Both the position numbers and the translations under genes were made by a program. A DNA stretch of 64,000 nucleotides from Roseococcus sp. SYP-B2431 (GTDB taxonomy: Bacteria > Pseudomonadota > Alphaproteobacteria > Acetobacterales > Acetobacteraceae), in NCBI RefSeq assembly GCF_004336745.1, contig NZ_SJXD01000022.1:558001-622000 (forward strand). Reading direction: 5' to 3'. The notes under the pieces are model-generated. The model had not been told where the DNA came from, made no database searches, and was given only the letters and a program-made list of their open reading frames with translations. This document shows, piece by piece, positions 1 through 64,000 of this stretch (the first letter of the stretch is position 1; each line of letters begins with the position of its first letter).

Positions 1-679
1 CCTTGTCCAGCATGATGCAGCGATCGCCAATGGCGAGGATCGACTGCAGCTCATGCGTCACGACCACGAAGGTCGTTCCCGTCTCCCGCGCCAGCGAGAG
101 GATCAGCTGGTCGAGCCCGGCCGAGGTGATCGGGTCGAGGCCGGCCGAGGGCTCGTCCAGGAAGAGGATCTCGGGGTCCAGCGCCATGGCGCGGGCGATG
201 CCGGCGCGCTTCAGCATGCCGCCGGAGATTTCGGCCGGCAGGCGGTCCAACGCGTCGCCCAGGCCGACCAGGCCGAGCTTGGCGCTGGCGACCAGGGCGC
301 GCGCGGCCGCGGGTAAATGGCTGTGGGCCTCGATCGGCAGCTCCACATTCTCCGAAAGCGTAAGGGAGCCGAGCAGCGCGCCCGACTGCCACATGACGCC
401 GATGCGCTGCAGCAGGTGACGCCGGGCCTCGCCCTCCAGCTTCGCCCATTCGTCGCCCAGGACGGAGATGTCGCCCTCGCTGGGGGGCATCAGGCCGATG
501 AGCAGCTTCAGCAGGGTGGACTTGCCGCAGCCCGAGCCGCCGAGGATGACGAAGATCTCCCCTCGGCGGACCTCGAAGGTGACGTCCTTGAAGACCGTGC
601 GGCGGCCGTAGCGCATGGCCACGTCGCGGGCCGTGATGACGGGCTCGGGACCGGCGGCCGCCTTCTCGGGCGCCGCCAT
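1..679 (-). CDS. mlaF: MlaF-type ABC transporter ATP-binding protein (C-terminus beyond window edge)
   Basis: ATPase of the Mla/MCE-type ABC system that moves phospholipids between outer and inner membrane; it acts at the cytoplasmic face of the inner membrane with permease MlaE. The visible roughly 226 residues show Walker A GGSGCGKST (about residues 47-55), the signature region ISGGMLKRAGIARAM and Walker B EILFLDEPSAGLDP, then the H-loop region VVVTHEL. The ATG at 679 overlaps the stop of the upstream mlaE (TGATG), so the two are translationally coupled. The MCE-domain partner mlaD normally follows and would lie off the left edge. The sequence is cut at LDK, a few dozen residues before the expected end. 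Confidence 0.9.
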   Translation of the reverse strand, partial: MAAPEKAAAGPEPVITARDVAMRYGRRTVFKDVTFEVRRGEIFVILGGSGCGKSTLLKLLIGLMPPSEGDISVLGDEWAKLEGEARRHLLQRIGVMWQSGALLGSLTLSENVELPIEAHSHLPAAARALVASAKLGLVGLGDALDRLPAEISGGMLKRAGIARAMALDPEILFLDEPSAGLDPITSAGLDQLILSLARETGTTFVVVTHELQSILAIGDRCIMLDK

Positions 680-1782
680 CACCAGCCCAGCCGGAAGAAG
701 AGGATCGCGAAGAGCCCGTCGAGCAGCACCAGCGCCACGATGCCGCCCACCACGGCGCCCGTGGCCGCATCGCCCACCGCGCGCGGCCCGCGCCCGGCGG
801 ACAGGCCGGCGCGGCAGCCGACATAGCCGATGGCCAGTCCGAAGGCCGCGCTCTTGGCCAGACCGCCGGCGAGGTCGCCGACCGACATCCACTGCTCCAG
901 CTGGTTCAGCACGGCGACCGGCGGGAAGCCCAGGGTCGCCATGACGATCGACATGCCGATGAGGCCGGTGATGTTCATGACCATGCTCAACGCCGGCATG
1001 ACCAGGGTGGAGGCGAGGATGCGCGGGACGACCAGCCAGGCCGTGGGATCGAGCCCCATGGTCTTGAGCGCGTCCACCTCCTCGTTCACCCGCATGGTGC
1101 CGAGTTCGGCGGCATAGGCCGAGCCGGTGCGCCCGGCGAGGATCACGCCGGCGAGCAGCGGGCCGAGCTCGCGGGTCAGCGAGATGCCGACGAGCTGCGG
1201 GATGAAGATGGTCGCGCCGAACTGGCGCATGGGTACCGAGGACTGAAAGGCCAGGATCACGCCGATCAGCGTCCCGAGCAGGATGCAGAGGGGAAAGGCC
1301 TGGGTGCCCGCCTCGTCGAGGTGGCGCAACACCTCGGCCCAGCGCAGTCGCCAGGGGCGCGGGAGGAGGCCGATCGTGGTGAGGATGGTGTCGCCCATGA
1401 AGGCGGCGCGCTCCAGGAACTTGTGGTAGCGGCCGAGCGTATAGGCGCCGAGGGCCGTCACGGGCCGGAACCTGAGGTGGCGCGGTCCCGATGGCCTTGC
1501 CGTTCCGAGGCCTTTGCGGAAGCGGTCCAGCGTGCCCTGGGCCGCCGGATCCCGGGGCTCCACCCATTCGGCCTCGTCGCCCGCGAGCGAGACCAGCAGC
1601 GCGGCGCCGCCCGAATCCAGAGCCGTGACCTCCCCGGCATCGAGCGTGACGGCACGGGCATCCCTGGCGGCGCGGTGAGCCTCGTCCCATCGGGCGGCGG
1701 CGGCGGCGCGATCCAGCGGGCCCGAGAAACGCAGGTGAAGCCGCCCGTCCCTGGTTTCGGCGCTGAACATATCGCTGGGCAT
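679..1782 (-). CDS. mlaE: MlaE-type permease with N-terminal STAS-like region
   Basis: Inner-membrane permease of the Mla/MCE lipid transport system, 367 residues from the ATG at 1782. The first 100 or so residues look like a STAS-type domain (VTLDAGEVTALDSGGAALLV), as in the longer alphaproteobacterial MlaE proteins. The rest is a multi-span permease with the family's conserved LTRELGPLLAGVILAGR and AAELGTMRVNEEVDAL (EQ-loop equivalent) segments. The start was chosen because it lies 36 nt after the preceding trmH-type gene; an open frame continues further upstream but into that gene. An alternative ATG lies at 1770. It is coupled to mlaF by a one-base stop/start overlap. Confidence 0.9.
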   Translation of the reverse strand: MPSDMFSAETRDGRLHLRFSGPLDRAAAAARWDEAHRAARDARAVTLDAGEVTALDSGGAALLVSLAGDEAEWVEPRDPAAQGTLDRFRKGLGTARPSGPRHLRFRPVTALGAYTLGRYHKFLERAAFMGDTILTTIGLLPRPWRLRWAEVLRHLDEAGTQAFPLCILLGTLIGVILAFQSSVPMRQFGATIFIPQLVGISLTRELGPLLAGVILAGRTGSAYAAELGTMRVNEEVDALKTMGLDPTAWLVVPRILASTLVMPALSMVMNITGLIGMSIVMATLGFPPVAVLNQLEQWMSVGDLAGGLAKSAAFGLAIGYVGCRAGLSAGRGPRAVGDAATGAVVGGIVALVLLDGLFAILFFRLGW

Positions 1783-1817
1783 GCGGGCCGGACCATGCAC
1801 GCCGGGGGTGCCGGGCT

Positions 1818-2579
1818 TCAAGGGGCTTGGCGGCGTGGCGCGAGGAGCGCGTGCATCAGGACCGCGGCGGCGGCGGCGACGTTGAGGCTCTCCACGAGGC
1901 CTGAGCCCGGCAGCGTCACGCGCGCCTCGCAAGCGGCCAGGACATCAGGCGAAAGGCCGGCCTCCTCATGCCCCAGGACCAAGGCGATGGGCTTGCCGCG
2001 CGGCAGCGCCTCGGGCGGGACGCCTCCGCTGGCGGCGGCGCCCACGATCAGGAGCTGGCCCGAGAGGCGACGGAGGTTCTGCGCGAGATCATCGGCGCGG
2101 AAGACGGCGAGATGCTCCAGCGCCCCCTCCGAGGTCCGGAAGGCGGCATCGGAGAGGTCGGCCTGGCGGGCATCGCCGGAGAGGAGCAGCGCCTTCGCGC
2201 CGAAGAAGGCCGCGCCGCGCGCGATGGCGCCGAGATTATGCGGATTGCCGATGCCGTCCAGCACGGGAAGCACCGGGGCGGCGAAGAGGATGGGCGAGGG
2301 CGGATTGCCGATGGGCTGCGCGCGGCGCGGATCGGCGATGGCGACGATGCCGCCATGATGCTCCGTGCCGGCGATGCGGGCGAGTTCGTCGGTCAGGACC
2401 TCGCGATAGGCCTTGTGGTGGCGCGCCAGGTAGCGGCAGAGCGGGCCGGCAACAGGGCGGCGCTCGGCGAGGTAGTGAAGACGCTGCACGGCCTCCGGAC
2501 GGCGGAGGAAGAGCGCGCGGACGGCGCTGACCCCGCAGATGCGCTGCGGGTCCGGCTGACGCGGGGCGAAGTCAGACAT
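1818..2579 (-). CDS. TrmH/SpoU-family RNA 2'-O-methyltransferase
   Basis: SPOUT-fold methyltransferase of 253 residues, predicted to use S-adenosylmethionine to methylate a ribose in rRNA or tRNA. The three family motifs are visible in the C-terminal half: VLDGIGNPHNLGAIARGA (motif 1), IALVLGHEEAGLS (motif 2) and LVESLNVAAAAAVLMHA (motif 3). The N-terminal part with ICGVSAVRALFLRRPEA resembles the substrate-binding domain of RlmB-like members, so 23S rRNA is a plausible target, but the exact nucleotide cannot be told. The ATG at 2579 overlaps the end of the upstream dehydrogenase gene by 8 nt, suggesting co-translation. Confidence 0.88.
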   Translation of the reverse strand: MSDFAPRQPDPQRICGVSAVRALFLRRPEAVQRLHYLAERRPVAGPLCRYLARHHKAYREVLTDELARIAGTEHHGGIVAIADPRRAQPIGNPPSPILFAAPVLPVLDGIGNPHNLGAIARGAAFFGAKALLLSGDARQADLSDAAFRTSEGALEHLAVFRADDLAQNLRRLSGQLLIVGAAASGGVPPEALPRGKPIALVLGHEEAGLSPDVLAACEARVTLPGSGLVESLNVAAAAAVLMHALLAPRRQAP

Positions 2580-3585
2580 TGGCCATGGCCCGCAGCTGGT
2601 CCTGAAGTTGTTGCGAAACCGAAACACCAGACGTCGTTGCTGTTCCGATCAGATCGTCGCGCCGGCTTCCAGGCAGGCGGACACCCTCGTCGCCCAGCAT
2701 GGCGGCGACCAGCGCCTCCATGCGGTCCAGGAAGGCCTCCTGGCCGGCCAGCGCGCCCGGGTCGATGGCGAGGATCGCATGGCCGAGCCGCGGTGCCCGG
2801 GGCGAGGGCGCGAAGAAGCTGTCGGCCTCGAAGCCGAAGGCGGCGCCGCCCAACGCCACGCAGAGGATCTCGACCACCAGCGCCAGCGCCGCGCCCTTGG
2901 CGCCGCCCATCGCCAGCATGGCGCCGTCCAGCGCGGCCCGCGGCTCGGTGGTCGGCCGCCCCTCGGAATCCAGCGCCCAGCCCTCCGGAATGGGACGGCC
3001 CTCCTTGGCGGCGATCATGATCTTGCCGCGAGCGACTTCCGAAAGCGCGAGGTCGACGACGATCGGAGCAGCGTTCCGGCGCGGGAAGGCGGCGGCGACC
3101 GGATTCGTGCCCAGCAAGGGCCGTCGGCCGCCGGGCACGGGCATGGCATAAGGCGAGTTGGTGAAGGCCAGCGCGACGAGGCCCTGCTGCGCGAGGCGGC
3201 GGACCGGTAAGGCCATGGCGCCCGCATGATGACTGTTGGTGACGGCGGCGAAGGCCACGCCCTGCACGCGCGCGCGGCGGGACGCCTCCGTCTCGGCGAG
3301 GTGCAGGGCAGGATAGGCGAGGCCGTTGCCGGCATCGATCAGAACGGCGCCGCCACGCTCGGCGGCGATGCGCGGGACCGCCGTGCCATCGGCCCGCCCT
3401 TCCTTCAGGAACCCGGCATACATGGCAACGCGCGACAGGCCGTGGCCGCCCTGTCCCTCGGCTTCCGCAGCCACCAGCGCCTCGGCGGTGAGGGTCGCCA
3501 TCCGCGGTTCGGCGCCAGCGGCGCGAAGGGCCGCCACGGCGAGGGCTTTCGCCTCGGCGAGGCTCAGTCGGGGCAGGTCGCTCAT
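2572..3585 (-). CDS. Malate/L-lactate dehydrogenase family (Ldh_2) oxidoreductase
   Basis: NAD(P)-dependent oxidoreductase of the YlbC/MDH2 family, 337 residues, acting on 2-hydroxy acids or related substrates (malate, L-lactate, sulfolactate, ureidoglycolate, delta-1-piperideine-2-carboxylate in characterised members). Family landmarks: GQGGHGLSRVAMY near residue 46, AVTNSHHAGAMA with the active-site histidine, LGTNPVAAAFPR and the GGAKGAALALVVEILCVALGG segment. The ATG at 3585 is followed by MSDLPRLSLAEA; the long open upstream extension is low-complexity and unlike the family. Substrate cannot be assigned. A sulfolactate dehydrogenase role would link it to the SuyAB-like genes at 39.6-41 kb, but they are far apart and this is speculation. 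Confidence 0.85.
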   Translation of the reverse strand: MSDLPRLSLAEAKALAVAALRAAGAEPRMATLTAEALVAAEAEGQGGHGLSRVAMYAGFLKEGRADGTAVPRIAAERGGAVLIDAGNGLAYPALHLAETEASRRARVQGVAFAAVTNSHHAGAMALPVRRLAQQGLVALAFTNSPYAMPVPGGRRPLLGTNPVAAAFPRRNAAPIVVDLALSEVARGKIMIAAKEGRPIPEGWALDSEGRPTTEPRAALDGAMLAMGGAKGAALALVVEILCVALGGAAFGFEADSFFAPSPRAPRLGHAILAIDPGALAGQEAFLDRMEALVAAMLGDEGVRLPGSRRDDLIGTATTSGVSVSQQLQDQLRAMANV

Positions 3586-3884
3586 GCGCCGGTTCAAGCC
3601 CGGATCACGAGCCGGGGCAACCGCCTCTATCGGCGTGGATGCCGGCTTCTCCGCGCCGGGGCGGCCCTGGCGTGACGGGCGGAACGGCCCATGCGTCTTT
3701 TCACCCACAGATGACGCCCATGCGATCCGCACCTCACGGAGGCCGGCCGGACGAAGACAAGGGCGCCCTGGATGAAGGTCCTCGGCCGCACATGCGCGGC
3801 GAGACACCCCGGCGCATCTTGGCGGCTGTGCTTCGCCATCCTGCCAATGCGCGTGGAGGCGACCTCCGCACGAGCACGCTGCCA

Positions 3885-4727
3885 TTATTTTGTGAGCAGG
3901 CGGACGACCCCGTCGAGCTGGTCAAGATCCTTATAGGCCAGCACCACCTGTCCACCGCGGGTGCCGTGACGAATGGTCACCTTGAGGCCGAGATGCCCGC
4001 TGATCTGGCGCTCCAGGGCGCGCGTCTCGGCGTCCGTCTTCGGCTGGCGCGGGGCGGTACCAAGATTCTTCGACGCCGCCAGCGCCTCAGCCTGGCGCAC
4101 GTTCAGCCCGCGATCCACCACCATCAGGGCGAGCGCGATCGGATCCTTGGCCGTGAGCAGGGCACGGGCATGGCCGGCGGTCAGCGCGCCCTCCCGCAAG
4201 AGGTCGCGCACGCGCTCGGGGAGGTTCAGGAGGCGCAGCGTGTTGGCGACGTGCGGCCGGCTCTTGCCCACGGCCCGGGCCAGCGCCTCCTGGGTCAGGC
4301 CGAACTGCTCGGTGAGACGGCCGTAGCCCTCCGCCTCCTCCAGCGCGTTGAGATCCTGCCGCTGGAGATTCTCCACAAGCCCAGCCGCCATCGCCTCGCG
4401 GTCGGAGAACTCACGGACGAGGGCGGGAACATCGTGCAGGCCGGCCGCCTGCGCGGCACGCCAGCGGCGCTCGCCGCCGATGATCTGGAAGCGGTCCGGC
4501 CGGCCCTTCATCGGGCGAACCAGGATGGGCTGGAGCACACCGTGCTCGCGGATCGAGGCGGCGAGTTCAGCCAGCGCCGCCTCGTCCATGGCTTCTCGCG
4601 GCTGGAACGGCCCCGGTTCCATCGCGCCGACGGGCAGGGTGCGCAGGCCAGGGGCCGATGGGCTGACCGCGGCAGCGTCGCCGAGCAGGGCGGAAAGGCC
4701 ACGGCCCAGGGCAGGGGGCTTGCTCAT
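3885..4727 (-). CDS. parB: Chromosome-partitioning protein ParB
   Basis: ParB CTPase and parS-binding protein, 280 residues. Landmarks in order: the N-terminal ALGRGLSALLGD, the CTP-binding GERRWRAAQ patch near residue 85, the LVENLQRQDLNALEEA segment, the helix-turn-helix LTQEALARAVGKSRPHVANTLRLL, and a C-terminal dimerisation region. It loads on parS, slides, and recruits SMC to organise and segregate the origin region; ParA drives the movement. The gene overlaps parA by 4 nt (ATGA) and lies downstream of it. Its cognate parS sites are only about 1.4 kb upstream, at 6105-6157. Confidence 0.96.
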   Translation of the reverse strand: MSKPPALGRGLSALLGDAAAVSPSAPGLRTLPVGAMEPGPFQPREAMDEAALAELAASIREHGVLQPILVRPMKGRPDRFQIIGGERRWRAAQAAGLHDVPALVREFSDREAMAAGLVENLQRQDLNALEEAEGYGRLTEQFGLTQEALARAVGKSRPHVANTLRLLNLPERVRDLLREGALTAGHARALLTAKDPIALALMVVDRGLNVRQAEALAASKNLGTAPRQPKTDAETRALERQISGHLGLKVTIRHGTRGGQVVLAYKDLDQLDGVVRLLTK

Positions 4728-5551
4728 GCGTCGCGGCCTTCGGACTTGGCAAGCTCGCGCCGGCGAGCGCGGTGGCGTCGGAGGAACTCGGCGGCCAGGC
4801 GGGCATAGGCCTCGGCACCGGGGGAGCGGGGATCGTAATACGTCACCGGCAGGCCGTGCGACGGCGCCTCCGAGACGCGGACGTTGCGGGGGATCACCGT
4901 GTCGTAGACCTGCGCCTTGAAGTAGGCTCGCACGTCGTTCTCCACCGCTTCGGAGAGATTGTTGCGGCGATCGAACATGGTCAGCACGATGCCGTCGAGA
5001 CGCAGCGCGGCATTGTGGCCGGCACGGACGCGGTCGAGCGTCTGGATGATTTGGGAGACACCCTCGAGCGCGTAGAATTCGGCCTGGAGCGGGATCATCA
5101 CGGCATCGGCGGCGATGAGTCCGTTCAGCGTCAGTAGGCTCAGCGACGGCGGGCAGTCGAGCAGGATCCAGTCGACCCCCTTCAACGCCGCCGCCCCACT
5201 GGCCAGGGCATCGCGCAGGCGGGATTCGCGGCGGGTGAGGTCGACCATCTCGAGTTCGCCACCCGCAAGATTCGGGTCCGCGGGGACGATGGAGAGATTA
5301 GGAACCGCGGTCGGACGCAGCACCTCGGCCAGGGATCGCCCCTCCACCAGCATGGCGTAGCTGCCGGCACCACGGGCCGCGCGCGCGATTCCGAGGCCGG
5401 TGGAGGCATTGCCCTGCGGGTCCAGGTCGATCAGCACGACGCGGTGCTTGGCGGCCAGCGCGGCGGCCAGGTTCACGGCCGTCGTGGTCTTCCCGACGCC
5501 GCCCTTCTGATTGGCCAGGGCGAGGACTTGGTAGGTGGCAGGGTCAGGCAC
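4724..5551 (-). CDS. parA: Chromosome-partitioning ATPase ParA (Soj)
   Basis: Deviant Walker-type ATPase of 275 residues that forms a DNA-bound dimer gradient and pulls ParB-parS complexes poleward. The deviant Walker A KGGVGKTTT is near residues 15-23; VVLIDLDPQGNASTGLG and DWILLDCPPSLSLLTLN are the A' and B motifs. The start is a GTG at 5551 that overlaps the last 8 nt of rsmG (rsmG stop 5546-5544), a compact arrangement typical of the rsmG-parA-parB operon. The nearest in-frame ATG would remove the nucleotide-binding core. Confidence 0.96.
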   Translation of the reverse strand: MPDPATYQVLALANQKGGVGKTTTAVNLAAALAAKHRVVLIDLDPQGNASTGLGIARAARGAGSYAMLVEGRSLAEVLRPTAVPNLSIVPADPNLAGGELEMVDLTRRESRLRDALASGAAALKGVDWILLDCPPSLSLLTLNGLIAADAVMIPLQAEFYALEGVSQIIQTLDRVRAGHNAALRLDGIVLTMFDRRNNLSEAVENDVRAYFKAQVYDTVIPRNVRVSEAPSHGLPVTYYDPRSPGAEAYARLAAEFLRRHRARRRELAKSEGRDA

Positions 5552-6158
5552 CGGCAGGGCGGATCTCGCTGAGGCGGAGGATGGTCGATTGAGCGTCGGT
5601 TCGGCTCTGGAACCGCTCGACCCGCATAAACCAATGCGGAGCGGCCTCCGTCAACTCCGCATCGACCGAGCGGCCCTTGGGAAAGAGCGCCACGCCGTCC
5701 GGCCCGAGGATTCGGGCGGCTTGCGGAAGGAGACTCTTCAGTGGCGCGAGGGCGCGAGCGGTGACGACACGGACGGGTGGGAGCTTGGCATCGTCGATTC
5801 GCATTGGATGGACGCACACATGCGAGAGGTCGAGCGCACGGCTCGCCTCAATGAGAAAGGCGCACTTCCGGCGATCTGATTCGACCAGATGCGTTTCCTG
5901 CTGGCGCCCGATGGCGATGACGAGGCCGGGCAATCCGCCGCCGGAACCGAGGTCCGCCAGCGGACCGTCAGGCAGCAGGGGGAGGAGCTGCCAGGAATCC
6001 AGAACGTGCCTCTGCCAGAGCTGCTCCTCCGGCGCGTTGGCCACCAGATTGATCCTGGCGTTCCAGGTCCGGAGAAGGGACAAATAGTCCCGGAGCTTGA
6101 CCTCGGCTTCACGTGAAACATCGAGCGTCGCTGGTTCAGCCTGTTTCACGTGAAACAC
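5544..6158 (-). CDS. rsmG: 16S rRNA (guanine527-N7) methyltransferase RsmG (GidB)
   Basis: SAM-dependent methyltransferase that modifies G527 of 16S rRNA, 204 residues. Landmarks: [23 protein letters not shown] and the SAM-binding [17 protein letters not shown]. The proposed start is GTG at 6158 (reads MFHVKQ...), which overlaps the end of mnmG by 23 nt; a second in-frame GTG lies at 6149. No ATG exists before the conserved core. The first codons coincide with a perfect parS palindrome, and codons about 13-18 with a second, imperfect one, so this coding region doubles as a centromere. It lies in the mnmG-rsmG-parA-parB order common in bacteria. Confidence 0.93.
6105..6120. other. parS-like ParB-binding site (imperfect)
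   Basis: The 16-mer GGCTTCACGTGAAACA differs at two positions from the bacterial parS consensus TGTTTCACGTGAAACA and keeps the central TTCACGTGAA core. It lies inside rsmG, where it encodes VSREA, and its first base is 22 bp from the end of the perfect site at 6142-6157. Spaced parS clusters near rsmG-parAB are common. ParB binding of this weaker copy is inferred, not shown. Confidence 0.72.
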
Positions 6159-8007
6159 CGCGACGGAGATGGACGGCCAAGGCAGCGAGGGCGGCTGGCG
6201 TGAGGCCGGGAAGGCGGCCGGCGCCGCCCAGGGTTGCCGGCCGGGCCCGACGCAGTCGGTCACGCATCTCGTTCGAAAGCCCGGCGATCCCGGCGAAGTC
6301 GATCTCGGCCGGGATGGCCAAGGCCTCTTCACGCCTGAGAAGGGCGCGCTCGGCGTCCTGCCGTACCAGATAGGGGCCGTAGAGCGCTTCGGCCTCCACA
6401 TGCGCACGAACGCGGGGGGCGAGGTCGCGCAGCCAGGGGAACAGCGAGTCGGCCGCCTCGGCGGACATGGCTGGCAGGGCCAGCGCGTCCAGCACGTTGC
6501 GCCAGCGACCGTCCTGATTGACCGGCACGCCAGCTGCCGCATAGGCGGCCGGGGTTGCGCCGTCGGAACGGGCGCGTTCCATGGCCTCGCCGATCGACAT
6601 ACTGAAAGCACGATGAGCCCGGGCGCGCATGGCACCGACACATCCCCAGGCGATGCCCTTCTCGGTCAGCCTCATCCCCGCATTGTCGGCCCGCAGGCTG
6701 AGGCGGAATTCCGAGCGCGCGGTCAGCATGCGGTAGGGCTCCGTCACGCCCTGCAAGGTCAAGTCATCGACGAGGACACCAAGATAGGCTTCGGACCGGT
6801 CCAGCACGGCCGGAGCGGCGCCGCGCGAGGCCGTATGGGCGGCGTTCACGCCGGCGAGCAACCCTTGTGCGGCCGCCTCCTCATAGCCGGTCGTTCCGTT
6901 GATCTGGCCAGCCAGGAACAGCCCGGCGAGGGCGTGGCATTCCAGCGACGGCTTCAGCGCCCGTGGGTCCACATGGTCATACTCGATGGCATAGCCCGGC
7001 CGCAGGATCGTCGCGCGCTCGAGACCGGGAATGCTCTCCACCATCGCGCGCTGCACCTCTTCGGGCAGGCTCGTGGAAATCCCGTTGGGATAGATCGTGG
7101 GGTCGTCCAAACCCTCGGGCTCCAGGAAGATTTGGTGGCGCTGCCGGTCGGCGAAGCGGACCACCTTGTCCTCCACGGAGGGACAGTAGCGTGGCCCTAC
7201 GCCCTCGATCCGCCCGCCATAGACGGCCGACAGGTGAAGGCTGGCCCGGATGAGGTCGTGGGTGCGGGATGTGGTGTGGGTCACGCCGCAGGACACCTGA
7301 CGATTGGTGATCCGCTCGGTCATCCAGGACAGCGGCTCCGGCTCGGCATCGCCAGGCTGCATTTCCAGCCCGGCCCAATCGATCGTGCGCCCATCCAGCC
7401 GCGGCGGCGTGCCGGTCTTGAGTCTTGCCATCGGCAGCCCGAGCCGATCCAGCGTCAGGGCCAGGCCGATGGAGGGCGCCTCGCCCGCGCGCCCCGCCGG
7501 GATCCGCGCCTCGCCCATATGGATGACGCCACGCAGGAAGGTTCCGGTCGTGACGATCACCGCGCCGGAGGCGATGCGCCGCCCCGATGCCGTCACGACG
7601 CCCTGCAGACGGCCTGCCTCGACGACCAAATCCTCGGCCGCTTCGCCAAGGATGGCGAGTCCCGGCGTTTCCGCCAGTAGCCGCTGTACCGCCGCCCGAT
7701 ACAGACGTCGGTCGGCCTGGGCGCGGGGCCCACGCACCGCCGGCCCCTTGCTGCGATTCAGCAGCTTGAAGTGGATCCCGGCGGCATCCGCCGCCCGGCC
7801 CATGATCCCGTCCAGGGCATCCACCTCACGGACGAGATGCCCCTTGCCGATTCCACCAATCGCCGGATTGCAGGACATCTCGCCGAGCTTGGCCGGATCA
7901 TGGGTCAGCAGCAGCGTCCGCGCGCCACAGCGCGCCGCGGCCGCCGCGGCCTCGCAACCGGCATGGCCGCCGCCCACCACCACAACGTCATAGGTCGCGT
8001 CCCACAT
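6136..8007 (-). CDS. mnmG: tRNA uridine-5-carboxymethylaminomethyl modification enzyme MnmG (GidA)
   Basis: FAD-dependent partner of MnmE in forming (c)mnm5U34 in the wobble position of certain tRNAs, 623 residues (usual about 620-630). The N-terminus [21 protein letters not shown] carries the FAD Rossmann motif; [36 protein letters not shown] and [15 protein letters not shown] are family hallmarks. The start is ATG 8007; a much longer frame continues upstream but is the antisense/out-of-phase shadow of mnmE. Only 17 nt separate it from mnmE. The last codons (GVSRETG) contain the perfect parS. Confidence 0.97.
6142..6157. other. parS centromere site (perfect palindrome)
   Basis: TGTTTCACGTGAAACA is a perfect 16-bp palindrome identical to the widely conserved parS consensus. 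It is the nucleation site for ParB loading. It lies across the overlap between the last codons of mnmG (reading VSRET) and the first codons of rsmG (reading FHVK), so the same bases serve as protein code in two frames and as a DNA centromere. It is about 1.4 kb from parB. Confidence 0.95.
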
Positions 8008-8024
8008 GGGCGGGCATATAGCAG

Positions 8025-9320
8025 CTATTTGCCGATGCAGAACTCGCCGAAGACGAGGTCCAGCACTTGCTCGACATCCACGCGGCCCGTCAAACGCGAC
8101 AAGGCCCGCAACGCATTCCGGAGCGCCTCGGCGCGGAGCTCCGGGAGGCCCGCCTCGGACAGCCGGTCCAGCCATTCCACGCATTCGCGCAAGGCCGCCC
8201 TGTGGCGCGGGCGCGTGAGCACGGCGGCATCGCTCAGCCCTGCCCTTGCCGTCGCCGCCGCCTCGAGCTTGAGGCGCAGTTCCGCCAGCCCCTGCCCGGT
8301 CCGCGCAGACACCGGGATGCCGTCCACCGGACTGCCGCATGCGATGTCGGCCTTGTTCACGATCACCAGCGCATCCTCGCCCCGAAGCGCCAGGGTGGCC
8401 GCATCCGGCTCGGCATCGGCGGCGAAGACGAGCAGCCGCAGGTCGGCGACCTCCGCCCGGGTCAGTGCCCGCCGGACGCCTTCGGCCTCGATCTCGTCGG
8501 CGCCCTCGCGCAGCCCGGCCGTATCGGCCAGCGTCACGGGTACGCCGGCCAGGGCCATCCGGACCTCCACCACATCCCGCGTCGTCCCGGCCCGGGTGGA
8601 GACGATCGCCGCATCTCGCCCGGACAAGGCATTGAGCAGCGAGGATTTCCCGGCGTTGGGCGCGCCCAGGATGGCGATCGCAAGGCCCTCCCGCAGCTTT
8701 TCGCCACGCGCGCCATCCGCCAGCAGGCTGGCCATGTCGTCGCGCAACTCGACTGCGGCCATGGCGACCTCTGTGTCCAGGTCTGGCGGCAGGTCCTCCT
8801 CCTCGAACTCGATGAAGGCCTCCTGCCGCGCCAGCAGCCGCGTCAGCCGCGCCGCCCATTCGGCATGTCGCCGCGCCAGCCCACCCTCGGCCTGGCGAAG
8901 CGCCTGCCGGCGCTGGGCCTCGGTCTCGGCCGCGATCAGGTCGGCGATCCCTTCGGCCTCGGTCAGATCCAGCTTGCCGTGGAGGAAGGCCCGCCGGGTG
9001 AACTCCCCCGGCTCCGCGGGCCGGGCGCCCAGGGTCACCAGCGCCTCCGCGACCGCGGCCACCACCGCCGGCCCGCCATGCAGTTGCAGCTCCGCGCTGT
9101 CCTCGCCCGTGTAGCTGCCCGGCGCCGGCAGCCAGAGCACCAGCGCCCGGTCCAGCACCACCTCGCCGTGCCGCAGCCGGCGCAGGCTGGCCCGGCGCGG
9201 CTCCGGCAGCGGGCCGCACAGCGCTTCGACGAGCGCGCCTGTCCCGGCACCGGAGAGGCGCATCACCGCCACCGCGGCGCGGCCGGCTCCGCTGGCCAGC
9301 GCGAAAATCGGGTTCCCCAT
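8025..9320 (-). CDS. mnmE: tRNA modification GTPase MnmE (TrmE)
   Basis: GTPase of 431 residues that with MnmG installs the C5 modification on wobble uridine. It starts [21 protein letters not shown] (formyl-THF-binding N-domain), has the G1 loop [14 protein letters not shown], the G2/G3 regions AGTTRD and DTAGLRE, the NKAD G4 motif, and ends with the invariant catalytic FCIGK. The ATG at 9320 is preceded by a purine-rich AGGAG. First gene of the mnmE-mnmG-rsmG-parA-parB run. The divergent 118-bp gap to ogt should hold promoters for both directions. Confidence 0.97.
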
Positions 9321-9438
9321 GGGGTCTCCTGTTACGCCAACACCCCTTAGTCGCGCAGCTCGCCGCCCAAAAGGGGGGACGCTTGACGCCGGCCCCCCAC
9401 GGGTGCTGCATCCCACCGCGTGTGCAACATAGGGAAAC

Positions 9439-9918
9439 ATGCCGCAGCTCTCGCTTCACTCGCCCCTGGGCGAGATCACGGTCTCCGAGGAGGACGGCGT
9501 CATCGTGGCGCTCGACTGGGGACGCGGCTCCGATCAGGAGGCCACGCCCCTGCTGCGCGAAGCGCGGGACCAGCTGCACGACTATTTCGACGCCAAGCGG
9601 CTGACCTTCCAGCTCCCGCTCGCGCCCCACGGCACCTCCTACCAGCGCCGCGTCTGGGCGGCGCTGACCCGGATTCCCGCGGGCGAGACCCGAAGCTACC
9701 TGGATATCGCCCGCGAGATCGCCTCCGTTCCCCGCGCCGTCGGTCAGGCCAACGGCGCCAATCCCATCCCCATCCTGATCCCGTGCCACCGGGTGATCGC
9801 CGCGAACGGCGCGCTTGGCGGCTTCTCGGGCGGTGATGGCCCCTCCACCAAGCGCTACCTGCTCGAGCACGAAGCACGCGCTCTCAACCGGCCCTTGGCC
9901 CAAGGATTCCTCCTATGA
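9439..9918 (+). CDS. Methylated-DNA--protein-cysteine methyltransferase (Ogt-like)
   Basis: Suicide repair protein that removes O6-alkyl groups from guanine by transfer to its own cysteine; 159 residues. The active-site [19 protein letters not shown] places the acceptor at Cys116, preceded by the helix-turn-helix region [11 protein letters not shown] and [10 protein letters not shown]. Only the MGMT domain plus a short N-domain is present, unlike the three-domain Ada protein at 23.8 kb, so the window encodes two such enzymes. The stop overlaps the start of the following quinone oxidoreductase gene (ATGA), implying an operon. Confidence 0.92.
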
Positions 9919-10889
9919 ACCATGCCATCCGCATCCATGAATATGGCGGCCCCGAGAAGATGGTGTGGGAGGAGGTGCCCCTGCCGCACCCCAAGCCCGG
10001 CGAGGCGCTGGTCCGCCACAAGGCCGTCGGCCTGAACTACATCGACGTCTATTTCCGCAACGGCCTCTACAAGGCGCCGGCGCTGCCCACCTCCATCGGC
10101 ATGGAGGGCGCCGGCATCGTCGAGGCGATCGGCGAGGATGTGACCGAAGTTGCGGTCGGTGATCGCGTCGCCTATGCGTCCGGCCCCATCGGCGCCTATG
10201 CCGAGGCCCGTGCCATGAAGGCCGATCGCCTGGTGAAGATCCCGGAGGGGGTGGACTTCGAGCAGGCCGCCTCGATGATGCTCCAGGGCATGACGGCCCA
10301 GTACCTGCTGCGCAGCACCTACCGGGTGAAGGCAGGCGAGACGATCCTGGTCCATGCGGCCGCGGGCGGTGTCGGCCTCATCATGGTGCAATGGGCCAAG
10401 GCGCTTGGCTGCACTGTCATCGGCACGGTCAGCACCGAGGCCAAGGCCCGGCTCGCCCGCGACCATGGCGCCGACCATGTCGTGCTCTCCGGCGAGGACC
10501 TGCCGGCGGCGGTCAAGAAGATCACCGGCGGCGCCATGCTGCCCGTGGTCTATGACAGCGTCGGCCGCGACACCTTCATCCCCTCGCTGGACTGCCTGGC
10601 GCCGCTCGGCATGATGGTCAGCTACGGCAATGCCTCGGGCCCGGTCGCGCCGATCGACATCGGCATCCTCGCCGCCAAGGGCTCCCTCTACCTGACGCGC
10701 CCGACCCTCGCCTCCTACACGACCAAGCGGTCCGACCTGGAAGCCGTGGCCGCCGACCTCTTCGAGATGGTGAAGAGCGGCAAGGTGAAGCTGAACGTGA
10801 ACCAGCGCTACGCGCTCAAGGATGCCGTCCAGGCGCATACCGACCTGGAAGCCCGGAAAACGACCGGCAGCAGCATCTTTCTGCTGTAA
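9915..10889 (+). CDS. NADPH:quinone oxidoreductase, zeta-crystallin type
   Basis: Medium-chain dehydrogenase/reductase of 324 residues, the usual size of QorA. It probably reduces quinones or other alpha,beta-unsaturated carbonyls with NADPH. The GroES-like N-domain (GLNYIDVYFRNGLYKAPALP, IGMEGAGIVEAIGEDV) lacks the zinc-ligand pattern of alcohol dehydrogenases. The nucleotide fold has LVHAAAGGVGLIMVQWAKALG near residues 145-165. It starts at an ATG inside the ogt stop. The pairing with a DNA repair gene may reflect a general detoxification unit, but this is inference. Confidence 0.9.
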   Translation: MNHAIRIHEYGGPEKMVWEEVPLPHPKPGEALVRHKAVGLNYIDVYFRNGLYKAPALPTSIGMEGAGIVEAIGEDVTEVAVGDRVAYASGPIGAYAEARAMKADRLVKIPEGVDFEQAASMMLQGMTAQYLLRSTYRVKAGETILVHAAAGGVGLIMVQWAKALGCTVIGTVSTEAKARLARDHGADHVVLSGEDLPAAVKKITGGAMLPVVYDSVGRDTFIPSLDCLAPLGMMVSYGNASGPVAPIDIGILAAKGSLYLTRPTLASYTTKRSDLEAVAADLFEMVKSGKVKLNVNQRYALKDAVQAHTDLEARKTTGSSIFLL

Positions 10890-10922
10890 TTTTTCTGGCG
10901 CACTTACGTTGTGCCGGCTGGA

Positions 10923-11723
10923 TCACTGGCGCGTGAAGTAACTGTAGCGATAGCGTTCCACCAGCCCGATTCCCGCCTGGAGCGCGATCGACGCCGTATT
11001 CGTCGCGGACACTTGCGCGAAGAACTGCTCCGCGCCCTGTGCCGCCGCCCAATGCGCGGCGGCGCCGATCGCCCGCCGGATCAGGCCGCGCCGGCGGAAT
11101 TCGGGCCGCACGGCAAGGTCGAAGAGGCCGCAATAGACCCCGTCGCAGGTGGTGGAGAGCACCGCCGCCGGGACGCCGTCCAGCCGCAGCACCATCCAGG
11201 CGGCCGGCACGGCGAAGAGCGGCACGGCCTCCTGCTTCTCCGCGCGCCGTGCCGGCGACTGGTACTCGACCGTGCCGAGCACTTCGAACCAGGCCGCGTC
11301 GGGGGCATCCAGAACCGTCACCTCGGGATCCGGAGCGGCCAGCGCGGCCAATGGCCCGCTGGTCACGAGGGACTCGTCCTCCTCGACCCAGCCCGTGGCG
11401 CGCAGATGCCCGCCCAGCCCGGCCGGGTCGAGTGGCGAGGACCGGATGCGGGGCTTCAGCCCCAGCCGCCGGTAATGCGCCGCGATCCGCGTCGAGCGCG
11501 CGGCCACCTCCGGATCGGGCGCCGGATCTAGCGAGCAGGCGGCATTGGCCCGCCCGGTGCCGCCCAGGAAGGCGCGGACGACAAAGGGCCCGTCGAAGGC
11601 AATGCGTCGCGCGGGCACGGCATTGAGCGTCGCGCGTTCCAGTGCATGGACCAGCCGCATCTGCGCGGGCGATGTCGCGCCTCGGCCCTTCCGCCCCGGC
11701 GGACCACGCTCCACCGGCTTCAC
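10923..11723 (-). CDS. GNAT-family N-acetyltransferase
   Basis: Predicted acetyl-CoA-dependent acetyltransferase, 266 residues if started at the GTG at 11723, whose GTGA overlaps the stop of the HD-domain gene upstream. An internal ATG at 11660 is an equally possible start and would remove 21 basic residues. The C-terminal GNAT core is clear: CGLFDLAVRPEFRRRGLIRRAIGAAAHWAA (beta4 and the acetyl-CoA pyrophosphate-binding RRRGL loop), followed by AQVSATNTASIALQAGIGL. The N-terminal half is divergent, as in two-domain GNATs. The substrate cannot be assigned. Confidence 0.82.
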   Translation of the reverse strand: MKPVERGPPGRKGRGATSPAQMRLVHALERATLNAVPARRIAFDGPFVVRAFLGGTGRANAACSLDPAPDPEVAARSTRIAAHYRRLGLKPRIRSSPLDPAGLGGHLRATGWVEEDESLVTSGPLAALAAPDPEVTVLDAPDAAWFEVLGTVEYQSPARRAEKQEAVPLFAVPAAWMVLRLDGVPAAVLSTTCDGVYCGLFDLAVRPEFRRRGLIRRAIGAAAHWAAAQGAEQFFAQVSATNTASIALQAGIGLVERYRYSYFTRQ

Positions 11724-12274
11724 GCGGCCTCGCGCGCGAGGGCTGCCATGGCCTCCCGATAGGTGGCGTCGAAGCGTGCCTCCAGCGCGGGATTGACGCC
11801 CCGCAGGCCGGCCGCGACGCGCCCGGCCCAGCCCACATACTCGACCTTCCGCGCGTGGTCCCAGGAGGCCGGCGGCGCCAGCATGATGGCGCGCAGGTTG
11901 GAGATCTTGTCGGCCAGCTTCACCAGCTTGGCACCGTCCGACTTCTTCGGTGCCATCTTCACCTGCAGCGCCTTGCGCATCTCCTTGGGCAGGCTCTTGT
12001 CGTCCGAGACCTCGGCGACGATCGACGCGACCTCGGCGCCGAAGCGCGCGGAGAGCGCCTCCAGCGTCACCGGCTCGGGGTCGTCCGAGCTGTCCTCGAC
12101 CGTGTCGTGCAGCAGGGCGGCGAGGATCGCCGCTTCCGGCGCGTCGTGCTCGGCCAGGATCTGCGCCACCTCGAGCGGGTGGTTGATATAGGGCTCCTGC
12201 GCGGCACCCTTGCGCCGATGCGTGGCATGGACGGCGGCCGCGAAGCTTGCGGCCGCCAGGACTCTCGAAATCAA
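11720..12274 (-). CDS. MESH1-like HD-domain hydrolase (small alarmone/NADPH hydrolase family)
   Basis: Stand-alone HD hydrolase of 184 residues, related to the hydrolase domain of SpoT/RelA and to animal MESH1. Motifs: HATHRRKG..EPYINHPLEVAQIL, the HD pair AALLHDTVED, and VKLADKISNLRAI downstream. The synthetase, TGS and ACT domains of long RSH proteins are absent, so it would hydrolyse (p)ppGpp or, as shown for MESH1, NADPH; which one is unknown. Translation probably starts at a TTG at 12274; no ATG or GTG lies before the first motif. The GNAT gene overlaps its stop. Confidence 0.82.
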   Translation of the reverse strand: MISRVLAAASFAAAVHATHRRKGAAQEPYINHPLEVAQILAEHDAPEAAILAALLHDTVEDSSDDPEPVTLEALSARFGAEVASIVAEVSDDKSLPKEMRKALQVKMAPKKSDGAKLVKLADKISNLRAIMLAPPASWDHARKVEYVGWAGRVAAGLRGVNPALEARFDATYREAMAALAREAA

Positions 12275-12285
12275 GCGAGGGCGGC

Positions 12286-12324
12286 GATCAACAGCGCCCC
12301 CGTCAACAGCGCCCCCATCAATAG
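12286..12324. repeat. 15-bp tandem repeat, 2.6 copies
   Basis: Two near-identical 15-bp units (ATCAACAGCGCCCCC and GTCAACAGCGCCCCC) and a partial third unit lie just upstream of the HD gene and run over the stop codon of the lipoprotein gene. The units keep open frames. No function is evident; slippage could vary the spacing between the two genes. Confidence 0.8.
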
Positions 12325-12557
12325 CGGCCGGGCCGCTGCGGCGTCGTGACCACGCCAGTGGCCGCGCCGACCGCGCCGCCCGTGATCGCGCCGATCGCCG
12401 CGCCCTGGCCGCCGCCGAAGATGGCGCCGAGCGCCGCGCCCGAGCCCGCGCCGATCAGCGCGCCGCCGGCGGCCCGCTGGCCCTCGCTGTAGGGGTTCGT
12501 GCAGCCAGCCGTGCCGAGGGCGGCGACAAGGCCGAGGGGAAGAAGAAGCTTCCGCAT
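12318..12557 (-). CDS. Small glycine-zipper lipoprotein
   Basis: 79-residue exported protein. A signal sequence MRKLLLPLGLVAALGTAGC ends in a lipobox with the modified cysteine at position 19. The mature part is a glycine-zipper segment (GGALIGAGSGAALGAIFGGG, then GAAIGAITGGAVGAATG), the type found in small outer-membrane lipoproteins that can insert into or stabilise membranes. No enzymatic domain. It is preceded by a good AAGGAG ribosome site about 6 nt from the ATG. The neighbour upstream (12576-12914) is another small lipoprotein, so the two may form a cell-envelope operon. Confidence 0.82.
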   Translation of the reverse strand: MRKLLLPLGLVAALGTAGCTNPYSEGQRAAGGALIGAGSGAALGAIFGGGQGAAIGAITGGAVGAATGVVTTPQRPGRY

Positions 12558-12575
12558 GAGAGTATCTCCTTGAGT

Positions 12576-12914
12576 TCAGTTGCCCGGGTGGTTCGCAGGA
12601 GGGTCCCCGGTGTTCAGACCGGGGCCGCCAGACCCTCGGTTGGAGCCGCCCCCACCTCCGCCGCCCTGGACGTTCCAGCCGCCGCCGCGATTCCCCGGAT
12701 GGCTGGGGGCGCTCCGGCTGCCGCGGTTGTTCTGCTGGTAGCCCCGGTTGGCGCGGCCGCGGTCGTCCCGATAGCGGTTGTCGTAGCCGCGATTGTAGCT
12801 GCCGCCATAGGCGGGGCGGTAGTTGTTGCCGTAGCCGTAGCCGCGACGGGTCTCGTTGCAGCCTGCCAATCCCAACAGGCCGACGATCCCGACCAGCACG
12901 CAGAGTCTGATCAT
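12576..12914 (-). CDS. Small lipoprotein with Arg/Asn/Gly/Tyr-rich low-complexity tail
   Basis: 112 residues from the ATG at 12914 (another in-frame ATG at 12923). The signal peptide MIRLCVLVGIVGLLGLAGC ends in a lipobox, Cys19 being the lipid anchor. The mature chain is almost wholly low-complexity: YGYGNNYRPAYGG, NRGYDNRYRDDRG, and later a Gly/Ser/Asn tract. It has no recognisable domain and is probably disordered on the periplasmic side of the membrane. It is 18 nt upstream of the glycine-zipper lipoprotein. Similarity searches would be complicated by composition bias. Confidence 0.72.
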   Translation of the reverse strand: MIRLCVLVGIVGLLGLAGCNETRRGYGYGNNYRPAYGGSYNRGYDNRYRDDRGRANRGYQQNNRGSRSAPSHPGNRGGGWNVQGGGGGGGSNRGSGGPGLNTGDPPANHPGN

Positions 12915-12923
12915 GACGAACAT

Positions 12924-13338
12924 TCCCTCACCGTCAGGCCATTGACCAGGGGATCGTGGCAGGAAGATGAAGGCATTGAGGAGCTGGAATTCATCCCGCC
13001 GATCCGTGGGCGGGGCTGGGCCTTCGTGGCCGTGCGAAGCCGGAGCCAAGGCCGTTCGCCAAGGACCCGCAACGCGGGGCGCGCGCAGGCGGGAGAGTCG
13101 ACGGAAAAGGGGAAGGGAAAGCGAAGGCCGCGGCCTGCCCTGGACAGCGCGGCTTCGTGGCGGAGGCCCGAAGCGGCAGGAACATGGACCACGGGCCGCG
13201 AATCTCGCCGGAATGAGGCGCCCGCGGAGAAGCCGGCCGCACCGCCGCTGCCCATTCGGCCGCCGCGCGACCGCGCCAGCCGCGCGGCGAGGCCAAGCGC
13301 GTCGGTCGCGGCTGCCTGCCGCGACCGCCCGCGTCGAA
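12924..13338. other. 415-bp intergenic region between rho and the lipoprotein genes
   Basis: No convincing gene. The open frames on both strands have arginine-rich, low-complexity translations without a start signal. It should hold the promoter for the lipoprotein pair on its left side. On its right side is a hairpin just past the rho stop (13304-13326). Nothing else is recognised. Confidence 0.6.
13304..13326 (-). terminator. Hairpin downstream of rho
   Basis: A 9-bp perfect stem (GGTCGCGGC / GCCGCGACC) with a 5-nt loop begins 13 nt after the rho stop codon on the minus strand. No U-tract follows, so it is either a weak or factor-dependent terminator or an RNA 3'-end stabiliser. Confidence 0.4.
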
Positions 13339-14613
13339 CTAGGTATTCATCGCGTCGAAGAAGTCCTGGTTCGTCTTGCTGTACTTTAGCTTGTCGGTCA
13401 GGAACTCCATCGCGTCCTGCGTGCCCATCGGGTTCAGGATGCGGCGCAGCACCCACATCTTGCTGAGCGTGCCGCGGTCCACCAGCAGCTCCTCCTTGCG
13501 GGTGCCGCTCTTGGTGATGTCGATCGCCGGGAAGACGCGCTTGTCCGAGAGCTTCCGGTCCAGGATGATTTCCGAGTTGCCGGTGCCCTTGAACTCCTCG
13601 AAGATCACCTCGTCCATGCGGCTGCCGGTGTCGATCAGCGCGGTGGCGATGATGGTGAGCGAGCCGCCCTCCTCGATGTTGCGCGCCGCGCCGAAGAAGC
13701 GCTTCGGCCGCTGCAGGGCGTTCGCATCGACACCACCCGTCAGCACCTTGCCCGAGGAGGGGACGACGCTGTTGTAGGCGCGGCCCAGCCGGGTGATGGA
13801 GTCCAGCAGGATCACCACGTCGCGCTTGTGCTCCACCAGGCGCTTGGCCTTCTCCAGCACCATCTCCGTGACCTGCACGTGGCGCGTCGCCGGCTCGTCG
13901 AAGGTGGAGGCCACGACCTCGCCCTTCACGGTGCGGGCCATGTCGGTGACCTCCTCGGGCCGCTCGTCGATGAGCAGCACCATCAGGAAGACCTCGGGAT
14001 GGTTCGCGCTGATTGACTTGGCGATGTTCTGCAGCATCACCGTCTTGCCGGTGCGCGGCGGCGCCACGATCAGGGCGCGCTGCCCCATGCCGATCGGCGC
14101 GATCAGGTCGATCACGCGATGGGTGTTGTCCTTCTGCGGCCCCTTGCCGACGCTCTCGACCTCGGCGTTCTCCATCTTGAGGCGGCGGGTCGGGTAGAGC
14201 GGCGTCAGGTTGTCGAAGTTGATGCGGTGACGGAGCGCCTCGGGCGGCTCGAAGTTCACCGAATTGACCTTGAGCATGGCGAAGTAGCGCTCGCCATCCT
14301 TGGGGGCCCGGATCTGGCCTTCGACCGTGTCGCCGGTCCGCAGGCCGAAGCGCCGCACCTGGGCGGGGCTGACATAGATGTCGTCGGGCCCGGGGAGGAA
14401 GTTGGCCTGCGGGCTGCGCAGGTAGCCGAAGCCGTCGGAGAGGATCTCCAGCGTGCCTTCGCCGTAGATCGCCTGGTCATTGTCCGCGAGCGTCTTGAGG
14501 ACGGCGAACATGATGTCCTGCTTGCGCAGGGTTGAGGCGTTCTCGACACCGAGCTCCTCCGCGAAGGCGAGGAGGTCGGGCGGCGACTTGGCCTTGAGTT
14601 CCGAGAGGTGCAT
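13339..14613 (-). CDS. rho: Transcription termination factor Rho
   Basis: Hexameric RNA-dependent ATPase that ends transcription, 424 residues from the ATG at 14613 ([20 protein letters not shown], the Rho_N domain). The cold-shock-type RNA-binding domain follows ([10 protein letters not shown]), then Walker A APPRTGKT near residue 185, Walker [17 protein letters not shown], and the Q/R-loop region [23 protein letters not shown]. The length fits the family. The 16-codon upstream extension of the frame is not conserved in Rho and was left out. rho next to hemJ and near mnmE is the usual alphaproteobacterial ori-side arrangement. Confidence 0.98.
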
Positions 14614-14768
14614 GCAGCATCCAGAGTCAGAAGTGGAAACGCGAAGCTTGGGAAAACGCACGGGGCGGCTGTGGTGAGGCCCCGGGGTCGCACCATGCTC
14701 GAGGAGTCATGGCGGATCGGCGTTGGCAGGGGAGGGATCGGGCCCGCGAGGGAGCCGACGCGGGAAAC

Positions 14769-15275
14769 CTAGGGAGCGGGCGGCCCCTCGTCAATGTCCC
14801 CGTTGTGGAAGCGCGGGAAGGAGGCGGCCAGCAGCGCCGCGGCCGCCAGCGGGGCCAACCACCCCGCTTCGGCGCCTGCGGCATGCTCCATCGCGAGGAC
14901 GAGGGCGTTGAAGCCCATGTGCAGCGCCAGAGCGAGCCGGAGCCCGCCGCGCTCCGCCCAGCGCCCATAGGCCCAGTGCTGCAGCACGGAGGCCAGCGCG
15001 CCCCAGAGGCCGGCAACCTGCCACTCGGCCGCCTTGAGCACGCCCTCGATCACGCCGAAGGCCAGGCCGGTGGCCGCCCATCCGGCGGAAAGCGCGCCGA
15101 GGAAGAGCCGCTTCGCCAGCTCCTCGGCCACCGGCGCAACGACCACTGGCGCCACGACCACCGGCATCACCGGCCAGCGCCCCTCGCCGCCGATCGCCGC
15201 GAGCACGCCGGCCCCGACCGCCATGGAGGCGAGGAAGGCGGCGCCGGCCGCCGTCGCCGGGCGCCAGGCGGCCAT
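14769..15275 (-). CDS. CPBP/PrsW-like integral membrane protein
   Basis: 168-residue hydrophobic protein with about five membrane spans. It shows motif spacing like that of intramembrane CAAX-protease/bacteriocin-processing (CPBP) or PrsW families: PVAEELAKRLFLG (EExxxR, also EExxK), FGVIEGVLKA (FxxxE) and a later HMGFNALVLAMEH (HxxxN). It may be an intramembrane metalloprotease, but it is short and the motifs alone do not prove it. The ATG at 15275 shares one base with the hemJ stop, so it is translated from the hemJ mRNA. Rho starts 155 nt downstream. Confidence 0.6.
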   Translation of the reverse strand: MAAWRPATAAGAAFLASMAVGAGVLAAIGGEGRWPVMPVVVAPVVVAPVAEELAKRLFLGALSAGWAATGLAFGVIEGVLKAAEWQVAGLWGALASVLQHWAYGRWAERGGLRLALALHMGFNALVLAMEHAAGAEAGWLAPLAAAALLAASFPRFHNGDIDEGPPAP

Positions 15276-15727
15276 CAGAAGGGCTTCACGATGACCATGA
15301 TGACGATGACGATCATGAGCAGCGTCGGAACCTCGTTGGCGATGCGCCAGTGGCGCTGGCTCTTCGGCCGCTCGTCCGCGGCGAAGCGGCGCCGGCTGGC
15401 GGAGAGATACCCGTGGAAGCCGGACATCAGGAGCACGCAGAGGAGCTTGGTGTGCCACCAGCCCGCGGCCCAGTCGATCACGCCCGGGGTCAGCACCAGC
15501 GTGACGCCGAGCAGCCAGGTGGCGATCATGGCCGGGTTGATGATGGCCCTGAGCAGCCGCCGCTCCATGACCACGAAGCGCGCATGCTCCGGCCCGCCGC
15601 GCGGGACCTCGGAGTGATAGACGAAGAGCCGGGGCAGATAGAGCATCCCGGCCATCCAGGAGATCACGGCGATCAGATGAAGCGCCTTCACCCAGGAATA
15701 GGCGGGCGCCAGGGCGTCGATGGTCAT
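15275..15727 (-). CDS. hemJ: Protoporphyrinogen IX oxidase HemJ
   Basis: Membrane haem-biosynthesis enzyme (HemJ type, not HemY or HemG) that oxidises protoporphyrinogen IX to protoporphyrin IX; 150 residues with four predicted spans. Landmarks are YSWVKALHLIAVISWMAGM with the conserved histidine near position 17, LPRLFVYH, and WWHTKLLCVLLMSGFHGYLS. It precedes the ferrochelatase step catalysed by HemH at 49.7 kb. It lies in a tight operon, HAD phosphatase-hemJ-CPBP-like, with overlaps at both ends (4 nt and 1 nt). hemJ beside rho is a recurring alphaproteobacterial arrangement. Confidence 0.92.
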   Translation of the reverse strand: MTIDALAPAYSWVKALHLIAVISWMAGMLYLPRLFVYHSEVPRGGPEHARFVVMERRLLRAIINPAMIATWLLGVTLVLTPGVIDWAAGWWHTKLLCVLLMSGFHGYLSASRRRFAADERPKSQRHWRIANEVPTLLMIVIVIMVIVKPF

Positions 15728-16245
15728 GCGGTCACCAGGAGGCCTGAGACGAATGCGTCGATGTCGCCACCCGGGAAGAGGTGGCCCGGAATGCCCGCGG
15801 CCGCGGCGGCGGCCATGTCCGTCTCCCGGTCGCCGATGAGGAAGCTGCCCTCGCGCCGCAACGGGAAATGCGTCAGCCAGTCCTCGATCATCCCGACCCC
15901 CGGCTTCCGGCGTGCGCTGGCGCGGCCATAGCGCCCGCCCCCGGCTGCGGGATGGAAGGGGCAATAGGCGAAGCCGTCGATCCGCGCCCCGGCCGCGCGC
16001 GCCTGCTCCGCCATCCAGACATGCAGTCGCCCCACCATGGCCTCGTCATAGAGGGCGCGGGCCACGCCCGACTGGTTGGTCACGATGCAGACCGCCAGCC
16101 CCGCCGCGTTCAGCCGCCGGATCGCCGGCATGATCCCGGGAATCCAGAGAACCTCCTCGATGCGGTGCGGATGGCCCGTGTCCTCGATCAGGATGCCGTC
16201 CCGGTCCAGGAAGGCGCAGGAACGGGAAAGCGGCGTGGATTCCAT
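15724..16245 (-). CDS. HAD-IIIA phosphatase, HisB-N/GmhB-like
   Basis: 173-residue haloacid-dehalogenase phosphatase related to the histidinol-phosphatase half of HisB and to heptose-bisphosphate phosphatase GmhB. Catalytic loop FLDRDGILIED (D14/D16 region), the VTNQSG motif II, the ARRKPG motif III with its lysine, and IGDRETDM motif IV are present. The GmhB/HisB-N zinc loop is incomplete: CPFHP is kept, but the second cysteine pair normally before RKP is replaced (RASARRKPG). It lies divergently 76 bp from hisB, so histidinol-phosphate phosphatase is a reasonable hypothesis; GmhB is the alternative. It overlaps hemJ by 4 nt. Confidence 0.75.
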   Translation of the reverse strand: MESTPLSRSCAFLDRDGILIEDTGHPHRIEEVLWIPGIMPAIRRLNAAGLAVCIVTNQSGVARALYDEAMVGRLHVWMAEQARAAGARIDGFAYCPFHPAAGGGRYGRASARRKPGVGMIEDWLTHFPLRREGSFLIGDRETDMAAAAAAGIPGHLFPGGDIDAFVSGLLVTA

Positions 16246-16321
16246 GGCTTGCCCGCATAGCACGGATGCGGCCCCTCGCGAGCGCTGGCCTTCCGCGGCG
16301 GGAGGGATTAGAGGGGCGCGC

Positions 16322-16927
16322 ATGGAGCCCGCCCCCCGCCGCGCCGAGATCGCCCGCACCACCGCCGAGACCGACATCCGCGCCGCCCTCACGCTGGACG
16401 GCACGGGCAAGGCCGCCATCGCGACGGGCATCGGCTTCCTCGACCACATGCTGCACGCCCTCACGCGCCACGCCCTGCTGGACCTGGAGCTGAAGGCGCA
16501 GGGCGACCTCCATATCGACTTCCACCACACGGCCGAGGATTGCGGCATCGTGCTTGGCCAGGCGCTGAAATCGGCGCTTGGCGAGAAGCGCGGCATCGCC
16601 CGCTTCGGCCATTGCCTCATGCCGATGGACGAGGCGCTTGCCGAATGCGCCATCGACATCTCGGGCCGCCCCTTCCTCGCCTGGAGCGTCGCCTTCCCGC
16701 GCGACAAGATCGGCGAGATGGACACGGAGCTCTTCGAGGAGTTCTTCCGGGCCCTCGTGACGAATGCCGGGCTGACCTGCCACATCACCTTGAAGGCCGG
16801 CATCAACGCGCACCACATCGCCGAGGCCTGCTTCAAGGGCTTCGCCCGGGCGCTGCGCATGGCGATCGAGCCCGATCCGCGCGCGGCCGGCGCCATCCCG
16901 TCCACCAAGGGCGTGCTGGAGGCCTGA
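16322..16927 (+). CDS. hisB: Imidazoleglycerol-phosphate dehydratase HisB
   Basis: Dehydratase of histidine biosynthesis converting imidazoleglycerol phosphate to imidazoleacetol phosphate; 201 residues, monofunctional type. Metal-binding repeats are clear: GIGFLDHMLHALTRHA, IDFHHTAEDCGI, MDEALAECAIDISGRPF and ITLKAGINAHHIAEACFKGFARAL. It starts at ATG 16322 and opens a run of seven plus-strand genes up to hisE, ending at the terminator at 20794. Its TGA overlaps the ATG of the DUF2628 gene. Confidence 0.97.
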   Translation: MEPAPRRAEIARTTAETDIRAALTLDGTGKAAIATGIGFLDHMLHALTRHALLDLELKAQGDLHIDFHHTAEDCGIVLGQALKSALGEKRGIARFGHCLMPMDEALAECAIDISGRPFLAWSVAFPRDKIGEMDTELFEEFFRALVTNAGLTCHITLKAGINAHHIAEACFKGFARALRMAIEPDPRAAGAIPSTKGVLEA

Positions 16928-17313
16928 TGCGGAGCTGGACCATCCACCTTCCGCCGCCCGGCATCCAGCGCCGGCCGGCGGCGCTGATCCCGGAGGGCTT
17001 CAGCCTCTGGGCCTTCCTCTTCGGGCCGTTCTGGCTGCTGCGGCACCGCTGCTGGATCGCCGGCGGCATCGCGCTCGTGGCCTTCGCGCTGGCGAGCCTG
17101 GCGCCGGCCCCCTTCGACACCGCCCTGCCCCTCGGCCTGGCCCTGCTCCTCGGCTTCCACGGCCAGGACCTGCGCCGCTGGACGCTGGAGCGCCGCGGCA
17201 TGCCGGCGAGCCATGTGGTGCTCGGCCGCGACGAGGATGCGGCCCTGCTGCGCGCCACCTCGCTCGACCCGGCGCTGCTGGGCATCTTCGCCGCAAGGGT
17301 GAGCGGGCGCTGA
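16927..17313 (+). CDS. DUF2628 family small membrane protein
   Basis: 128-residue protein of unknown function with an N-terminal soluble stretch, two or three hydrophobic segments (FSLWAFLFGPFWLLRHRCW, then IALVAFALASLAPAPF and LPLGLALLLGF) and a C-terminal part ending FAARVSGR. The FLFGPFWLLRHRCW element is characteristic of DUF2628 proteins. It is translationally coupled to hisB (TGATG) and sits directly before hisH; this position is common in alphaproteobacterial his operons, so a link to histidine synthesis or only to its mRNA is possible. No function is known. Confidence 0.8.
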   Translation: MRSWTIHLPPPGIQRRPAALIPEGFSLWAFLFGPFWLLRHRCWIAGGIALVAFALASLAPAPFDTALPLGLALLLGFHGQDLRRWTLERRGMPASHVVLGRDEDAALLRATSLDPALLGIFAARVSGR

Positions 17314-17338
17314 TGCCGATGCTGGCGGAGCCGCGCGG

Positions 17339-17995
17339 ATGCGCGTAGCGCTGATCGATCCGGGCTCGGGCAACCTCGCCTCCGTGCGCCGCGCGCTGGA
17401 GCGCGCCGCGGAGGGGCCCATCGCCGTGGAGATCGTCCGCGAGCCCGAGGCGCTGATCGAGGCGGACCGCATCGTCCTTCCCGGCCAGGGCGCCTTCGCC
17501 GCCTGCCGCGCCGGGCTGGATGCGCTGGAGGGCATGGTCGCGGCCCTCTACGAGCAGGTGCAGGTCCGCAGCAAGCCTTTCCTGGGCATCTGCGTCGGCC
17601 TGCAGCTCCTGGCGGAGCGCGGGCTGGAGCACCGCGTGACGCCCGGCCTCGCCTGGCTGCCCGGCGAGGTCGCGGCGATGGACCCGCGGGATGCGGGAGG
17701 CCGCGCCCTGCCCCTGCCGCAGATGGGCTGGAACGCGCTGGACTTCGTCCCGGGCTCGCACCCCATCCTCGAAGGGCTCGTCCCTGGCGACAGCGCCTAT
17801 TTCGTCCATTCCTACGCCTGGCGCGGCGGCGAGCCGGCCGACCTGCTCGCCACCACGGATTACGGTGGCCCGGTCCCGGCCATCCTCGGCCGCGGGAACG
17901 TGGTCGGCACGCAGTTCCATGTCGAGAAGAGCGCCGAGGTCGGCCTGCGCATCCTCCGGAACTTCCTGAGCTGGACGCCGAAGGTGCGGCAGTGA
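17339..17995 (+). CDS. hisH: Imidazole glycerol phosphate synthase, glutamine amidotransferase subunit HisH
   Basis: Glutaminase subunit (218 residues) that supplies ammonia to HisF. Class-I amidotransferase triad: nucleophile Cys85 in [10 protein letters not shown], His194 and Glu196 in [11 protein letters not shown]. The N-terminal [18 protein letters not shown] and [11 protein letters not shown] are typical. The C-terminal four bases overlap the start of the GNAT gene that follows. Confidence 0.96.
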
Positions 17996-18597
17996 GCGCC
18001 GATCCCTCCGTGGTGCATCAGCTCGCCATCGAGCGGGTGGACACGCTCGACCCCCACGACCTCGCTGGCCTCTGCGAGGCCACCAATGCCGCCATTGTGG
18101 AAGGCGGCGGCTTCGGCTGGGTGGAGGCGCAGAGCCGCTCCGCGCTGGAGCGCCATTTCCGCGGCGTCCTGCTGGTGCCCGAGCGGGAGCTTTTCGTCGC
18201 CAAGCTGGACGGCGAGGTGGTGGGCAGCGCCCAGATGGTGCGTCCGCCGCGCAACAACGAGGCGCAGGGCTTCTCCGCGACCCTCACCCATGCCTTCATC
18301 GCGCCCTATGCGCGCGGCTTCGGCCTGGCGCGGCTGCTGATCCGCAAGATCGAGGAGCGCGCGGCCGGCCTCGGCACCCGCGTGCTGAACCTCGACGTGC
18401 GCGCCACCCAGACCACCGCCATCGCGCTCTTCGAGGGGCTCGGCTACGTCCGCTGGGGGACGCACCCGGCCTATGCGCGGGTGAACGGCGAGACGGTCGC
18501 GGGCTACTACTACTACCGCGTCATCGAGATTCCGCATGGCCGCAGCTCGGCCGAGGCGCTCGGGGATATTTCCCTGGGCGAGATCAAGGGCAAGTGA
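17992..18597 (+). CDS. GNAT-family N-acetyltransferase within the his operon
   Basis: 201-residue predicted acetyltransferase. Acetyl-CoA-binding motif: [24 protein letters not shown], followed by [21 protein letters not shown], the usual beta5-alpha4 part of the fold. It starts at a GTG at 17992 overlapping the hisH stop and ends overlapping the hisA start, so it is fully embedded and coupled in the histidine operon. The substrate is unknown; the position suggests a cofactor-level or histidine-related amine, but that is inference. Confidence 0.85.
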
Positions 18598-19340
18598 TGG
18601 CCGGATTCACCCTCTACCCCGCCATCGACCTGAAGCAGGGCCATGTCGTGCGCCTGAAGCGCGGCGACATGGCGCAGGCCACGGTCTATGCCGAGGATCC
18701 CGGCGAGCAGGCCCGCGCCTTCGCCGCCCAGGGCTTCCGCTGGCTGCACGTCGTGGACCTGGACGGCGCCTTCGCCGGCCAGCCGGCCAATGCCGAGGCG
18801 GTGGCGCGCATCCTCGCCGCCTCATCGCTGCCCGTGCAGCTCGGCGGCGGCATCCGCAACATGGCGACGGTCGAGGCCTGGCTGCAGGGCGGCGTCACGC
18901 GCGTCATCCTGGGCTCCGCCGCCGTGAAGGATCCGGCCTTCGTGCGCGAGGCCTGCCGCCGGCATCCGGGCCGCATCGTCGTCGGGATCGACGCGCGGGG
19001 CGGCATGGTGGCGACCGAGGGCTGGGCCGAGACCAGCACCCTTCCGGCGCGCGACCTCGCCTTGCGCTTCGAGGACGCCGGGGCCGCCGCCATCGTCTAC
19101 ACCGACATCGACCGCGACGGCATGCTGGGCGGCGTGAACGTCGAGGCGACCCGCGAGCTGGCGCGCGCGCTGGTGACGCCGGTCATCGCCTCGGGCGGCG
19201 TCGCCTCGCTGGACGACCTCGTGGCGCTGATGGCGGCACGGGAGGACGGCATCGAGGGCACGATCCTCGGCCGTGCCCTCTATGACGGCCGGATCGACCC
19301 CGCCGCCGCGCTGGAGCTGGCGGCCGGGCGCCTTCCCTAA
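18597..19340 (+). CDS. hisA: ProFAR isomerase HisA
   Basis: Phosphoribosylformimino-5-aminoimidazole carboxamide ribotide isomerase, 247 residues, TIM barrel. Catalytic aspartates lie in [18 protein letters not shown] and [13 protein letters not shown]; the phosphate-binding segments are [14 protein letters not shown] and [11 protein letters not shown]. The ATG at 18597 overlaps the GNAT stop (TGATG); a GTG one codon earlier is possible. HisA and HisF are ancient paralogues with the same half-barrel repeats. Confidence 0.97.
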
Positions 19341-19406
19341 GAGCGCAGGCAGGCGACTCGAAAGCTTCCCTTGACCCCGTGAGGAAAAATCCCCATTCGC
19401 CGCTCC

Positions 19407-19428
19407 CCGGGCGCATGGGCGCGCCCGG
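19407..19428 (+). other. Hairpin in the hisA-hisF spacer
   Basis: CCGGGCGC and GCGCCCGG form an 8-bp perfect stem around a 6-nt loop, ending 23 nt before the hisF start. It is the only sizeable gap (111 bp) in the otherwise overlapping his operon. No U-run follows, so it is more likely an mRNA processing or translation-modulating structure than a terminator. Confidence 0.45.
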
Positions 19429-19451
19429 ATGTTCCTCGGAATTCATCCACG

Positions 19452-20222
19452 ATGCTGGCGCTGCGCATCATCCCCTGCCTGGACGTGAAGGACGGCCGCG
19501 TCGTCAAGGGCGTGAACTTCGTCGCCCTCCGCGATGCCGGCGATCCGGTCGAGCAGGCGCGCGCCTATGACAGGCAGGGCGCCGACGAGGTCACCTTCCT
19601 CGACATCGGCGCCACCCACGAGAATCGCGACACGATGTACGACGTCGTGTCCCGCACGGCGGCCGAGGTCTTCATCCCGCTGACCGTGGGCGGCGGCGTG
19701 CGCAGCGTGGAGGACATCCGCAAGCTGCTCCTGGCCGGTGCCGACAAGGTGAGCATCAACAGCGCCGCCATCACCGACCCCGACCTGGTGCGGCGCGGCG
19801 CCGAGGCCTTCGGCAGCCAGTGCATCGTGGTGGCGGTCGACGCCAAGCGCGTGGCCGAGGGCCGCTGGGAGGTCTTCACCCATGGCGGCCGGCGCGAGAC
19901 CGGGATCGATGCGGTGGAATGGGCGGGCCGCATGGCCGCGCTGGGCGCCGGCGAGATCCTGCTCACCTCGATGGACCGCGACGGCACGAAGCAGGGCTTC
20001 GACCTCGATCTGCTGCGGCGCGTGACGGGATCGGTCCGCGTGCCGGTTGTCGCCTCGGGCGGCGTCGGCGCGCTGCAGCATTTCGTCGAGGGGGCGCGGG
20101 CCGGCGCGACCGGGCTCCTGGCCGCGAGCGTGTTTCATGACGGCGTCTTCCGCATCCAGCAGGCGAAGGACGCATTGGCTGCGGCGGGGTTGCCTGTCCG
20201 CCGCGTGCGGGAGATGGCGTGA
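19452..20222 (+). CDS. hisF: Imidazole glycerol phosphate synthase, cyclase subunit HisF
   Basis: Cyclase subunit (256 residues) that joins PRFAR with ammonia from HisH to give imidazoleglycerol phosphate and AICAR. Landmarks: [20 protein letters not shown] with the first catalytic Asp, [28 protein letters not shown], and [18 protein letters not shown] with the second Asp. Length and ends fit the family. hisE follows directly after the stop with no gap. Confidence 0.97.
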
Positions 20223-20795
20223 ATGGCGAAGGCGACGAAGAAGAAGTCGACGGTGAAGGTACCCAAGGCGAAGCCCCTCAAGGCAAAGCCCCTTAAGGCA
20301 AAGACGGTCAAGGCGAAGCCGGTCCATCTGCCCGTCCCCCCGGACATGCCGGTCGCGAAAGGCCGGGTCCGCAGGGCCGTGCTGCTGGCGGAAGCCAAGC
20401 ACCTCAAGCCGCTGGAACTCCCGCAGGAAGGCGACGCAGCGGTGCTGGACCGGCTCTGGACCACCATCGAGGCCCGGCGGCTCTCCGGCGACGCCGCGAC
20501 CTCGCATTCCGCGCGCCTCATCGCGCGCGGCACGCCGAAAGTCGCGCAGAAGCTGGGCGAGGAGGCGGTCGAGCTCGTCATCGAGGCGGTGGGGCGCAAC
20601 CGCGAGGCCACGATCGCGGAGTCGGCCGACGTGCTCTACCACCTAATGGTCCTGCTGGTGGATGCCGGCATCTCCTCCAGCGAGGTCTGGGCCGAATTGC
20701 GCCGCCGCGAGGGCATCTCGGGCATCGTGGAGAAGGCCTCGCGGCCGCGTCCCAAGGCGCTGATGGCCATCGCCCAGACCAGCAAGCTGCCTTGA
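20223..20795 (+). CDS. hisE: Phosphoribosyl-ATP pyrophosphatase HisE with lysine-rich N-terminal extension
   Basis: 190 residues. The C-terminal 110 or so form HisE, which removes pyrophosphate from phosphoribosyl-ATP: [33 protein letters not shown] with the metal-binding EExxE, and [17 protein letters not shown]. Before it is an unusual extension of about 80 residues rich in Lys/Ala/Pro, including four KAK(P/T)(L/V) repeats from near residue 15. The ATG at 20223 abuts the hisF stop; an internal start near residue 43 (MPVAKGRV) could give a shorter form. Last gene of the operon; the terminator starts at its stop codon. Confidence 0.93.
20265..20324 (+). repeat. Four tandem 15-bp units inside hisE
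   Basis: Four consecutive 15-bp units beginning AAGGC(G/A)AAG encode [15 protein letters not shown] and KAKPV. They make up the core of the lysine-rich N-terminal extension of HisE. The near identity of the units suggests recent expansion by slippage. Confidence 0.88.
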
Positions 20796-20835
20796 TTGGC
20801 CGGGCGCTCCAAGCGCCCGGCCAATCAAGCTTTTT
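20794..20835 (+). terminator. Rho-independent terminator after hisE
   Basis: A perfect 15-bp GC-rich stem (left arm 20794-20808, right arm 20812-20826) with a 3-nt loop CCA is followed by AAGCTTTTT. It begins at the hisE stop codon and is the strongest intrinsic terminator seen in the window, marking the end of the hisB-hisE operon. Confidence 0.95.
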
Positions 20836-21039
20836 GTGCCGTCAGGCGCCGGGCGGCCGCGTCCGCGGCCTTGGCTCCGCCGCGCGCCTGGAGCGCCAGG
20901 CTGGCAGCTCATTTGGGCGGCGCCGGCCGCAGCCGCGGCCGGATTCACGGTGGGCCCGCGAGCTCCCGAACAGCGTGCCGGCTGACCTCAGGCTCTGCGC
21001 GTGGCATCCTGCGGTGAAAGCTCCCGGGATCACGACACC

Positions 21040-21420
21040 ATGTCCACCAACGGCCTCCCGCCCTACGACCCGCAGAACATCTTCGCGCGCATCCTGCGCG
21101 GGGAGATTCCCTGCAAGCGCGTCCATGAGGATGCCTTCGCCCTCGCCTTCCACGACATCAACCCGCTCGCGCCGGTGCATGTGCTGGTGATCCCCAAGGG
21201 CGAATACGTCAGCGCGGCGGACTTCCACGCCACGGCCTCCGATGCGGCGATCGCCGGCTTCTGGCGGGCCGTGGCGAAGGTCGCGTCCGAGTTCGGGCTC
21301 GACGCCACGGGCCATCGGCTGCTCAGCAACATGGGCAACGATGCGGGGCAGGAGGTGCCGCATTTCCACGTCCACATCTTCGGCGGAAGGCGGCTGGGCC
21401 GGATGGTGCCGCCGGGTTAG
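21040..21420 (+). CDS. HIT-family nucleotide-binding protein (HinT-like)
   Basis: 126-residue histidine-triad protein. The catalytic triad motif is VPHFHVHIFGG (HxHxH) near the C-terminus; the N-terminus NIFARILRGEIPCKRVHED and INPLAPVHVLVIPKGEY match HinT purine-nucleoside phosphoramidases. The start is ATG 21040; the 13 codons upstream in the same frame are not family-like. It stands alone after the his operon terminator and 9 nt before the SirB1-like gene, so the two may be co-transcribed. Confidence 0.92.
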   Translation: MSTNGLPPYDPQNIFARILRGEIPCKRVHEDAFALAFHDINPLAPVHVLVIPKGEYVSAADFHATASDAAIAGFWRAVAKVASEFGLDATGHRLLSNMGNDAGQEVPHFHVHIFGGRRLGRMVPPG

Positions 21421-21429
21421 GCTCGGCCC

Positions 21430-22287
21430 ATGGCCGCCACCACCGCCCCCCAGGACGAAGCGCGCGCCGCCCTCGACGCCTCGGGGCAGCTCCCGGACGA
21501 CGAGCTGGACATCGCCGCGATCGCCCTGCAATTCGCGCGCATCGACGCGCCGGAGGCCGATTGGCGCGCCACGGCCGCGCAGCTCTCCGGCATCGCGCGG
21601 CGCGCGGTGGACCTGGCGGCTGCGGACCAGGCGGCGGATCGCGGCGACCCGGAGCGGCGGCGCCTGGTGCTGGCGCGGCTGCTGCACGAGGAGTGCGGCC
21701 TGCTCGGCGATTCCGAGACCTATGACGACATGGCTAACGCCAATCTGATCCGCGTGCTGGAGCGACGCCGCGGGCTGCCGGTCGCGATGGGCGTGCTGTG
21801 GCTGCACGCGGCCGAGGCGGCGGGATGGGGCGCGCATGGCGTGAACGCGCCCGGGCACTTCCTGCTCGCGCTGGAGCATGCGCAGGGGCAGCTCATCCTG
21901 GACGTCTTCGACGGCGGCACGCATCTCCAGATGCGGGACCTGCGCCGGCTCCTGAAGCTCCGGGAGGGCGATCATGCGGAGCCGCGGCCGGCCGCGCTGG
22001 CGCCCATGACCAAGCGCGACGTGCTGCTTCGGCTACAGAACAACATCAAGCTGCGGCGCCTGCAGGCCCAGGAGTTCGAGGGCGCGCTGGCCTGCACGCG
22101 CGACATGCTGCGGCTGGCGCCGCGCCATGCGGGCCTGTGGCGCGAGGCGGGGCTGATCGAGCACCGCCTGGAACGGATCGGCGCGGCGTTGCAGAGCTTC
22201 GACAAGGCGCTGGAGATCGAGCCGCGCGGGGAAGAGGCGGCGCGCATCCGCGCACTGGCGGACAAGCTGCGCAACCGGTTGAACTGA
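21430..22287 (+). CDS. SirB1-family transglutaminase-like/TPR protein
   Basis: 285 residues, SirB1/YchA-type. The N-terminal two thirds carry the transglutaminase-like SirB1 region (ETYDDMANANLIRVLERRRGLPVAMGVLWLH, then GWGAHGVNAPGHFLLALE). The C-terminus is a tetratricopeptide-like helical region (GLWREAGLIEHRLERIGAALQSFDKALEIEP). The biochemical role of the family is not established; it may be an inactive protease-like protein. 9 nt after the HIT gene. Confidence 0.85.
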   Translation: MAATTAPQDEARAALDASGQLPDDELDIAAIALQFARIDAPEADWRATAAQLSGIARRAVDLAAADQAADRGDPERRRLVLARLLHEECGLLGDSETYDDMANANLIRVLERRRGLPVAMGVLWLHAAEAAGWGAHGVNAPGHFLLALEHAQGQLILDVFDGGTHLQMRDLRRLLKLREGDHAEPRPAALAPMTKRDVLLRLQNNIKLRRLQAQEFEGALACTRDMLRLAPRHAGLWREAGLIEHRLERIGAALQSFDKALEIEPRGEEAARIRALADKLRNRLN

Positions 22288-22394
22288 GCCGATTCGGATA
22301 AGGGCGGCCTCCGTCCGCATGGACGGCGGCGACGCGAGAATGGCCGCCTCCTCGCCGGGGCCTGTCCGAACCGGCGCGACCGCCGGCCCGACCT

Positions 22395-23618
22395 CTACGG
22401 CGCCATGGCGCGCGGGACCGACGCGGACTGAAGCGGGATCGCCCGCAGCGCCACCAGCCGCGAGCCCAGCACCGCCGCCGTGGAGGCGAGGAAGAGCGCC
22501 CCCGCCAGCGCGATCCCCCAGGCCGGGCTCATCCCGGCGAGCGATCCGCCCAGCAGCGCGCCCAGCGGCCGCACGCCGTAGATGGCGACCTGGAGCGTCG
22601 CGCCCACGCGGCCCAGCATGGCGCGCGGGGTCACCGCCTGGCGGATGCTCACCTGGCAGACCAGCCACATCATCGGCCCGAAGCCCAGCAGGAACTGCGC
22701 CGCCACCGGCAGGGCCAGGCCCTGCGCCGGCGCGACCGACAGGAGCACCGGCGCCAGGACCGAAACCCCCGGCCCGATCACCAGCACCGCATTCGGCCCG
22801 AGCCGCCGGATGCACCAGGGCGCCAGCGCCGCGCCCGCCAGCAGACCCGCGCCGTAGCCGCCCTGCACCAGCCCGACGCGGCCCGGCTCCAGCGCCAGGC
22901 TGCTCAGGGCGAAGGGCACGAAGGCGGCCAGCAGCGCGAAAAAGCCCATGTTCCAGAAGATCGCGCAGAGGCCGATGCCGCGCAGCAAGGGCTGGTCCAG
23001 CACGAAGCGCGCGCCCTCGCGCAGTTGCGTCATGAGCGCCGGCCGGTCGGCCCGGGCCTCCGCCGCCCGGCGCGGCAACCGCGACAGGGCCGCCAGGCCG
23101 AGCGCGGCGAGGATCGTCGCCAGCCCATAGGCGGCGTGGAGCCAGCCGGCCGCGGCCAGCCCGCCCACCACGGGCGCGGCCAGCAAGGTCACCACGGCGC
23201 GGCAGAGCTCGAGCCGGGCATTGGCGCCCGGCATCTGCTCGCGCGGGACCAGGTCCGGCACGGCCGAGCCCGCCGCCAGCACGTAGAGCACGACGCCCGC
23301 CGAGGCGGCGAAGACGCCCAGGCCCAGCAGCGGCGGCAGGCCGGCGCGCGATCCGGCGAAGGCCAGGCCAAGCCCGGCGACGTTCAGCGCGCCGGCCAGC
23401 AGCAGCGCCGTGCGACGCGGCGCGCGGTCCACCAGCACGCCGGCCGGCATGGAGCAGAGCAGCCAGGCGGCCGCCTGCACCGCCAGCAGCAGGCCCACCA
23501 TCTCGGCGCCGGCGCCCAGGCCGATCACCACGGTCAGCGGCAGGGCGGCCATGGCGACCTGATCCGCCGCATGGATGCCGGCGGCGCCGCCGAGCAGGGA
23601 GGGAAAGGGGGAGGGCAT
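22395..23618 (-). CDS. MFS transporter (EntS/multidrug-like)
   Basis: 407-residue integral membrane protein with about 12 predicted spans, of the MFS subgroup that includes EntS enterobactin exporter and macrolide pumps. It starts MPSPFPSLLGGAAGIHAADQ at ATG 23618. Recognisable features: the loop 2-3 motif AGVLVDRAPRRTALLLAG near residue 60, and QLREGARFVLDQPLLRGIG before the second half, a common signature of this subgroup. The substrate is unknown. It is divergent from ada with a 214-bp gap, so a shared regulatory region is possible. Confidence 0.85.
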   Translation of the reverse strand: MPSPFPSLLGGAAGIHAADQVAMAALPLTVVIGLGAGAEMVGLLLAVQAAAWLLCSMPAGVLVDRAPRRTALLLAGALNVAGLGLAFAGSRAGLPPLLGLGVFAASAGVVLYVLAAGSAVPDLVPREQMPGANARLELCRAVVTLLAAPVVGGLAAAGWLHAAYGLATILAALGLAALSRLPRRAAEARADRPALMTQLREGARFVLDQPLLRGIGLCAIFWNMGFFALLAAFVPFALSSLALEPGRVGLVQGGYGAGLLAGAALAPWCIRRLGPNAVLVIGPGVSVLAPVLLSVAPAQGLALPVAAQFLLGFGPMMWLVCQVSIRQAVTPRAMLGRVGATLQVAIYGVRPLGALLGGSLAGMSPAWGIALAGALFLASTAAVLGSRLVALRAIPLQSASVPRAMAP

Positions 23619-23832
23619 CACGGGGGTCTCCGAAAGAATGCCCCGTCTGTGGTGCCGGCCCGCCCCGTGCCGCGCTCCGGATGTTGCTCCCGTATCGAGG
23701 AAGCTGGACCGCGGGGGGCAGAAGCCCCATTTCGAATTGCGCAGCAAGCGGCGGAGCGTGGGCGGCGTCCCTCGGTGGCATCTCAGCCCGGGACGCGGCC
23801 TCCCTTGGCCGCCCAGCTGAAGGATCATCGTC

Positions 23833-24900
23833 ATGCCCCTCGACACGGGAACGCCCTACGAGACCGAAGCGCAGCGCTGGCAGGCCGTGCAGGCCCGCGA
23901 CGCCGGCGCCGACGGCCGCTTCTTCTACGCCGTGCTGACGACGGGCGTGTATTGCCGGCCCTCCTGCGCGGCGCGGCCGGCGCGGCGGGAGAACGTCTCC
24001 TTCCACCTCACCTGCGAGGCGGCCGAGCGCGCCGGCTACCGCGCCTGCAAGCGCTGCCGCCCCAACGGCCCCAGCCAGGCGGAGCGCCATGCGGCGGCCG
24101 TCGCCGAGGCCTGCCGGATCATCGAGGCCGCCGAGGAAATGCCCGCGCTGGATGCCCTCTCCTCCGCCGTCAGCATGAGCCGCTACCATTTCCATCGCAT
24201 CTTCAAGGAGGCGACCGGCGTGACGCCGCGCGACTACGCCGCCGCCCGCCGCGTCGAGCGGCTGAAGGAGCGGCTCGACGGCGGCGACAGCGTCACCGAG
24301 GCCTTCCACGGCGCCGGCTTCGGCTCCAACGGCCGCTTCTACGAACAGGCCGGCGCCCTGCTCGGCATGAAGCCGGGCGAATGGAAGCAGGGCGGCCGCG
24401 ACGCCGCGATCCGCTTCGCCCTCGGGCAGTGCTCGCTGGGCGCGGTGCTGGTGGCGGCGACGGAGAAGGGCATCTGCGCCATCCAGTTCGGCGACGATCC
24501 CCAGAAGCTGCTGGACGCGCTGCAAGACCGCTTTCCCCAGGCCCGGCTTATCGGCGGCGACCCGGAGTTCGAGGCGCTGGTGGCCCGCGTGGTGGGACTG
24601 GTGGAGCGGCCGGCGGAGGCGGTCGCCCTGCCGCTCGACGTGCGCGGCACGGCCTTCCAGCAGCGCGTCTGGAAGGCGCTGCGCGAGGTACCGGCCGGCA
24701 CGACGCTGACCTATGGCGAGCTCGCCCAGCGCATCGGCAGCCCCGCCGCCGTGCGCGCGGTGGCGACGGCCTGCGCCAGCAACGAGATCGCGGTGGCGAT
24801 TCCCTGCCATCGGGTGATCCGCAAGGGCGGCGCGATGGCCGGCTATCGCTGGGGCGTCGCGCGCAAGCAGGCGCTGCTGGCCCGCGAGGGCGTGGCGTGA
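23833..24900 (+). CDS. ada: Bifunctional Ada: methyl-DNA sensor/activator and O6-methylguanine methyltransferase
   Basis: 355 residues with the full Ada layout. (1) N-terminal zinc domain with four cysteines (YCRPSCAARPARREN ... ACKRCRP), which accepts methyl from phosphotriesters and turns on transcription. (2) AraC-type helix-turn-helix, LSSAVSMSRYHFHRIFKEATG. (3) MGMT domain with the acceptor Cys325 in AIPCHRVIRKGG. Methylated Ada activates its own operon, so the gene and its downstream partner should be induced by alkylating agents. The next gene starts inside its stop codon. Confidence 0.95.
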   Translation: MPLDTGTPYETEAQRWQAVQARDAGADGRFFYAVLTTGVYCRPSCAARPARRENVSFHLTCEAAERAGYRACKRCRPNGPSQAERHAAAVAEACRIIEAAEEMPALDALSSAVSMSRYHFHRIFKEATGVTPRDYAAARRVERLKERLDGGDSVTEAFHGAGFGSNGRFYEQAGALLGMKPGEWKQGGRDAAIRFALGQCSLGAVLVAATEKGICAIQFGDDPQKLLDALQDRFPQARLIGGDPEFEALVARVVGLVERPAEAVALPLDVRGTAFQQRVWKALREVPAGTTLTYGELAQRIGSPAAVRAVATACASNEIAVAIPCHRVIRKGGAMAGYRWGVARKQALLAREGVA

Positions 24901-25601
24901 TCGCGGATCGGGTCGGGGCGCTCGACTGGGCGCGCATCGCGGCGGAGCTGGATGCGGAGGGCGCGGCCACCACCGGCCCTTTGCTCTCCGCCGCGGAATG
25001 CGCGGAGCTGACGGCGCTCTACGACGAGGAGCGTCGGTTCCGCAGCAAGGTGATCATGGCGCGCCACGGCTACGGCAGCGGCGAGTACCAGTATTTCTCC
25101 TACCCGCTTCCGCCTCTGGTCGCGGACCTTCGCGCGGCGTTCTACATGGCGCTCGCGCCCGTCGCGAATCGCTGGAACGAGATGATGGCGGTCGCCACGC
25201 GGTTTCCGGCGACTCCGGAAAAGTTCCTGGAGCGCTGCCACGCCGCCGGCCAGGCACGACCGACGCCGCTGCTGCTGCGCTACGTCGCGGGCGACTATAA
25301 TTGCCTGCACCAGGACCTCTATGGCGAGCACGTCTTCCCGCTCCAGGCTGCCTTCCTGCTCTCCGACCCGGCGCACGACTTCACGGGCGGCGAGTTCGTG
25401 CTGACTGAGCAGCGGCCGCGCATGCAGTCGCGCGCCTCGGTGGTCCCGCTGCGCCAGGGCGAGGCGGTGATCTTCGCCGTGCATCACCGCCCGGTGCGCG
25501 GCTCACGCGGAACCTATCGGGTGAACATGCGCCATGGTGTCAGCAAGCTGCGCGAAGGGCGGCGCCACACCCTCGGCATCATCCTGCACGACGCGGCCTG
25601 A
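24897..25601 (+). CDS. 2OG-Fe(II) oxygenase of the Ada-linked DNA-repair type (PF09859/COG3826-like)
   Basis: 234-residue non-haem iron dioxygenase, started at GTG 24897 that overlaps the ada stop (GTGA). The iron facial triad is visible: CLHQDLYGEHVFPLQ (HxD) and IFAVHHRPVRGSRG (distal His), with the oxoglutarate-binding Arg in RGTYRVNMRHGVS. This matches the family described as oxygenase acting on damaged DNA, distinct from AlkB though possibly analogous. Operon coupling with ada strongly suggests a role in reversing alkylation damage; direct substrate evidence is lacking. Confidence 0.85.
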   Translation: MIADRVGALDWARIAAELDAEGAATTGPLLSAAECAELTALYDEERRFRSKVIMARHGYGSGEYQYFSYPLPPLVADLRAAFYMALAPVANRWNEMMAVATRFPATPEKFLERCHAAGQARPTPLLLRYVAGDYNCLHQDLYGEHVFPLQAAFLLSDPAHDFTGGEFVLTEQRPRMQSRASVVPLRQGEAVIFAVHHRPVRGSRGTYRVNMRHGVSKLREGRRHTLGIILHDAA

Positions 25602-25705
25602 CGCCCCCGGACCGCCGCCGATGCCGGTTGAATCGCCTGGTCCGGCCATGCCTCGCCGGCGGGAACGCGGCGCCGGGCCGAGCCGCAGTGTTCTCGAACG
25701 GACTC

Positions 25706-26881
25706 TCAGGCCTTCTGCCAGCGCAGGAACAGTCCGGAGGCGATCACCAGCGCCGCCGCGAAGGTCAGCAGCGCGGCCTCCACGCCCCCGATGCCCGCCG
25801 AGATGCCGCTGATCCCCTGCAAGACCGCCGCGCCGCCAAAGAAGAAAATGTTCTGGGCCGAGAGCGCCCGCCCCGCCTCCTCCGGCTTCACCAGGCTGCG
25901 CAGCAGCGCGAAGCACAGGATCTGGAAGGCGATCGCGAGGCCGAAGCCGGTCAGGATCAGCCCGTCCACCCAGGCGGGAAAGGCCAGCGGCCCGCCGGCC
26001 ACCAGCAGCCCGATCAGCGCGGCCGCCAGCAGGTGCCCGCCGACCAGCAGGAACCGCAGATGCCCCACGCGGCTCACCACCCAGCCCGCGAAGGCCGGCC
26101 CGACCACCAGCGCGAAGGTCACGCCCAGCAGCAGGTTGCCCGCCGCCACGCGGCCCATGCCCTTGATGTCCATCAGCCAGGGCCCGCCCCAGAGCCCGCG
26201 CACGCCCAGCACCGCGCCGAAGGAGACGAAGGCCAGCGCCATCAGCCCGCGCAGCCGCGGCGAGACGGCGACGCGCATCACCTCCTTGGCATCGCCCCAG
26301 GCGCTGCGGCCGGGCACGGGGACCGGCCGGTCGTGCTTCACCGTCAGCGAGACCGCGACCGCGCCGATCGCCACGATGCCGAGGCAGGCGAGGAAGCCGG
26401 CGCGCCAGCCCTGCTCCTCGACCAGCCAGGCCAAGGGCGAGGCGGAAAGGATCATGCCCGAATTGCCGACGCTCTGGATCAGCCCGGCCCAGACGGAAAA
26501 CCGCTCCTGCGGGACGGCACGCGCGGCATAGGTCATCGGGCACATCATCATCCCCGAGCAGCCGATGCCGAGGACGATCTGCGCGAACAGCATGGTCGGC
26601 GCGGAGGGCGCCCACGCCGCCAATACAGTGCCCACCGCCGCGATCGCCAGCAGCGCCAGCGCCACAGGCTTCACGCCCCAGCGGTCCAGCGCAACGCCGA
26701 CAGGAATCATCGCGGCGGCGAAGGCCGCCGGGAAGGCGCCGGTGATGCCGGCCAGCGCCTCGGGCGTAATGGCGAGGTCGCGCGCCAGCACGTCGCTCGC
26801 AACGGCCGGCAGCGTGCGGACGGCATTCGAGAACATGTGCCCGAGTGTGAGCGCGAGCAGCGGCCATGCGACCGGATTCAT
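25706..26881 (-). CDS. MFS transporter
   Basis: 391-residue major facilitator with about 12 predicted spans, starting MNPVAWPLLALTLGHMFSNA. Family features: GVALDRWGVKPVALALLA (the loop 2-3 motif, D-R-W-G), GIGCSGMMMCPMTYAARAVP in span 4, and a matching second half with GWVVSRVGHLRF. It starts 29 nt beyond the end of the FAD-linked dehydrogenase gene on the same strand, so it could export or import the 2-hydroxy acid that enzyme uses. The substrate is not identifiable by sequence. Confidence 0.82.
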   Translation of the reverse strand: MNPVAWPLLALTLGHMFSNAVRTLPAVASDVLARDLAITPEALAGITGAFPAAFAAAMIPVGVALDRWGVKPVALALLAIAAVGTVLAAWAPSAPTMLFAQIVLGIGCSGMMMCPMTYAARAVPQERFSVWAGLIQSVGNSGMILSASPLAWLVEEQGWRAGFLACLGIVAIGAVAVSLTVKHDRPVPVPGRSAWGDAKEVMRVAVSPRLRGLMALAFVSFGAVLGVRGLWGGPWLMDIKGMGRVAAGNLLLGVTFALVVGPAFAGWVVSRVGHLRFLLVGGHLLAAALIGLLVAGGPLAFPAWVDGLILTGFGLAIAFQILCFALLRSLVKPEEAGRALSAQNIFFFGGAAVLQGISGISAGIGGVEAALLTFAAALVIASGLFLRWQKA

Positions 26882-26909
26882 TATGTTTCAACCGTGTGAC
26901 TGGCCGGAA

Positions 26910-28304
26910 TTAGTTCCGGAAGATCTTGCCCGGATTGAGGATGCCCTTCGGGTCCATCGCAACCTTCAGCGAGCGCATCACTGCCATGGCCTCGGCGCCG
27001 TGCTCGGCCTCGAGGAACTCGCGCTTGCCCAGGCCGATGCCATGCTCGCCCGAGCACGTCCCGCCGAGGTCCAGCGCGCGCTTCACGATCTTCCGGTCCA
27101 GCTCCCAGGCGCGTTCCAGCGCCTGCGGATTGCCGTCCTCGACGAGGATCACGGTGTGGAAGTTGCCGTCGCCCACATGGCCGACGATGGGCGCCATCAA
27201 ACCGGATTCCTCGATGTCGCGCTTGCAGCCCAGCAGCGCCTCCGCCAGCCGCGAGATCGGCACGCAGACATCGGTGGCGATGCCGCGCGAGCCCGGCTGC
27301 GCCGCGATGCAGGCCCAATAGGCGTCGTGCCGCGCCTTCCACAGCCGGTTGCGGCTCTCGGCGTCGCGCGCCCATGAGAAGCCCTCGGCGCCGTATTCGG
27401 AGGTGATGCCCTCGACCAGCTCCGCCTGTTCCACCACGCCGGCCTCGGTGCCGTGGAACTCCAGGAAGAGCGTGGGCACGGGCCGGTAGCCCTCCAGCTT
27501 CGAATAGCTGATGCAGGCGGCCATCTGCACCTCGTCCAGCAGCTCGATACGGGCCACGGGCACGCCGGCCTGCATGGTGGTGATGACGCTGTTCACCGCG
27601 GCCGCCAGCGTCGGGAACTGGCAGACGGCCGAGGTCATCGCCTCGGGAATGCCATGCAGCCGCAGCCGCACCTTGGTGATGATGCCGAGCGTGCCCTCGC
27701 TGCCGATGAAGAGCCGCGTGAGGTCGTAGCCGTTCGCCGCCTTGCGCGTGCGCCCGCCGGTCTCGACCACGCGGCCATCGGCCAGCACGACCTCCAGCCC
27801 CAGCACGTTCTCGCGGATGGTGCCGTAGCGCACGGCATTGGTGCCACTCGCCCGCGTCGCGCACATGCCGCCGATGGTGCAGACGGATCCGGGATCGACG
27901 GGGAAGAACAGGCCCTGGTCGCGCAGGTGCTCGTTGAGCTGCTGGCGCGTGACGCCCGGCTCGATGAGGCAATCCATGTCCTCGGCGTTCACCTCCAGCA
28001 CCGCCGTCATGCGGCTGAGGTCGAGCGAGATGCCGGCGCGCACGGGGTTCACATGGCCCTCCAGCGAGGTGCCGGCGCCGAAGGGGGTGATCGCCACGCC
28101 GTGCCGGTGGCAGAGCTTCACGATCTCGGCCACTTCCGCCGTCGTCTCCACGAAGGCCACGGCGTCGGGCAGGGTCGGCGTCGTCGTGTCCTCGCCGCGG
28201 CTGTGCTGCTGGCGGATCGTGTCGTTGGTCGTCAGGCGGTCGCCGAGCAGGACGCGCGCGGCAGCGATGACGGCGGCGGCCGGGTTGGGCGGGATCTCGT
28301 TCAT
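26910..28304 (-). CDS. FAD-linked D-lactate/glycolate-type dehydrogenase (GlcD/LDHD family)
   Basis: 464-residue flavoprotein that probably oxidises a D-2-hydroxy acid (D-lactate or relative) and passes electrons to cytochrome or the quinone pool. The FAD-binding type 4 domain has ITPFGAGTSLEGHVNP and VCTIGGMCATRASGTNAVRYG; the C-terminal FAD-oxidase domain has PIVGHVGDGNFHTVILVEDG and the typical GTCSGEHGIGLGKREFLE. The start MNEIPPNPAA is at ATG 28304. It is divergent from the HpcH/HpaI aldolase gene, with an inverted repeat in between. Confidence 0.9.
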   Translation of the reverse strand: MNEIPPNPAAAVIAAARVLLGDRLTTNDTIRQQHSRGEDTTTPTLPDAVAFVETTAEVAEIVKLCHRHGVAITPFGAGTSLEGHVNPVRAGISLDLSRMTAVLEVNAEDMDCLIEPGVTRQQLNEHLRDQGLFFPVDPGSVCTIGGMCATRASGTNAVRYGTIRENVLGLEVVLADGRVVETGGRTRKAANGYDLTRLFIGSEGTLGIITKVRLRLHGIPEAMTSAVCQFPTLAAAVNSVITTMQAGVPVARIELLDEVQMAACISYSKLEGYRPVPTLFLEFHGTEAGVVEQAELVEGITSEYGAEGFSWARDAESRNRLWKARHDAYWACIAAQPGSRGIATDVCVPISRLAEALLGCKRDIEESGLMAPIVGHVGDGNFHTVILVEDGNPQALERAWELDRKIVKRALDLGGTCSGEHGIGLGKREFLEAEHGAEAMAVMRSLKVAMDPKGILNPGKIFRN

Positions 28305-28314
28305 GGGCGTGTCC

Positions 28315-28332
28315 TTACGCGCCAAGGCGTAA
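28315..28332. promoter_or_regulatory. Inverted repeat TTACGC-N6-GCGTAA, candidate operator
   Basis: A perfect 6-bp palindrome with a 6-nt spacer lies 11 nt upstream of the D-lactate-type dehydrogenase start, in the 215-bp divergent region shared with the aldolase gene. Spacing and symmetry suit a dimeric repressor or activator. No regulator gene is adjacent, so its owner is unknown. Confidence 0.45.
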
Positions 28333-28519
28333 CATGCGCGCCGCGGCGATCAAAGCGAGCGGAGCCGGGCCGCGGCGGCCATTCGCCGCCCGGGCGATTC
28401 CATGGGTGAATAGCGCTCTAAGCAAAGCTAAGTGCCGGATATTTTCGCCCCTGGCCGCGTTGACGCCTTCCCGGCCCGCTCCTAGCGTTCCCTCCCATTT
28501 CGCGACGGAGGAAAATGCG

Positions 28520-29278
28520 GTGGCCAATAAGGTTAAGGATGCGTGGAAGGCCGGTAAGGCCGTGGTCAACGGATGGCTCGCCATCCCCAATGCCTTCTCG
28601 GCGGAAATGTACAGCCGCGCGGGCTGGGACAGCGTCACGGTCGACATGCAGCACGGCGTGCAGGACTACATCTCCTGCGTGTCCTGCTTCCAGGGCATCC
28701 AGCCCTCGGGCGCGACGCCGATGGTGCGCGTGCCGTGGAACGAGCCCGGCATCGTGGGCAAGGTGCTCGACGCCGGCGCCATGGGCGTGATCTGCCCGAT
28801 GGTGAACACGGCCGAGGAAGCCCGCGCCCTGGTGCAGTACTCCAAGTACCCGCCGGCCGGCACCCGCTCGAACGGCCCCATCCGCGCCGGCGCCTATGGC
28901 TCCTCGGGCGGCTACCAGAAGACGGCCAATGACGAGATCCTCGTCATCCCGATGATCGAGACCAAGACGGCCATCGAGAACATCAAGGCGATCCTGGACG
29001 TTCCCGGCATCGACGGCATCTATGTCGGCCCGTCGGATCTTTGCTTCTCCTACGGCAAGGAGCCGAAGCTCGACGTCGAGGATCCGGAGATCCTGGCAAT
29101 CTACGACATGCTGCTGGCCGAGACGTCCAAGCGCGGCATCGCGGCCGGCCTGCACAACGGCACGGCCGAATACGCGAACAAGATGATCAAGAAGGGCTTC
29201 AAGCTCGTCACGATCGCCAACGAGGTCGGCCTGATGGTGCAGGCCGCGACGGCCGCCGTGAAGACGGCCCGCGGCTGA
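28520..29278 (+). CDS. HpcH/HpaI-family aldolase
   Basis: Metal-dependent class II aldolase of 252 residues, the family that cleaves 4-hydroxy-2-oxo-heptanedioate and related 2-keto-3-deoxy acids to pyruvate plus an aldehyde. Features: GWDSVTVDMQHGVQDY, PMVRVPWNEPGIVGKVLDAGAMG with the active-site Arg region, IPMIETKTAIENI with a metal-binding Glu, and GIYVGPSDLCFSYG. The start is GTG 28520 with GGAGG eight bases before it; no suitable ATG exists. The natural aldehyde product is unknown. Confidence 0.9.
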   Translation: MANKVKDAWKAGKAVVNGWLAIPNAFSAEMYSRAGWDSVTVDMQHGVQDYISCVSCFQGIQPSGATPMVRVPWNEPGIVGKVLDAGAMGVICPMVNTAEEARALVQYSKYPPAGTRSNGPIRAGAYGSSGGYQKTANDEILVIPMIETKTAIENIKAILDVPGIDGIYVGPSDLCFSYGKEPKLDVEDPEILAIYDMLLAETSKRGIAAGLHNGTAEYANKMIKKGFKLVTIANEVGLMVQAATAAVKTARG

Positions 29279-29285
29279 CCGGATC

Positions 29286-29313
29286 GCCGGCCCGCGGGGA
29301 ACCGCGGGCCGGC
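29286..29313. terminator. Bidirectional GC-rich hairpin between convergent genes
   Basis: A perfect 12-bp stem GCCGGCCCGCGG / CCGCGGGCCGGC with a GGAA loop lies 7 nt after the aldolase stop and 4 nt before the end of the convergent membrane-protein gene. It has only a short pyrimidine run (CTTCTC) on the plus side. Confidence 0.7.
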
Positions 29314-29317
29314 CTTC

Positions 29318-29665
29318 TCACCCGAACATCTTTTGCCGGCTGACCCCCAGGATGTCGTTCAGCAGGGCCAGCGCGATGCCCGACGCCACCAGCAGCACTC
29401 CCACCAGGAACACCCGCATCGCGCGCTCGTAGCGCGTGGCGAGGAGCGAGTCCCGGCGGAGCAGCTCGGCCAGGGCCTCCACCTGAAAGCCGATGCCCAC
29501 TGCCAGCGGCGTGAGCGGCAGCAGATCGATGGTGCTCCAGTCCAAAGGGTTGGACGCCCAGTGGCTGAGGAAATTCAGCGAGAAGCCGAGGATGATGCCG
29601 ACGGCCGTCAGCGAGCCGTTGCGGAAATTGGAGTCGATCGTTTCCGGCTCGGGCGTCGGTTCCAT
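29318..29665 (-). CDS. Small integral membrane protein of unknown function
   Basis: 115 residues from the ATG at 29665. After an acidic N-terminus (MEPTPEPETIDSNFRNG) there are about three hydrophobic segments: LTAVGIILGFSLNFLSHWA, LLPLTPLAVGIGF and VFLVGVLLVASGIALALLND. I do not recognise the family. It faces pbpC divergently with only 39 bp between the starts, so the two probably share promoter elements. A longer frame upstream is antisense to pbpC and was ignored. Confidence 0.68.
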   Translation of the reverse strand: MEPTPEPETIDSNFRNGSLTAVGIILGFSLNFLSHWASNPLDWSTIDLLPLTPLAVGIGFQVEALAELLRRDSLLATRYERAMRVFLVGVLLVASGIALALLNDILGVSRQKMFG

Positions 29666-29704
29666 GCCCCATTGTAGCGACAAGGACGTGTAAAAGGGGC
29701 CAGA

Positions 29705-31615
29705 ATGCGCCCCATGCGATGGGCTGCGATCCTGGTCTCGGCCGTGCCTGCGCTGCTGGGCGGCGCCTGGGCGCTCGACTGCGCCTTCCCGCCGCCCATG
29801 GCCCGCTTCGAGAACCTGGCCCGCGAGGTCGCCGCGCGCGACGGCCGCACCCTCTCCGTCCTGCCCGCAGCCGGCGGCGTCTGGCGCCTCCGCACGCGTC
29901 TCGAGGATGTCCCGCCGCATCTCCTCGCCATGCTGATCGCGGCCGAGGACCGGCGCTTCCGCCTCCATCCCGGTGTCGATCCCCTCGCCCTCGCCCGGGC
30001 CGCCGCGCAGTGGATCCGCGCGGGCCGCGTGGTCTCCGGCGGCTCCACCCTCTCCATGCAGGCCGCGCGCCTGCTGGAGCCGCGGCCGCGCAACCTGCGC
30101 AGCAAGGCCATCGAGATCGCGCGCGCATTGCAGCTCGAATGGCGCCACGGCAAGCGCGGCGTGCTGGAGATCTGGCTGACCCTCGCGCCGCAGGGCGGCA
30201 ATCTGGAGGGGTTGCGCGCGGGCGCGCTGGCCTGGTTCGGCCGCCCGCCCTCCGCGCTGGACGCGGCGGAAAGCGCGCTGCTGGTGGCGCTGGCCCGGCG
30301 GCCCGAGGCGCTTCGCCCAGACCGGCATCCCGAGGCCGCGCGGCTGGCCCGCGACGCCGTGCTGCACGCCCGCGCGCCCGACGTGGCCAGCCGGGCGGAG
30401 ATCGCCCTCGCCGGCGAGGTGCCACCGCGGCGCCGCAGCCTGCCCCGCCTCGCCCCGCATCTCGCGCGGCAGCTGCGCGAGGGCCCCACCACCATCGACC
30501 TCGAGCTGCAGCGCGCCGTCGAGACCGTGGCGCGGGAGGCGTTGCAGCGCCTTCCGGAGCGCGTCTCGCTCGCGATCATGGTGAGCGATCTGCGGTCCCG
30601 CGAGACGCGTGTCCTGGTCGGCGGCGACTGGATGAACCCGGCGCGGGCCGGCGCGCTCGACCTTTCGCGCGCCATACGCTCGCCGGGCTCCACGCTGAAG
30701 CCGCTGATCTACGCGCTCGCCTTCGAGAACGGCACCGTCACGCCCGACACGGTGCTGGCGGACCTGCCCCGCCGCTTCGGCGACTATGCGCCGGAGAATT
30801 TCGACCGCGCCTTCCAGGGCCGCCTGCGCATCGCCGACGCGCTGCGCCAGAGCCTCAACCAGCCTGCCGTCGCGCTGCTCAACGAGCTCGGGCCGCTGCG
30901 GCTGGCCGGCGCGATGAAGGCCGCGGGCGTGCTGCCGCGGCTCCCGCCGGGCACCGAGCCCTCGCTGCCGCTGGCGCTGGGCGGCGTCGGCGTGACGCTG
31001 CGCGAGATGGTCGGCCTCTACGCCATGCTGGGCGACGGCGGCCGGGCCGCGGGCGCCGGGGCATCCGTGGTCGAGCCGCGGGCGGCGGCGCTGGCGAGCT
31101 CGCTCCTGGTGCAGCCCTTCCCCGGCGGCGGCCCGGCCGGCATCGCCTGGAAGACCGGCACGAGCTGGGGCGGCCGCGACGCCTGGTCCTTCGGGATGGA
31201 CCGCCGGCACGTCGTCGGCGTCTGGATCGGCCGGCCCGACGGCACGCCCATGCCGGGCGCGACCGGCGCGCGGCTGGCGCTGCCGCTGCTGGCGCAGGTC
31301 TTCGAGCGCCTGCCCGCCGCGCCGCGTCCTGCCGCGCCGCAGCGGGCGCTCGGCGTCGCCGCCGCCGCCCCGACGACCGACGCGTTGCGCCTGCTCTTCC
31401 CGCCGCCCCGCGCCGTGCTGCCGGAAGCCGGGCGCGTCGTGCTGCGTGCCGCCGGCGGCCAGCGCCCGCTGACCTTCCTCGTGGACGGCGCGCCCCTGCC
31501 GGCCGACCCGGCCCGGCGCGAAACCGCCTGGGTTCCCCCGGGGCCGGGCTTCTACCGGATCACCGTGCTGGATGCCGAGGGGGCCGCGGCGGGAACGGAG
31601 CTGCGCGTCCGCTGA
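29705..31615 (+). CDS. pbpC: Penicillin-binding protein 1C (PbpC)
   Basis: Bifunctional peptidoglycan synthase, 636 residues. It has an N-terminal membrane anchor, then the glycosyltransferase family 51 domain with IAAEDRRFRLHPGVDPLALA and SGGSTLSMQAARLL. The transpeptidase domain has SPGSTLKPLIYALAF (SxxK), LRQSLNQPAV (SxN) and AWKTGTSWGGRD (KTG). A short C-terminal beta domain follows (residues about 545-636), as in the PBP1C family. It is shorter than E. coli PBP1C (about 770), mostly through a smaller linker and tail. It acts in the periplasm at the inner membrane. Confidence 0.93.
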   Translation: MRPMRWAAILVSAVPALLGGAWALDCAFPPPMARFENLAREVAARDGRTLSVLPAAGGVWRLRTRLEDVPPHLLAMLIAAEDRRFRLHPGVDPLALARAAAQWIRAGRVVSGGSTLSMQAARLLEPRPRNLRSKAIEIARALQLEWRHGKRGVLEIWLTLAPQGGNLEGLRAGALAWFGRPPSALDAAESALLVALARRPEALRPDRHPEAARLARDAVLHARAPDVASRAEIALAGEVPPRRRSLPRLAPHLARQLREGPTTIDLELQRAVETVAREALQRLPERVSLAIMVSDLRSRETRVLVGGDWMNPARAGALDLSRAIRSPGSTLKPLIYALAFENGTVTPDTVLADLPRRFGDYAPENFDRAFQGRLRIADALRQSLNQPAVALLNELGPLRLAGAMKAAGVLPRLPPGTEPSLPLALGGVGVTLREMVGLYAMLGDGGRAAGAGASVVEPRAAALASSLLVQPFPGGGPAGIAWKTGTSWGGRDAWSFGMDRRHVVGVWIGRPDGTPMPGATGARLALPLLAQVFERLPAAPRPAAPQRALGVAAAAPTTDALRLLFPPPRAVLPEAGRVVLRAAGGQRPLTFLVDGAPLPADPARRETAWVPPGPGFYRITVLDAEGAAAGTELRVR

Positions 31616-31685
31616 GGCTGGCCCGGCGCGCCAGACCGTGAGGACGATTGACCGCTTCGGCGATTCCGCCTCAGTGGATCGTGCT

Positions 31686-32087
31686 CTAACGGCAGGCCCG
31701 CTCCTCGCTGAACTCGCGCGCGATCCGGGCGCGGAACTTCACCTGCGCGAAGACCGAGGTCAGCCGCGCCACGCTCGCTTCGGCCGGCGCGGCGACGGCG
31801 GCTGAGGCGGCCTCGGCAGTGAGCTGGGCCAGCCGGGCGCAGCCGCAGGCGCGGAAGGTGGCGGCGGCGGAATTCAGACCGGAGACCGCGCGCTCGCCGC
31901 GGGCGCGGCCCTCGCCGACGCCCGGCACGCGCTGCGCGGCCTCCCGCTCCACCGCGCGGAGCAGGCCGAGGCCCTCGCCGAAGCCGCAGCTCTGACGCGG
32001 GATGCCCTCCTCCGTCCTCGCGCCCGGGCCCAGGCTCTGGGCCATGAGCAACGGCGCGCAGGCCGCCAGGATCAGGACACGCCGCAT
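31686..32087 (-). CDS. Small secreted protein of unknown function
   Basis: 133 residues with a signal-like start (MRRVLILAACAPLLMAQS). The mature part has three or four cysteines (RQSCGFGEG, FRACGCARLA and the terminal ERACR) and is otherwise helical and alanine-rich. No domain is recognised. The ATG at 32087 overlaps the end of the RluA-type gene by 16 nt, suggesting cotranscription. It is probably periplasmic. Confidence 0.65.
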   Translation of the reverse strand: MRRVLILAACAPLLMAQSLGPGARTEEGIPRQSCGFGEGLGLLRAVEREAAQRVPGVGEGRARGERAVSGLNSAAATFRACGCARLAQLTAEAASAAVAAPAEASVARLTSVFAQVKFRARIAREFSEERACR

Positions 32088-32731
32088 CGCGCCAGGGCCT
32101 CCCGCATGTGGTCCGGAATGGGGGCGGTGGCGCGGCGCTCGGGCTCGAGCGGCAGGATCAGCGTCCGGGCCAGGAGCTGCAACCGGCCCTCCCCGCCGCC
32201 ATAGAAGCCGTCCCCCCGGATCGGGCAGCCCAGATGCGACATGTGGAGGCGCAGCTGATGCGTGCGACCGGTGCGCGGGGTCAGCTCGACGGCGGTGGCC
32301 GCGCCGTCGCGGCCGATCACCCGCCACTCGGTCCGCGCCGGCAGGCCGGCGGGGTCGACGAACATCCGCCAGCCCGCCTCCTTCGAGCTGCGCTTGAGCA
32401 GCGCCGCCTCGCAGACGCCCTCCTCGGCGGGCGGCGGCGCGATGAGCACGGCCCAGTACGTCTTCCGCGTGCGCCCCTCGGCGAAGAGCCGGTTGAGCGC
32501 CGCGATCGCCGGCTTGGTGCGGCCCAGCGCGAGGCAGCCGGAGGTGTCCATGTCCAGCCGGTGGGCCGGCTGCGGGAGGTGCCGCCTTCCCTGCTGCAGG
32601 GCCGGCAGCCAGTCCGACAGGCTGGGGCCGCCCCGCGGCCCGGGATGGACCGCGAGCCCGGCCGGCTTGTCGAGAATGAGGATCTCCTGGTCCTGATGCA
32701 GGATGCGTGCAGCCATCCAATCGGGCAGCAT
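32072..32731 (-). CDS. RluA-family pseudouridine synthase
   Basis: 219-residue pseudouridine synthase of the RluA/RsuA type. The catalytic motif is PAHRLDMDTSGCLALGRT with the nucleophilic Asp60; LDKPAGLAVHPGP near residue 20 and the C-terminal RTGRTHQLRLHMSHLGCPIRGDGFYGG are family signatures. There is no N-terminal S4 domain, so it is like the short RluA/TruC-type enzymes that modify rRNA or tRNA; the site cannot be told. Starts at ATG 32731 or possibly 32716. Divergent from the GST gene with 30 bp between. Confidence 0.9.
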   Translation of the reverse strand: MLPDWMAARILHQDQEILILDKPAGLAVHPGPRGGPSLSDWLPALQQGRRHLPQPAHRLDMDTSGCLALGRTKPAIAALNRLFAEGRTRKTYWAVLIAPPPAEEGVCEAALLKRSSKEAGWRMFVDPAGLPARTEWRVIGRDGAATAVELTPRTGRTHQLRLHMSHLGCPIRGDGFYGGGEGRLQLLARTLILPLEPERRATAPIPDHMREALARCGVS

Positions 32732-32761
32732 GACCTTCTTGTCAGGTGATGGAGGATCCGC

Positions 32762-33397
32762 GTGGCGGAATTTCGTCTGCACTGCTTCCCCGAGTCCGGC
32801 GGCTGCTACAAGGTCGCCCTGATGCTGGCCCTTTCCGGCGTGGAATGGGAGGGCATCTGGGTGGACTACTTTCGCGGCGTCGGCGAGACCCGCACGCCCG
32901 AATGGCGCGAAAAGGTCAGCGTCATGGGCGAGGTTCCCGTCCTGGAGCACGAGGGGCGCAGCCGCTCGCAATCCGGCGTGATCCTGACCTACCTCTCGCA
33001 AAGGCTGGGCCGCTTCGCCGCCGAGGATCGCGAGGAGGAGCTGCGCTGGATCCTCTTCGACAACCACAAGTTCACCTCCTACCTCGCCACCTGGCGCTTC
33101 CTGCTCGGCTGGGCCGAGAAGCCGGACCCGGCGGTCGTCGCCTTCTTCCGGACCCGGGTGGAGAACGCCTTCCGGGTGGTCGAGGCGCAGCTCGAAGGGC
33201 GCGACTTCCTGACCGGCGGCGCGCCCTGCATCGCCGACGTCTCGCTGCAGGGCTACCTGCACTACCCGCAGACGGAATGGCCGCTGGAGATGGCGGGCTA
33301 CCCGAACGTCTCGGCCTGGATCGGGCGTTTCCGCGCCATGCCGGGCTACAAGCCGCCCTACGATCTGTTGCCGGGGCCCCGCACGCCGCCGCGATGA
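32762..33397 (+). CDS. Glutathione S-transferase family protein
   Basis: 211-residue thioredoxin-fold plus helical-domain GST. The N-terminal FRLHCFPESGGCYKVALML provides the glutathione-site Ser/Cys; VMGEVPVLEHEGRSRSQSGVIL contains the cis-proline and the Glu/Ser pair that binds the gamma-glutamyl group. The C-domain N-capping region is FLTGGAPCIADVSLQGYLHY. It starts at GTG 32762. The substrate is unknown; GSTs of this type conjugate, isomerise or dehalogenate small electrophiles. Confidence 0.88.
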   Translation: MAEFRLHCFPESGGCYKVALMLALSGVEWEGIWVDYFRGVGETRTPEWREKVSVMGEVPVLEHEGRSRSQSGVILTYLSQRLGRFAAEDREEELRWILFDNHKFTSYLATWRFLLGWAEKPDPAVVAFFRTRVENAFRVVEAQLEGRDFLTGGAPCIADVSLQGYLHYPQTEWPLEMAGYPNVSAWIGRFRAMPGYKPPYDLLPGPRTPPR

Positions 33398-33477
33398 AAG
33401 CTTGACTTCCGGCCTCCCGATGCCGTGCGATGACCGGACAAACCGGCGCAAAGCCGGCACTTCAGGGAGGCTTCACG

Positions 33478-34482
33478 ATGGATCAGCAGGACCGGCCGGT
33501 CGGCCGGCTGTCGCGGCGTGCGCTGGGCCGGATGGCGATGGGCGCGGGCGCGCTCGGCGCCGGGCCGGCCATGGCGCAGACGGGCGCCTGGCCCACGGGC
33601 TCCGTCCGCTTCATCGGCGTCTTCCCGCCCGGCGGCGGCACCGACATCCTCTCGCGCATCTGGTGCCAGAAGATGTCGGAGCTGACGCAGCAGCAATTCG
33701 TCGTCGAGAACCGCTCCGGCTCGGCCGGCAATGTCGGGACGGAGGCGATCGCGCGCGCGGTGCCGGATGGGCGGACCATCGGCCTGGGCAGCGTGGCGCC
33801 GCTGGCCATCGCGCCGACGCTCTATGCGCGCCTGCCCTTCGACGTGACGAAGGACTTCACCTATATCGCCGGCCTCTGGCAGCTGCCCAACCTGCTGGTG
33901 GTGAACAACGACGTGCCGGCGCACACGGTGCCGGAGCTGATCGCGCTGCTGCGCGCCAATCCCGGCCGCTACACCTTCGCCTCCTCCGGCTCGGGCACCA
34001 CGGTCCATCTCTCGGGCGAGATGTTCAAGACCATGGCGGGCGTGGACATGCTGCACGTCCCCTATCGCGGCGGCGCTCCGGCCCATATCGACCTGCTGGG
34101 CGGCCGCGTTCACATGATCTTCGACAACATCCCGCAGGGCCTCGCTTCCGCGCGCGAGGGCAAGGTGCGCGCGCTGGCTGTGACCGGCGCGCAGCGGAGC
34201 CCCCAGGCGCCGGAGATCCCGACGATGGCCGAATTCCTGCCGGGCTTCGAGATCACCTCCTGGGGGTCCGTCATCGGGCCGGCGGGGATGGCGCCCGCGG
34301 CGGTGGACCGCATCGCGCAGCTCGCCAAGCGCGCGCTGGAGGCGCCGGACACGGTGCGGCTCTTCGAGGAGAACGGGGCGACGCCCTGGTGGACCTCGCC
34401 CGAGGATCTCGCCTCCTTCCGGATGCAGAACGAGGCGGCCTTCGCGCCGCTGATCCGGGCCTCGGGCGCGCGGGTGGACTGA
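33478..34482 (+). CDS. Tripartite tricarboxylate transporter (Bug family) substrate-binding protein, Tat-exported
   Basis: Periplasmic solute-binding protein of the TctC/Bug family, 334 residues from ATG 33478 (a GGGAGG site lies about 8 nt upstream; an in-frame ATG at 33430 is less likely). The signal peptide has a twin-arginine motif, SRRALGRMAMGAGALGA, cleaved near AMAQ. The Bug hallmarks are FPPGGGTDILSRIW, VENRSGSAGNVGTEAIARAVPDG and VPYRGGAPAHIDLLGGRV. No tctA/tctB membrane genes are in the window. Ligand unknown (typically carboxylates). A second Bug gene lies convergently 4 bp away. Confidence 0.92.
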   Translation: MDQQDRPVGRLSRRALGRMAMGAGALGAGPAMAQTGAWPTGSVRFIGVFPPGGGTDILSRIWCQKMSELTQQQFVVENRSGSAGNVGTEAIARAVPDGRTIGLGSVAPLAIAPTLYARLPFDVTKDFTYIAGLWQLPNLLVVNNDVPAHTVPELIALLRANPGRYTFASSGSGTTVHLSGEMFKTMAGVDMLHVPYRGGAPAHIDLLGGRVHMIFDNIPQGLASAREGKVRALAVTGAQRSPQAPEIPTMAEFLPGFEITSWGSVIGPAGMAPAAVDRIAQLAKRALEAPDTVRLFEENGATPWWTSPEDLASFRMQNEAAFAPLIRASGARVD

Positions 34483-34486
34483 AGCG

Positions 34487-35461
34487 CTATCCCAGCTCGA
34501 TGCGCGCCGACCGCACGATCCCGCCCCATTTCGCCATCTCGGCCGCAACGAAGCGCCGGAACTCCTCGCTGGTCGAGCCGTGCGGCACGCTGAAATCCTG
34601 GCGCAGGCGCTCGCGCATCTCCGGCGTCTCCAGCCCGCGCCGGATTTCCGTGTTCCAGCGCGCCACGATCGCCGGCGGCGTCAAAGCGGGCATGACGAGC
34701 CCGGTCCAGTTGACGGCCAGGAAGTTCTCGAAGCCGGCCTCGACCATGCTCGGCACCTGGGGCAGGGCCGGCGAGCGCTCGGCGGTGGTGACCGCCAGCG
34801 CCCGCAACTCGCCGGATTCGATCAGCCCGCGCACCGGCGGCGGGCTGGAGAAGTAGAAATCCACCCGGCCCGCCAGCAGATCGGCGGTCACGGCGCCGGC
34901 CCCGCGATAGGGCACCACCAGCACGTCGGCGCGGAGCCGCTGCCCCAGCAGCTCGCTCGACAGATGCGCCAGCGTGCCGTTGCCCGGATGGCCCGCCTTC
35001 ATCGGCTCGCGCGCCGTGCGGATCGCCGCGGCCAGCTCCTGCACGGTCCGCCAGGGGGAGGTCCGCGCCACCACCAGCACCAGCGGCTGCATCGCCAGGA
35101 GCGAGACGAAGGCGAAGTCGCGCAGCACGTCGTAGGGCATGCTGCGATAGAGGGAGGGGTTCACCGCCAGGTTGGAGCATTGCCCCATGCCGATGGTGTA
35201 GCCGTCGGCCGTCGCCTTCGCGACGGCGTCGAGGCCGATATTGCCGCCCGCGCCGGGCCGGTTCTCCGGCACCACGGTCCAGCCGGCCACGGCCAGCATG
35301 CGCGCGGCCACCTCGCGGCTGATCGCGTCCGTGCCGCCGCCGGGCGGGAAGGGGACGACGAGCCGGATCGGGCGTTCCGGATAGGCGGGCTGCGCCCGTG
35401 CGATGGCGGGGGCCGCGAGCGCTGCGGCCATCAGGGCACGGCGAGGGGTCAATGGGGTCAT
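34487..35461 (-). CDS. Bug-family tripartite tricarboxylate receptor
   Basis: 324-residue periplasmic binding protein from ATG 35461. Signal peptide MTPLTPRRALMAAALAAPAIARAQ has the twin-arginine-like PRRALM. Ligand-binding hallmarks: VPFPPGGGTDAISREVAARM, VPENRPGAGGNIGLDAVAKATADGYT and VPYRGAGAVTADLLAGRVDF. It is convergent with the Bug gene at 33478-34482 and has the same architecture but clearly different sequence, so this is an old rather than recent duplicate. No membrane partner nearby; such orphan receptors are numerous in related bacteria. Confidence 0.92.
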   Translation of the reverse strand: MTPLTPRRALMAAALAAPAIARAQPAYPERPIRLVVPFPPGGGTDAISREVAARMLAVAGWTVVPENRPGAGGNIGLDAVAKATADGYTIGMGQCSNLAVNPSLYRSMPYDVLRDFAFVSLLAMQPLVLVVARTSPWRTVQELAAAIRTAREPMKAGHPGNGTLAHLSSELLGQRLRADVLVVPYRGAGAVTADLLAGRVDFYFSSPPPVRGLIESGELRALAVTTAERSPALPQVPSMVEAGFENFLAVNWTGLVMPALTPPAIVARWNTEIRRGLETPEMRERLRQDFSVPHGSTSEEFRRFVAAEMAKWGGIVRSARIELG

Positions 35462-35560
35462 GCCGCGGCCTCCCTGCCGCTCGATCTTCCCCGCCAGTCC
35501 TACACGGCCCGGCCCGCGGACGGGAGCCGGGCGTCGCGGTAAGACTGGCAAGGCCCGGCG

Positions 35561-35928
35561 CTACGGCGCCGGTACCCGGTCGAGGAAGCCGATCACCGAG
35601 CGGATCCGCCCGCCCTCGACGACAGGACGTCCGACCCCTGGATCGGATGGTCCGGCCCAAGGCCCCCAGGGGAAAGGCCCCAAGAGAAGCGCACGAAGTC
35701 GCCATGCCCGTCGGCGGGCCTGACCAGCCCGAAGCGGAAGCCGGGAAAGCGAGCCTGGACGGCGCCGACGAGGGCGTCGATCTCGGCATGGCCCTGGCCC
35801 TTCATGAGAGGGTCGATATAGGTCGCGCCCTCGGTCCAGCCCTGCGCGAGCAGCGCCTTGCGGCGCCCCGCATCGGTCTCGTTCCATAGCGCGATGTAGC
35901 TCTCGGCGATTCCGGCCGCGTCGGTCAT
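35561..35928 (-). pseudogene. NTF2/SnoaL-like protein interrupted by a frameshift
   Basis: The first about 100 codons from ATG 35928 read as a small SnoaL/NTF2-like protein (MTDAAGIAESYIALWNETD..., YIDPLMKGQGHAEIDALVGA, FRFSWG). The frame then runs into SSRAGGSAR and stops. The expected family ending VVEGGRIRSVIGFLDRVP is present in another frame, starting around 35635 and stopping at 35561. Deleting one base in the GTCCTGTCGTCG region explains both; total length (368 nt) is one base short of 123 codons. It may be a true null or a base-calling error. Confidence 0.78.
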
Positions 35929-36073
35929 GGCAAGCCTCCTTCTGCGATCGCCCGGCCATTCCGGGCGGCGCGGAAGATGCGGGGAGGCAAGCCGGCGCGC
36001 GATGACGTGGCAGGTCATCGCGCGGGCCGGCCGGGCCTCGCCATAAGCGCGGCGTCAACGACAGGAGACCGCC

Positions 36074-36406
36074 ATGCCCGCCTATGCCATCGCCCAGTTG
36101 AACGACGTCCAGCTCGGACCCGACATCGCCGACTACCTGATGCGGATCGACGCCTCGCTGGAGCCCTTCCAGGGCCGCTTCCTGATCCACGGCGCCGAGC
36201 CGGAGGTCCTGGAGCCGGGCTGGACAGGCACCATCGTCGTCATCGCCTTCCCGGACATGGCCGCGGCCCGGGGCTGGTACGAGTCAGCGGCCTATCAGGC
36301 GATCCTGCCGCTGCGCACGAGGAACTCGACCTCGACGGCCTTCCTCATCGAGGGCACGAAGGACGGCTACCAGGCCAAGGATTTCCTGGCCCGAATCATG
36401 GCCTGA
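36074..36406 (+). CDS. DUF1330 family protein
   Basis: 110-residue dimeric alpha-beta barrel protein of the DUF1330 type. Landmarks: MPAYAIAQLNDVQLGPDIADYL, FLIHGAEPEVLEPGW and VVIAFPDMAAARGWYESAAYQAILPLR. The family has no proved reaction. A good AGGAGA ribosome site precedes the ATG. Its 3' end overlaps the convergent XRE regulator gene by 11 nt. Confidence 0.88.
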   Translation: MPAYAIAQLNDVQLGPDIADYLMRIDASLEPFQGRFLIHGAEPEVLEPGWTGTIVVIAFPDMAAARGWYESAAYQAILPLRTRNSTSTAFLIEGTKDGYQAKDFLARIMA

Positions 36407-37160
36407 GCGCGTGGGCCGTCGCCTCGTCGGCCGGCAGGAAGGCCTCGATGGCCAGCTCCGCCAGGCCGATGTCGCGCGGCGCGCCGAAGACCATCGACGT
36501 GCTGATGAAGCTCAGGACGCCGTGCTGAGTCCTGAGTTGAAGCGGCACGGCCAGGGAAGCGAGGCCATCGTCAACGGCTTCGCCGCTCTCGTGCGGATAG
36601 GACTCCAGCTCCTGGCGCAGGGAAGCCAGCACGGGATCGCCGCTCTCCGCGATTTGCCGGTCGAGGCGCGCCAGCAGGTGCTCGCGCCATTGCGCGAGGT
36701 TGGCGATGCGCGGCGCCAGGCCGGACGGATGCAACGACAGGCGCAGCACGTTCACCGGCGGCGCGAGCAGCGAAGCCTCCGCCCCGGCCAGGAGCGGCGC
36801 CACGCCGGCGTTCATCGCGACGAGGTTCCAGTGCCGGTCCACCGCGACCGCCGGAAAGGGCTCGTGCCCCGTCAGGATCCGCTGGACCGCCGCGCGGATC
36901 GCGGCAAAATCCGGATCACCCAGCCCGCGCTCGCGATAGAAGGGCGCGAAGCCCGCGGCGAGCAGCAGCACGTTGCGCTCGCGCAGCGGAACCTCCAGCT
37001 GCCCGGCGAGAAGGACCACCATCTCGCGGCTGGGCTGGGACCGGCCCGTCTCGAGAAAGCTCAGGTGCCGGGCCGAGACGCCGGCATCCAGCGCGAGGTC
37101 GAGCTGGCTGAGGCGCCGCCGCTGCCGCCACTCGCGCAGGAGCTCTCCGACGGCGCGCAT
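36396..37160 (-). CDS. XRE-family transcriptional regulator with MmyB-like C-terminal domain
   Basis: 254 residues. The N-terminal Cro/CI-type helix-turn-helix is LREWRQRRRLSQLDLALDAGVSARHLSFLETGRSQPS (residues about 8-45). The remainder matches the MmyB-like ligand-binding region (VPLRERNVLLLAAGFAPFYRE, VDRHWNLVAMNAGVAPLLAG), a PAS-like fold reported to bind fatty acids in one member. Such regulators usually control nearby oxidoreductase or transport genes; here the convergent DUF1330 gene and the frameshifted NTF2-like gene are possible targets. Confidence 0.88.
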   Translation of the reverse strand: MRAVGELLREWRQRRRLSQLDLALDAGVSARHLSFLETGRSQPSREMVVLLAGQLEVPLRERNVLLLAAGFAPFYRERGLGDPDFAAIRAAVQRILTGHEPFPAVAVDRHWNLVAMNAGVAPLLAGAEASLLAPPVNVLRLSLHPSGLAPRIANLAQWREHLLARLDRQIAESGDPVLASLRQELESYPHESGEAVDDGLASLAVPLQLRTQHGVLSFISTSMVFGAPRDIGLAELAIEAFLPADEATAHALRP

Positions 37161-37165
37161 CTACC

Positions 37166-37203
37166 TGGCGGCTCCGCCGCGGGCTGGCGGCTCCGCCGCG
37201 GGC
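37166..37203. repeat. Perfect 19-bp tandem duplication
   Basis: TGGCGGCTCCGCCGCGGGC occurs twice in direct succession between the start of the XRE regulator and the end of the aminotransferase gene. Each unit contains the self-complementary GGCGGCTCCGCC, so each can form a short hairpin in either strand. It may influence read-through from ilvE-like transcription upstream. Confidence 0.85.
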
Positions 37204-37207
37204 CATC

Positions 37208-38086
37208 TCACTCGGCGGCGGCTGGCGCCGCCTCGACGACCTTCGGCTGCGCCTGCATCCAGGCGAAATACAGCTCGCGCGCCTTCGTCGCGAAGGGCCC
37301 CGCCTGGAGGTCGCGGCCGTTGTAGCGATTGACCGGCTGAACCTTGGCGTAGTTGCCGGTGGAGAAGATCTCGTCCGCCGCCTCCAGCTCCTCGGGGCGC
37401 ACCGTGCGCTCCTCGACCGTGACGCCGGCCTCGCGCAGCAGACCCATGATCCGGCGGCGCGTGATGCCGGCCAGGAAGGTGTGGTTCGGCGCCGGCGTCA
37501 CCACCACGCCGTCCTTCGCGAACCAGATGTTGGAGGTGGCGAACTCCGCCACATTGCCCGCGATGTCGCAGAGCACCGCATTGTCCGCGCCATGTGCCCG
37601 TGCCCAGGCCGCCGCGCGCTGGCTGTTGGGGTAGAGGCAGGAGGCCTTGGCGTCGGTGGGCGCCATGTCCGGCGCGGGGCGGCGATAGGGCGCCATCATC
37701 GCCGAGAAGCCGCCGAAGCCCGGCAGGGGCGCGTCGTAGATGGCCAGCAGGAACTCCGTGCTGTCCGGGTCGGGCTGCGAGGAGCCGATGGAATTGCGCA
37801 CGAAGAACATCGGCCGGACATAGACCGTGGCCTCCGGCCCCATGCGCCGGATGCCCTCGCGCGCCAGGGCCTCGATCTCCTCGGCGGTCACGGGGGGCTT
37901 CATGGCCATGACCCTGGCCGAGCGGATCGCCCGGGCGCAGTGCTGGTCGAGGTCGGGCGCCCAGCCGGTGATGGCGCGCGCGCCGTCGAAGATCACGGAG
38001 CCCTGCCAGAAGGCATTGTCCATTGGGCCGAGCAGCTTCGGCTCCTCGGTCGACCACTCGCCGTTGTAGTAATACACGCCCGCCAT
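37208..38086 (-). CDS. ilvE: Branched-chain amino acid aminotransferase (class IV)
   Basis: PLP-dependent transaminase, 292 residues, which interconverts Leu/Ile/Val and their 2-oxo acids. Fold-type IV features: GSVIFDGARAI near residue 30, YVRPMFFVRN, TDAKASCLYPNSQRAAAWA with the PLP lysine, and STGNYAKVQPVNRYNGRDLQ. ATG 38086. Other class IV enzymes (D-amino-acid transaminase, 4-amino-4-deoxychorismate lyase) are less likely. 17 nt downstream of cfa, same strand. Confidence 0.85.
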   Translation of the reverse strand: MAGVYYYNGEWSTEEPKLLGPMDNAFWQGSVIFDGARAITGWAPDLDQHCARAIRSARVMAMKPPVTAEEIEALAREGIRRMGPEATVYVRPMFFVRNSIGSSQPDPDSTEFLLAIYDAPLPGFGGFSAMMAPYRRPAPDMAPTDAKASCLYPNSQRAAAWARAHGADNAVLCDIAGNVAEFATSNIWFAKDGVVVTPAPNHTFLAGITRRRIMGLLREAGVTVEERTVRPEELEAADEIFSTGNYAKVQPVNRYNGRDLQAGPFATKARELYFAWMQAQPKVVEAAPAAAE

Positions 38087-38103
38087 GGCGGCTTCTCCCA
38101 GGA

Positions 38104-39360
38104 TCAGGCCGTTGTATTTGCCATGACGGGCACCGGCGCGGAACCCTCGGCCCCCGCCCGGGGCGCCCGCTCCTCCCGCAGCATGTAGTCGCGGGAGAGG
38201 GGCAGGGCCTCGACCGTCCGGGCGAGCTGGACCTGCCAGTTCATGTGGCCGCCATGGCGGAAGACGCTCTCCGCGCCCGCCAGGTAGAACTCGAACATCC
38301 GGCAGAAGCGCTCGCTGTGGCGGGCGCGGATCTCGTCGCGATGGGCGGCGAAGCGCCTGCTCCATTCGCGGAGCGTCAGGGCGTAGTGCAGCCGCAGGAT
38401 CTCGATGTCGGTGGCCCAGAGCCCGGCCTTCTCGATCGCCGGCACCACCTCGGACAGAGCGGGGGAATAGCCGCCGGGGAAGATGTACTTGTTGATCCAG
38501 GGGTTGGTCGCCCCCGGCCCGCAGGATCGGCCGATGCCATGGACCAGCGCCACCCCGTCCTCGCGCAGGTTCCGCGCGATCGCGCCGAAATAGGTCGCGA
38601 AATGGTTGATGCCGACATGCTCGACCATGCCGACCGAGACGATGCGGTCCACCGGCCGGTCCCAGGCGCGGTAGTCCATCAGCTCGAAGCGCACCTGGCC
38701 GCCCAGGCCCGCGGCCTCGGCCCTGGCCTGGGCGACGGCCAGCTGCTCCTGCGAGAGGGTGATTCCGGTCACCCGCGCGCCGCATTCGCGCGCCAGCGTC
38801 AGGGCCATGCCGCCCCAGCCGCAGCCGATGTCCAGAACCTCGAGTCCCGGGCGATCGAGCCGCAGCTTGGCCGCGATGTGCCGCTTCTTGGCGAGCTGCG
38901 CCTGCTCCAGCGTTTCGGTCCCGGTCGGGAAATAGGCGCAGGAGTATTGCCGGTCCTCGTCCAGGAAGAGGCCATAGACGGCCTCGTCGATATCGTAGTG
39001 ATGGGAGATGCGCCGCCGGGCGAGGCCCGCGGGGTTGAGCTGCCGGAAGCGGCGGATGGCCCGCCGGACCCAGTCCAGCATCCAGGAGAAGCCCGGATCG
39101 CCGCTGAGCGTCTGGTTGAGGGTCAGCACGTCCAGCATGTCGTGGAGATCGCCGGCGATGGGCTCGATCTCGCCGTCCATGTAGAGCTCGCCCAGCGCGA
39201 GGGACGGATTCATCGCCATGCGCCGCACCGCGCGGCTGGTCTTCAGGTGAAAGCCCCCTGCGGGGCTTCCGCCGGGGCCGAGGGTGGCCTCCTGGCCATC
39301 AGGAAAACGTACGACGAGCGCGCCCCGTTGGACGAAGCGGCGCAGCATCCAGTGCAGCAC
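38104..39360 (-). CDS. cfa: Cyclopropane-fatty-acyl-phospholipid synthase
   Basis: SAM-dependent enzyme that converts unsaturated acyl chains of membrane phospholipids to cyclopropane acids; 418 residues. An N-terminal lipid-binding region is followed by the methyltransferase domain: HHYDIDEAVYGLFLDEDRQYSCAYF, VLDIGCGWGGMALTLA (SAM site), GITLSQEQLA and VSVGMVEHVG with the catalytic Glu region. The start is probably GTG 39360, 8 nt after GGGGAG; an ATG four codons on (39348) is the alternative. Cyclopropanation helps membranes resist acid and stationary-phase stress. Confidence 0.93.
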   Translation of the reverse strand: MLHWMLRRFVQRGALVVRFPDGQEATLGPGGSPAGGFHLKTSRAVRRMAMNPSLALGELYMDGEIEPIAGDLHDMLDVLTLNQTLSGDPGFSWMLDWVRRAIRRFRQLNPAGLARRRISHHYDIDEAVYGLFLDEDRQYSCAYFPTGTETLEQAQLAKKRHIAAKLRLDRPGLEVLDIGCGWGGMALTLARECGARVTGITLSQEQLAVAQARAEAAGLGGQVRFELMDYRAWDRPVDRIVSVGMVEHVGINHFATYFGAIARNLREDGVALVHGIGRSCGPGATNPWINKYIFPGGYSPALSEVVPAIEKAGLWATDIEILRLHYALTLREWSRRFAAHRDEIRARHSERFCRMFEFYLAGAESVFRHGGHMNWQVQLARTVEALPLSRDYMLREERAPRAGAEGSAPVPVMANTTA

Positions 39361-39590
39361 CTCTGTTTCTCCCCAACCTTCCCAGGAGAAGATGTTACGC
39401 CTAAGGCCGCCGCATTCCGCAAGCACTCCGTCGTTACGTCCGAGGCATGGCCCGGTTGTGAGCTTCCTGTTGAAGGATCGCGGGGCGCGACGGGGCGCGA
39501 CGCTCTTGGCCGCACCGCAACGAGACGGCCCGTTGTAGGGGCCGGATGCGCGGACTAGCCTTCCCTCATAACAGGGGGGAGGAACCCGCA

Positions 39591-39875
39591 ATGACCATCC
39601 ATTTCGTCGTGCATGACGAGGGGGATTCCGTCGGCGTCGTCGTGGTCGAGGGCTTGAGCGCCAGCAACCGCATCAACGGCTGGGTCATGGACCAGGACAA
39701 GATGATCGAGTTCGACGCCAAGTCGGACATCCCGATCGGCCACAAGCTGGCGATCAGGCCGATCAAGGCCGGGGACACCATCATCAAATACGGGGTGGAT
39801 ATCGGCAAAGCGGTGGCCGACATCGCCGCGGGCGAGCACCTGCACGTCCACAACGTCAAGACGAAGCGCTGGTAA
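39591..39875 (+). CDS. Small subunit of UxaA-family lyase (SAF domain; SuyA/altronate dehydratase N-terminal-like)
   Basis: 94 residues forming a single SAF domain: [45 protein letters not shown] and [17 protein letters not shown]. Separate small subunits of this size pair with a large UxaA C-terminal-like subunit, as in (2R)-3-sulfolactate sulfo-lyase (SuyAB), whereas altronate dehydratase has both in one chain. It lies 11 nt before the large subunit. The substrate may be a sulfolactate or a sugar acid; the sequence alone does not decide. Confidence 0.8.
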
Positions 39876-39886
39876 GGGGAAGCGGG

Positions 39887-41062
39887 ATGGGCATGGACCT
39901 GAAAGGCTCCTCTTTCGAGGGCTGGCGGCGCGAGAACGGGCGGATGGGCGTGCGCAACCACGTCGTCGTCCTGCCGGTGGACGACCTCTCGAACGCGGCG
40001 GCAGAGGCCGTGGCGAACAACATCAAGGGCGCGATGGCGATCCCGCACGCCTATGGGCGCTTGCAGTTCGGCGCGGACCTCGACCTGCACTTCCGCACGC
40101 TGATCGGCACGGGGACGAACCCGAACGTCGCGGCGGTGATCGTCATCGGCATCGAGCCGGGCTGGACGGGGAAGATCGTCGAGGGCATCGCCGCCAGCGG
40201 CAAGCCGGTCGAGGGCTTCGCCATCGAGCAGAACGGAGACATCAATACTATCGCCAGCGCCTCGCGCGCCGCCTACCGCATGGTGAAGCACGCCTCGCGG
40301 CTGAAGAAGGTGAAGGCGCCGCTGGTGGAGCTCTGGGTTTCAACCAAATGCGGCGAGAGCGACACGACCTCGGGGCTGGCCTCCTGCCCCACGGTGGGCA
40401 ATGCCTTCGACAAGCTCTGGGAGGCCGGGCACACGCTGGTCTTCGGCGAGACCACGGAGCTGACGGGCGGCGAGCATCTCGTGGCGGCGCGCTGCCGGAC
40501 GCCGGAGATCCGCCAGCAGTTCCAGGCGATGTTCGACCGCTACCAGGGCGTGATCGAGGCCAACAAGACGAGCGATCTCAGCGACAGCCAGCCCACCAAG
40601 GGCAATATCGAGGGCGGGCTGACCACCATCGAGGAGAAGGCGCTCGGCAATATCCAGAAGATCGGGAAGAAGTGCCTGGTGGACGGCGTGCTGGACAAGG
40701 CGGAGGCACCCACCGGCTCCGGCCTCTGGTTCATGGACTCGTCCTCGGCGGCGGCGGAAATGGTCACGCTCTGCGCGGCCTCGGGCTATGCCGTGCATTT
40801 CTTCCCGACGGGGCAGGGCAACGTCATCGGCAACCCGATCCTGCCGGTGATCAAGCTGACCGCGAACCCGCGCACGCAGCGCACCATGTCCGAGCACATC
40901 GACGTGGATGTGACCGGCCTCCTGCAGAAGAGGATGAACATGGACGAGGCCGGCGAGGCGCTGCTCGACTGCATGCTGCGCACGGCGGATGGGGAGCTGA
41001 CGGCGGCGGAACTGCTGGGCCACCGCGAGTTCTCGCTGACGCGGCTCTACGAGAGCGCGTAA
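39887..41062 (+). CDS. Large subunit of UxaA-family lyase (SuyB/altronate dehydratase C-terminal-like)
   Basis: 391 residues. Features of the family: [20 protein letters not shown] at the N-terminus, [43 protein letters not shown] with metal-site cysteines, [20 protein letters not shown], and [21 protein letters not shown]. Together with the 94-residue SAF subunit it would catalyse a beta-elimination (water or sulfite loss) from a 2-hydroxy acid. In sulfolactate sulfo-lyase the products are pyruvate and sulfite. No sulfite exporter or sugar-acid genes adjoin, so the substrate is open. Confidence 0.82.
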
Positions 41063-41068
41063 GGGCTT

Positions 41069-41087
41069 GAGGGGGTTCTTCCCCCTC
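41069..41087. terminator. Hairpin between convergent genes
   Basis: GAGGGGG and CCCCCTC form a 7-bp stem with a TTCTT loop 7 nt after the UxaA-type stop and 11 nt before the end of the convergent ADYC-like gene. Likely bidirectional terminator without a long T-run. Confidence 0.6.
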
Positions 41088-41097
41088 GTCGCCTCCT

Positions 41098-41820
41098 TCA
41101 GCCGGCGGGAATGCGGTTGAAGACCAGGGCGCCGAGGGCCGCGGCGCGGTCCTCGGTGCAGCCGTCGCGGCCGGTGCGGCCCGTCATGGCCATGATCGCC
41201 AGCGCGATCTCGGCCTGCGGGTCGTTGGCGCGCGGACCGGGGTCCGCGAGGCAGACCGGGCCCTCGACCGTCCATCCCGCGTCGAAGACGGCGTCCGGCG
41301 CCGGCGCCGGACGGATCCCGATCCGGTCATAGACCTCGATGCGCGCGGCCTTGTCCTCGGCCGACCTCAGCAGGTTCACGCAGGCGCGGTGATAGGGCGC
41401 CAGCGCCACGCCCTCGGCCGTGCTCGCCCAGGGGCGGTAGCCGAGGCGGATGCAGGTGCCGATCGCACCGGCCGAGCAGGTCAGGCGCACGGCGCCGGCC
41501 GGGCCGGGGAAGACCATGGCCTGCGCGCCCGCCTCGCAGGATTCGCTCCATTGCCCGTCGGTCCCGCGCACCGAGAGGCGGTACAGCCAGACGTCCCCCG
41601 CCCGCGCGCCATCGTCGGGACGCGCGGCATCCACGCGCAGCTCGGCACCCTGGAAGGGCAGGACCACGCCGACCAGCTCCGCCCCGCGCAGGACCCGTCC
41701 ATCGGGGAGTTGCGCGCGCAGGTCGCCGCCCTCGGCCGTCACGGCGACGGGGCTGGAGGCCGCGAAGGCCGAGGCCGGCAGCAGCAGGATGGGCAGGATT
41801 CGCAGGAAGGTCCGGATCAT
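41098..41820 (-). CDS. Secreted ADYC-domain-like protein
   Basis: 240 residues with a signal peptide (MIRTFLRILPILLLPASAFA). The centre resembles ADYC-domain proteins: DVWLYRLSVRGTDGQW, a cysteine-bearing VRLTCSAGAIGTCIRLGYRPW, and the expected ACVNLLR helix. The eponymous ADYC tetrapeptide is not present at the equivalent place (RSAEDK), so the assignment is by surrounding pattern only. A second cysteine-containing tail follows (VEGPVCLADPGP, GRDGCTEDRAA). Function unknown; probably periplasmic. Confidence 0.6.
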   Translation of the reverse strand: MIRTFLRILPILLLPASAFAASSPVAVTAEGGDLRAQLPDGRVLRGAELVGVVLPFQGAELRVDAARPDDGARAGDVWLYRLSVRGTDGQWSESCEAGAQAMVFPGPAGAVRLTCSAGAIGTCIRLGYRPWASTAEGVALAPYHRACVNLLRSAEDKAARIEVYDRIGIRPAPAPDAVFDAGWTVEGPVCLADPGPRANDPQAEIALAIMAMTGRTGRDGCTEDRAAALGALVFNRIPAG

Positions 41821-42014
41821 GACGCCTCGACAGCTCGGAATGCCGCGGGCCGGCCGCGGCGGTGTCCATTGTCTGGCGTCCCCGATCGCGCGGTGCGGTG
41901 CGACCGGGACCATGCTAGCCGCGCGTCACGCGGTTGAAATACGCCGGGTTGCATCGCCTGGCAAATTATCCGGACCTGTTGCCTGAACGACCCGCATTTC
42001 CCGGATGGGAAGGT

Positions 42015-42689
42015 TCAGACGGGTTCGAGGCCCTTCTCCACATAGAGCAGCGCCACAGAGGGTCCGGCGATCGCCGCGACGAAGTCACGCGCCTCCCGCT
42101 CCTTGCCGGTTTCCGCGAAGAGGCCGGCCGAGAAAATCGTATCCGGCTGGAGCTCCTTGGGAATCCTGCCCAGGATGTCGATGCCCGGCACCGCCATCAG
42201 CTCGCTCACCTGCTGGACGGCCAGCTCCACCTTTCCGTCCAGCAGCAACTGGCCCGTGAAGCCGCTCGGAATGACGGTGGCCTTGGCGTTCACCTCCGCC
42301 GCCAGCCCCATCCGCTCCAGCAGGCCGGCGAAGAAGATGCCGCTGGCCCCGGCGCGCGAATAGCCGATGGTCCCCGCCGCCAGGAGCGTCTGCCGGAAGG
42401 CCTCTACGGTCGAGATGTCCGGCCGTGCCGCGCCCGGCGCCACCGCCATGCCGACATGGGAGCGCGCCAGGTCCACCCGGCTGCCGGAGGCCAGTACGCC
42501 GGCGGCGGTGAGCTCGTCGATCGCGTCCGAGGTCAGGATGGCGAGGTCCGCCCGCTCGCCGGCCTGGATGCGGTCCACCAGCCGCTTCGTCGGTTCGTAG
42601 ACGGCGTCCACCTCCAGGCCGAGGCGCGGCAGGAGCTCGTCCAGCACGCTGACCACGCCGAGGGTCGAGAAGAGTTTGAGATCAGCCAC
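42015..42689 (-). CDS. ModA-like extracellular-type solute-binding protein lacking a signal peptide
   Basis: 224 residues starting at GTG 42689 (GGAGG 6 nt upstream). The chain matches the type 2 periplasmic binding fold of molybdate/sulfate receptors: LKLFSTLGVVSVLDELLP, RADLAILTSDAIDEL, ARSHVGMAVAPGAARPDISTVEAF and KVELAVQQVSELMAVPGIDILGRIP. There is no hydrophobic export signal and no modB/modC permease nearby. Orphan copies like this occur in Rhizobiales and Acetobacteraceae; the ligand is unknown. Confidence 0.78.
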   Translation of the reverse strand: MADLKLFSTLGVVSVLDELLPRLGLEVDAVYEPTKRLVDRIQAGERADLAILTSDAIDELTAAGVLASGSRVDLARSHVGMAVAPGAARPDISTVEAFRQTLLAAGTIGYSRAGASGIFFAGLLERMGLAAEVNAKATVIPSGFTGQLLLDGKVELAVQQVSELMAVPGIDILGRIPKELQPDTIFSAGLFAETGKEREARDFVAAIAGPSVALLYVEKGLEPV

Positions 42690-42829
42690 ATGCGCCTCCT
42701 GATGCGGGGCGATGTTCCTCCGGCGCCGCGGGACGGGCAAGGCGCGCGCGACGGACGCGACACGTTGGGGAATTCCCGCGGACACCTCGAGCGGCGAGGA
42801 TCGGGCATTGGCCTGGGGGATGAGCTGCG

Positions 42830-43789
42830 ATGTGGGATTTCTCGGTGGGCCGGGCGCTCGGCCTCATGGCCCGGACCGCGCCGTTCATCGTCTTCCGCAT
42901 GATGGTCTATGCCGGCATCGCCGCCGCCTATGTGATCGCGACCGGCGTCGGCGCCGGGCTTGGCTGGCTGATCGGCGCGGCGGGGAGCGCGGATTTCCGC
43001 GCCGCGGCCACCGGGATCGGCGGCTTCGCGGGATTCGGGCTGGTGGGCGCCGTCCTCTACATGCTGCGCGAATACCTTCTCTACGTCGTGAAGGCCGGCC
43101 ATATCGCCGTGCTGGTCGAGGTGATGGAGGGCCGCCCCATCCCCATGGGCCGCGCCCAGATCGACCATGCCAGCGCCATGGTGCGCCGCCGCTTCGCCGA
43201 GGCCAACACGCTCTTCGCCATGGACCTGCTCATCAAGGGCGTGCTGGGCGTGATCATGGGGCTGATCCAGGGCATCGCGAATCTCCTGCCCATCCCGGGG
43301 CTCGACGGCATCCTCGGCTTCATCCGCGCCGTGCTGCGCGTCTCGCTGGGCTTCATGGACGAGGTGATCCTCGCCCACATCTTCCGCACCAACCCGGCGA
43401 ACAGCTGGGAGGGCGGGCGCCAGGGCCTGGTGCTCTACGCGCAGAACGGGACGGCGATCCTGCGCAACGCCGCCTTTCTGACCTTCATCATCTACGGGCT
43501 GACCTTCGTGATCTTCCTGCTCATGCTCGCCCCGGCGGCGGCCGTGGCTTACGCCCTCCCCGGCGGCTGGTCGGCTGGCGGCATCGTCTTCGCGCTGCTC
43601 TTCGCCTGGGCGGTCAAGGCGGCGCTGATCGAGCCCTTCGCCATCGCCTGCATGATGCAGGCCTTCTTCAAGGTCTCCGCGGGCCAGGGGCCGGACCCGG
43701 CCTGGGATGCGCGGCTGGCCTCCGCCTCGGGCAAGTTCCAGGAGCTGCGGACGAAGGCGATGGGCTGGGCGCCCCGCCCCGCGACCTGA
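42830..43789 (+). CDS. Multi-span membrane protein of unknown function
   Basis: 319 residues with about six hydrophobic segments, starting MWDFSVGRALGLMARTAPF. The mid region HIAVLVEVMEGRPIPMGRAQIDHASAMVRRRF is an amphipathic linker, followed by paired spans around GLIQGIANLLPIPGLDGILGF and a final FALLFAWAVKAALIEPFAI. I recognise no characterised family. The architecture recalls bacterial membrane proteins with a DUF4013-like pattern of spans, but that is only an impression. It precedes lysA by 40 nt and may share its transcript. Confidence 0.72.
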   Translation: MWDFSVGRALGLMARTAPFIVFRMMVYAGIAAAYVIATGVGAGLGWLIGAAGSADFRAAATGIGGFAGFGLVGAVLYMLREYLLYVVKAGHIAVLVEVMEGRPIPMGRAQIDHASAMVRRRFAEANTLFAMDLLIKGVLGVIMGLIQGIANLLPIPGLDGILGFIRAVLRVSLGFMDEVILAHIFRTNPANSWEGGRQGLVLYAQNGTAILRNAAFLTFIIYGLTFVIFLLMLAPAAAVAYALPGGWSAGGIVFALLFAWAVKAALIEPFAIACMMQAFFKVSAGQGPDPAWDARLASASGKFQELRTKAMGWAPRPAT

Positions 43790-43829
43790 CGGAGTTGTCG
43801 CGGAGGCGCGCCCACCCTTATCTACGGCC

Positions 43830-45185
43830 ATGGCCGCTCCCGCCCCCGCCGTCTTCGACAGCCCCGACCCCTCCTTCGGCGACCTGCTCGCCGCCCGCCC
43901 CGCTTTGGCCATGGATCCCCTGGCCGGGCTGATGATGGAGGAGGTGCCGCTGGCGCGCATCGCCGCCGCCGCCGGCACGCCGAGCTGGGTCTATTCCGCC
44001 GGCACGCTGCGCCGCCGGGCCCGCATGCTGAAACACGCCCTGGCCGAGGCCGGGCTCGACGCCTCCATCCACTACGCCACCAAGGCCAATCCATCGCTGG
44101 CCGTGGTGAACCTCCTCGCGCAAGAGGGCCTGGGCGCCGACGTGGTCAGCGAGGGCGAGCTGCGCGGCGCGCGGGCCGCCGGGGTGCCGGCCTCGGGCAT
44201 CGTCTTCTCCGGCGTCGGCAAGACCGAGCGCGAGATGCGGCTGGCCATCGCCGAGGACATCCTGCAGCTCAACATCGAATCCGCCGAGGAGGCGGAGATG
44301 CTGAGCGCCGTCGCCGCCTCGCTCGGCCGCCGCGCGCGCGTGGCGCTGCGGGTGAACCCGGACGTGGACGCCAGGACCCACGCCAAGATCACGACGGGCC
44401 TGACGGAGAACAAGTTCGGCGTGCCCATCGCCACGGCGCCGGAGCTCTATGCCCGGATCTGCGCGCTGCCGGGCCTCGATCCGGTGGGGCTCACCGTGCA
44501 TATCGGCAGCCAGATCGCCCAGGGCGTCGCCTCCTATCGGGCGGCCTACCAGCGCCTGGGCCAGCTGGTGCGCGAGCTGCGGGCGGCGGGCCATCCCGTC
44601 CAGCGCGTGGATTGCGGCGGCGGCCTCGGCATCCCCTACCGGGACGAGATCCCCGGCTCGCCGGCCGCCCTGGCCGGCGCCATCAAGGCGGGCCTGGGCG
44701 ACCTCGGCGTGAAGATCATGCTGGAGCCGGGCCGCTGGATCGCCGGCCCGGCCGGCGTGCTGCTGGCCCGCGTGATCGTCGAGAAGCATGCCGCCACCCG
44801 GCGCTTCGTGATCGTGGACGCCGCCATGAACGACCTGCTGCGCCCGGCCATGTACGAGGCCTGGCACGGCATCCTCCCGGTCTCGCCGGCGGCCTTCCAT
44901 GCGCCGCTTTCCCCGGCAGACGTGGTCGGACCTGTCTGCGAAAGCAGCGATACCTTCACCAAGGGCCGCGACCTGCCGGCCCTGCCGCCGGAATCCCTCG
45001 TGGCATTCCTGGACGCGGGAGCCTACGGTGCCTCCATGAGCAGCACCTACAATGCCCGGCCGCTGGCGGCCGAGGTCATGGTCGAGGGCGCCCGCTTCTC
45101 CGTGATCCGGGACCGCCAGTCCTACGACGCCCTGCTGGCCGGCCAGCGCCTCCCGGCCTGGGTTCAGGAGCCCACTCCGGGATGA
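43830..45185 (+). CDS. lysA: Diaminopimelate decarboxylase LysA
   Basis: PLP-dependent last enzyme of lysine synthesis, 451 residues from ATG 43830. Fold-type III barrel: IHYATKANPSLAVV has the PLP-binding lysine, HIGSQI and VDCGGGLGIPY are phosphate-binding segments, and VCESSDTFTKGRDLP plus LDAGAYGASMSSTYNARP form the C-terminal active-site contributions from the partner subunit. The first 30 residues (ending FGDLLAARPALAMDP) are longer than in most LysA proteins. The stop overlaps the start of the next gene. Confidence 0.95.
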   Translation: MAAPAPAVFDSPDPSFGDLLAARPALAMDPLAGLMMEEVPLARIAAAAGTPSWVYSAGTLRRRARMLKHALAEAGLDASIHYATKANPSLAVVNLLAQEGLGADVVSEGELRGARAAGVPASGIVFSGVGKTEREMRLAIAEDILQLNIESAEEAEMLSAVAASLGRRARVALRVNPDVDARTHAKITTGLTENKFGVPIATAPELYARICALPGLDPVGLTVHIGSQIAQGVASYRAAYQRLGQLVRELRAAGHPVQRVDCGGGLGIPYRDEIPGSPAALAGAIKAGLGDLGVKIMLEPGRWIAGPAGVLLARVIVEKHAATRRFVIVDAAMNDLLRPAMYEAWHGILPVSPAAFHAPLSPADVVGPVCESSDTFTKGRDLPALPPESLVAFLDAGAYGASMSSTYNARPLAAEVMVEGARFSVIRDRQSYDALLAGQRLPAWVQEPTPG

Positions 45186-47725
45186 CCGAGCCGAGCCTTC
45201 GCCGCAAGCGCGCCCTCGCCCGGGCCGTCCTGTGGTGGGAGGCCGCCTGGCCGGCCGCCTGGCCCGCCCTGGGCGTGGTCGGCGTCTTCGCCGTGCTCGC
45301 GCTGCTGGGGCTTCCGGCGCTGGTGCCGGGCTGGCTGCATCTCGTCGCGCTCCTGGTCTGGCTCGGAGCGCTCGGCTGGGCCGGCTGGCGCGGCTGGACG
45401 AGCTTCCGCCTGCCCGATGCCGCCGCGACCGACCGCCGGCTGGAGCGCGCGACCGGCCTCTCGCACCGGCCGCTGGCGACCTTGCAGGACCGGCCCGCCA
45501 CCGCCGACCCGGCGGGCCTCGCCCTCTGGTCCGCCCATCAGGCCCGGATGCGGCGGATGATCGGCCGGTTGCGCGTGGGATTCCCGCGCCCCGGCCTCGC
45601 GGCGCTGGATCCGCGGGCGCTGCGCGGCGGACTCCTGGTCGCCCTCGCCGCGACGCTGGTCATGGCCGGCGCCGATGCGCCCGCTTTGCTGGCCCGTGGC
45701 CTGACGCCCAGCTTCGCCGCCACCCCGCCCCCGGCCCCGCTGCGCTACGAGGCCTGGGTCACGCCGCCCAACTACACCGGCGCACCGCCCATCTTCCTGC
45801 CCGCCGGCGGCGGCACCGCGACCGTGCCGGCCGGCAGCCGGCTCCAGGTCGCCATCTCGGGCGGCGGCAGCTCCGCCGTGCCGGAGATCTCCGGCGCTCC
45901 CGGGCTCGCCTTCGAGGCGCTGGGCGGGGGCAGCCACACGGCCCAGGCCACGCTCTCGGCCGGAGCCCGCATCGCCATCCAGCGCGAGGGCCGCGAGCTG
46001 GTCGCCTGGAACCTCGCCGTCCAGGCCGACGCCCCGCCGATCGCGGCCTTCACCGAGGCGCCGGCCCGGGCGCAGCGCGGCCTCGCCATGCGCGTGCCCT
46101 GGCGCGCCGAGGACGACTGGGGCGTCGTCGCCCTTCGGGCCGAGTTCCGCCTCGCCGCCCGGCCGGACGCCGCGCCCGTCACGCTGGACATGACGCTGCC
46201 CTCCGCCGCGCCCCGGCAGGCGCGCGGACTGGCCCAGCCGGACCTGTCGGCGCATCCCTGGGCGGGGCTTGCCGTCGTGCTCCGGCTCGTCGCGCGCGAC
46301 GGCGCCGGGCAGGAAGGCACCTCGGAGGAGGCGCAGATCGAGCTGCCGGAGCGCAGCTTCAACCACCCCGTCGCCCGCGCCATGATCGAGGTGCGCAAGG
46401 GCCTCTCGCTGGATCCGGAAGCACGCCGTCCCGCCATGCGCGAGCTGGAGCGGCTGACCAACGAGCCCCAGGCCTTCGAGCATGATTCCGGCACGCTGCT
46501 CGCGCTCCGCACCACGCGCGGCCAGCTTCAGCGCGACCGGCGGCCCGAGGCCGTCGCCGAGGTGCAGGAGCTGCTCTGGGAAGCCGCCCTCGCCCTCGAG
46601 GAAGGCCGCGACAGCCGCACCGCCCGCGCGCTGGCCGAGGCGCAGCGCCAGCTCCGGGAGGCCCTGGACGAGGCCGAGCGCAACCCGCAGGACGAGCAGC
46701 AGCGCAGCGAGGTGGAACGCCGGATCGAGGAGCTCCGAGAGGCCATCCGACGGCACCTGGAGGCGATGGCCGAGCGCCTGCAGCGCGAGAATGCCGAGGC
46801 GCTGCCCTATGATCCGCAGCAGCGCATGCTCGATCAGCGCGACATGGACCGCCGCACCCGCCGCATGGAGGAGGCCGCGCGGCAGAACCGCATGGAGGAG
46901 GCCCGCCGCGAGCTGGCCGAGCTGGAGGAGATGCTGCGCGCCCTCCAGGAGGGCCGCGTGGCGCGCGGGGAGAGTCCGGAGCGCCAGCGCCAGCGGGAGC
47001 GCGGCCAGCAGCAGATGGGCGCCGTGCAGGACATGGTGCGCCGCCAGGGCGAAATGGTGGACCAGGGCCAGCGCCGCGCCGAGCAGTCGGAGCAGCGCGC
47101 GCAGCAGCAGCGGCGCCAGCAGCAGCAATCGCCCTGGAACCGCCCGCAGGCCGATCCCGGGCAGCAGCAGGCCGAGCGCGAGGCGCAGCAGGGCGCCCGC
47201 GACGATGCGCGCCGCCAGCGCGCGCTGCGCCGGGCCCTGGGCGAGCTCATGCAGCAGCAGGGCGACCTGACCGGCGAGGTCCCGGAGGCCCTGGGCCGCG
47301 CCGATCAGGCGATGCGCGAGGCGCAGGAGGCCCTTGGCAACGGCACCGATGCCCGGCCGCACCAGCAGGAGGCCATGCGCCGGCTCCAGGAGGGCGGCCG
47401 CCAGATGGCGCAGCAGATGCAGCGCCAGTTCGGCCAGGGCCAGGGCGAAGGGGAAGGCGAGGGCGACGAGGACGGCCCCGGCGACATGGAGATGGGCGGC
47501 GAGGGGGACGGGCAGCAGCAGCTCGGCGAGGGGCGCGACCCGCTCGGCCGCCGCGGCCGCGAGAATACGGGCAATGCCGACAACGGCAGCGACACCCGCG
47601 TGCCGGAGGAGGCGGAGCTGCTCCGCACCCGCCGCCTCCAGGAGGAGCTGCGCCGCCGCGGCGCCGAGCGCGAGCGGCCGTCGGAGGAGCTGGACTACAT
47701 CGACCGGCTGCTGCGCCGCTTCTGA
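45182..47725 (+). CDS. TIGR02302/DUF4175-family large membrane-anchored protein
   Basis: 847 residues. Two or three N-terminal membrane spans (residues about 20-70 and again near 150) are followed by a beta-rich extracytoplasmic region (YEAWVTPPNYTGAPPIFLPA, EDDWGVVALRAEFRLA), then a long Q/R/E-rich coiled region from about residue 430 (MERRIEELREAIRR-like heptads), a very Gln-rich stretch near 620-660, and a Gly/Glu/Asp-rich tail before EELDYIDRLLRRF. This layout matches the TIGR02302 proteins often found after lysA in alphaproteobacteria. Function unknown, presumably envelope-related. Coupled to lysA. Confidence 0.85.
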   Translation: MTEPSLRRKRALARAVLWWEAAWPAAWPALGVVGVFAVLALLGLPALVPGWLHLVALLVWLGALGWAGWRGWTSFRLPDAAATDRRLERATGLSHRPLATLQDRPATADPAGLALWSAHQARMRRMIGRLRVGFPRPGLAALDPRALRGGLLVALAATLVMAGADAPALLARGLTPSFAATPPPAPLRYEAWVTPPNYTGAPPIFLPAGGGTATVPAGSRLQVAISGGGSSAVPEISGAPGLAFEALGGGSHTAQATLSAGARIAIQREGRELVAWNLAVQADAPPIAAFTEAPARAQRGLAMRVPWRAEDDWGVVALRAEFRLAARPDAAPVTLDMTLPSAAPRQARGLAQPDLSAHPWAGLAVVLRLVARDGAGQEGTSEEAQIELPERSFNHPVARAMIEVRKGLSLDPEARRPAMRELERLTNEPQAFEHDSGTLLALRTTRGQLQRDRRPEAVAEVQELLWEAALALEEGRDSRTARALAEAQRQLREALDEAERNPQDEQQRSEVERRIEELREAIRRHLEAMAERLQRENAEALPYDPQQRMLDQRDMDRRTRRMEEAARQNRMEEARRELAELEEMLRALQEGRVARGESPERQRQRERGQQQMGAVQDMVRRQGEMVDQGQRRAEQSEQRAQQQRRQQQQSPWNRPQADPGQQQAEREAQQGARDDARRQRALRRALGELMQQQGDLTGEVPEALGRADQAMREAQEALGNGTDARPHQQEAMRRLQEGGRQMAQQMQRQFGQGQGEGEGEGDEDGPGDMEMGGEGDGQQQLGEGRDPLGRRGRENTGNADNGSDTRVPEEAELLRTRRLQEELRRRGAERERPSEELDYIDRLLRRF

Positions 47726-47752
47726 AGGGCCGGGGGGAGCCGCCCCCTGGGG

Positions 47753-48982
47753 TCAGCTCGACGCCATCTCCTGCGGCCGGCCCTGCCGCATCAGGAGAAA
47801 GCCCATGATCACGAGCTGCACCAGGTTCAGCGCGATACCCGCCCACCAGGCCGCGGCGTAGAAGCCGACGCGGTCGTAGATCGCGCCGGCCAGCCAGGCG
47901 CCGAAGGCCATGCCGCCCAGGCTCGCGAAGAACATCACGGGCACGCGCCAGCTCGCCTCGGCCGCCGGGAACAAGGAGCGCACCGCCATCACATAGGCGG
48001 GCACGATCCCGCCGAAGCCGAGGCCGTAGGCGGCCGAGACGAAGAAGAGCCCGGCCTCGTCCTGCGTCGCGAGGAAGCCCAGCATCCCAGCCACCTGCGC
48101 GATCGAGCCGAGGAACACCGTCCACAGGCCGCCGATCTTGTCCGAGAGCCAGCCCCAGAACTGCCGCGCCAGGAAGGCACTCAGCAACAGCACCGACAGC
48201 ATCGACGCCCCGCGCGCCGCGGAGATCCCGAGGTCGCCGCAGAAGGCCACCAGATGCGCCGCCGGCATGGCCATGGGCACGCAGCAGAGGAAGGAGCAGG
48301 CGGCGATCAGGAACATCGCCATGTTCGGCGCCATGCCGAGCACGCGGCCGCCGGCGAAGGCCCGGATCCCGCCCGGCCCGCCCTGCGCCAGGGGCGCCGG
48401 CTTCAGCACCAGCGCGGCGACGGTCAGGACGGCGCAGGCCGCCAGGAGGCCGTAGGCCTGCATGGTGCGCTGCCAGCCGATGGCCGCGATGGCGCGCTCG
48501 AAGAAGAAGGGCCAGATGAAGCCTGCGGCGTACTGGCCCGAGGAGACCAGCGCGAGCGCCGTGCCGCGCCGCCGGTCGAACCAGAGCGAGACATAGGCGA
48601 ACATCGGCGGAAACAGGGCACCGTTGCCGAAGATCCCGACGCCCAGCCCGATCCCCGCCAGCAGCGACCAGGACTGCCCCAGCGAGGCCAGGAACAGCCC
48701 GGCGCAGATCGCGATCCCGCCCATCATGGCCACGCGCCGCTGGCCGATCCGCGCCGCGAGCAGCCCGCAGACCACGCCGCCGATCCCGCTGCCCATATAG
48801 GCCACCGAGGTCGCCAGCGACGGCAGCGACCGGCCCTCGCCCAGCGTCTCCGCGATGGGCACCAGCCCCACCACGACGATGAGCGGCGCCCCCGCGGCCA
48901 TGGCGAGCATGGCCAGGGCAGCGATGGCGATGATCCAGGACTGGCGCGTCTCGACGCTGGCCGCGGCGGCGGCGTCCGGCAT
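47753..48982 (-). CDS. MFS transporter, oxalate/formate- or monocarboxylate-type
   Basis: 409 residues, 12 predicted spans. It starts MPDAAAAASVETRQSWIIAI. Family signs: span-1 region with APLIVVVGLVPIAETLGE, GLLAARIGQRRVAMMGG (loop 2-3 motif), GVGIFGNGALFPPMFAYVSLWFDRRRG characteristic of OFA/MCT-like members, and DKIGGLWTVFLGS in the second half. The ligand is probably a small carboxylate, but this is a family-level inference. 39 nt separate its start from the end of the HAD gene on the same strand. Confidence 0.85.
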   Translation of the reverse strand: MPDAAAAASVETRQSWIIAIAALAMLAMAAGAPLIVVVGLVPIAETLGEGRSLPSLATSVAYMGSGIGGVVCGLLAARIGQRRVAMMGGIAICAGLFLASLGQSWSLLAGIGLGVGIFGNGALFPPMFAYVSLWFDRRRGTALALVSSGQYAAGFIWPFFFERAIAAIGWQRTMQAYGLLAACAVLTVAALVLKPAPLAQGGPGGIRAFAGGRVLGMAPNMAMFLIAACSFLCCVPMAMPAAHLVAFCGDLGISAARGASMLSVLLLSAFLARQFWGWLSDKIGGLWTVFLGSIAQVAGMLGFLATQDEAGLFFVSAAYGLGFGGIVPAYVMAVRSLFPAAEASWRVPVMFFASLGGMAFGAWLAGAIYDRVGFYAAAWWAGIALNLVQLVIMGFLLMRQGRPQEMASS

Positions 48983-49021
48983 GTGATGGTTTCCCCCTGG
49001 ATCAGTCTCGGCGGAAGGCGG

Positions 49022-49660
49022 TCAGCCGTCCAGGCCCGCCAGGTGGGCGGCGAAGCGCGGCATGCCCTCGATATGCGGCACGCCGAGTCCGGGCACGATC
49101 CCCAGCACCCGGCAGCCCGCCGCCATGCCGGCCGCGGCGCCGGGGGCGCTGTCCTCCACCACCAGGCAGTCCTCGGGCCGGACGCCGCAGGCACGGGCCG
49201 CGGCGAGGTAGAGGTCCGGCGCCGGCTTGGGCAGCTCGACATCCTCGAAGCTGAAGATGCGGCCCTCGAAGTAGTGCGCGAAGCCGAGCACGCGCATCTT
49301 CACGGCCAGCTCGCCGCGCGAGGAGTTGGAACAGAGCGCCATGGGAAGGCCGGCCGCCCGCACGGCCTCCAACGCCGCCCCGGCGCCCGGGATCGGGCGA
49401 AGGCCGGTGGAAAGCGCCGCCTCGATGCGGCGGCCAAGCGCCCGGGACCAGCCGGCCGGCAGCCTTCCGATGCGGGCCTCGATCTTCGGCTCCATGTCGG
49501 GCAGCGCCAGACCGAGGAACTCGTGCTGCGCCTCATGCGGGGTCATGGGCCAGCCGAGGGCGGTCAGCTCCTCGGCGACGATGCCGTTGGCCACGCCCTC
49601 GCTATCGGCCAGCACGCCGTCGCAGTCGAAGAGGACGGCCCCGATGGCGGCGGTCCTCAT
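49022..49660 (-). CDS. HAD-superfamily phosphatase (beta-phosphoglucomutase/phosphoglycolate-phosphatase-like)
   Basis: 212 residues. Catalytic DxD motif VLFDCDGVLADSE near residue 12, a helical cap, motif II ALCSNSSRGELAVKM, motif III LPKPAPDLYLAAA, and motif IV CLVVEDSAPGAAAGMAAG. Sub-class IA with a cap like that of phosphoglycolate phosphatase. Substrate unknown. ATG 49660 overlaps the hemH stop (ATGA), placing it in the hemE-hemH transcription unit. Confidence 0.9.
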   Translation of the reverse strand: MRTAAIGAVLFDCDGVLADSEGVANGIVAEELTALGWPMTPHEAQHEFLGLALPDMEPKIEARIGRLPAGWSRALGRRIEAALSTGLRPIPGAGAALEAVRAAGLPMALCSNSSRGELAVKMRVLGFAHYFEGRIFSFEDVELPKPAPDLYLAAARACGVRPEDCLVVEDSAPGAAAGMAAGCRVLGIVPGLGVPHIEGMPRFAAHLAGLDG

Positions 49661-50739
49661 GCCGCCTTGGCGAGCAGGGCATTGGCCTTGGCATGGGGGC
49701 AGTCGCTGTGCTCGCGCGGGCATTGGCGGGCGCCGGCGAAGCTGCAGAGCGTGCGCGCCGAGTGCTGCGTCCGCCGCGTGAGATCGGCCAGCGCGGCGAT
49801 GAAGCCGGCATCGGCATTCTGGGCCGGCACGCGGAAATAGCCGGGAATCCCGTGCTGTTCGGCGACATGCCGATATTCCACATCCAGCTCCACCAGCGTC
49901 TCGGAATGCTCGGAGACGAAGGCGATGGGGCAGATCAGCACCGCCACCTTCTCCCCCGCGGCCCGCACGATCTCGGCCTCCGTCGAAGGTCCGATCCACT
50001 TCTGCGGCGTCACGCGCGACTGGTAGCAGACCACGTGGTCCAGCCCCGGCAAGTCCATGGCCGCGACCACGGCCGCCATGGTCCGCTCGACCTGCCATTG
50101 ATAGGGATCGCCCGCCTTGACGATCCGCTCCGGCAGGCCGTGCGCCGAGAAGAGCACGCGCAGCTTCACCTCCGCCGGCAGTTCCGCCCGCGCCTTCGCA
50201 TGGGCCTCCTCCACCAGCCGGGCCGTCGCCTGGGCGAAGCCGGCATCCGAATGGAAGCAGCAGAGGGTGGAGGTCGGCAGCGCGAGCCCGATGGCGGCGC
50301 TGGCCTCGTTCCAGGCGGTGACGGAGCTTCCCGTCGTGGTCGAGGAATATTGCGGATAGAGCGGGATCAGCAGGACTTCGTCCGCGCGCCAGTCCTTCAC
50401 CGCGCGGGCGGCCTCGTCCGAGAAGGGGTGCCAGTACCGCATGGCGACGAAGCAGCGGTACTCCGTGCCGGGTTCCCTCGCATTCAGCGCGGTTTCCAGG
50501 GCCCGGGCCTGCTCCTCCGTCAGCTCGCGCAGCGGCGACCTGCCGCCGATGATGGCGTAGTTCTCCTGCGCCGCCTTGACCCGCTTCCAGGCGATCAGCC
50601 GCCCGAGCCAGGGCCGCACGAAATCCGGCACCCGCAGGATCGCCGGATCGGTGAAGAGGTTGACCAGGAAGGGCCGCACCGCCTCGGGGGCATCGGGCCC
50701 GCCGAGGTTGAACAGCACCACCGCCACGCGCCGTGTCAT
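49657..50739 (-). CDS. hemH: Ferrochelatase HemH with C-terminal cysteine cluster
   Basis: Inserts Fe2+ into protoporphyrin IX to give haem, 360 residues from ATG 50739. Core: VVLFNLGGPDAPEAVRPFL at the start, PLYPQYSSTTTGSS, FSAHGLPERIVKAGDPY with the metal-binding His, CYQSRVTPQKWIGPST and CPIAFVSEHSETLVELD with the catalytic His/Glu pair. The C-terminus has three cysteines (Cys332, 340, 347: CX7CX6CP), a pattern that could bind a [2Fe-2S] cluster as in Caulobacter ferrochelatase. In an operon with hemE (upstream) and the HAD gene. Confidence 0.95.
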   Translation of the reverse strand: MTRRVAVVLFNLGGPDAPEAVRPFLVNLFTDPAILRVPDFVRPWLGRLIAWKRVKAAQENYAIIGGRSPLRELTEEQARALETALNAREPGTEYRCFVAMRYWHPFSDEAARAVKDWRADEVLLIPLYPQYSSTTTGSSVTAWNEASAAIGLALPTSTLCCFHSDAGFAQATARLVEEAHAKARAELPAEVKLRVLFSAHGLPERIVKAGDPYQWQVERTMAAVVAAMDLPGLDHVVCYQSRVTPQKWIGPSTEAEIVRAAGEKVAVLICPIAFVSEHSETLVELDVEYRHVAEQHGIPGYFRVPAQNADAGFIAALADLTRRTQHSARTLCSFAGARQCPREHSDCPHAKANALLAKAA

Positions 50740-50918
50740 CTGCAATTCCTGGTCATCCAGAGCATCATCCGATCAGACGGAATCGTTTGGTCGGATCAAG
50801 ATGCTCGCAAAAACAAATCGCTGGAGGCTTCGCAGTGAGCCCTTGCGAACGAAGAAGGCTCCAGCGGGACATACCCCCTCTCGCCTCGGTTTCAACCCAC
50901 CCCTGACCGGCCCATCGC

Positions 50919-51956
50919 TCAGGCGGCCCGCAGAAGCTTCATCAGCGCGGAAACGTGTTCGGGCGGCGTCGGCTGCTCCACGCCGTGGCCGAGATTGAAG
51001 ATGAAGGGCCGCCCCTTCATGGCCTGCAGGATGCCCTGGGCCTGGCGCTGGAGGGCCTCGCCGCCGGCCAGCAGGGCCTCCGGGTCCAGATTGCCCTGGA
51101 GGGCCGTGGCGGCCGGGATATGCGCCGCCGCCCAGGCCGGGTCCATCGCCGTGTCCATGGCCACCGCCTGCACGCCCGTCGCGGCCGCGTATTCGACCAG
51201 CATGGGCCCGGCCAGCCGGGGGAAGCCGATCACCGGGATATCCGGCCGCGCCGCCTTCAGCGCCGCCCGCAGCCGCTTCGTGGGGGCGATCACCCATTCG
51301 CGGAAGGCGCTCGGCGGCAACTGGCCGGCCCAGCTGTCGAAGATCATCAGCACCTCGGCGCCCGCCTCGGCCTGGGCCAGGAGATAGGCCAGGGTGGCCG
51401 CCTCGAGCTTCGCCATAAGCTCGCAGAAGAAGGCAGGGTCCTCGTGGACCAGCCGGCGGGCTTGCTTGAACTCGCCGCCGCCCTTGCCCTCGACCATGTA
51501 GCAGGCGACCGTCCACAGCCCGCCCGCGAAGCCGATGAGCGTGGTCCCGGGGTGCTCGGCCGCCAGCGCCGCGCGGACCCGCCGCACCGTCCCCATGATC
51601 GGTGCCGCCCTGGCCACGGCGCCCTCGACGTCCAGCGCCGCCAGCCCCGCGCGATCGCGGATCGGCGGCAGGCGCGGGCCTTCCCCTTCCGCGAAGGTCA
51701 GGCCCTGTCCCATCGCCCAGGGCACGATCAGGATGTCCGAGAAGAGGATCGCCGCATCCACGCCGTAGCGCCGGACCGGCTGCAGCGTGACCTCGGCCGC
51801 CAGCTCCGGGTTGAGGCAGAGCTGCATGAAGCTTCCGGCCTGGGCCCGCGTCGCGCGGTACTCGGGCAGATGCCGCCCTGCCTGGCGCATGAGCCAGGCG
51901 GGTGGCGGCCAGACGCTCTCCCCGGAGAGCACCTGCAGAACGGGTTTGGCTGACAT
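50919..51956 (-). CDS. hemE: Uroporphyrinogen decarboxylase HemE
   Basis: Decarboxylates the four acetates of uroporphyrinogen III to give coproporphyrinogen III, 345 residues. Signature: PPAWLMRQAGRHLPEYRATRAQAG with the two active-site arginines, ILFSDILIVPWAMGQGLTFAEGEGP with the catalytic Asp, and the C-terminal IFNLGHGVEQPTPPEHV. ATG 51956. The gene is read away from the noncoding region to its right, which is the oriC position in many alphaproteobacteria. Confidence 0.97.
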   Translation of the reverse strand: MSAKPVLQVLSGESVWPPPAWLMRQAGRHLPEYRATRAQAGSFMQLCLNPELAAEVTLQPVRRYGVDAAILFSDILIVPWAMGQGLTFAEGEGPRLPPIRDRAGLAALDVEGAVARAAPIMGTVRRVRAALAAEHPGTTLIGFAGGLWTVACYMVEGKGGGEFKQARRLVHEDPAFFCELMAKLEAATLAYLLAQAEAGAEVLMIFDSWAGQLPPSAFREWVIAPTKRLRAALKAARPDIPVIGFPRLAGPMLVEYAAATGVQAVAMDTAMDPAWAAAHIPAATALQGNLDPEALLAGGEALQRQAQGILQAMKGRPFIFNLGHGVEQPTPPEHVSALMKLLRAA

Positions 51957-52263
51957 GGCCGGGACCAAACCAGAGAAATAAGAAAAGAAGAAGAGTCTGT
52001 GGTGGTAGATAGGGCCTGTGGATAACGGGTAGGCAATTCGCCCCGGAACCATCCACAGGCTTGTCCCTGGGATTGACTCGACGGGAATCCCCCTGGCCGC
52101 CAGCCCGTCCCGCCGATGTCCCGAATCCCGGCCCTGGCCTTCCGGGATCATACAGGCCGGGGAAAGATGTTCCGGTTATCCCCGCTGACCCGGCCGGCAT
52201 TGCGGCGGGCCCCGATCCATCCCCATGATCCCCGGAACACAGGCAATTCATCCACAGGCCCCC
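51957..52263. other. Candidate chromosomal replication origin (oriC) between hemE and ppsR
   Basis: 307 bp with no gene, between divergent hemE and ppsR, the conserved oriC position of alphaproteobacteria such as Caulobacter. It holds a perfect DnaA box (52017-52025, minus orientation), TCATCCACA at 52248-52256 (one mismatch), weaker CCATCCACA at 52049-52057 and TTATCCCCG at 52176-52184, and a purine/A-rich tract at 51972-51995 that could unwind. CcrM-type GANTC sites occur at 51993-51997 and 52075-52079. The strings AGGCAATTC and CCCGGAAC are each repeated at the two ends. Functional origin activity is inferred. Confidence 0.75.
52017..52025 (-). other. Perfect DnaA box
   Basis: TGTGGATAA is the complement of the consensus DnaA box TTATCCACA. 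It lies 22 nt to the right of the A-rich tract in the hemE-ppsR gap, so its position suits an initiator-binding site flanking the unwinding element. Confidence 0.8.
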
Positions 52264-53151
52264 ATGGCGATCCGCCAAACCAACCTTCACCTGGTCTCCG
52301 ACAGCACCGGCGAGACGCTGAACAGCATCTCGCGCGCCGTCATCGCCCGTTTCGACAGTCCGGGCATCGTGCAGCACCGCTGGTTCCTGGTCCGCTCCCG
52401 GATGAACCTCGACCGCGTGATCGAGGGCATCGAGCAGGAGCCGGGGCCCGTCATCTTCACCCTGGTCGACCGCAGCCTGCGCCACACGCTGGAGGAGACC
52501 TGCTCGCGCCTCGGCATCTCCTGCCTTTCGGTGCTCGACGGCGTCACCGAGCTGCTCCAGGCCGAGATCGGCGCCCGGGCCATGGAGAAGCGCGCGGCCC
52601 AGCACGTCATGGACGCGGATTATTTCCGGCGGATCGACGCCATGCACTACGTGCTCAGCCACGACGACGGCCAGGGCACGGCCGGCATCGCCAATGCGGA
52701 CGTCGTCCTCGTCGGCGTCTCGCGCAGCAGCAAGACGCCCACCTGCTTCTATCTCGCCAACCGCGGCGTGAAGGCGGCCAATATCCCGCTCGTCCCGGGC
52801 GCGGCCCTGCCGCCCGAGCTCGAGAACCCGCCCTGCCCCGTGGTGGGCCTGACCATCGACGCCGTCGCCCTGCTCGACATCCGCCGCCATCGCCTCCGCA
52901 TCATCGGCGCCGACGGCATGCGCATGGGCGAGAGCGAATATGTGGACCCCGAGGCGGTGAAGAAGGAGATCCTTGCGGCCCGCCGCCTCTGCGCCGCCCG
53001 CGGCTGGCCCGTCATCGACGTCACGCGCCGCTCCATCGAGGAGACGGCGGCCACAGTGATGCAGCAGGTCGATCTCTGGCACGCCAAGCACGCCCGGCGG
53101 GCCGCGGCCCCGGAGGACCCGGCCGCCTCGATCCTGGGCACCAGGGCGTGA
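52264..53151 (+). CDS. ppsR: Pyruvate,phosphate dikinase/PEP synthase regulatory kinase-phosphorylase (PpsR, DUF299)
   Basis: 295 residues. ADP-dependent Ser/Thr kinase and Pi-dependent phosphorylase that inactivates and reactivates PEP synthase or PPDK. Features: [19 protein letters not shown], the P-loop [21 protein letters not shown] near residue 150, and [17 protein letters not shown]. The ATG at 52264 is the first codon after the oriC candidate. It is the orthologue of the gene called RP001 in Rickettsia and CC_0001 in Caulobacter, the classic right-hand neighbour of the origin. Coupled to maf. Confidence 0.93.
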
Positions 53152-53741
53152 GGCTCATCCTCGCCTCGCAGAGCCTTGCCCGCCGCGCCCTGCTCGAGGG
53201 CGCGGGGCTGGAATTCGACTCCCTGCCCGCGTCGGTGGACGAGGCCACCATCAAGGAGAGCGCCAGGGCCGAGGGCCTGCCGCCGGCCGAGGCGGCGGCG
53301 CTGCTGGCCGATGCGAAGGCCTCGCGCATCGCCAGGCGCCATCCCGACGCGGTCGTCATCGGTGCCGACCAGCTCCTGGTCTGCGAAGGGGAATGGTTCG
53401 ACAAGCCGGTCGATGTCGAGGCCGCGCGCGCGCATCTGCACCGGCTGCGCAACCGCGCGCACGAGCTCGTCACGGCGACCGTCGTCTGGCGGAACGGCGG
53501 GCGCGCCTGGCATCACGTCGCCACGCCGCGGCTCGCAATGCGCGATTTTTCGGAGGCCTTCCTCGACGAATACCTCGCCAGGGAAGGCGCCTATGTGACC
53601 TCCAGCGTCGGGGCCTATCGGTTGGAGGGGCTGGGGATCCAGCTCATGCGGGAGATTCGCGGCGACCACTCCGCGATCCTGGGGCTGCCGCTGCTGCCGC
53701 TGCTCGCCTATCTGAGGGAGTCGGGCGTCATCCCAAGGTAG
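53148..53741 (+). CDS. maf: Maf-family nucleotide pyrophosphatase
   Basis: 197-residue Maf protein, a house-cleaning nucleoside-triphosphate pyrophosphatase that hydrolyses noncanonical or m5U/dTTP/UTP-type nucleotides. Motifs: [19 protein letters not shown] at the start, the metal-binding [12 protein letters not shown] with catalytic Asp, and [30 protein letters not shown] near the end. GTG start at 53148 overlaps the ppsR stop. ppsR-maf(-aroE) is the usual order rightward of alphaproteobacterial oriC; here aroE is not next. Confidence 0.94.
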
Positions 53742-53859
53742 CATCCGAGGGGGCTTTGCCCCGGGCAAGCCTGCGGGAAGCTTGCCTTCCTGCAGCACCG
53801 ATCGGTTGCCGGCGGGCGAGCGCCGCGCTACCAAAAATCAAAACCAGGAACTGTCCCAG

Positions 53860-54831
53860 ATGAACATCACCCGCCGCGCCGCATTCGGCACCGCCCTTGC
53901 CATGCCCGTTCTCGCCACGCCCGCCCTCGCTCAGGCTTGGCAGCCCACGCGACCTCTGCGCCTGATCGTCACCTATCCGCCCGGCGGCGTGAACGACATC
54001 GTCGGCCGCATCATCGCCGACAGTCTCGGCCGCGAGCTCGGCCAGCCCGTCATCATCGAGAACCGCGCGGGCGCCGGCGGCAATATCGGCACCGTCGCGG
54101 CAGCCCAGGCCGAGCCCGACGGCTATACGATCCTCTTCGGCACCACGGCCATGTTCGGCGTGAACCCCATCCTCTACGCCAGTTCCGGCGTGGACGCCGC
54201 CCGCGACTTCGTCAGCCTCGGCACCGTCGGCGAGGTCGCGAACGTCCTCTCCGTGGTGCCCGAGCGCGTGCGGGCCACCAATCTCCAGGACTTCATCCGG
54301 GAGGCGAAGAGCCGGCCACTCGTCTACGGCTCGGTCGGCAACGGCTCCTCCTCGCATCTCTCGGCGACGGTCTTCCTGCGCATGGCCGGCATCGAGGCGA
54401 CCCACGTGCCCTATCGCGGCTCCTCGCCCCTCGTGGCCGCCATGCTGGCGAAGGAGGTGGATTTCGGCTTCGACACCACCGCCACCTCCACCGCGCAGAT
54501 CCGCTCGGGGTCCTTGCGTCCGCTGGCGGTGACCACGACGCGCCGCGCCAGCGCCCTGCCCGACGTGCCGACCATGATCGAGGGCGGGTTGGCCGGCTAT
54601 GATCTCGGCATCTGGTTCAACCTCGGCGTGGTGAAGCGCACGCCGGAGCCGATCGTCGCCCGCCTGACCGAGGCGCTGTCCAAGGCCCGCGACGAGCAGA
54701 CCGCCCAGCGTCTGCGGACCGCCTTCGTCGAGCCCTTCATCGTGCCGGCCGCGGAGAACCAGAGCTTCGTGGCGCAGAGCGCGGCCCGTTGGCAGGACAT
54801 TGCCCGCCAGGCCCGGATCGCAATCGACTGA
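53860..54831 (+). CDS. Bug-family tripartite tricarboxylate receptor
   Basis: 323-residue periplasmic binding protein from ATG 53860. Signal peptide MNITRRAAFGTALAMPVLAT has a twin-arginine TRRAAFG motif. The binding core is TYPPGGVNDIVGRIIADSLG, IENRAGAGGNIGTVAAAQAEPDG and VPYRGSSPLVAAMLAKEVDF. It is the third Bug gene in the window. It stands where aroE-coaE-dnaQ would be expected beside ppsR-maf and so marks a break in the ori-side synteny. No TctAB partner present. Confidence 0.92.
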   Translation: MNITRRAAFGTALAMPVLATPALAQAWQPTRPLRLIVTYPPGGVNDIVGRIIADSLGRELGQPVIIENRAGAGGNIGTVAAAQAEPDGYTILFGTTAMFGVNPILYASSGVDAARDFVSLGTVGEVANVLSVVPERVRATNLQDFIREAKSRPLVYGSVGNGSSSHLSATVFLRMAGIEATHVPYRGSSPLVAAMLAKEVDFGFDTTATSTAQIRSGSLRPLAVTTTRRASALPDVPTMIEGGLAGYDLGIWFNLGVVKRTPEPIVARLTEALSKARDEQTAQRLRTAFVEPFIVPAAENQSFVAQSAARWQDIARQARIAID

Positions 54832-54861
54832 TCCTGCCGGATTTGGCATGATCCGGCCCGC

Positions 54862-54910
54862 GCGGGCGTGCCGGAATGGTAGACGGAAGGGACTAAAATT
54901 CTCGGGACTT
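54862..54910 (+). pseudogene. 5' half of a tRNA-Leu gene (left junction)
   Basis: The sequence GCGGGCG TG CCGGAATGGTAGACGG followed by AAGGGACT reads as the acceptor 5' strand, D-arm and start of the anticodon arm of a tRNA-Leu. From ACTAAAATT onward it departs from a tRNA and no T-arm follows. Its 7-nt acceptor strand pairs with the 3' acceptor CGCCCGT at 56604-56610 (one G-U), showing that the two fragments were once one gene. Confidence 0.75.
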
Positions 54911-55143
54911 TAGCCCCACCCCGGTCCTATCTCCGCAGCTAGGAAGCGTCCTTCCGCAAATCCTGTGCAATACAGCCGCATCTATATTAGATCGGGAAGC
55001 GTCCTATGTGACAGGCTTTAGATTGCGCATCAAAATTCGCTGAAATCACCTTCTTTGGCCCGCAAGAATCCGGCCTGAGGCGGGCCAATAACTGGCTTAC
55101 TAGTTCCCGCTAGGCAGCGCTTCGGTGCAGCTTGCTGCACCAT

Positions 55144-55812
55144 TCACTCACCATGTTTCCGCCGGGCCTCTTCCTCCTCCTCCGCTCGTCGTTCGTACTC
55201 TTCCTCAGCCCGTCGTTCGTTGAGCGCATCTCTTTCTAAATCAACATCGTACTCGGGAGGTGGTTCCTCTGAACGATTCGGGGGAGTCGGGGGAGGAGGG
55301 ATGCTAGTGTTCTCCGGCTGTTCCATGTGCCTAAGAGGGCCAGCTACGGTGTCGCCCCATTCGGACAGACCCCATCCATAAGATCGGCTTGCAACAAAAC
55401 GACCGTTCCCATAGCGAGCAAGTTGGTTTCCCAGATCGGTTGTAGCAGCCCCTGGCCTTCCTCTCCCGAGGTCAAAGCTTCCTTCGATATTGAGCATTTC
55501 CGCCAAATCGATGGGACGGATACGACGTTGCTCACGAGAAAGAATCTCAGCGGCCTTTTCGGCAATCATTGCTCCTCTGGGAGGCATTTTTGCAACCGAT
55601 GGCCCCGGTACTCTGGTAGGATAAGCCGCTGAATCCAAGGTGAATGCTGTAATGCGCCTAGGCTTTTCAGGCTCCCCCGCCAATTTACGGAGGACCGCGA
55701 GGGAAGTCCTAAGGTCGTTGACCCAACGCTCTGCTTCTTCCGCGTCAATCCGCAGTTGAGCAGCTCTCTCCTCCGCCTCACTCAGCTCGGCTTCGAGTCT
55801 GTCAATATCCAT
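55144..55812 (-). CDS. Hypothetical protein with coiled-coil start and winged-helix-like centre
   Basis: 222 residues of unknown family. Residues 1-45 are a strongly predicted coiled coil (LEAELSEAEERAAQLRIDAE). Residues about 80-150 (KAAEILSREQRRIRPIDLAE ... GNQLARYGNGRFVASRSYGWG) look like a HARE/winged-helix module. The C-terminus is proline-rich and then Glu/Arg-rich (EEEYERRAEEEEEARRKHGE). Base composition and codon use are AT-richer than its neighbours, in line with horizontal acquisition. It may bind DNA or act as an accessory protein of the island; no proof in the sequence. Confidence 0.7.
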   Translation of the reverse strand: MDIDRLEAELSEAEERAAQLRIDAEEAERWVNDLRTSLAVLRKLAGEPEKPRRITAFTLDSAAYPTRVPGPSVAKMPPRGAMIAEKAAEILSREQRRIRPIDLAEMLNIEGSFDLGRGRPGAATTDLGNQLARYGNGRFVASRSYGWGLSEWGDTVAGPLRHMEQPENTSIPPPPTPPNRSEEPPPEYDVDLERDALNERRAEEEYERRAEEEEEARRKHGE

Positions 55813-56449
55813 CTTTCGATTCCCCGGCTCAAAACGACTATAGATGCCATCACTCGAACCACAAAGGGTGAATGAGTGAGGGGATGCTAGATAGGCCTTG
55901 ACCGGCGCGATCGAACAACCGCACTGTCCTGAGCATGACGGTGGCTGCGGAATCGGCGGAACAGCCCGGGGTGGTCAATACCCCGGGCCGCCGTGAAGTG
56001 GATCATCATGCCGATTTCCCGGCGTGCGTCTCCCCGGAAGGGAGCCGGATCAACCCCGAGCGGTTGGATTCTGGCCCGCCCGAATGCGGAGGTCAAGGGA
56101 ATAGCAACCGCATAAAGGCATATGCATATGCACACTATCCCCCTACCCTCTCCCCTCCCTCTCGTGCAAGTCCGCGCATATGAGCGCACGCGCCTCGGGC
56201 ATCTTGAATACGTCATCAAACACGTGCGCAGCTGGCCCGGGAGCGGTCGCCGCTATCGCGGGGTGCCGCTCACGGCCGGTGATCCGACTCTGTTCTGACT
56301 GGAGTGGTTGGGCGGCGGCAAGACCGTCGCCCATCTGTTCGGCGTTTCAGGTGCAGCTATAACTACACCGCATCCCCCAGCGATCGCTTGGTTCGACAAT
56401 ACCCCGTCACAGGGTGTTGGCCGTCACAACGAGGGGGGTTGTGGCATCC
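55813..56449. other. 637-bp stretch without a supported gene
   Basis: Open frames here are short, on both strands, and lack recognisable features or good ribosome sites. It contains a CATATGCATATG repeat at 56118-56129 and mixed composition. It probably represents the decayed right part of the inserted element and the tRNA promoter just before 56450. Confidence 0.55.
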
Positions 56450-56536
56450 GCCCGGATGGCGAAATGGTAGACGCAAGGGTCTTAAAAACCCTGACCTTTC
56501 AAGGGTATGCGGGTTCGAGTCCCGCTCCGGGCACCA
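56450..56536 (+). tRNA. tRNA-Leu (anticodon UAA), CCA encoded
   Basis: Full type II tRNA of 87 nt. Acceptor GCCCGGA pairs with TCCGGGC, discriminator A, and CCA is encoded. D-arm GAAATGGTAGAC, anticodon stem AGGGT/ACCCT with loop CTTAAAA (anticodon TAA), a long variable arm, and T-arm GCGGG-TTCGAGT-CCCGC. Reads UUA and UUG leucine codons. It lies 15 nt upstream of the 3' half of another tRNA-Leu. Confidence 0.95.
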
Positions 56537-56551
56537 TGTATTGTGACGATG

Positions 56552-56614
56552 AAAAGGGACTTAAAATCCCTCGGCCGCAAGGCCGTGCGGGTTCGAGCCC
56601 CGCCGCCCGTACCA
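56552..56614 (+). pseudogene. 3' part of a tRNA-Leu(UAA) gene (right junction)
   Basis: Begins at the anticodon arm: AGGGA-CTTAAAA-TCCCT (anticodon TAA), then the variable arm CGGCCGCAAGGCCG, T-arm GCGGG-TTCGAGC-CCCGC, acceptor CGCCCGT, discriminator A and CCA. No acceptor 5' strand or normal D-arm precedes it; the missing part is at 54862. It differs from the intact tRNA-Leu(UAA) beside it in the acceptor stem and variable arm. Confidence 0.85.
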
Positions 56615-56646
56615 GATTTCGCCGCCCGATCGGCGTAGAAGGCGTC

Positions 56647-57369
56647 ATGACCCTCTCCTTCTCCGAGGAGGAGCAGGCCGGCTGGCTGGCGGGCCGGCTC
56701 TCCGCCCGGCCGGCGCCGCCGGTCGCGCCGCCGCTGCCGCCCGGGCCGGGGCGCCCGCTCGGCGCGGGCGAGGACCGGCCCGTGCTGCACGTGCCGGCGG
56801 ATCTGCCCGGGGGCGGCATCCCGCTGATCGTGATGCTGCACGGCGCCACCTCGAATCCCACCCGCGCGCTGGGGCGTCTCGGCGAGGAGCCGGACCGCCG
56901 GAAATGCCTCGTCCTCGCCACCAAGTCCCGCGGTTCCAGCTGGGACATCCTCGAGGGCGGCTATGGCTTCGACGTCGCGATGCTGGATTATGCGCTGACG
57001 GCGACCTTCCGCCGCTTCCCCATCGATCCCCGCCGCATCGCCATCGCCGGCTTTTCGGACGGGGCCTCCTATGCGCTGTCGCTCGGCGTGGCGAATGGCG
57101 ACCTCTTCACCCATGCCATGGGCTTCTCGCCTGGCTTCGTGGTGCCCGGCCCGCGCCGCGGCCGGCCTTCCCTCTTCGTCTCGCACGGGCGCGAGGATGC
57201 GATCCTGCCCATCGACCGCTGCGGCCGCCCCGTCGCCGCCCGTCTGCGCGAGGAGGGCTATGCGGTGCGCTACCTGGAATTCGAGGGCGGCCACGTCCTG
57301 CCGCCGGAGATGGTCGCCGCGGCAATGGACGATTTCGAGGCAAACGCCCAGGACTCCGGCGGCGCCTGA
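56647..57369 (+). CDS. Alpha/beta hydrolase, PHB-depolymerase/carboxylesterase-like
   Basis: 240 residues from ATG 56647. Catalytic nucleophile in IAGFSDGASYALSLG (GxSxG, Ser in GFSDG), the oxyanion HG in IVMLHGATSN, an aspartate in FVSHGREDAILP and a histidine in EGGHVLPPEM. The order suits esterases of the phospholipase/carboxylesterase or PHB-depolymerase type. No secretion signal, so probably cytoplasmic. It starts 33 nt after the tRNA remnant. Confidence 0.85.
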   Translation: MTLSFSEEEQAGWLAGRLSARPAPPVAPPLPPGPGRPLGAGEDRPVLHVPADLPGGGIPLIVMLHGATSNPTRALGRLGEEPDRRKCLVLATKSRGSSWDILEGGYGFDVAMLDYALTATFRRFPIDPRRIAIAGFSDGASYALSLGVANGDLFTHAMGFSPGFVVPGPRRGRPSLFVSHGREDAILPIDRCGRPVAARLREEGYAVRYLEFEGGHVLPPEMVAAAMDDFEANAQDSGGA

Positions 57370-57467
57370 CCTCATCCCCGGCGAATTGCCGGTCTTCCGG
57401 CCGCATTTCGCTTGCATGCGGGACTTCCGGACGGACAGGCTCGCGCGGACAGGGAAAGGACCTCCGC

Positions 57468-59099
57468 ATGCGCCTTGCCGCCATGGCCGTCTTTGCCGCC
57501 GCCCTCGCCCTTCCTGCCGCCCCTGGTCCCGCCGGCCTTCGCGCCGCCCGGGCCGCCGATCTGAACCTCGCCGTCGGCGGCGCCTTCTCGGCGATGGACC
57601 CGCATTACCACGACCTCTCGCCCAACCACGCGCTGACCCAGCACATCTTCGAGCAGCTGGTGATGACGGATTCGCGGATGCGGCCGATCCCCGGCCTCGC
57701 CCTTTCCTGGGAGGCGCTGAACGACAATCTCTGGGAAGTGAGGCTGCGCCGGGGCGTCATCTGGCACGACGGATCGCCCTTCACGGCCGATGACGTGGTC
57801 TTCACCTATTCGCGCATTCCCCACGTGATCAACAGCCCGACCTCGCTGGCGCGCTACACCCAGGTGGTGAGCCGCATCGAGGTGATCGACGACCACACGA
57901 TCCGCCTTCACACCCCGACGCCCGTGCCGCTGATGCCGATGATGCTGGGCGCCTTCACCATCATCTCGCGCAGGCACGGCACCGGCGCGCTGACCAGCGA
58001 CTACAATTCCGGCCGCGCCGCGATCGGCACCGGCCCCTACCGCTTCGTCAGCTACGCGCCGGGGGACCGTGCCGTCTTCGCGCGCCATCCCGGCTGGTGG
58101 GGCCCGACCCAGGCCTGGGACCGCGTGACCTACCGGATGATCCCGAATGACAGCGCCCGCGTGGCCGCGCTGCGCGCCGGCGACGTGGACGCGATCGACG
58201 CCGTGCCCACGCGCGACGTCGCCGCGCTGCGCCGCAGCGGCAACCTGCGCATCGTCGAGAAGCCGGGCCTGCGCCTCATCTACCTCTATGTCGACGTGAA
58301 CCGGCCGGTCACGCCCTTCGTCACCGATCATAACGGCCGCGCGATGACGGTGAACCCGCTGGCCGACGTGCGGGTGCGCCGGGCGCTCTCCATCGCGATC
58401 AACCGGCCGGGCATGGCGCGCCAGCTCATGGAGGGCTTCGCCGTGCCCACCGGCCAGCTCATGCCCGAGGGCGCGCTGGGCTACGATCCCACCATTCCCG
58501 TTCCCGCCCATGACGTGGAGGGCGCGCGCCGCCTGTTGGCCGAGGCCGGCTATCCGCAGGGCTTCCGCATCACGCTGAACGGCCCGAACGACCGCTACGT
58601 GAACGACGCCGAGATCGTGCAGGCCATCGCGCAGTTCTGGACGCGCATCGGCGTGCGCACCGAGGTCGCCACCATGCCGGCCAGCATGTTCTTCAGCCGC
58701 GGCCTGCGCGACGAGTATTCGGTGAGCCTGACCGGCTGGTCCTCCTCAACCGGCGAGGCCGACACCTCGCTGACGGCGATGTCCGCCACGCCCGATCCGC
58801 CGCGCGGCCGCGGCTCGGCGCTGCGGCCCTCGCACTACACCAACCCGGCGGTGGATGCGCTCATCGACCGGGCGCTCGCCACCATCGACACGCGCCAGCG
58901 CGAGGCGCTCTACCAGCAGGCCATCCGGGATTCCATCCAGCGCGACATCGCGGTGATCCCGCTGCACCACCAGGTGAACATCTGGGCGACCAAACCGGCC
59001 CTCACCTATTCGCCGCGCATGCAGGAGCTCACGCGGGCGATGGAGTTCTCGCCCGTGACCGGTGCGGTCGCCGGTGCCGGCGGCCCCGCGCGGAACTGA
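57468..59099 (+). CDS. Oligopeptide/dipeptide-type ABC transporter substrate-binding protein (SBP_bac_5)
   Basis: 543 residues with a signal peptide (MRLAAMAVFAAALALPAAPG ... RAAD). Family landmarks: AFSAMDPHYHDLSPNHALTQHIFEQLV, LRRGVIWHDGSPFTADDVVFTYSR, GTGPYRFVSYAPGD, and VNPLADVRVRRALSIAINRPGMA. It binds peptides or other small ligands in the periplasm and delivers them to a DppBC-type permease. The convergent dppCB genes next to it are plausible partners. It is separate from the second SBP at 61.1-62.7 kb. Confidence 0.92.
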   Translation: MRLAAMAVFAAALALPAAPGPAGLRAARAADLNLAVGGAFSAMDPHYHDLSPNHALTQHIFEQLVMTDSRMRPIPGLALSWEALNDNLWEVRLRRGVIWHDGSPFTADDVVFTYSRIPHVINSPTSLARYTQVVSRIEVIDDHTIRLHTPTPVPLMPMMLGAFTIISRRHGTGALTSDYNSGRAAIGTGPYRFVSYAPGDRAVFARHPGWWGPTQAWDRVTYRMIPNDSARVAALRAGDVDAIDAVPTRDVAALRRSGNLRIVEKPGLRLIYLYVDVNRPVTPFVTDHNGRAMTVNPLADVRVRRALSIAINRPGMARQLMEGFAVPTGQLMPEGALGYDPTIPVPAHDVEGARRLLAEAGYPQGFRITLNGPNDRYVNDAEIVQAIAQFWTRIGVRTEVATMPASMFFSRGLRDEYSVSLTGWSSSTGEADTSLTAMSATPDPPRGRGSALRPSHYTNPAVDALIDRALATIDTRQREALYQQAIRDSIQRDIAVIPLHHQVNIWATKPALTYSPRMQELTRAMEFSPVTGAVAGAGGPARN

Positions 59100-59104
59100 C
59101 ACGG

Positions 59105-59122
59105 GAAGGGCGTCAGCCCTTC
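59105..59122. terminator. Short hairpin between convergent SBP and dppC genes
   Basis: GAAGGGC and GCCCTTC form a 7-bp stem with a GTCA loop. It begins 5 nt after the SBP stop and overlaps the last codons of the convergent dppC gene. Possible bidirectional terminator. Confidence 0.45.
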
Positions 59123-60018
59123 ACGTCCATCGCCTGGCGCAGCCCGTCGCTGACGAGGTTGAAGCAGATCGAGGTGACGAAGATGCAGACGCCGGGCAGC
59201 ACCGCCACCCAGGGCTGCACATAGATCGCGGTCCGCAGCGTGTTCAGCATCAGCCCCCATTCCGGCTCCGGCGGCCGGGTGCCGAGGCCGAGGAAGGAGA
59301 GGCCCGAGGCCAGGATCATGCAGACGCTGATGAGCGAGGTCGAATAGACGAAGATCGGCCCGAGCACGTTCCCCAGCACATGCACCCGCACGATGGTGAA
59401 GGCCGAGGCGCCGGAGGCGCGCGCCGCATCCACGAAGTCGAGGTTGCGGACGCCGGTCGTCACGGATTCGGCGACCCGGATGATCGGCGGCACGAAGACC
59501 AGCGTGAGCGCCAGGATGGCGTTCATGATGCCCGCCCCCAGCGCCCCCGAGATCGCCACCGCCAGCAGCACGGAGGGAAAGGCGTAGAAGACGTCGGTCA
59601 CGCGCATGATCAGCATGTTCAGCCGTCCGCCCGCGAAGCCCGCCAGCACGCCCAGCGTGGTGCCGGCCAAGAAGGCCAGCGCCACGGGAACGATCCCCAT
59701 GAACCAGGAGAGACGCCCGCCATAGATCAGCCGCGTCAGCATGTCCCGCCCCAGCTCGTCCGTGCCGAGCGGGTAGTTGGGCGTGCCCATCGGCCGCAGC
59801 CGGCGCATCATGCTGCCCTGATAGGGATCATGCGGCACGATCCAGGGCGCGGCGAGGATGACGAAGAGCATCGCCAGCAGCACGCAGGCGCAGGCGATCG
59901 CGACCGGGTCGCGCCGCAGCCGCTTCCACACCCCGGCCCAATAGCCCTGCGACTTCGCGACGGCCTGCCTGGCCTGGACGGCGAGTTCCGCGCTCGCGGC
60001 GGTGGTGGTGGTGCTCAT
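59113..60018 (-). CDS. ABC transporter permease, DppC type
   Basis: 301-residue inner-membrane subunit of an oligopeptide/nickel-type importer, about six spans. N-terminal KRLRRDPVAIACACVLLAM typical of DppC, periplasmic YPLGTDELGRDMLTRLIYGGR, and the ATPase-contact EAA loop DFVDAARASGASAFTIVRVHVLGNVLGP. ATG 60018. It lies downstream of dppB with a 46-nt gap, in the order SBP-dppB-dppC; the ATPase genes dppD/dppF do not follow in this window. Confidence 0.93.
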   Translation of the reverse strand: MSTTTTAASAELAVQARQAVAKSQGYWAGVWKRLRRDPVAIACACVLLAMLFVILAAPWIVPHDPYQGSMMRRLRPMGTPNYPLGTDELGRDMLTRLIYGGRLSWFMGIVPVALAFLAGTTLGVLAGFAGGRLNMLIMRVTDVFYAFPSVLLAVAISGALGAGIMNAILALTLVFVPPIIRVAESVTTGVRNLDFVDAARASGASAFTIVRVHVLGNVLGPIFVYSTSLISVCMILASGLSFLGLGTRPPEPEWGLMLNTLRTAIYVQPWVAVLPGVCIFVTSICFNLVSDGLRQAMDVKG

Positions 60019-60064
60019 GCGCGTTTGATCCGTCGCGCCGGAGGCGCGCTGAGGTGGGCGCGGA

Positions 60065-61018
60065 TCATGCCCTTTTGATCCGCGGATCCAGTGTCGTCTG
60101 GATGAGGTCCACGACGAGGTTCAGCCCCACGAAGAACATCGCCAGCACCAGGATGGTTCCCTGGAGCACCGGCAGGTCGCGCTGGAAGATCGCGCTGTTC
60201 AGCAGCAGCCCCGTCCCCGGCCAGGAGAACACCGTCTCCACCAGGATCGAGCCGCCCATCAGATAGCCCAGCTGCAGGCCGATCACCGCCAGCGCGTTGG
60301 GCGCGGCGTTCTTCACGACATGGAGGAAGATGTTCCACGAGGTCAGCCCCTTGCCACGCAGCGCCGTCACGAACTCCTGGTTCATGATCTCGGCCACGAT
60401 GCCGCGCACCGTCCGCGTCACGATGCCCATGGGGATCACCGAGAGCGTCACCGCCGGCAGGACCAGGTGCTGGATGTGCTCCCAGTTCCAGACCCAGTCG
60501 GAGCTTCCGCCCGGCCCCGCGCCCATGGCCGGCAGCCAGTTCAGCTGCACCGAGAAGATGACGACCAGCACCATGCCGAGCCAGTAATGCGGCACCGAGA
60601 CGCCGGCGACGGCCACCGTCACCGCCGCGCGGTCCAGCAGGCTTCCCCGGAAGGTTCCCGCCAGCCCGCCCAGGATGCAGCCCAGGACGAAGCCGAGCAT
60701 CGAGGCCGCGGCCGCCAGCATCAGCGTGTTGCCGATGGCCGAATGCAGGTCGCTCCACACCGGCCGGCCCGTCGCCAGCGAGCGCCCGAGGTCGCCCTGC
60801 ACCACCTTCCACAGCCAGATGCCGAACTGTACGGGCAGCGGCTTGTCCAGCCCGTAATCCTTGCGGACCTGCTCCACCACATCCTGCGGCGCGTCGGGCG
60901 GGACGATCGCGTTGATCGGATCGCCCGGCGCGATCTGGACGAGCATGAAGCACACGAAGCCCACCGCCAGGGCGATCGGCACCGCATAGAGCAGGCGACG
61001 CAACAGGTAGAAGAACAT
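60065..61018 (-). CDS. ABC transporter permease, DppB type
   Basis: 317-residue inner-membrane subunit pairing with DppC. Features: YLLRRLLYAVPIALAVGFVCF at the N-terminus, QIAPGDPINAIVPPDAP, and the EAA loop NQEFVTALRGKGLTSWNIFLHVVKNA. About six spans. ATG 61018. It starts 74 nt after the SBP gene on the same strand and is almost certainly cotranscribed with it and dppC. Confidence 0.93.
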   Translation of the reverse strand: MFFYLLRRLLYAVPIALAVGFVCFMLVQIAPGDPINAIVPPDAPQDVVEQVRKDYGLDKPLPVQFGIWLWKVVQGDLGRSLATGRPVWSDLHSAIGNTLMLAAAASMLGFVLGCILGGLAGTFRGSLLDRAAVTVAVAGVSVPHYWLGMVLVVIFSVQLNWLPAMGAGPGGSSDWVWNWEHIQHLVLPAVTLSVIPMGIVTRTVRGIVAEIMNQEFVTALRGKGLTSWNIFLHVVKNAAPNALAVIGLQLGYLMGGSILVETVFSWPGTGLLLNSAIFQRDLPVLQGTILVLAMFFVGLNLVVDLIQTTLDPRIKRA

Positions 61019-61092
61019 CGCCTAGCCCCCCGTGCGCGGGGCTCTCGCGCCCCGGCCCATCGTTTCGCGATGTCCTTTCATGCCTCGGTTCC

Positions 61093-62706
61093 TTACTGAA
61101 TGCTCGGCAGGCGCAGGTCCACGAACCAGCTCTGCGGCTGGACATGGCCGCGCACCCGGGGGCTCATGGCGCGCGGTCCGACGTCATGCGCGATCCAGAT
61201 GAACAGCGCCTCGTCCACGCCGGCCGCATGCAGCCGCGCGAGCGCCGCGTCGCGCTCCGCCGGCGCGAAGGAGTTGCGCGCGGCGGCCACCAGCTCGTCG
61301 AAGCGCGGGCTGTTGAACATGCCCCAATTGTTGCTCGTGGGTGCGGCCATCTTGCTGTCCCAGAAGCGGACCATGGCGAAGAAGGGATCCATCGCCGCGA
61401 AGGAGACGTTGATGGCATGCGCGCCGCGCGCCGAGGCATGGCCGCAGCCATTGCGCCAATTGGTGAAGAGCGCGTTCCACTCGATCACGTCGAACTCGAT
61501 GTTGATGCCGACTTCGCGCAGATCCTGCTGCAGGAACTCGTTCATCGAGAGCGGCTGCATCTGGCCCGAGCCCGAGGCGCTGATCTGCACCCGCAGGGTC
61601 AACGGCCGCTGCGGCCCATAGCCGGCTTCGGCCAGCAGGCGCCGCGCCTCGGCCTTGTCGGTGCGGATGTTGAAGGAGGGATTGCCCCACCAGGGATGTC
61701 CCGGCGGCACCGTGCCCACGGCCGGCTGCATCATGCCGCCCAGCAGCGTGCGCAGCCCGTCACGGTCGATCGCGAGGTTCACCGCGCGGCGGACCCGCAC
61801 GTCGCTGAGCGGCGAGGAGGGCAGGAAGCAAGGCTGCCAGGGCCAGACATGCGGCTGCGGGTTCGAGGCGATCTGCATGCCGCGCTGGCGCAGCTGCGGC
61901 ACCGCGTCCGGCGAGGGCGCCTCGATCCAGTCCACCTGGCCCGAGAGCAGCGCGGCCGTGCGCGCATTGGCCTCGGGGATCGGCAGCAGCACCACCCGCT
62001 CCAGCTTCGCCTTGGTGCCCCAGTAGTTGTCGTTGCGCGTCATCTCCGCCCGCTCACGCGGGACGAAGCGCGTGAGCCGGAAGGGCCCGGTGCCGCTGGG
62101 CTGCGCGGCGAAGGCGTTCCATGTCGCCTCGGCCGTCGGGTGGCGTGCGCGCAGCGCCTCCCAATGCGTGGGGCTCGCCATGAAGAGGTTGGTGAGATTG
62201 ATGGGCAGCAGGCTGTCCGGCTCGCTCGTGATGAGCGCGACGGTCATGTCGTCCACCTTCTCGGCGCGGCGTAGCGTGGGCATGCGGCTCGCGGTCAGGC
62301 CCACCTGGCGCGGGTCGAAGTGCGGCGCCTCGCGGTCCAGCACCTTGCGCACGTTCCAGACCACGGCATCGGCGTTGAAGGGGCTGCCGTCATGGAAGGT
62401 GACGCCGGGGCGCAGGCGGAACACCCAGCGCGTGCGGTCGTTCGCGTCCACCGCCCATTCGGTGGCGAGCCCCGCGATGACGACCGAGGCGCGCTCGGCG
62501 CTCGAGAGGTCCCAGGCGGTCAGGCCGTCATAGAGCGGGATGCCGGTGAAGCGGTTGCCCTCGAAGCCCTGGTCGGGCTGGCCGTGGGTCAGCGGGATGT
62601 CGGCCGCCGTCATGCCGATCCGCAGCGTGCCCTGCGCCTGGGCGGGCGCGGCAAGCGCGAGGCCTGCTGGCAGCAGCGCTGCGAGAAGAAGGTGGCGCAG
62701 ACGCAT
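61093..62706 (-). CDS. Peptide-type ABC transporter substrate-binding protein (SBP_bac_5)
   Basis: 537 residues with a signal peptide MRLRHLLLAALLPAGLALAA cleaved near AQAQ. Landmarks: RFTGIPLYDGLTAWDLSSAE, FRLRPGVTFHDGSPFNADAVVWN, GTGPFRLTRFVPRERAEMTRND and LSDVRVRRAVNLAIDRDGLRTLL. First gene of the SBP-dppB-dppC unit and thus its dedicated receptor. The ligand may be a peptide or, given the adjacent racemase, an amino-acid derivative; unproved. ATG 62706. Confidence 0.92.
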   Translation of the reverse strand: MRLRHLLLAALLPAGLALAAPAQAQGTLRIGMTAADIPLTHGQPDQGFEGNRFTGIPLYDGLTAWDLSSAERASVVIAGLATEWAVDANDRTRWVFRLRPGVTFHDGSPFNADAVVWNVRKVLDREAPHFDPRQVGLTASRMPTLRRAEKVDDMTVALITSEPDSLLPINLTNLFMASPTHWEALRARHPTAEATWNAFAAQPSGTGPFRLTRFVPRERAEMTRNDNYWGTKAKLERVVLLPIPEANARTAALLSGQVDWIEAPSPDAVPQLRQRGMQIASNPQPHVWPWQPCFLPSSPLSDVRVRRAVNLAIDRDGLRTLLGGMMQPAVGTVPPGHPWWGNPSFNIRTDKAEARRLLAEAGYGPQRPLTLRVQISASGSGQMQPLSMNEFLQQDLREVGINIEFDVIEWNALFTNWRNGCGHASARGAHAINVSFAAMDPFFAMVRFWDSKMAAPTSNNWGMFNSPRFDELVAAARNSFAPAERDAALARLHAAGVDEALFIWIAHDVGPRAMSPRVRGHVQPQSWFVDLRLPSIQ

Positions 62707-62838
62707 GTTGTCTCCCATCGCGTTTCTTGCAGGGATCTATCTAGCGCCCTGGGGACCTGGCGGGGCAAGCAGCATGAAGGCCGGTTTAGCGGACAGCCCT
62801 CTTGCCTTTGCCCAAGCCTGGGGCAGAACTGCCTGCCG

Positions 62839-63558
62839 ATGAAGCTCCTCCTCCTCAACGGCAACACCGACCCCGCGATCACCGAAAGGCTCGCGGCCGC
62901 GGCGCGTGGGATGTGCGGCCACGAGATCGTCCCGGCCACCGCCCGCTTCGGCGCGCGCTACATCGCCACGCGCGCGGCCTCGGCCATCGCGGCGCATGCG
63001 GTGCTGGACCTGCTGGCCGAGCGCGTCGGCGCCGACAACCCGGAGGGCTTCGGCGCCGCCATCATCGCCTGCTTCGGCGACCCTGGGCTCGACGCCGCGC
63101 GCGAGATGCTGCCCATCCCCGTCCTCGGCCTGGCCGACGCCTCCATCCCCGCGGCCCTGCGCCTCGGCGCGCGCGTGGCGCTGCTGACGGGCGGGACGGC
63201 CTGGGTGCCCATGCTCCGGGAATTCGCGTTGCTGCGCGGGTATGCGGCCGACCAGGTGCGCGTCGCCGCCGTCGCGCCCACCGGCGACATGATCGCCCGA
63301 GAGCCCGACCGCGCGCTGGACCTGCTGGCCGAGGCGGCGGAGGAGCAGGCCGCGGCCGGGGCGGATGCGGTGGTGCTCGGCGGGGCGGGGCTGGTGGGCC
63401 TTGCGGACCGGCTGCGATCGCGCGTGAGCGTGCCGGTGCTGGACTGCCTGCGGGTGACCCTCGAATCCGCCCAGGACGCACGGCCCGGCACCACGCCGAT
63501 GCAGCCGGCGCCGAGCGTGGGACTGAGCGACGCGCTCGCGCGCGCCCTGGAGGGCTGA
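62839..63558 (+). CDS. Asp/Glu/hydantoin racemase family protein
   Basis: 239 residues. Cofactor-independent racemases of this family use two cysteines; here Cys78 in AAIIACFGDPGLDAARE and Cys203 in VPVLDCLRVTLESAQ. N-terminal MKLLLLNGNTDPAITERLA and LGARVALLTGGTAWVPMLRE fit the hydantoin-racemase branch. It may racemise hydantoins or N-carbamoyl/amino acids. Divergent from the dpp-type SBP gene with 132 bp between, so common regulation with uptake is plausible. Confidence 0.88.
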   Translation: MKLLLLNGNTDPAITERLAAAARGMCGHEIVPATARFGARYIATRAASAIAAHAVLDLLAERVGADNPEGFGAAIIACFGDPGLDAAREMLPIPVLGLADASIPAALRLGARVALLTGGTAWVPMLREFALLRGYAADQVRVAAVAPTGDMIAREPDRALDLLAEAAEEQAAAGADAVVLGGAGLVGLADRLRSRVSVPVLDCLRVTLESAQDARPGTTPMQPAPSVGLSDALARALEG

Positions 63559-63571
63559 GACGGGTCACGGA

Positions 63572-64000
63572 TCACGGCCAGCAGGCCTTCAGCGCCCGCG
63601 GGATGTATCGGCGCCCGGCGACGACGCCGATGCAGCGCCGCATGGCGCGGAGCCAGGCGATGGCGCGCGCCTTCGGCTGGTCCCGCAGGGTGGGAAGGCG
63701 CCTCCACTGCAGGTCGAAGAGGATTTCGGACAAATCCGGATCGGGGCACATCCAGGGCGGGGCCGGCAGGGCGCGCTTGAGGTTCAGGCGGCGGGCGAGA
63801 AGGATGATGCGCAGGCCGCGGAGGCGGATGGCGCGGCGGGCGGCGCGGCAGATGGGGCCGAGGAGGCGGCGGAGCGGGTGCGATTCCGGCACCGCGGCGA
63901 GGGCGAGCAGGATGCGCTCCCAGAAGCCCTCATGGGCGAGGCGGCGGAAGTAGCGGGAGATGGTGTCGGGCTTGCCGTAGGTCTCGGGGAGGTCGCGCCA
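63572..64000 (-). CDS. Transposase-related protein, N-terminus beyond the window edge
   Basis: The frame is open from the right edge to TGA at 63572, giving about 142 residues. The visible start WRDLPETYGKPDTISRYFRR and WERILLALA match the N-terminal (DUF4096-like) region of IS5/IS4-family transposases. What follows, an Arg-rich CRAARRAIRLRGLRIILLAR and a tail ending RALKACWP, does not resemble the DDE catalytic core, so it is either a first-frame product, a truncated transposase or a domesticated derivative. An in-frame GTG at 63892 might serve as an internal start. Confidence 0.6.
   Translation of the reverse strand, partial: WRDLPETYGKPDTISRYFRRLAHEGFWERILLALAAVPESHPLRRLLGPICRAARRAIRLRGLRIILLARRLNLKRALPAPPWMCPDPDLSEILFDLQWRRLPTLRDQPKARAIAWLRAMRRCIGVVAGRRYIPRALKACWP

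Follow-up and report, generated by a model that had tools for sequence, protein, structure and literature searches.

The hemE-ppsR gap of Roseococcus sp. SYP-B2431 as a probable chromosomal replication origin with DnaA boxes and GANTC sites

The 307-bp gap separating hemE from ppsR in Roseococcus sp. SYP-B2431 is very probably the chromosomal replication origin, as the first-pass annotation had proposed. Conserved synteny, a clustering of DnaA boxes exceeding that of the controls, a flanking unstable tract, a nearby parABS system and the lack of RepC matches all point in this direction. Judged by its sequence, the gap is an ordinary alphaproteobacterial origin of the hemE/RP001 type, a kind already known. 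The window, by which we mean the whole 64-kb stretch analysed, corresponds to positions 558001-622000 of contig C12, in a genome of 4.71 Mb distributed over 31 contigs. Among named relatives, Roseococcus pinisoli is the nearest by ppsR (91% in the best segment, 89% over 295 columns), which places the genome in the Roseococcus group of the Acetobacteraceae. The features are collected in Table 1, where the starts of hemE (51956) and ppsR (52264) were taken from homology, both frames being open further upstream. The Roseomonas-like Acetobacteraceae, a little-studied group, would thereby gain a located origin whose conserved anatomy lends itself to direct tests.

Table 1. Features of the putative origin and its surroundings (window coordinates)
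Feature	Coordinates	Strand	Evidence
parB	3885..4727	-	PF02195, PF17762, PF23552
parA	4724..5551	-	PF13614
parS, perfect TGTTTCACGTGAAACA	6142..6157	+	2 matches at ≤2 mismatches in window vs 0.01 expected by chance
hemH, ferrochelatase, beyond hemE	49657..50745	-	PF00762
hemE, uroporphyrinogen decarboxylase, left boundary gene	50919..51956	-	PF01208, 363 bits
Putative oriC (hemE-ppsR gap), 307 bp	51957..52263	.	Synteny, DnaA-box cluster, low stability
A/purine-rich tract with one GANTC, likely DNA-unwinding element	51972..51998	+	Least stable 27-mer of 64-kb window
DnaA box TTATCCACA, perfect, oriented toward unstable tract	52017..52025	-	Exact match; ≤1-mismatch box at column in 46/89 aligned gaps
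DnaA box CCATCCACA	52049..52057	+	Matrix score 13.9
Three GANTC sites (52075, 52085, 52123)	52075..52127	.	Motif scan
Weak box TTATCCCCG	52176..52184	+	Matrix score 8.7
Weak box CCATCCCCA	52217..52225	+	Matrix score 10.6
Weak box TGATCCCCG	52226..52234	+	Matrix score 5.4 in window; ≤1-mismatch box at column in 21/89 aligned gaps
DnaA box TCATCCACA, adjoins ppsR	52248..52256	+	One mismatch; matrix score 16.7
ppsR (RP001/COG1806, kinase-pyrophosphorylase), right boundary gene	52264..53151	+	PF03618, 280 bits
maf, beyond ppsR	53145..53741	+	PF02545

Gene neighborhood and replicon context

The gap was compared in 110 loci, comprising the window, 29 loci from the family and 80 named loci out of 406. 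A ppsR match was found in 122 of the 150 family genomes, and the best 30 of these 122 were taken as loci, leaving out the own copy among them. hemE and ppsR are divergent neighbors in 109 of the 110 loci, the sole exception being L126, where just 59 bp precede ppsR. After removal of 18 duplicate gaps (one genome in both collections), 91 distinct gaps of 293 to 883 bp were retained.

Core genes had been described as switching strand outward from the gap. This holds locally, with hemH and hemE on one strand and ppsR and maf on the other, but the coding-strand share across the contig, based on crude gene calls, does not clearly change sides there, and a chromosome-wide strand switch was rejected. 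After maf comes a TctC-type receptor gene (53782-54831), in a place where Caulobacter would have other core genes. A low-GC stretch (54001-56550, with 62% at 54001-56000) is found right of the origin, near tRNA-Leu(taa) at 56450-56536, and may be a small island; a 222-aa frame inside it (55144-55812) has no Pfam match. The Rfam scan of the window returned only a tRNA.

The genes parA, parB, gidB and trmE are found between positions 3.9 and 9.4 kb in the window, and the parABS system, about 46 kb from the gap, holds the sole ParB over the cut-off and the sole parS found. Besides its perfect parS, no site within 1 mismatch of the motif was seen across 660 kb of the contig. A two-mismatch parS copy begins 37 bp ahead of it (6105-6157 for both), inside the gidB frame beside parA. 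A sample of the near-complete relative G088 contains one parS at 553,757, 13 kb from ppsR, and none was found in the sample of the congener G124, which covers 58% of that contig. The search for RepC (PF03428) gave 0 matches in the own genome and no control genome passed the cut-off either, leaving its sensitivity unproven. With no RepC match, and with parABS, gidB and trmE in the window, a secondary replicon of the repABC type was rejected, in agreement with the earlier reading of a chromosomal origin.

GC skew, suggested earlier as a check, agrees with the gap as origin only coarsely, being weakly informative and not deciding. On the own contig, which ends at 670 kb, the cumulative skew is lowest at about 630 kb, some 20 kb off the gap (610 kb), and the break explains 11% of the variance. 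The best break in G124 (518 kb, R2 0.36) lies 74 kb away from ppsR (592 kb). In G088 (5.48-Mb contig, 60 samples), a two-arm skew model outperforms all 100 permutations, but the result is ambiguous: the best origin boundaries are 5.31-5.40 Mb (R2 0.304) and 0.558-0.649 Mb (R2 0.302; ppsR at 0.567), and resampling returned 5.40 Mb in 40 of 100 cases vs the ppsR-side boundary in 2 of 100. The detrended cumulative skew of this genome is lowest in the ppsR bin and peaks near 3.2 Mb, roughly antipodal to ppsR.

DnaA boxes and the unstable tract

The perfect DnaA box and the one-mismatch box next to ppsR, both noticed in the first-pass annotation, were confirmed, and weaker boxes are seen at 52049, 52176 and 52217. 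Allowing 0, 1 and 2 mismatches, TTATCCACA occurs 1, 2 and 4 times in the gap, counts reached in 0, 0 and 2 of 1000 gap shuffles. Genome-wide, the exact box is rarer than its reversed control (7 vs 21), and so are matches allowing up to 1 mismatch (146 vs 232). Among the 100 matches listed, pairs of boxes with at most 1 mismatch within 300 bp were recognized by eye at at least 4 other places, so the plain mismatch count fails to single out the gap, whereas a weighted cluster score does.

This score was calculated over 300-bp stretches with a matrix from the relatives' boxes that excluded both the 26-row clade of the window and the gap of G088. On the own contig the gap ranks first (660 kb; 68.4, next 45.9), and the corresponding gaps rank first in the samples of G088 (1.2 Mb; 57.3, next 48.4) and G124 (800 kb; 58.1, next 52.4, a small margin). 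On contig C23 of the own genome, a cluster near 292 kb, at another exact box, scores 46.5. The single-box scores in Table 1 come from a matrix of the relatives' boxes leaving out only the window, L044, L045 and L079; the ranking of the gap was unchanged between the narrower-exclusion matrix and the clade-free one.

Across the 91 gaps, 24 exact boxes are spread over 23 gaps and 136 boxes with at most 1 mismatch over 81, while the reversed motif gives 0 and 3, respectively. Of the 25 exact boxes counted over 681,569 bp (the window plus 90 other loci), 24 are inside the gaps, which represent 4.5% of the bases (30,955 bp), and the single one outside is in L118. The same is seen in 57 representatives less than 70% alike, with 12 of 12 exact boxes inside the gaps. 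A box with the TCCACA core is absent from 2 of the 91 gaps. The alignment of 89 gaps (two longer than 460 bp were dropped) revealed the conservation of CCTGTGGATRACGGGG and CCATCCACAGG, plus repeated TATCCCC-type weak boxes toward ppsR. The paired repeats previously reported at the ends of the gap are present, AGGCAATTC at 52031 and 52241 and CCCGGAAC at 52042 and 52231, but they occur in just 1 and 3 of the 91 gaps, respectively. Since they are not conserved, they were rejected as functional elements and are probably incidental, apart from the adjacent DnaA-box repeat CATCCACAGGC.

The purine/A-rich tract pointed out earlier was also recovered, at 51972-51998. This stretch, the 27 bp of lowest stability in the window, adjoins the perfect box, which faces it across GGCCC. 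In 79 of the 91 gaps, the least stable 30 bp begin at most 60 bp from hemE. The AT-rich unwinding tract is present as low stability, its melting being putative.

We suggest that DnaA-ATP would first occupy the boxes at 52017 (strong) and 52248 (outer), with the weaker TTATCCCCG-like boxes between them being filled next. A DnaA filament could then grow from the 52017 box, oriented to hemE, over the A-rich tract and melt it, and DnaB would be loaded at the melted tract. The GANTC sites, some lying among the boxes and some next to them, would be CcrM targets that emerge hemimethylated once the fork has passed. What the sequence shows is clustered boxes, a stretch of low stability, conservation, enriched GANTC and, in the same genome, a CcrM-type domain; DnaA binding, melting, firing and any methylation control at the gap are what we infer.

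GANTC sites and alternative readings

The gap contains four GANTC sites and not two as initially counted, the one missing from the trio in Table 1 being at 51993, inside the unstable tract. This number was reached by 38 of 2000 shuffles, and the evidence of enrichment for the window's own gap is modest. The window overall is depleted in GANTC (105 vs 249 expected from dinucleotide shuffles), in line with the under-representation in Alphaproteobacteria stated in part of PMC3973325. The gap is not the densest place for GANTC on its contig, where other stretches have as many or more. The densest one on the analysed part is intergenic according to crude gene calls (C12:636710-637073, or L013:6710-7073), with 11 GANTC in about 300 bp, 26 kb from the putative origin.

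The 91 gaps together carry 394 GANTC in 30,955 bp (12.73 per kb), vs 577 in 650,614 bp of surrounding sequence (0.89 per kb), a 14.4-fold enrichment. Dinucleotide shuffles of these gaps (n=50) gave 141 sites on average and at most 168, while seven palindromes of the same composition reached 0.6-2.5x in the gaps, GGNCC 1.0 and CGNCG 0.4. The 57 representatives have 11.0 per kb in the gaps vs 0.91 around, and 72 gaps retain 203 sites in 23,705 bp when those with at least 7 GANTC are removed. In 69 of the 91 loci, no other 300 bp are as dense in GANTC as the gap; it is tied in 11 and lower in 11. Counts range from none (3 of the 91 gaps) to 13. Eight Roseomonas rows (narrow sense) have 11-13 sites, and the Belnapia group, with four rows, has 8-11. 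On the ppsR tree, parsimony requires 7 changes in the state of having at least 7 GANTC, and the enrichment was apparently gained or lost several times.

These conserved GANTC could simply accompany weak DnaA boxes or follow from base composition, instead of being selected CcrM targets, and some of them do abut a box (24 of 394 within 3 bp). We consider this unlikely, given that only 6 of 394 overlap a box with the TCCACA core and that neither the shuffles nor the same-composition palindromes come close to the observed values. Furthermore, the N is fairly even among 340 distinct 17-mers (99 T, 97 C, 75 G and 69 A), with flanking bases close to random. In 51 gap pairs 72-93% alike, which are not independent, the fixed bases of GANTC are kept in 91-95%, the N in 85% and the other columns in 78%.

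The RAMA domain, which is found in CcrM and taken here as CcrM-type, is present in a 378-aa frame of the own genome and in 143 of the 150 family genomes; among 14 control genomes, the search matched Caulobacter only. No SeqA was found above the cut-off in the 150 family genomes, with 1 match below it. The dense GANTC in the gaps of the relatives suggests that methylation may help time replication. A bolder possibility, which we offer tentatively and regard as doubtful, is that in Roseomonas, Belnapia and Roseicella, and more weakly here, origin GANTC arrays were repeatedly built up so that CcrM methylation gates initiation; this would be a SeqA-independent counterpart of Escherichia coli sequestration on a primary, DnaA-driven alphaproteobacterial chromosome. 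Within the terms searched, none of the publications listed dealt with GANTC arrays at Acetobacteraceae origins, as judged by title or by the beginning of the abstract.

The same features could have another meaning if the gap were a mere divergent promoter of hemE and ppsR, with DnaA, and GcrA at the GANTC sites, as transcription regulators and the origin elsewhere. Both genes do start from the gap, and the own genome has a GcrA homologue, although the search also matched one archaeal control. Noncoding DNA of C12 is also richer in GANTC than coding DNA (2.53 vs 1.20 per kb, with crude gene calls). However, the density in the 91 gaps is well above that of ordinary noncoding DNA of this contig, no stronger box cluster was found in the other stretches of the own genome that were scanned, and the relatives have an unstable tract in the equivalent position, which makes the promoter reading very unlikely. 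An origin beside dnaA, as in many other bacteria, is the other alternative. A part of PMC2890560 tentatively suggests this location for Rhodospirillum centenum, and here dnaA is on another contig (C23), so the map itself cannot exclude proximity. Nevertheless, the top cluster score within the 20 kb surrounding dnaA is 22.6, vs 68.4 for the gap, and we rejected this location on the box-cluster score, finding it scarcely credible. The hemE-ppsR gap is then kept as the probable origin.

Comparison with known origins

In the E. coli oriC, GATC targets of Dam are found among the DnaA boxes and SeqA takes part. The likeness with the present case is in the adenine-methylation targets, dense in the origin and interspersed with DnaA boxes. 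The difference is that GANTC and a CcrM-type domain are found here, not GATC and Dam, with SeqA not exceeding the cut-off in the family. The apparent gains and losses of GANTC enrichment form a natural series in which to ask if alphaproteobacterial initiation is under CcrM control, a question for which the published answers differ. CcrM was not required for initiation control in Caulobacter, according to a section of PMC3973325, while its depletion in Agrobacterium led to over-initiation from ori2 of a dicentric chromosome, ori2 being a repABC origin (PMC11514494, in part).

As a lead, the layout of the gap recalls unwinding by DnaA boxes plus DnaA-trios, since a strong box faces an adjacent unstable tract with purine triplets recognized by eye. 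The basal unwinding system of Bacillus subtilis is formed by these two elements in the pertinent part of PMC6669920. The oriC predicted for Sphingopyxis and other Sphingomonadaceae, as outlined in PMC4741004, likewise has hemE as neighbor, conserved putative DnaA boxes and a DUE, but belongs to another taxonomic order, and GANTC does not come up in the pertinent part of that paper.

Another parallel is with Caulobacter, whose Cori, an experimentally identified origin, lies between hemE and CC0001 (PMC1914354, in part). Several GANTC motifs are reported in this origin and in those of close relatives in an excerpt of PMC3973325. Unlike Cori, the gap has no CtrA site (TTAA-N7-TTAA at ≤1 mismatch), the sole match in the window being at 56550, and a Cori-like control by CtrA was rejected; relatives of the window, in turn, reach 13 GANTC per gap. 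Since the origin of Caulobacter and, as reported, that of Rickettsia prowazekii occupy the hemE-RP001/COG1806 gap (PMC1914354, same part), the window would add a member to a known kind.
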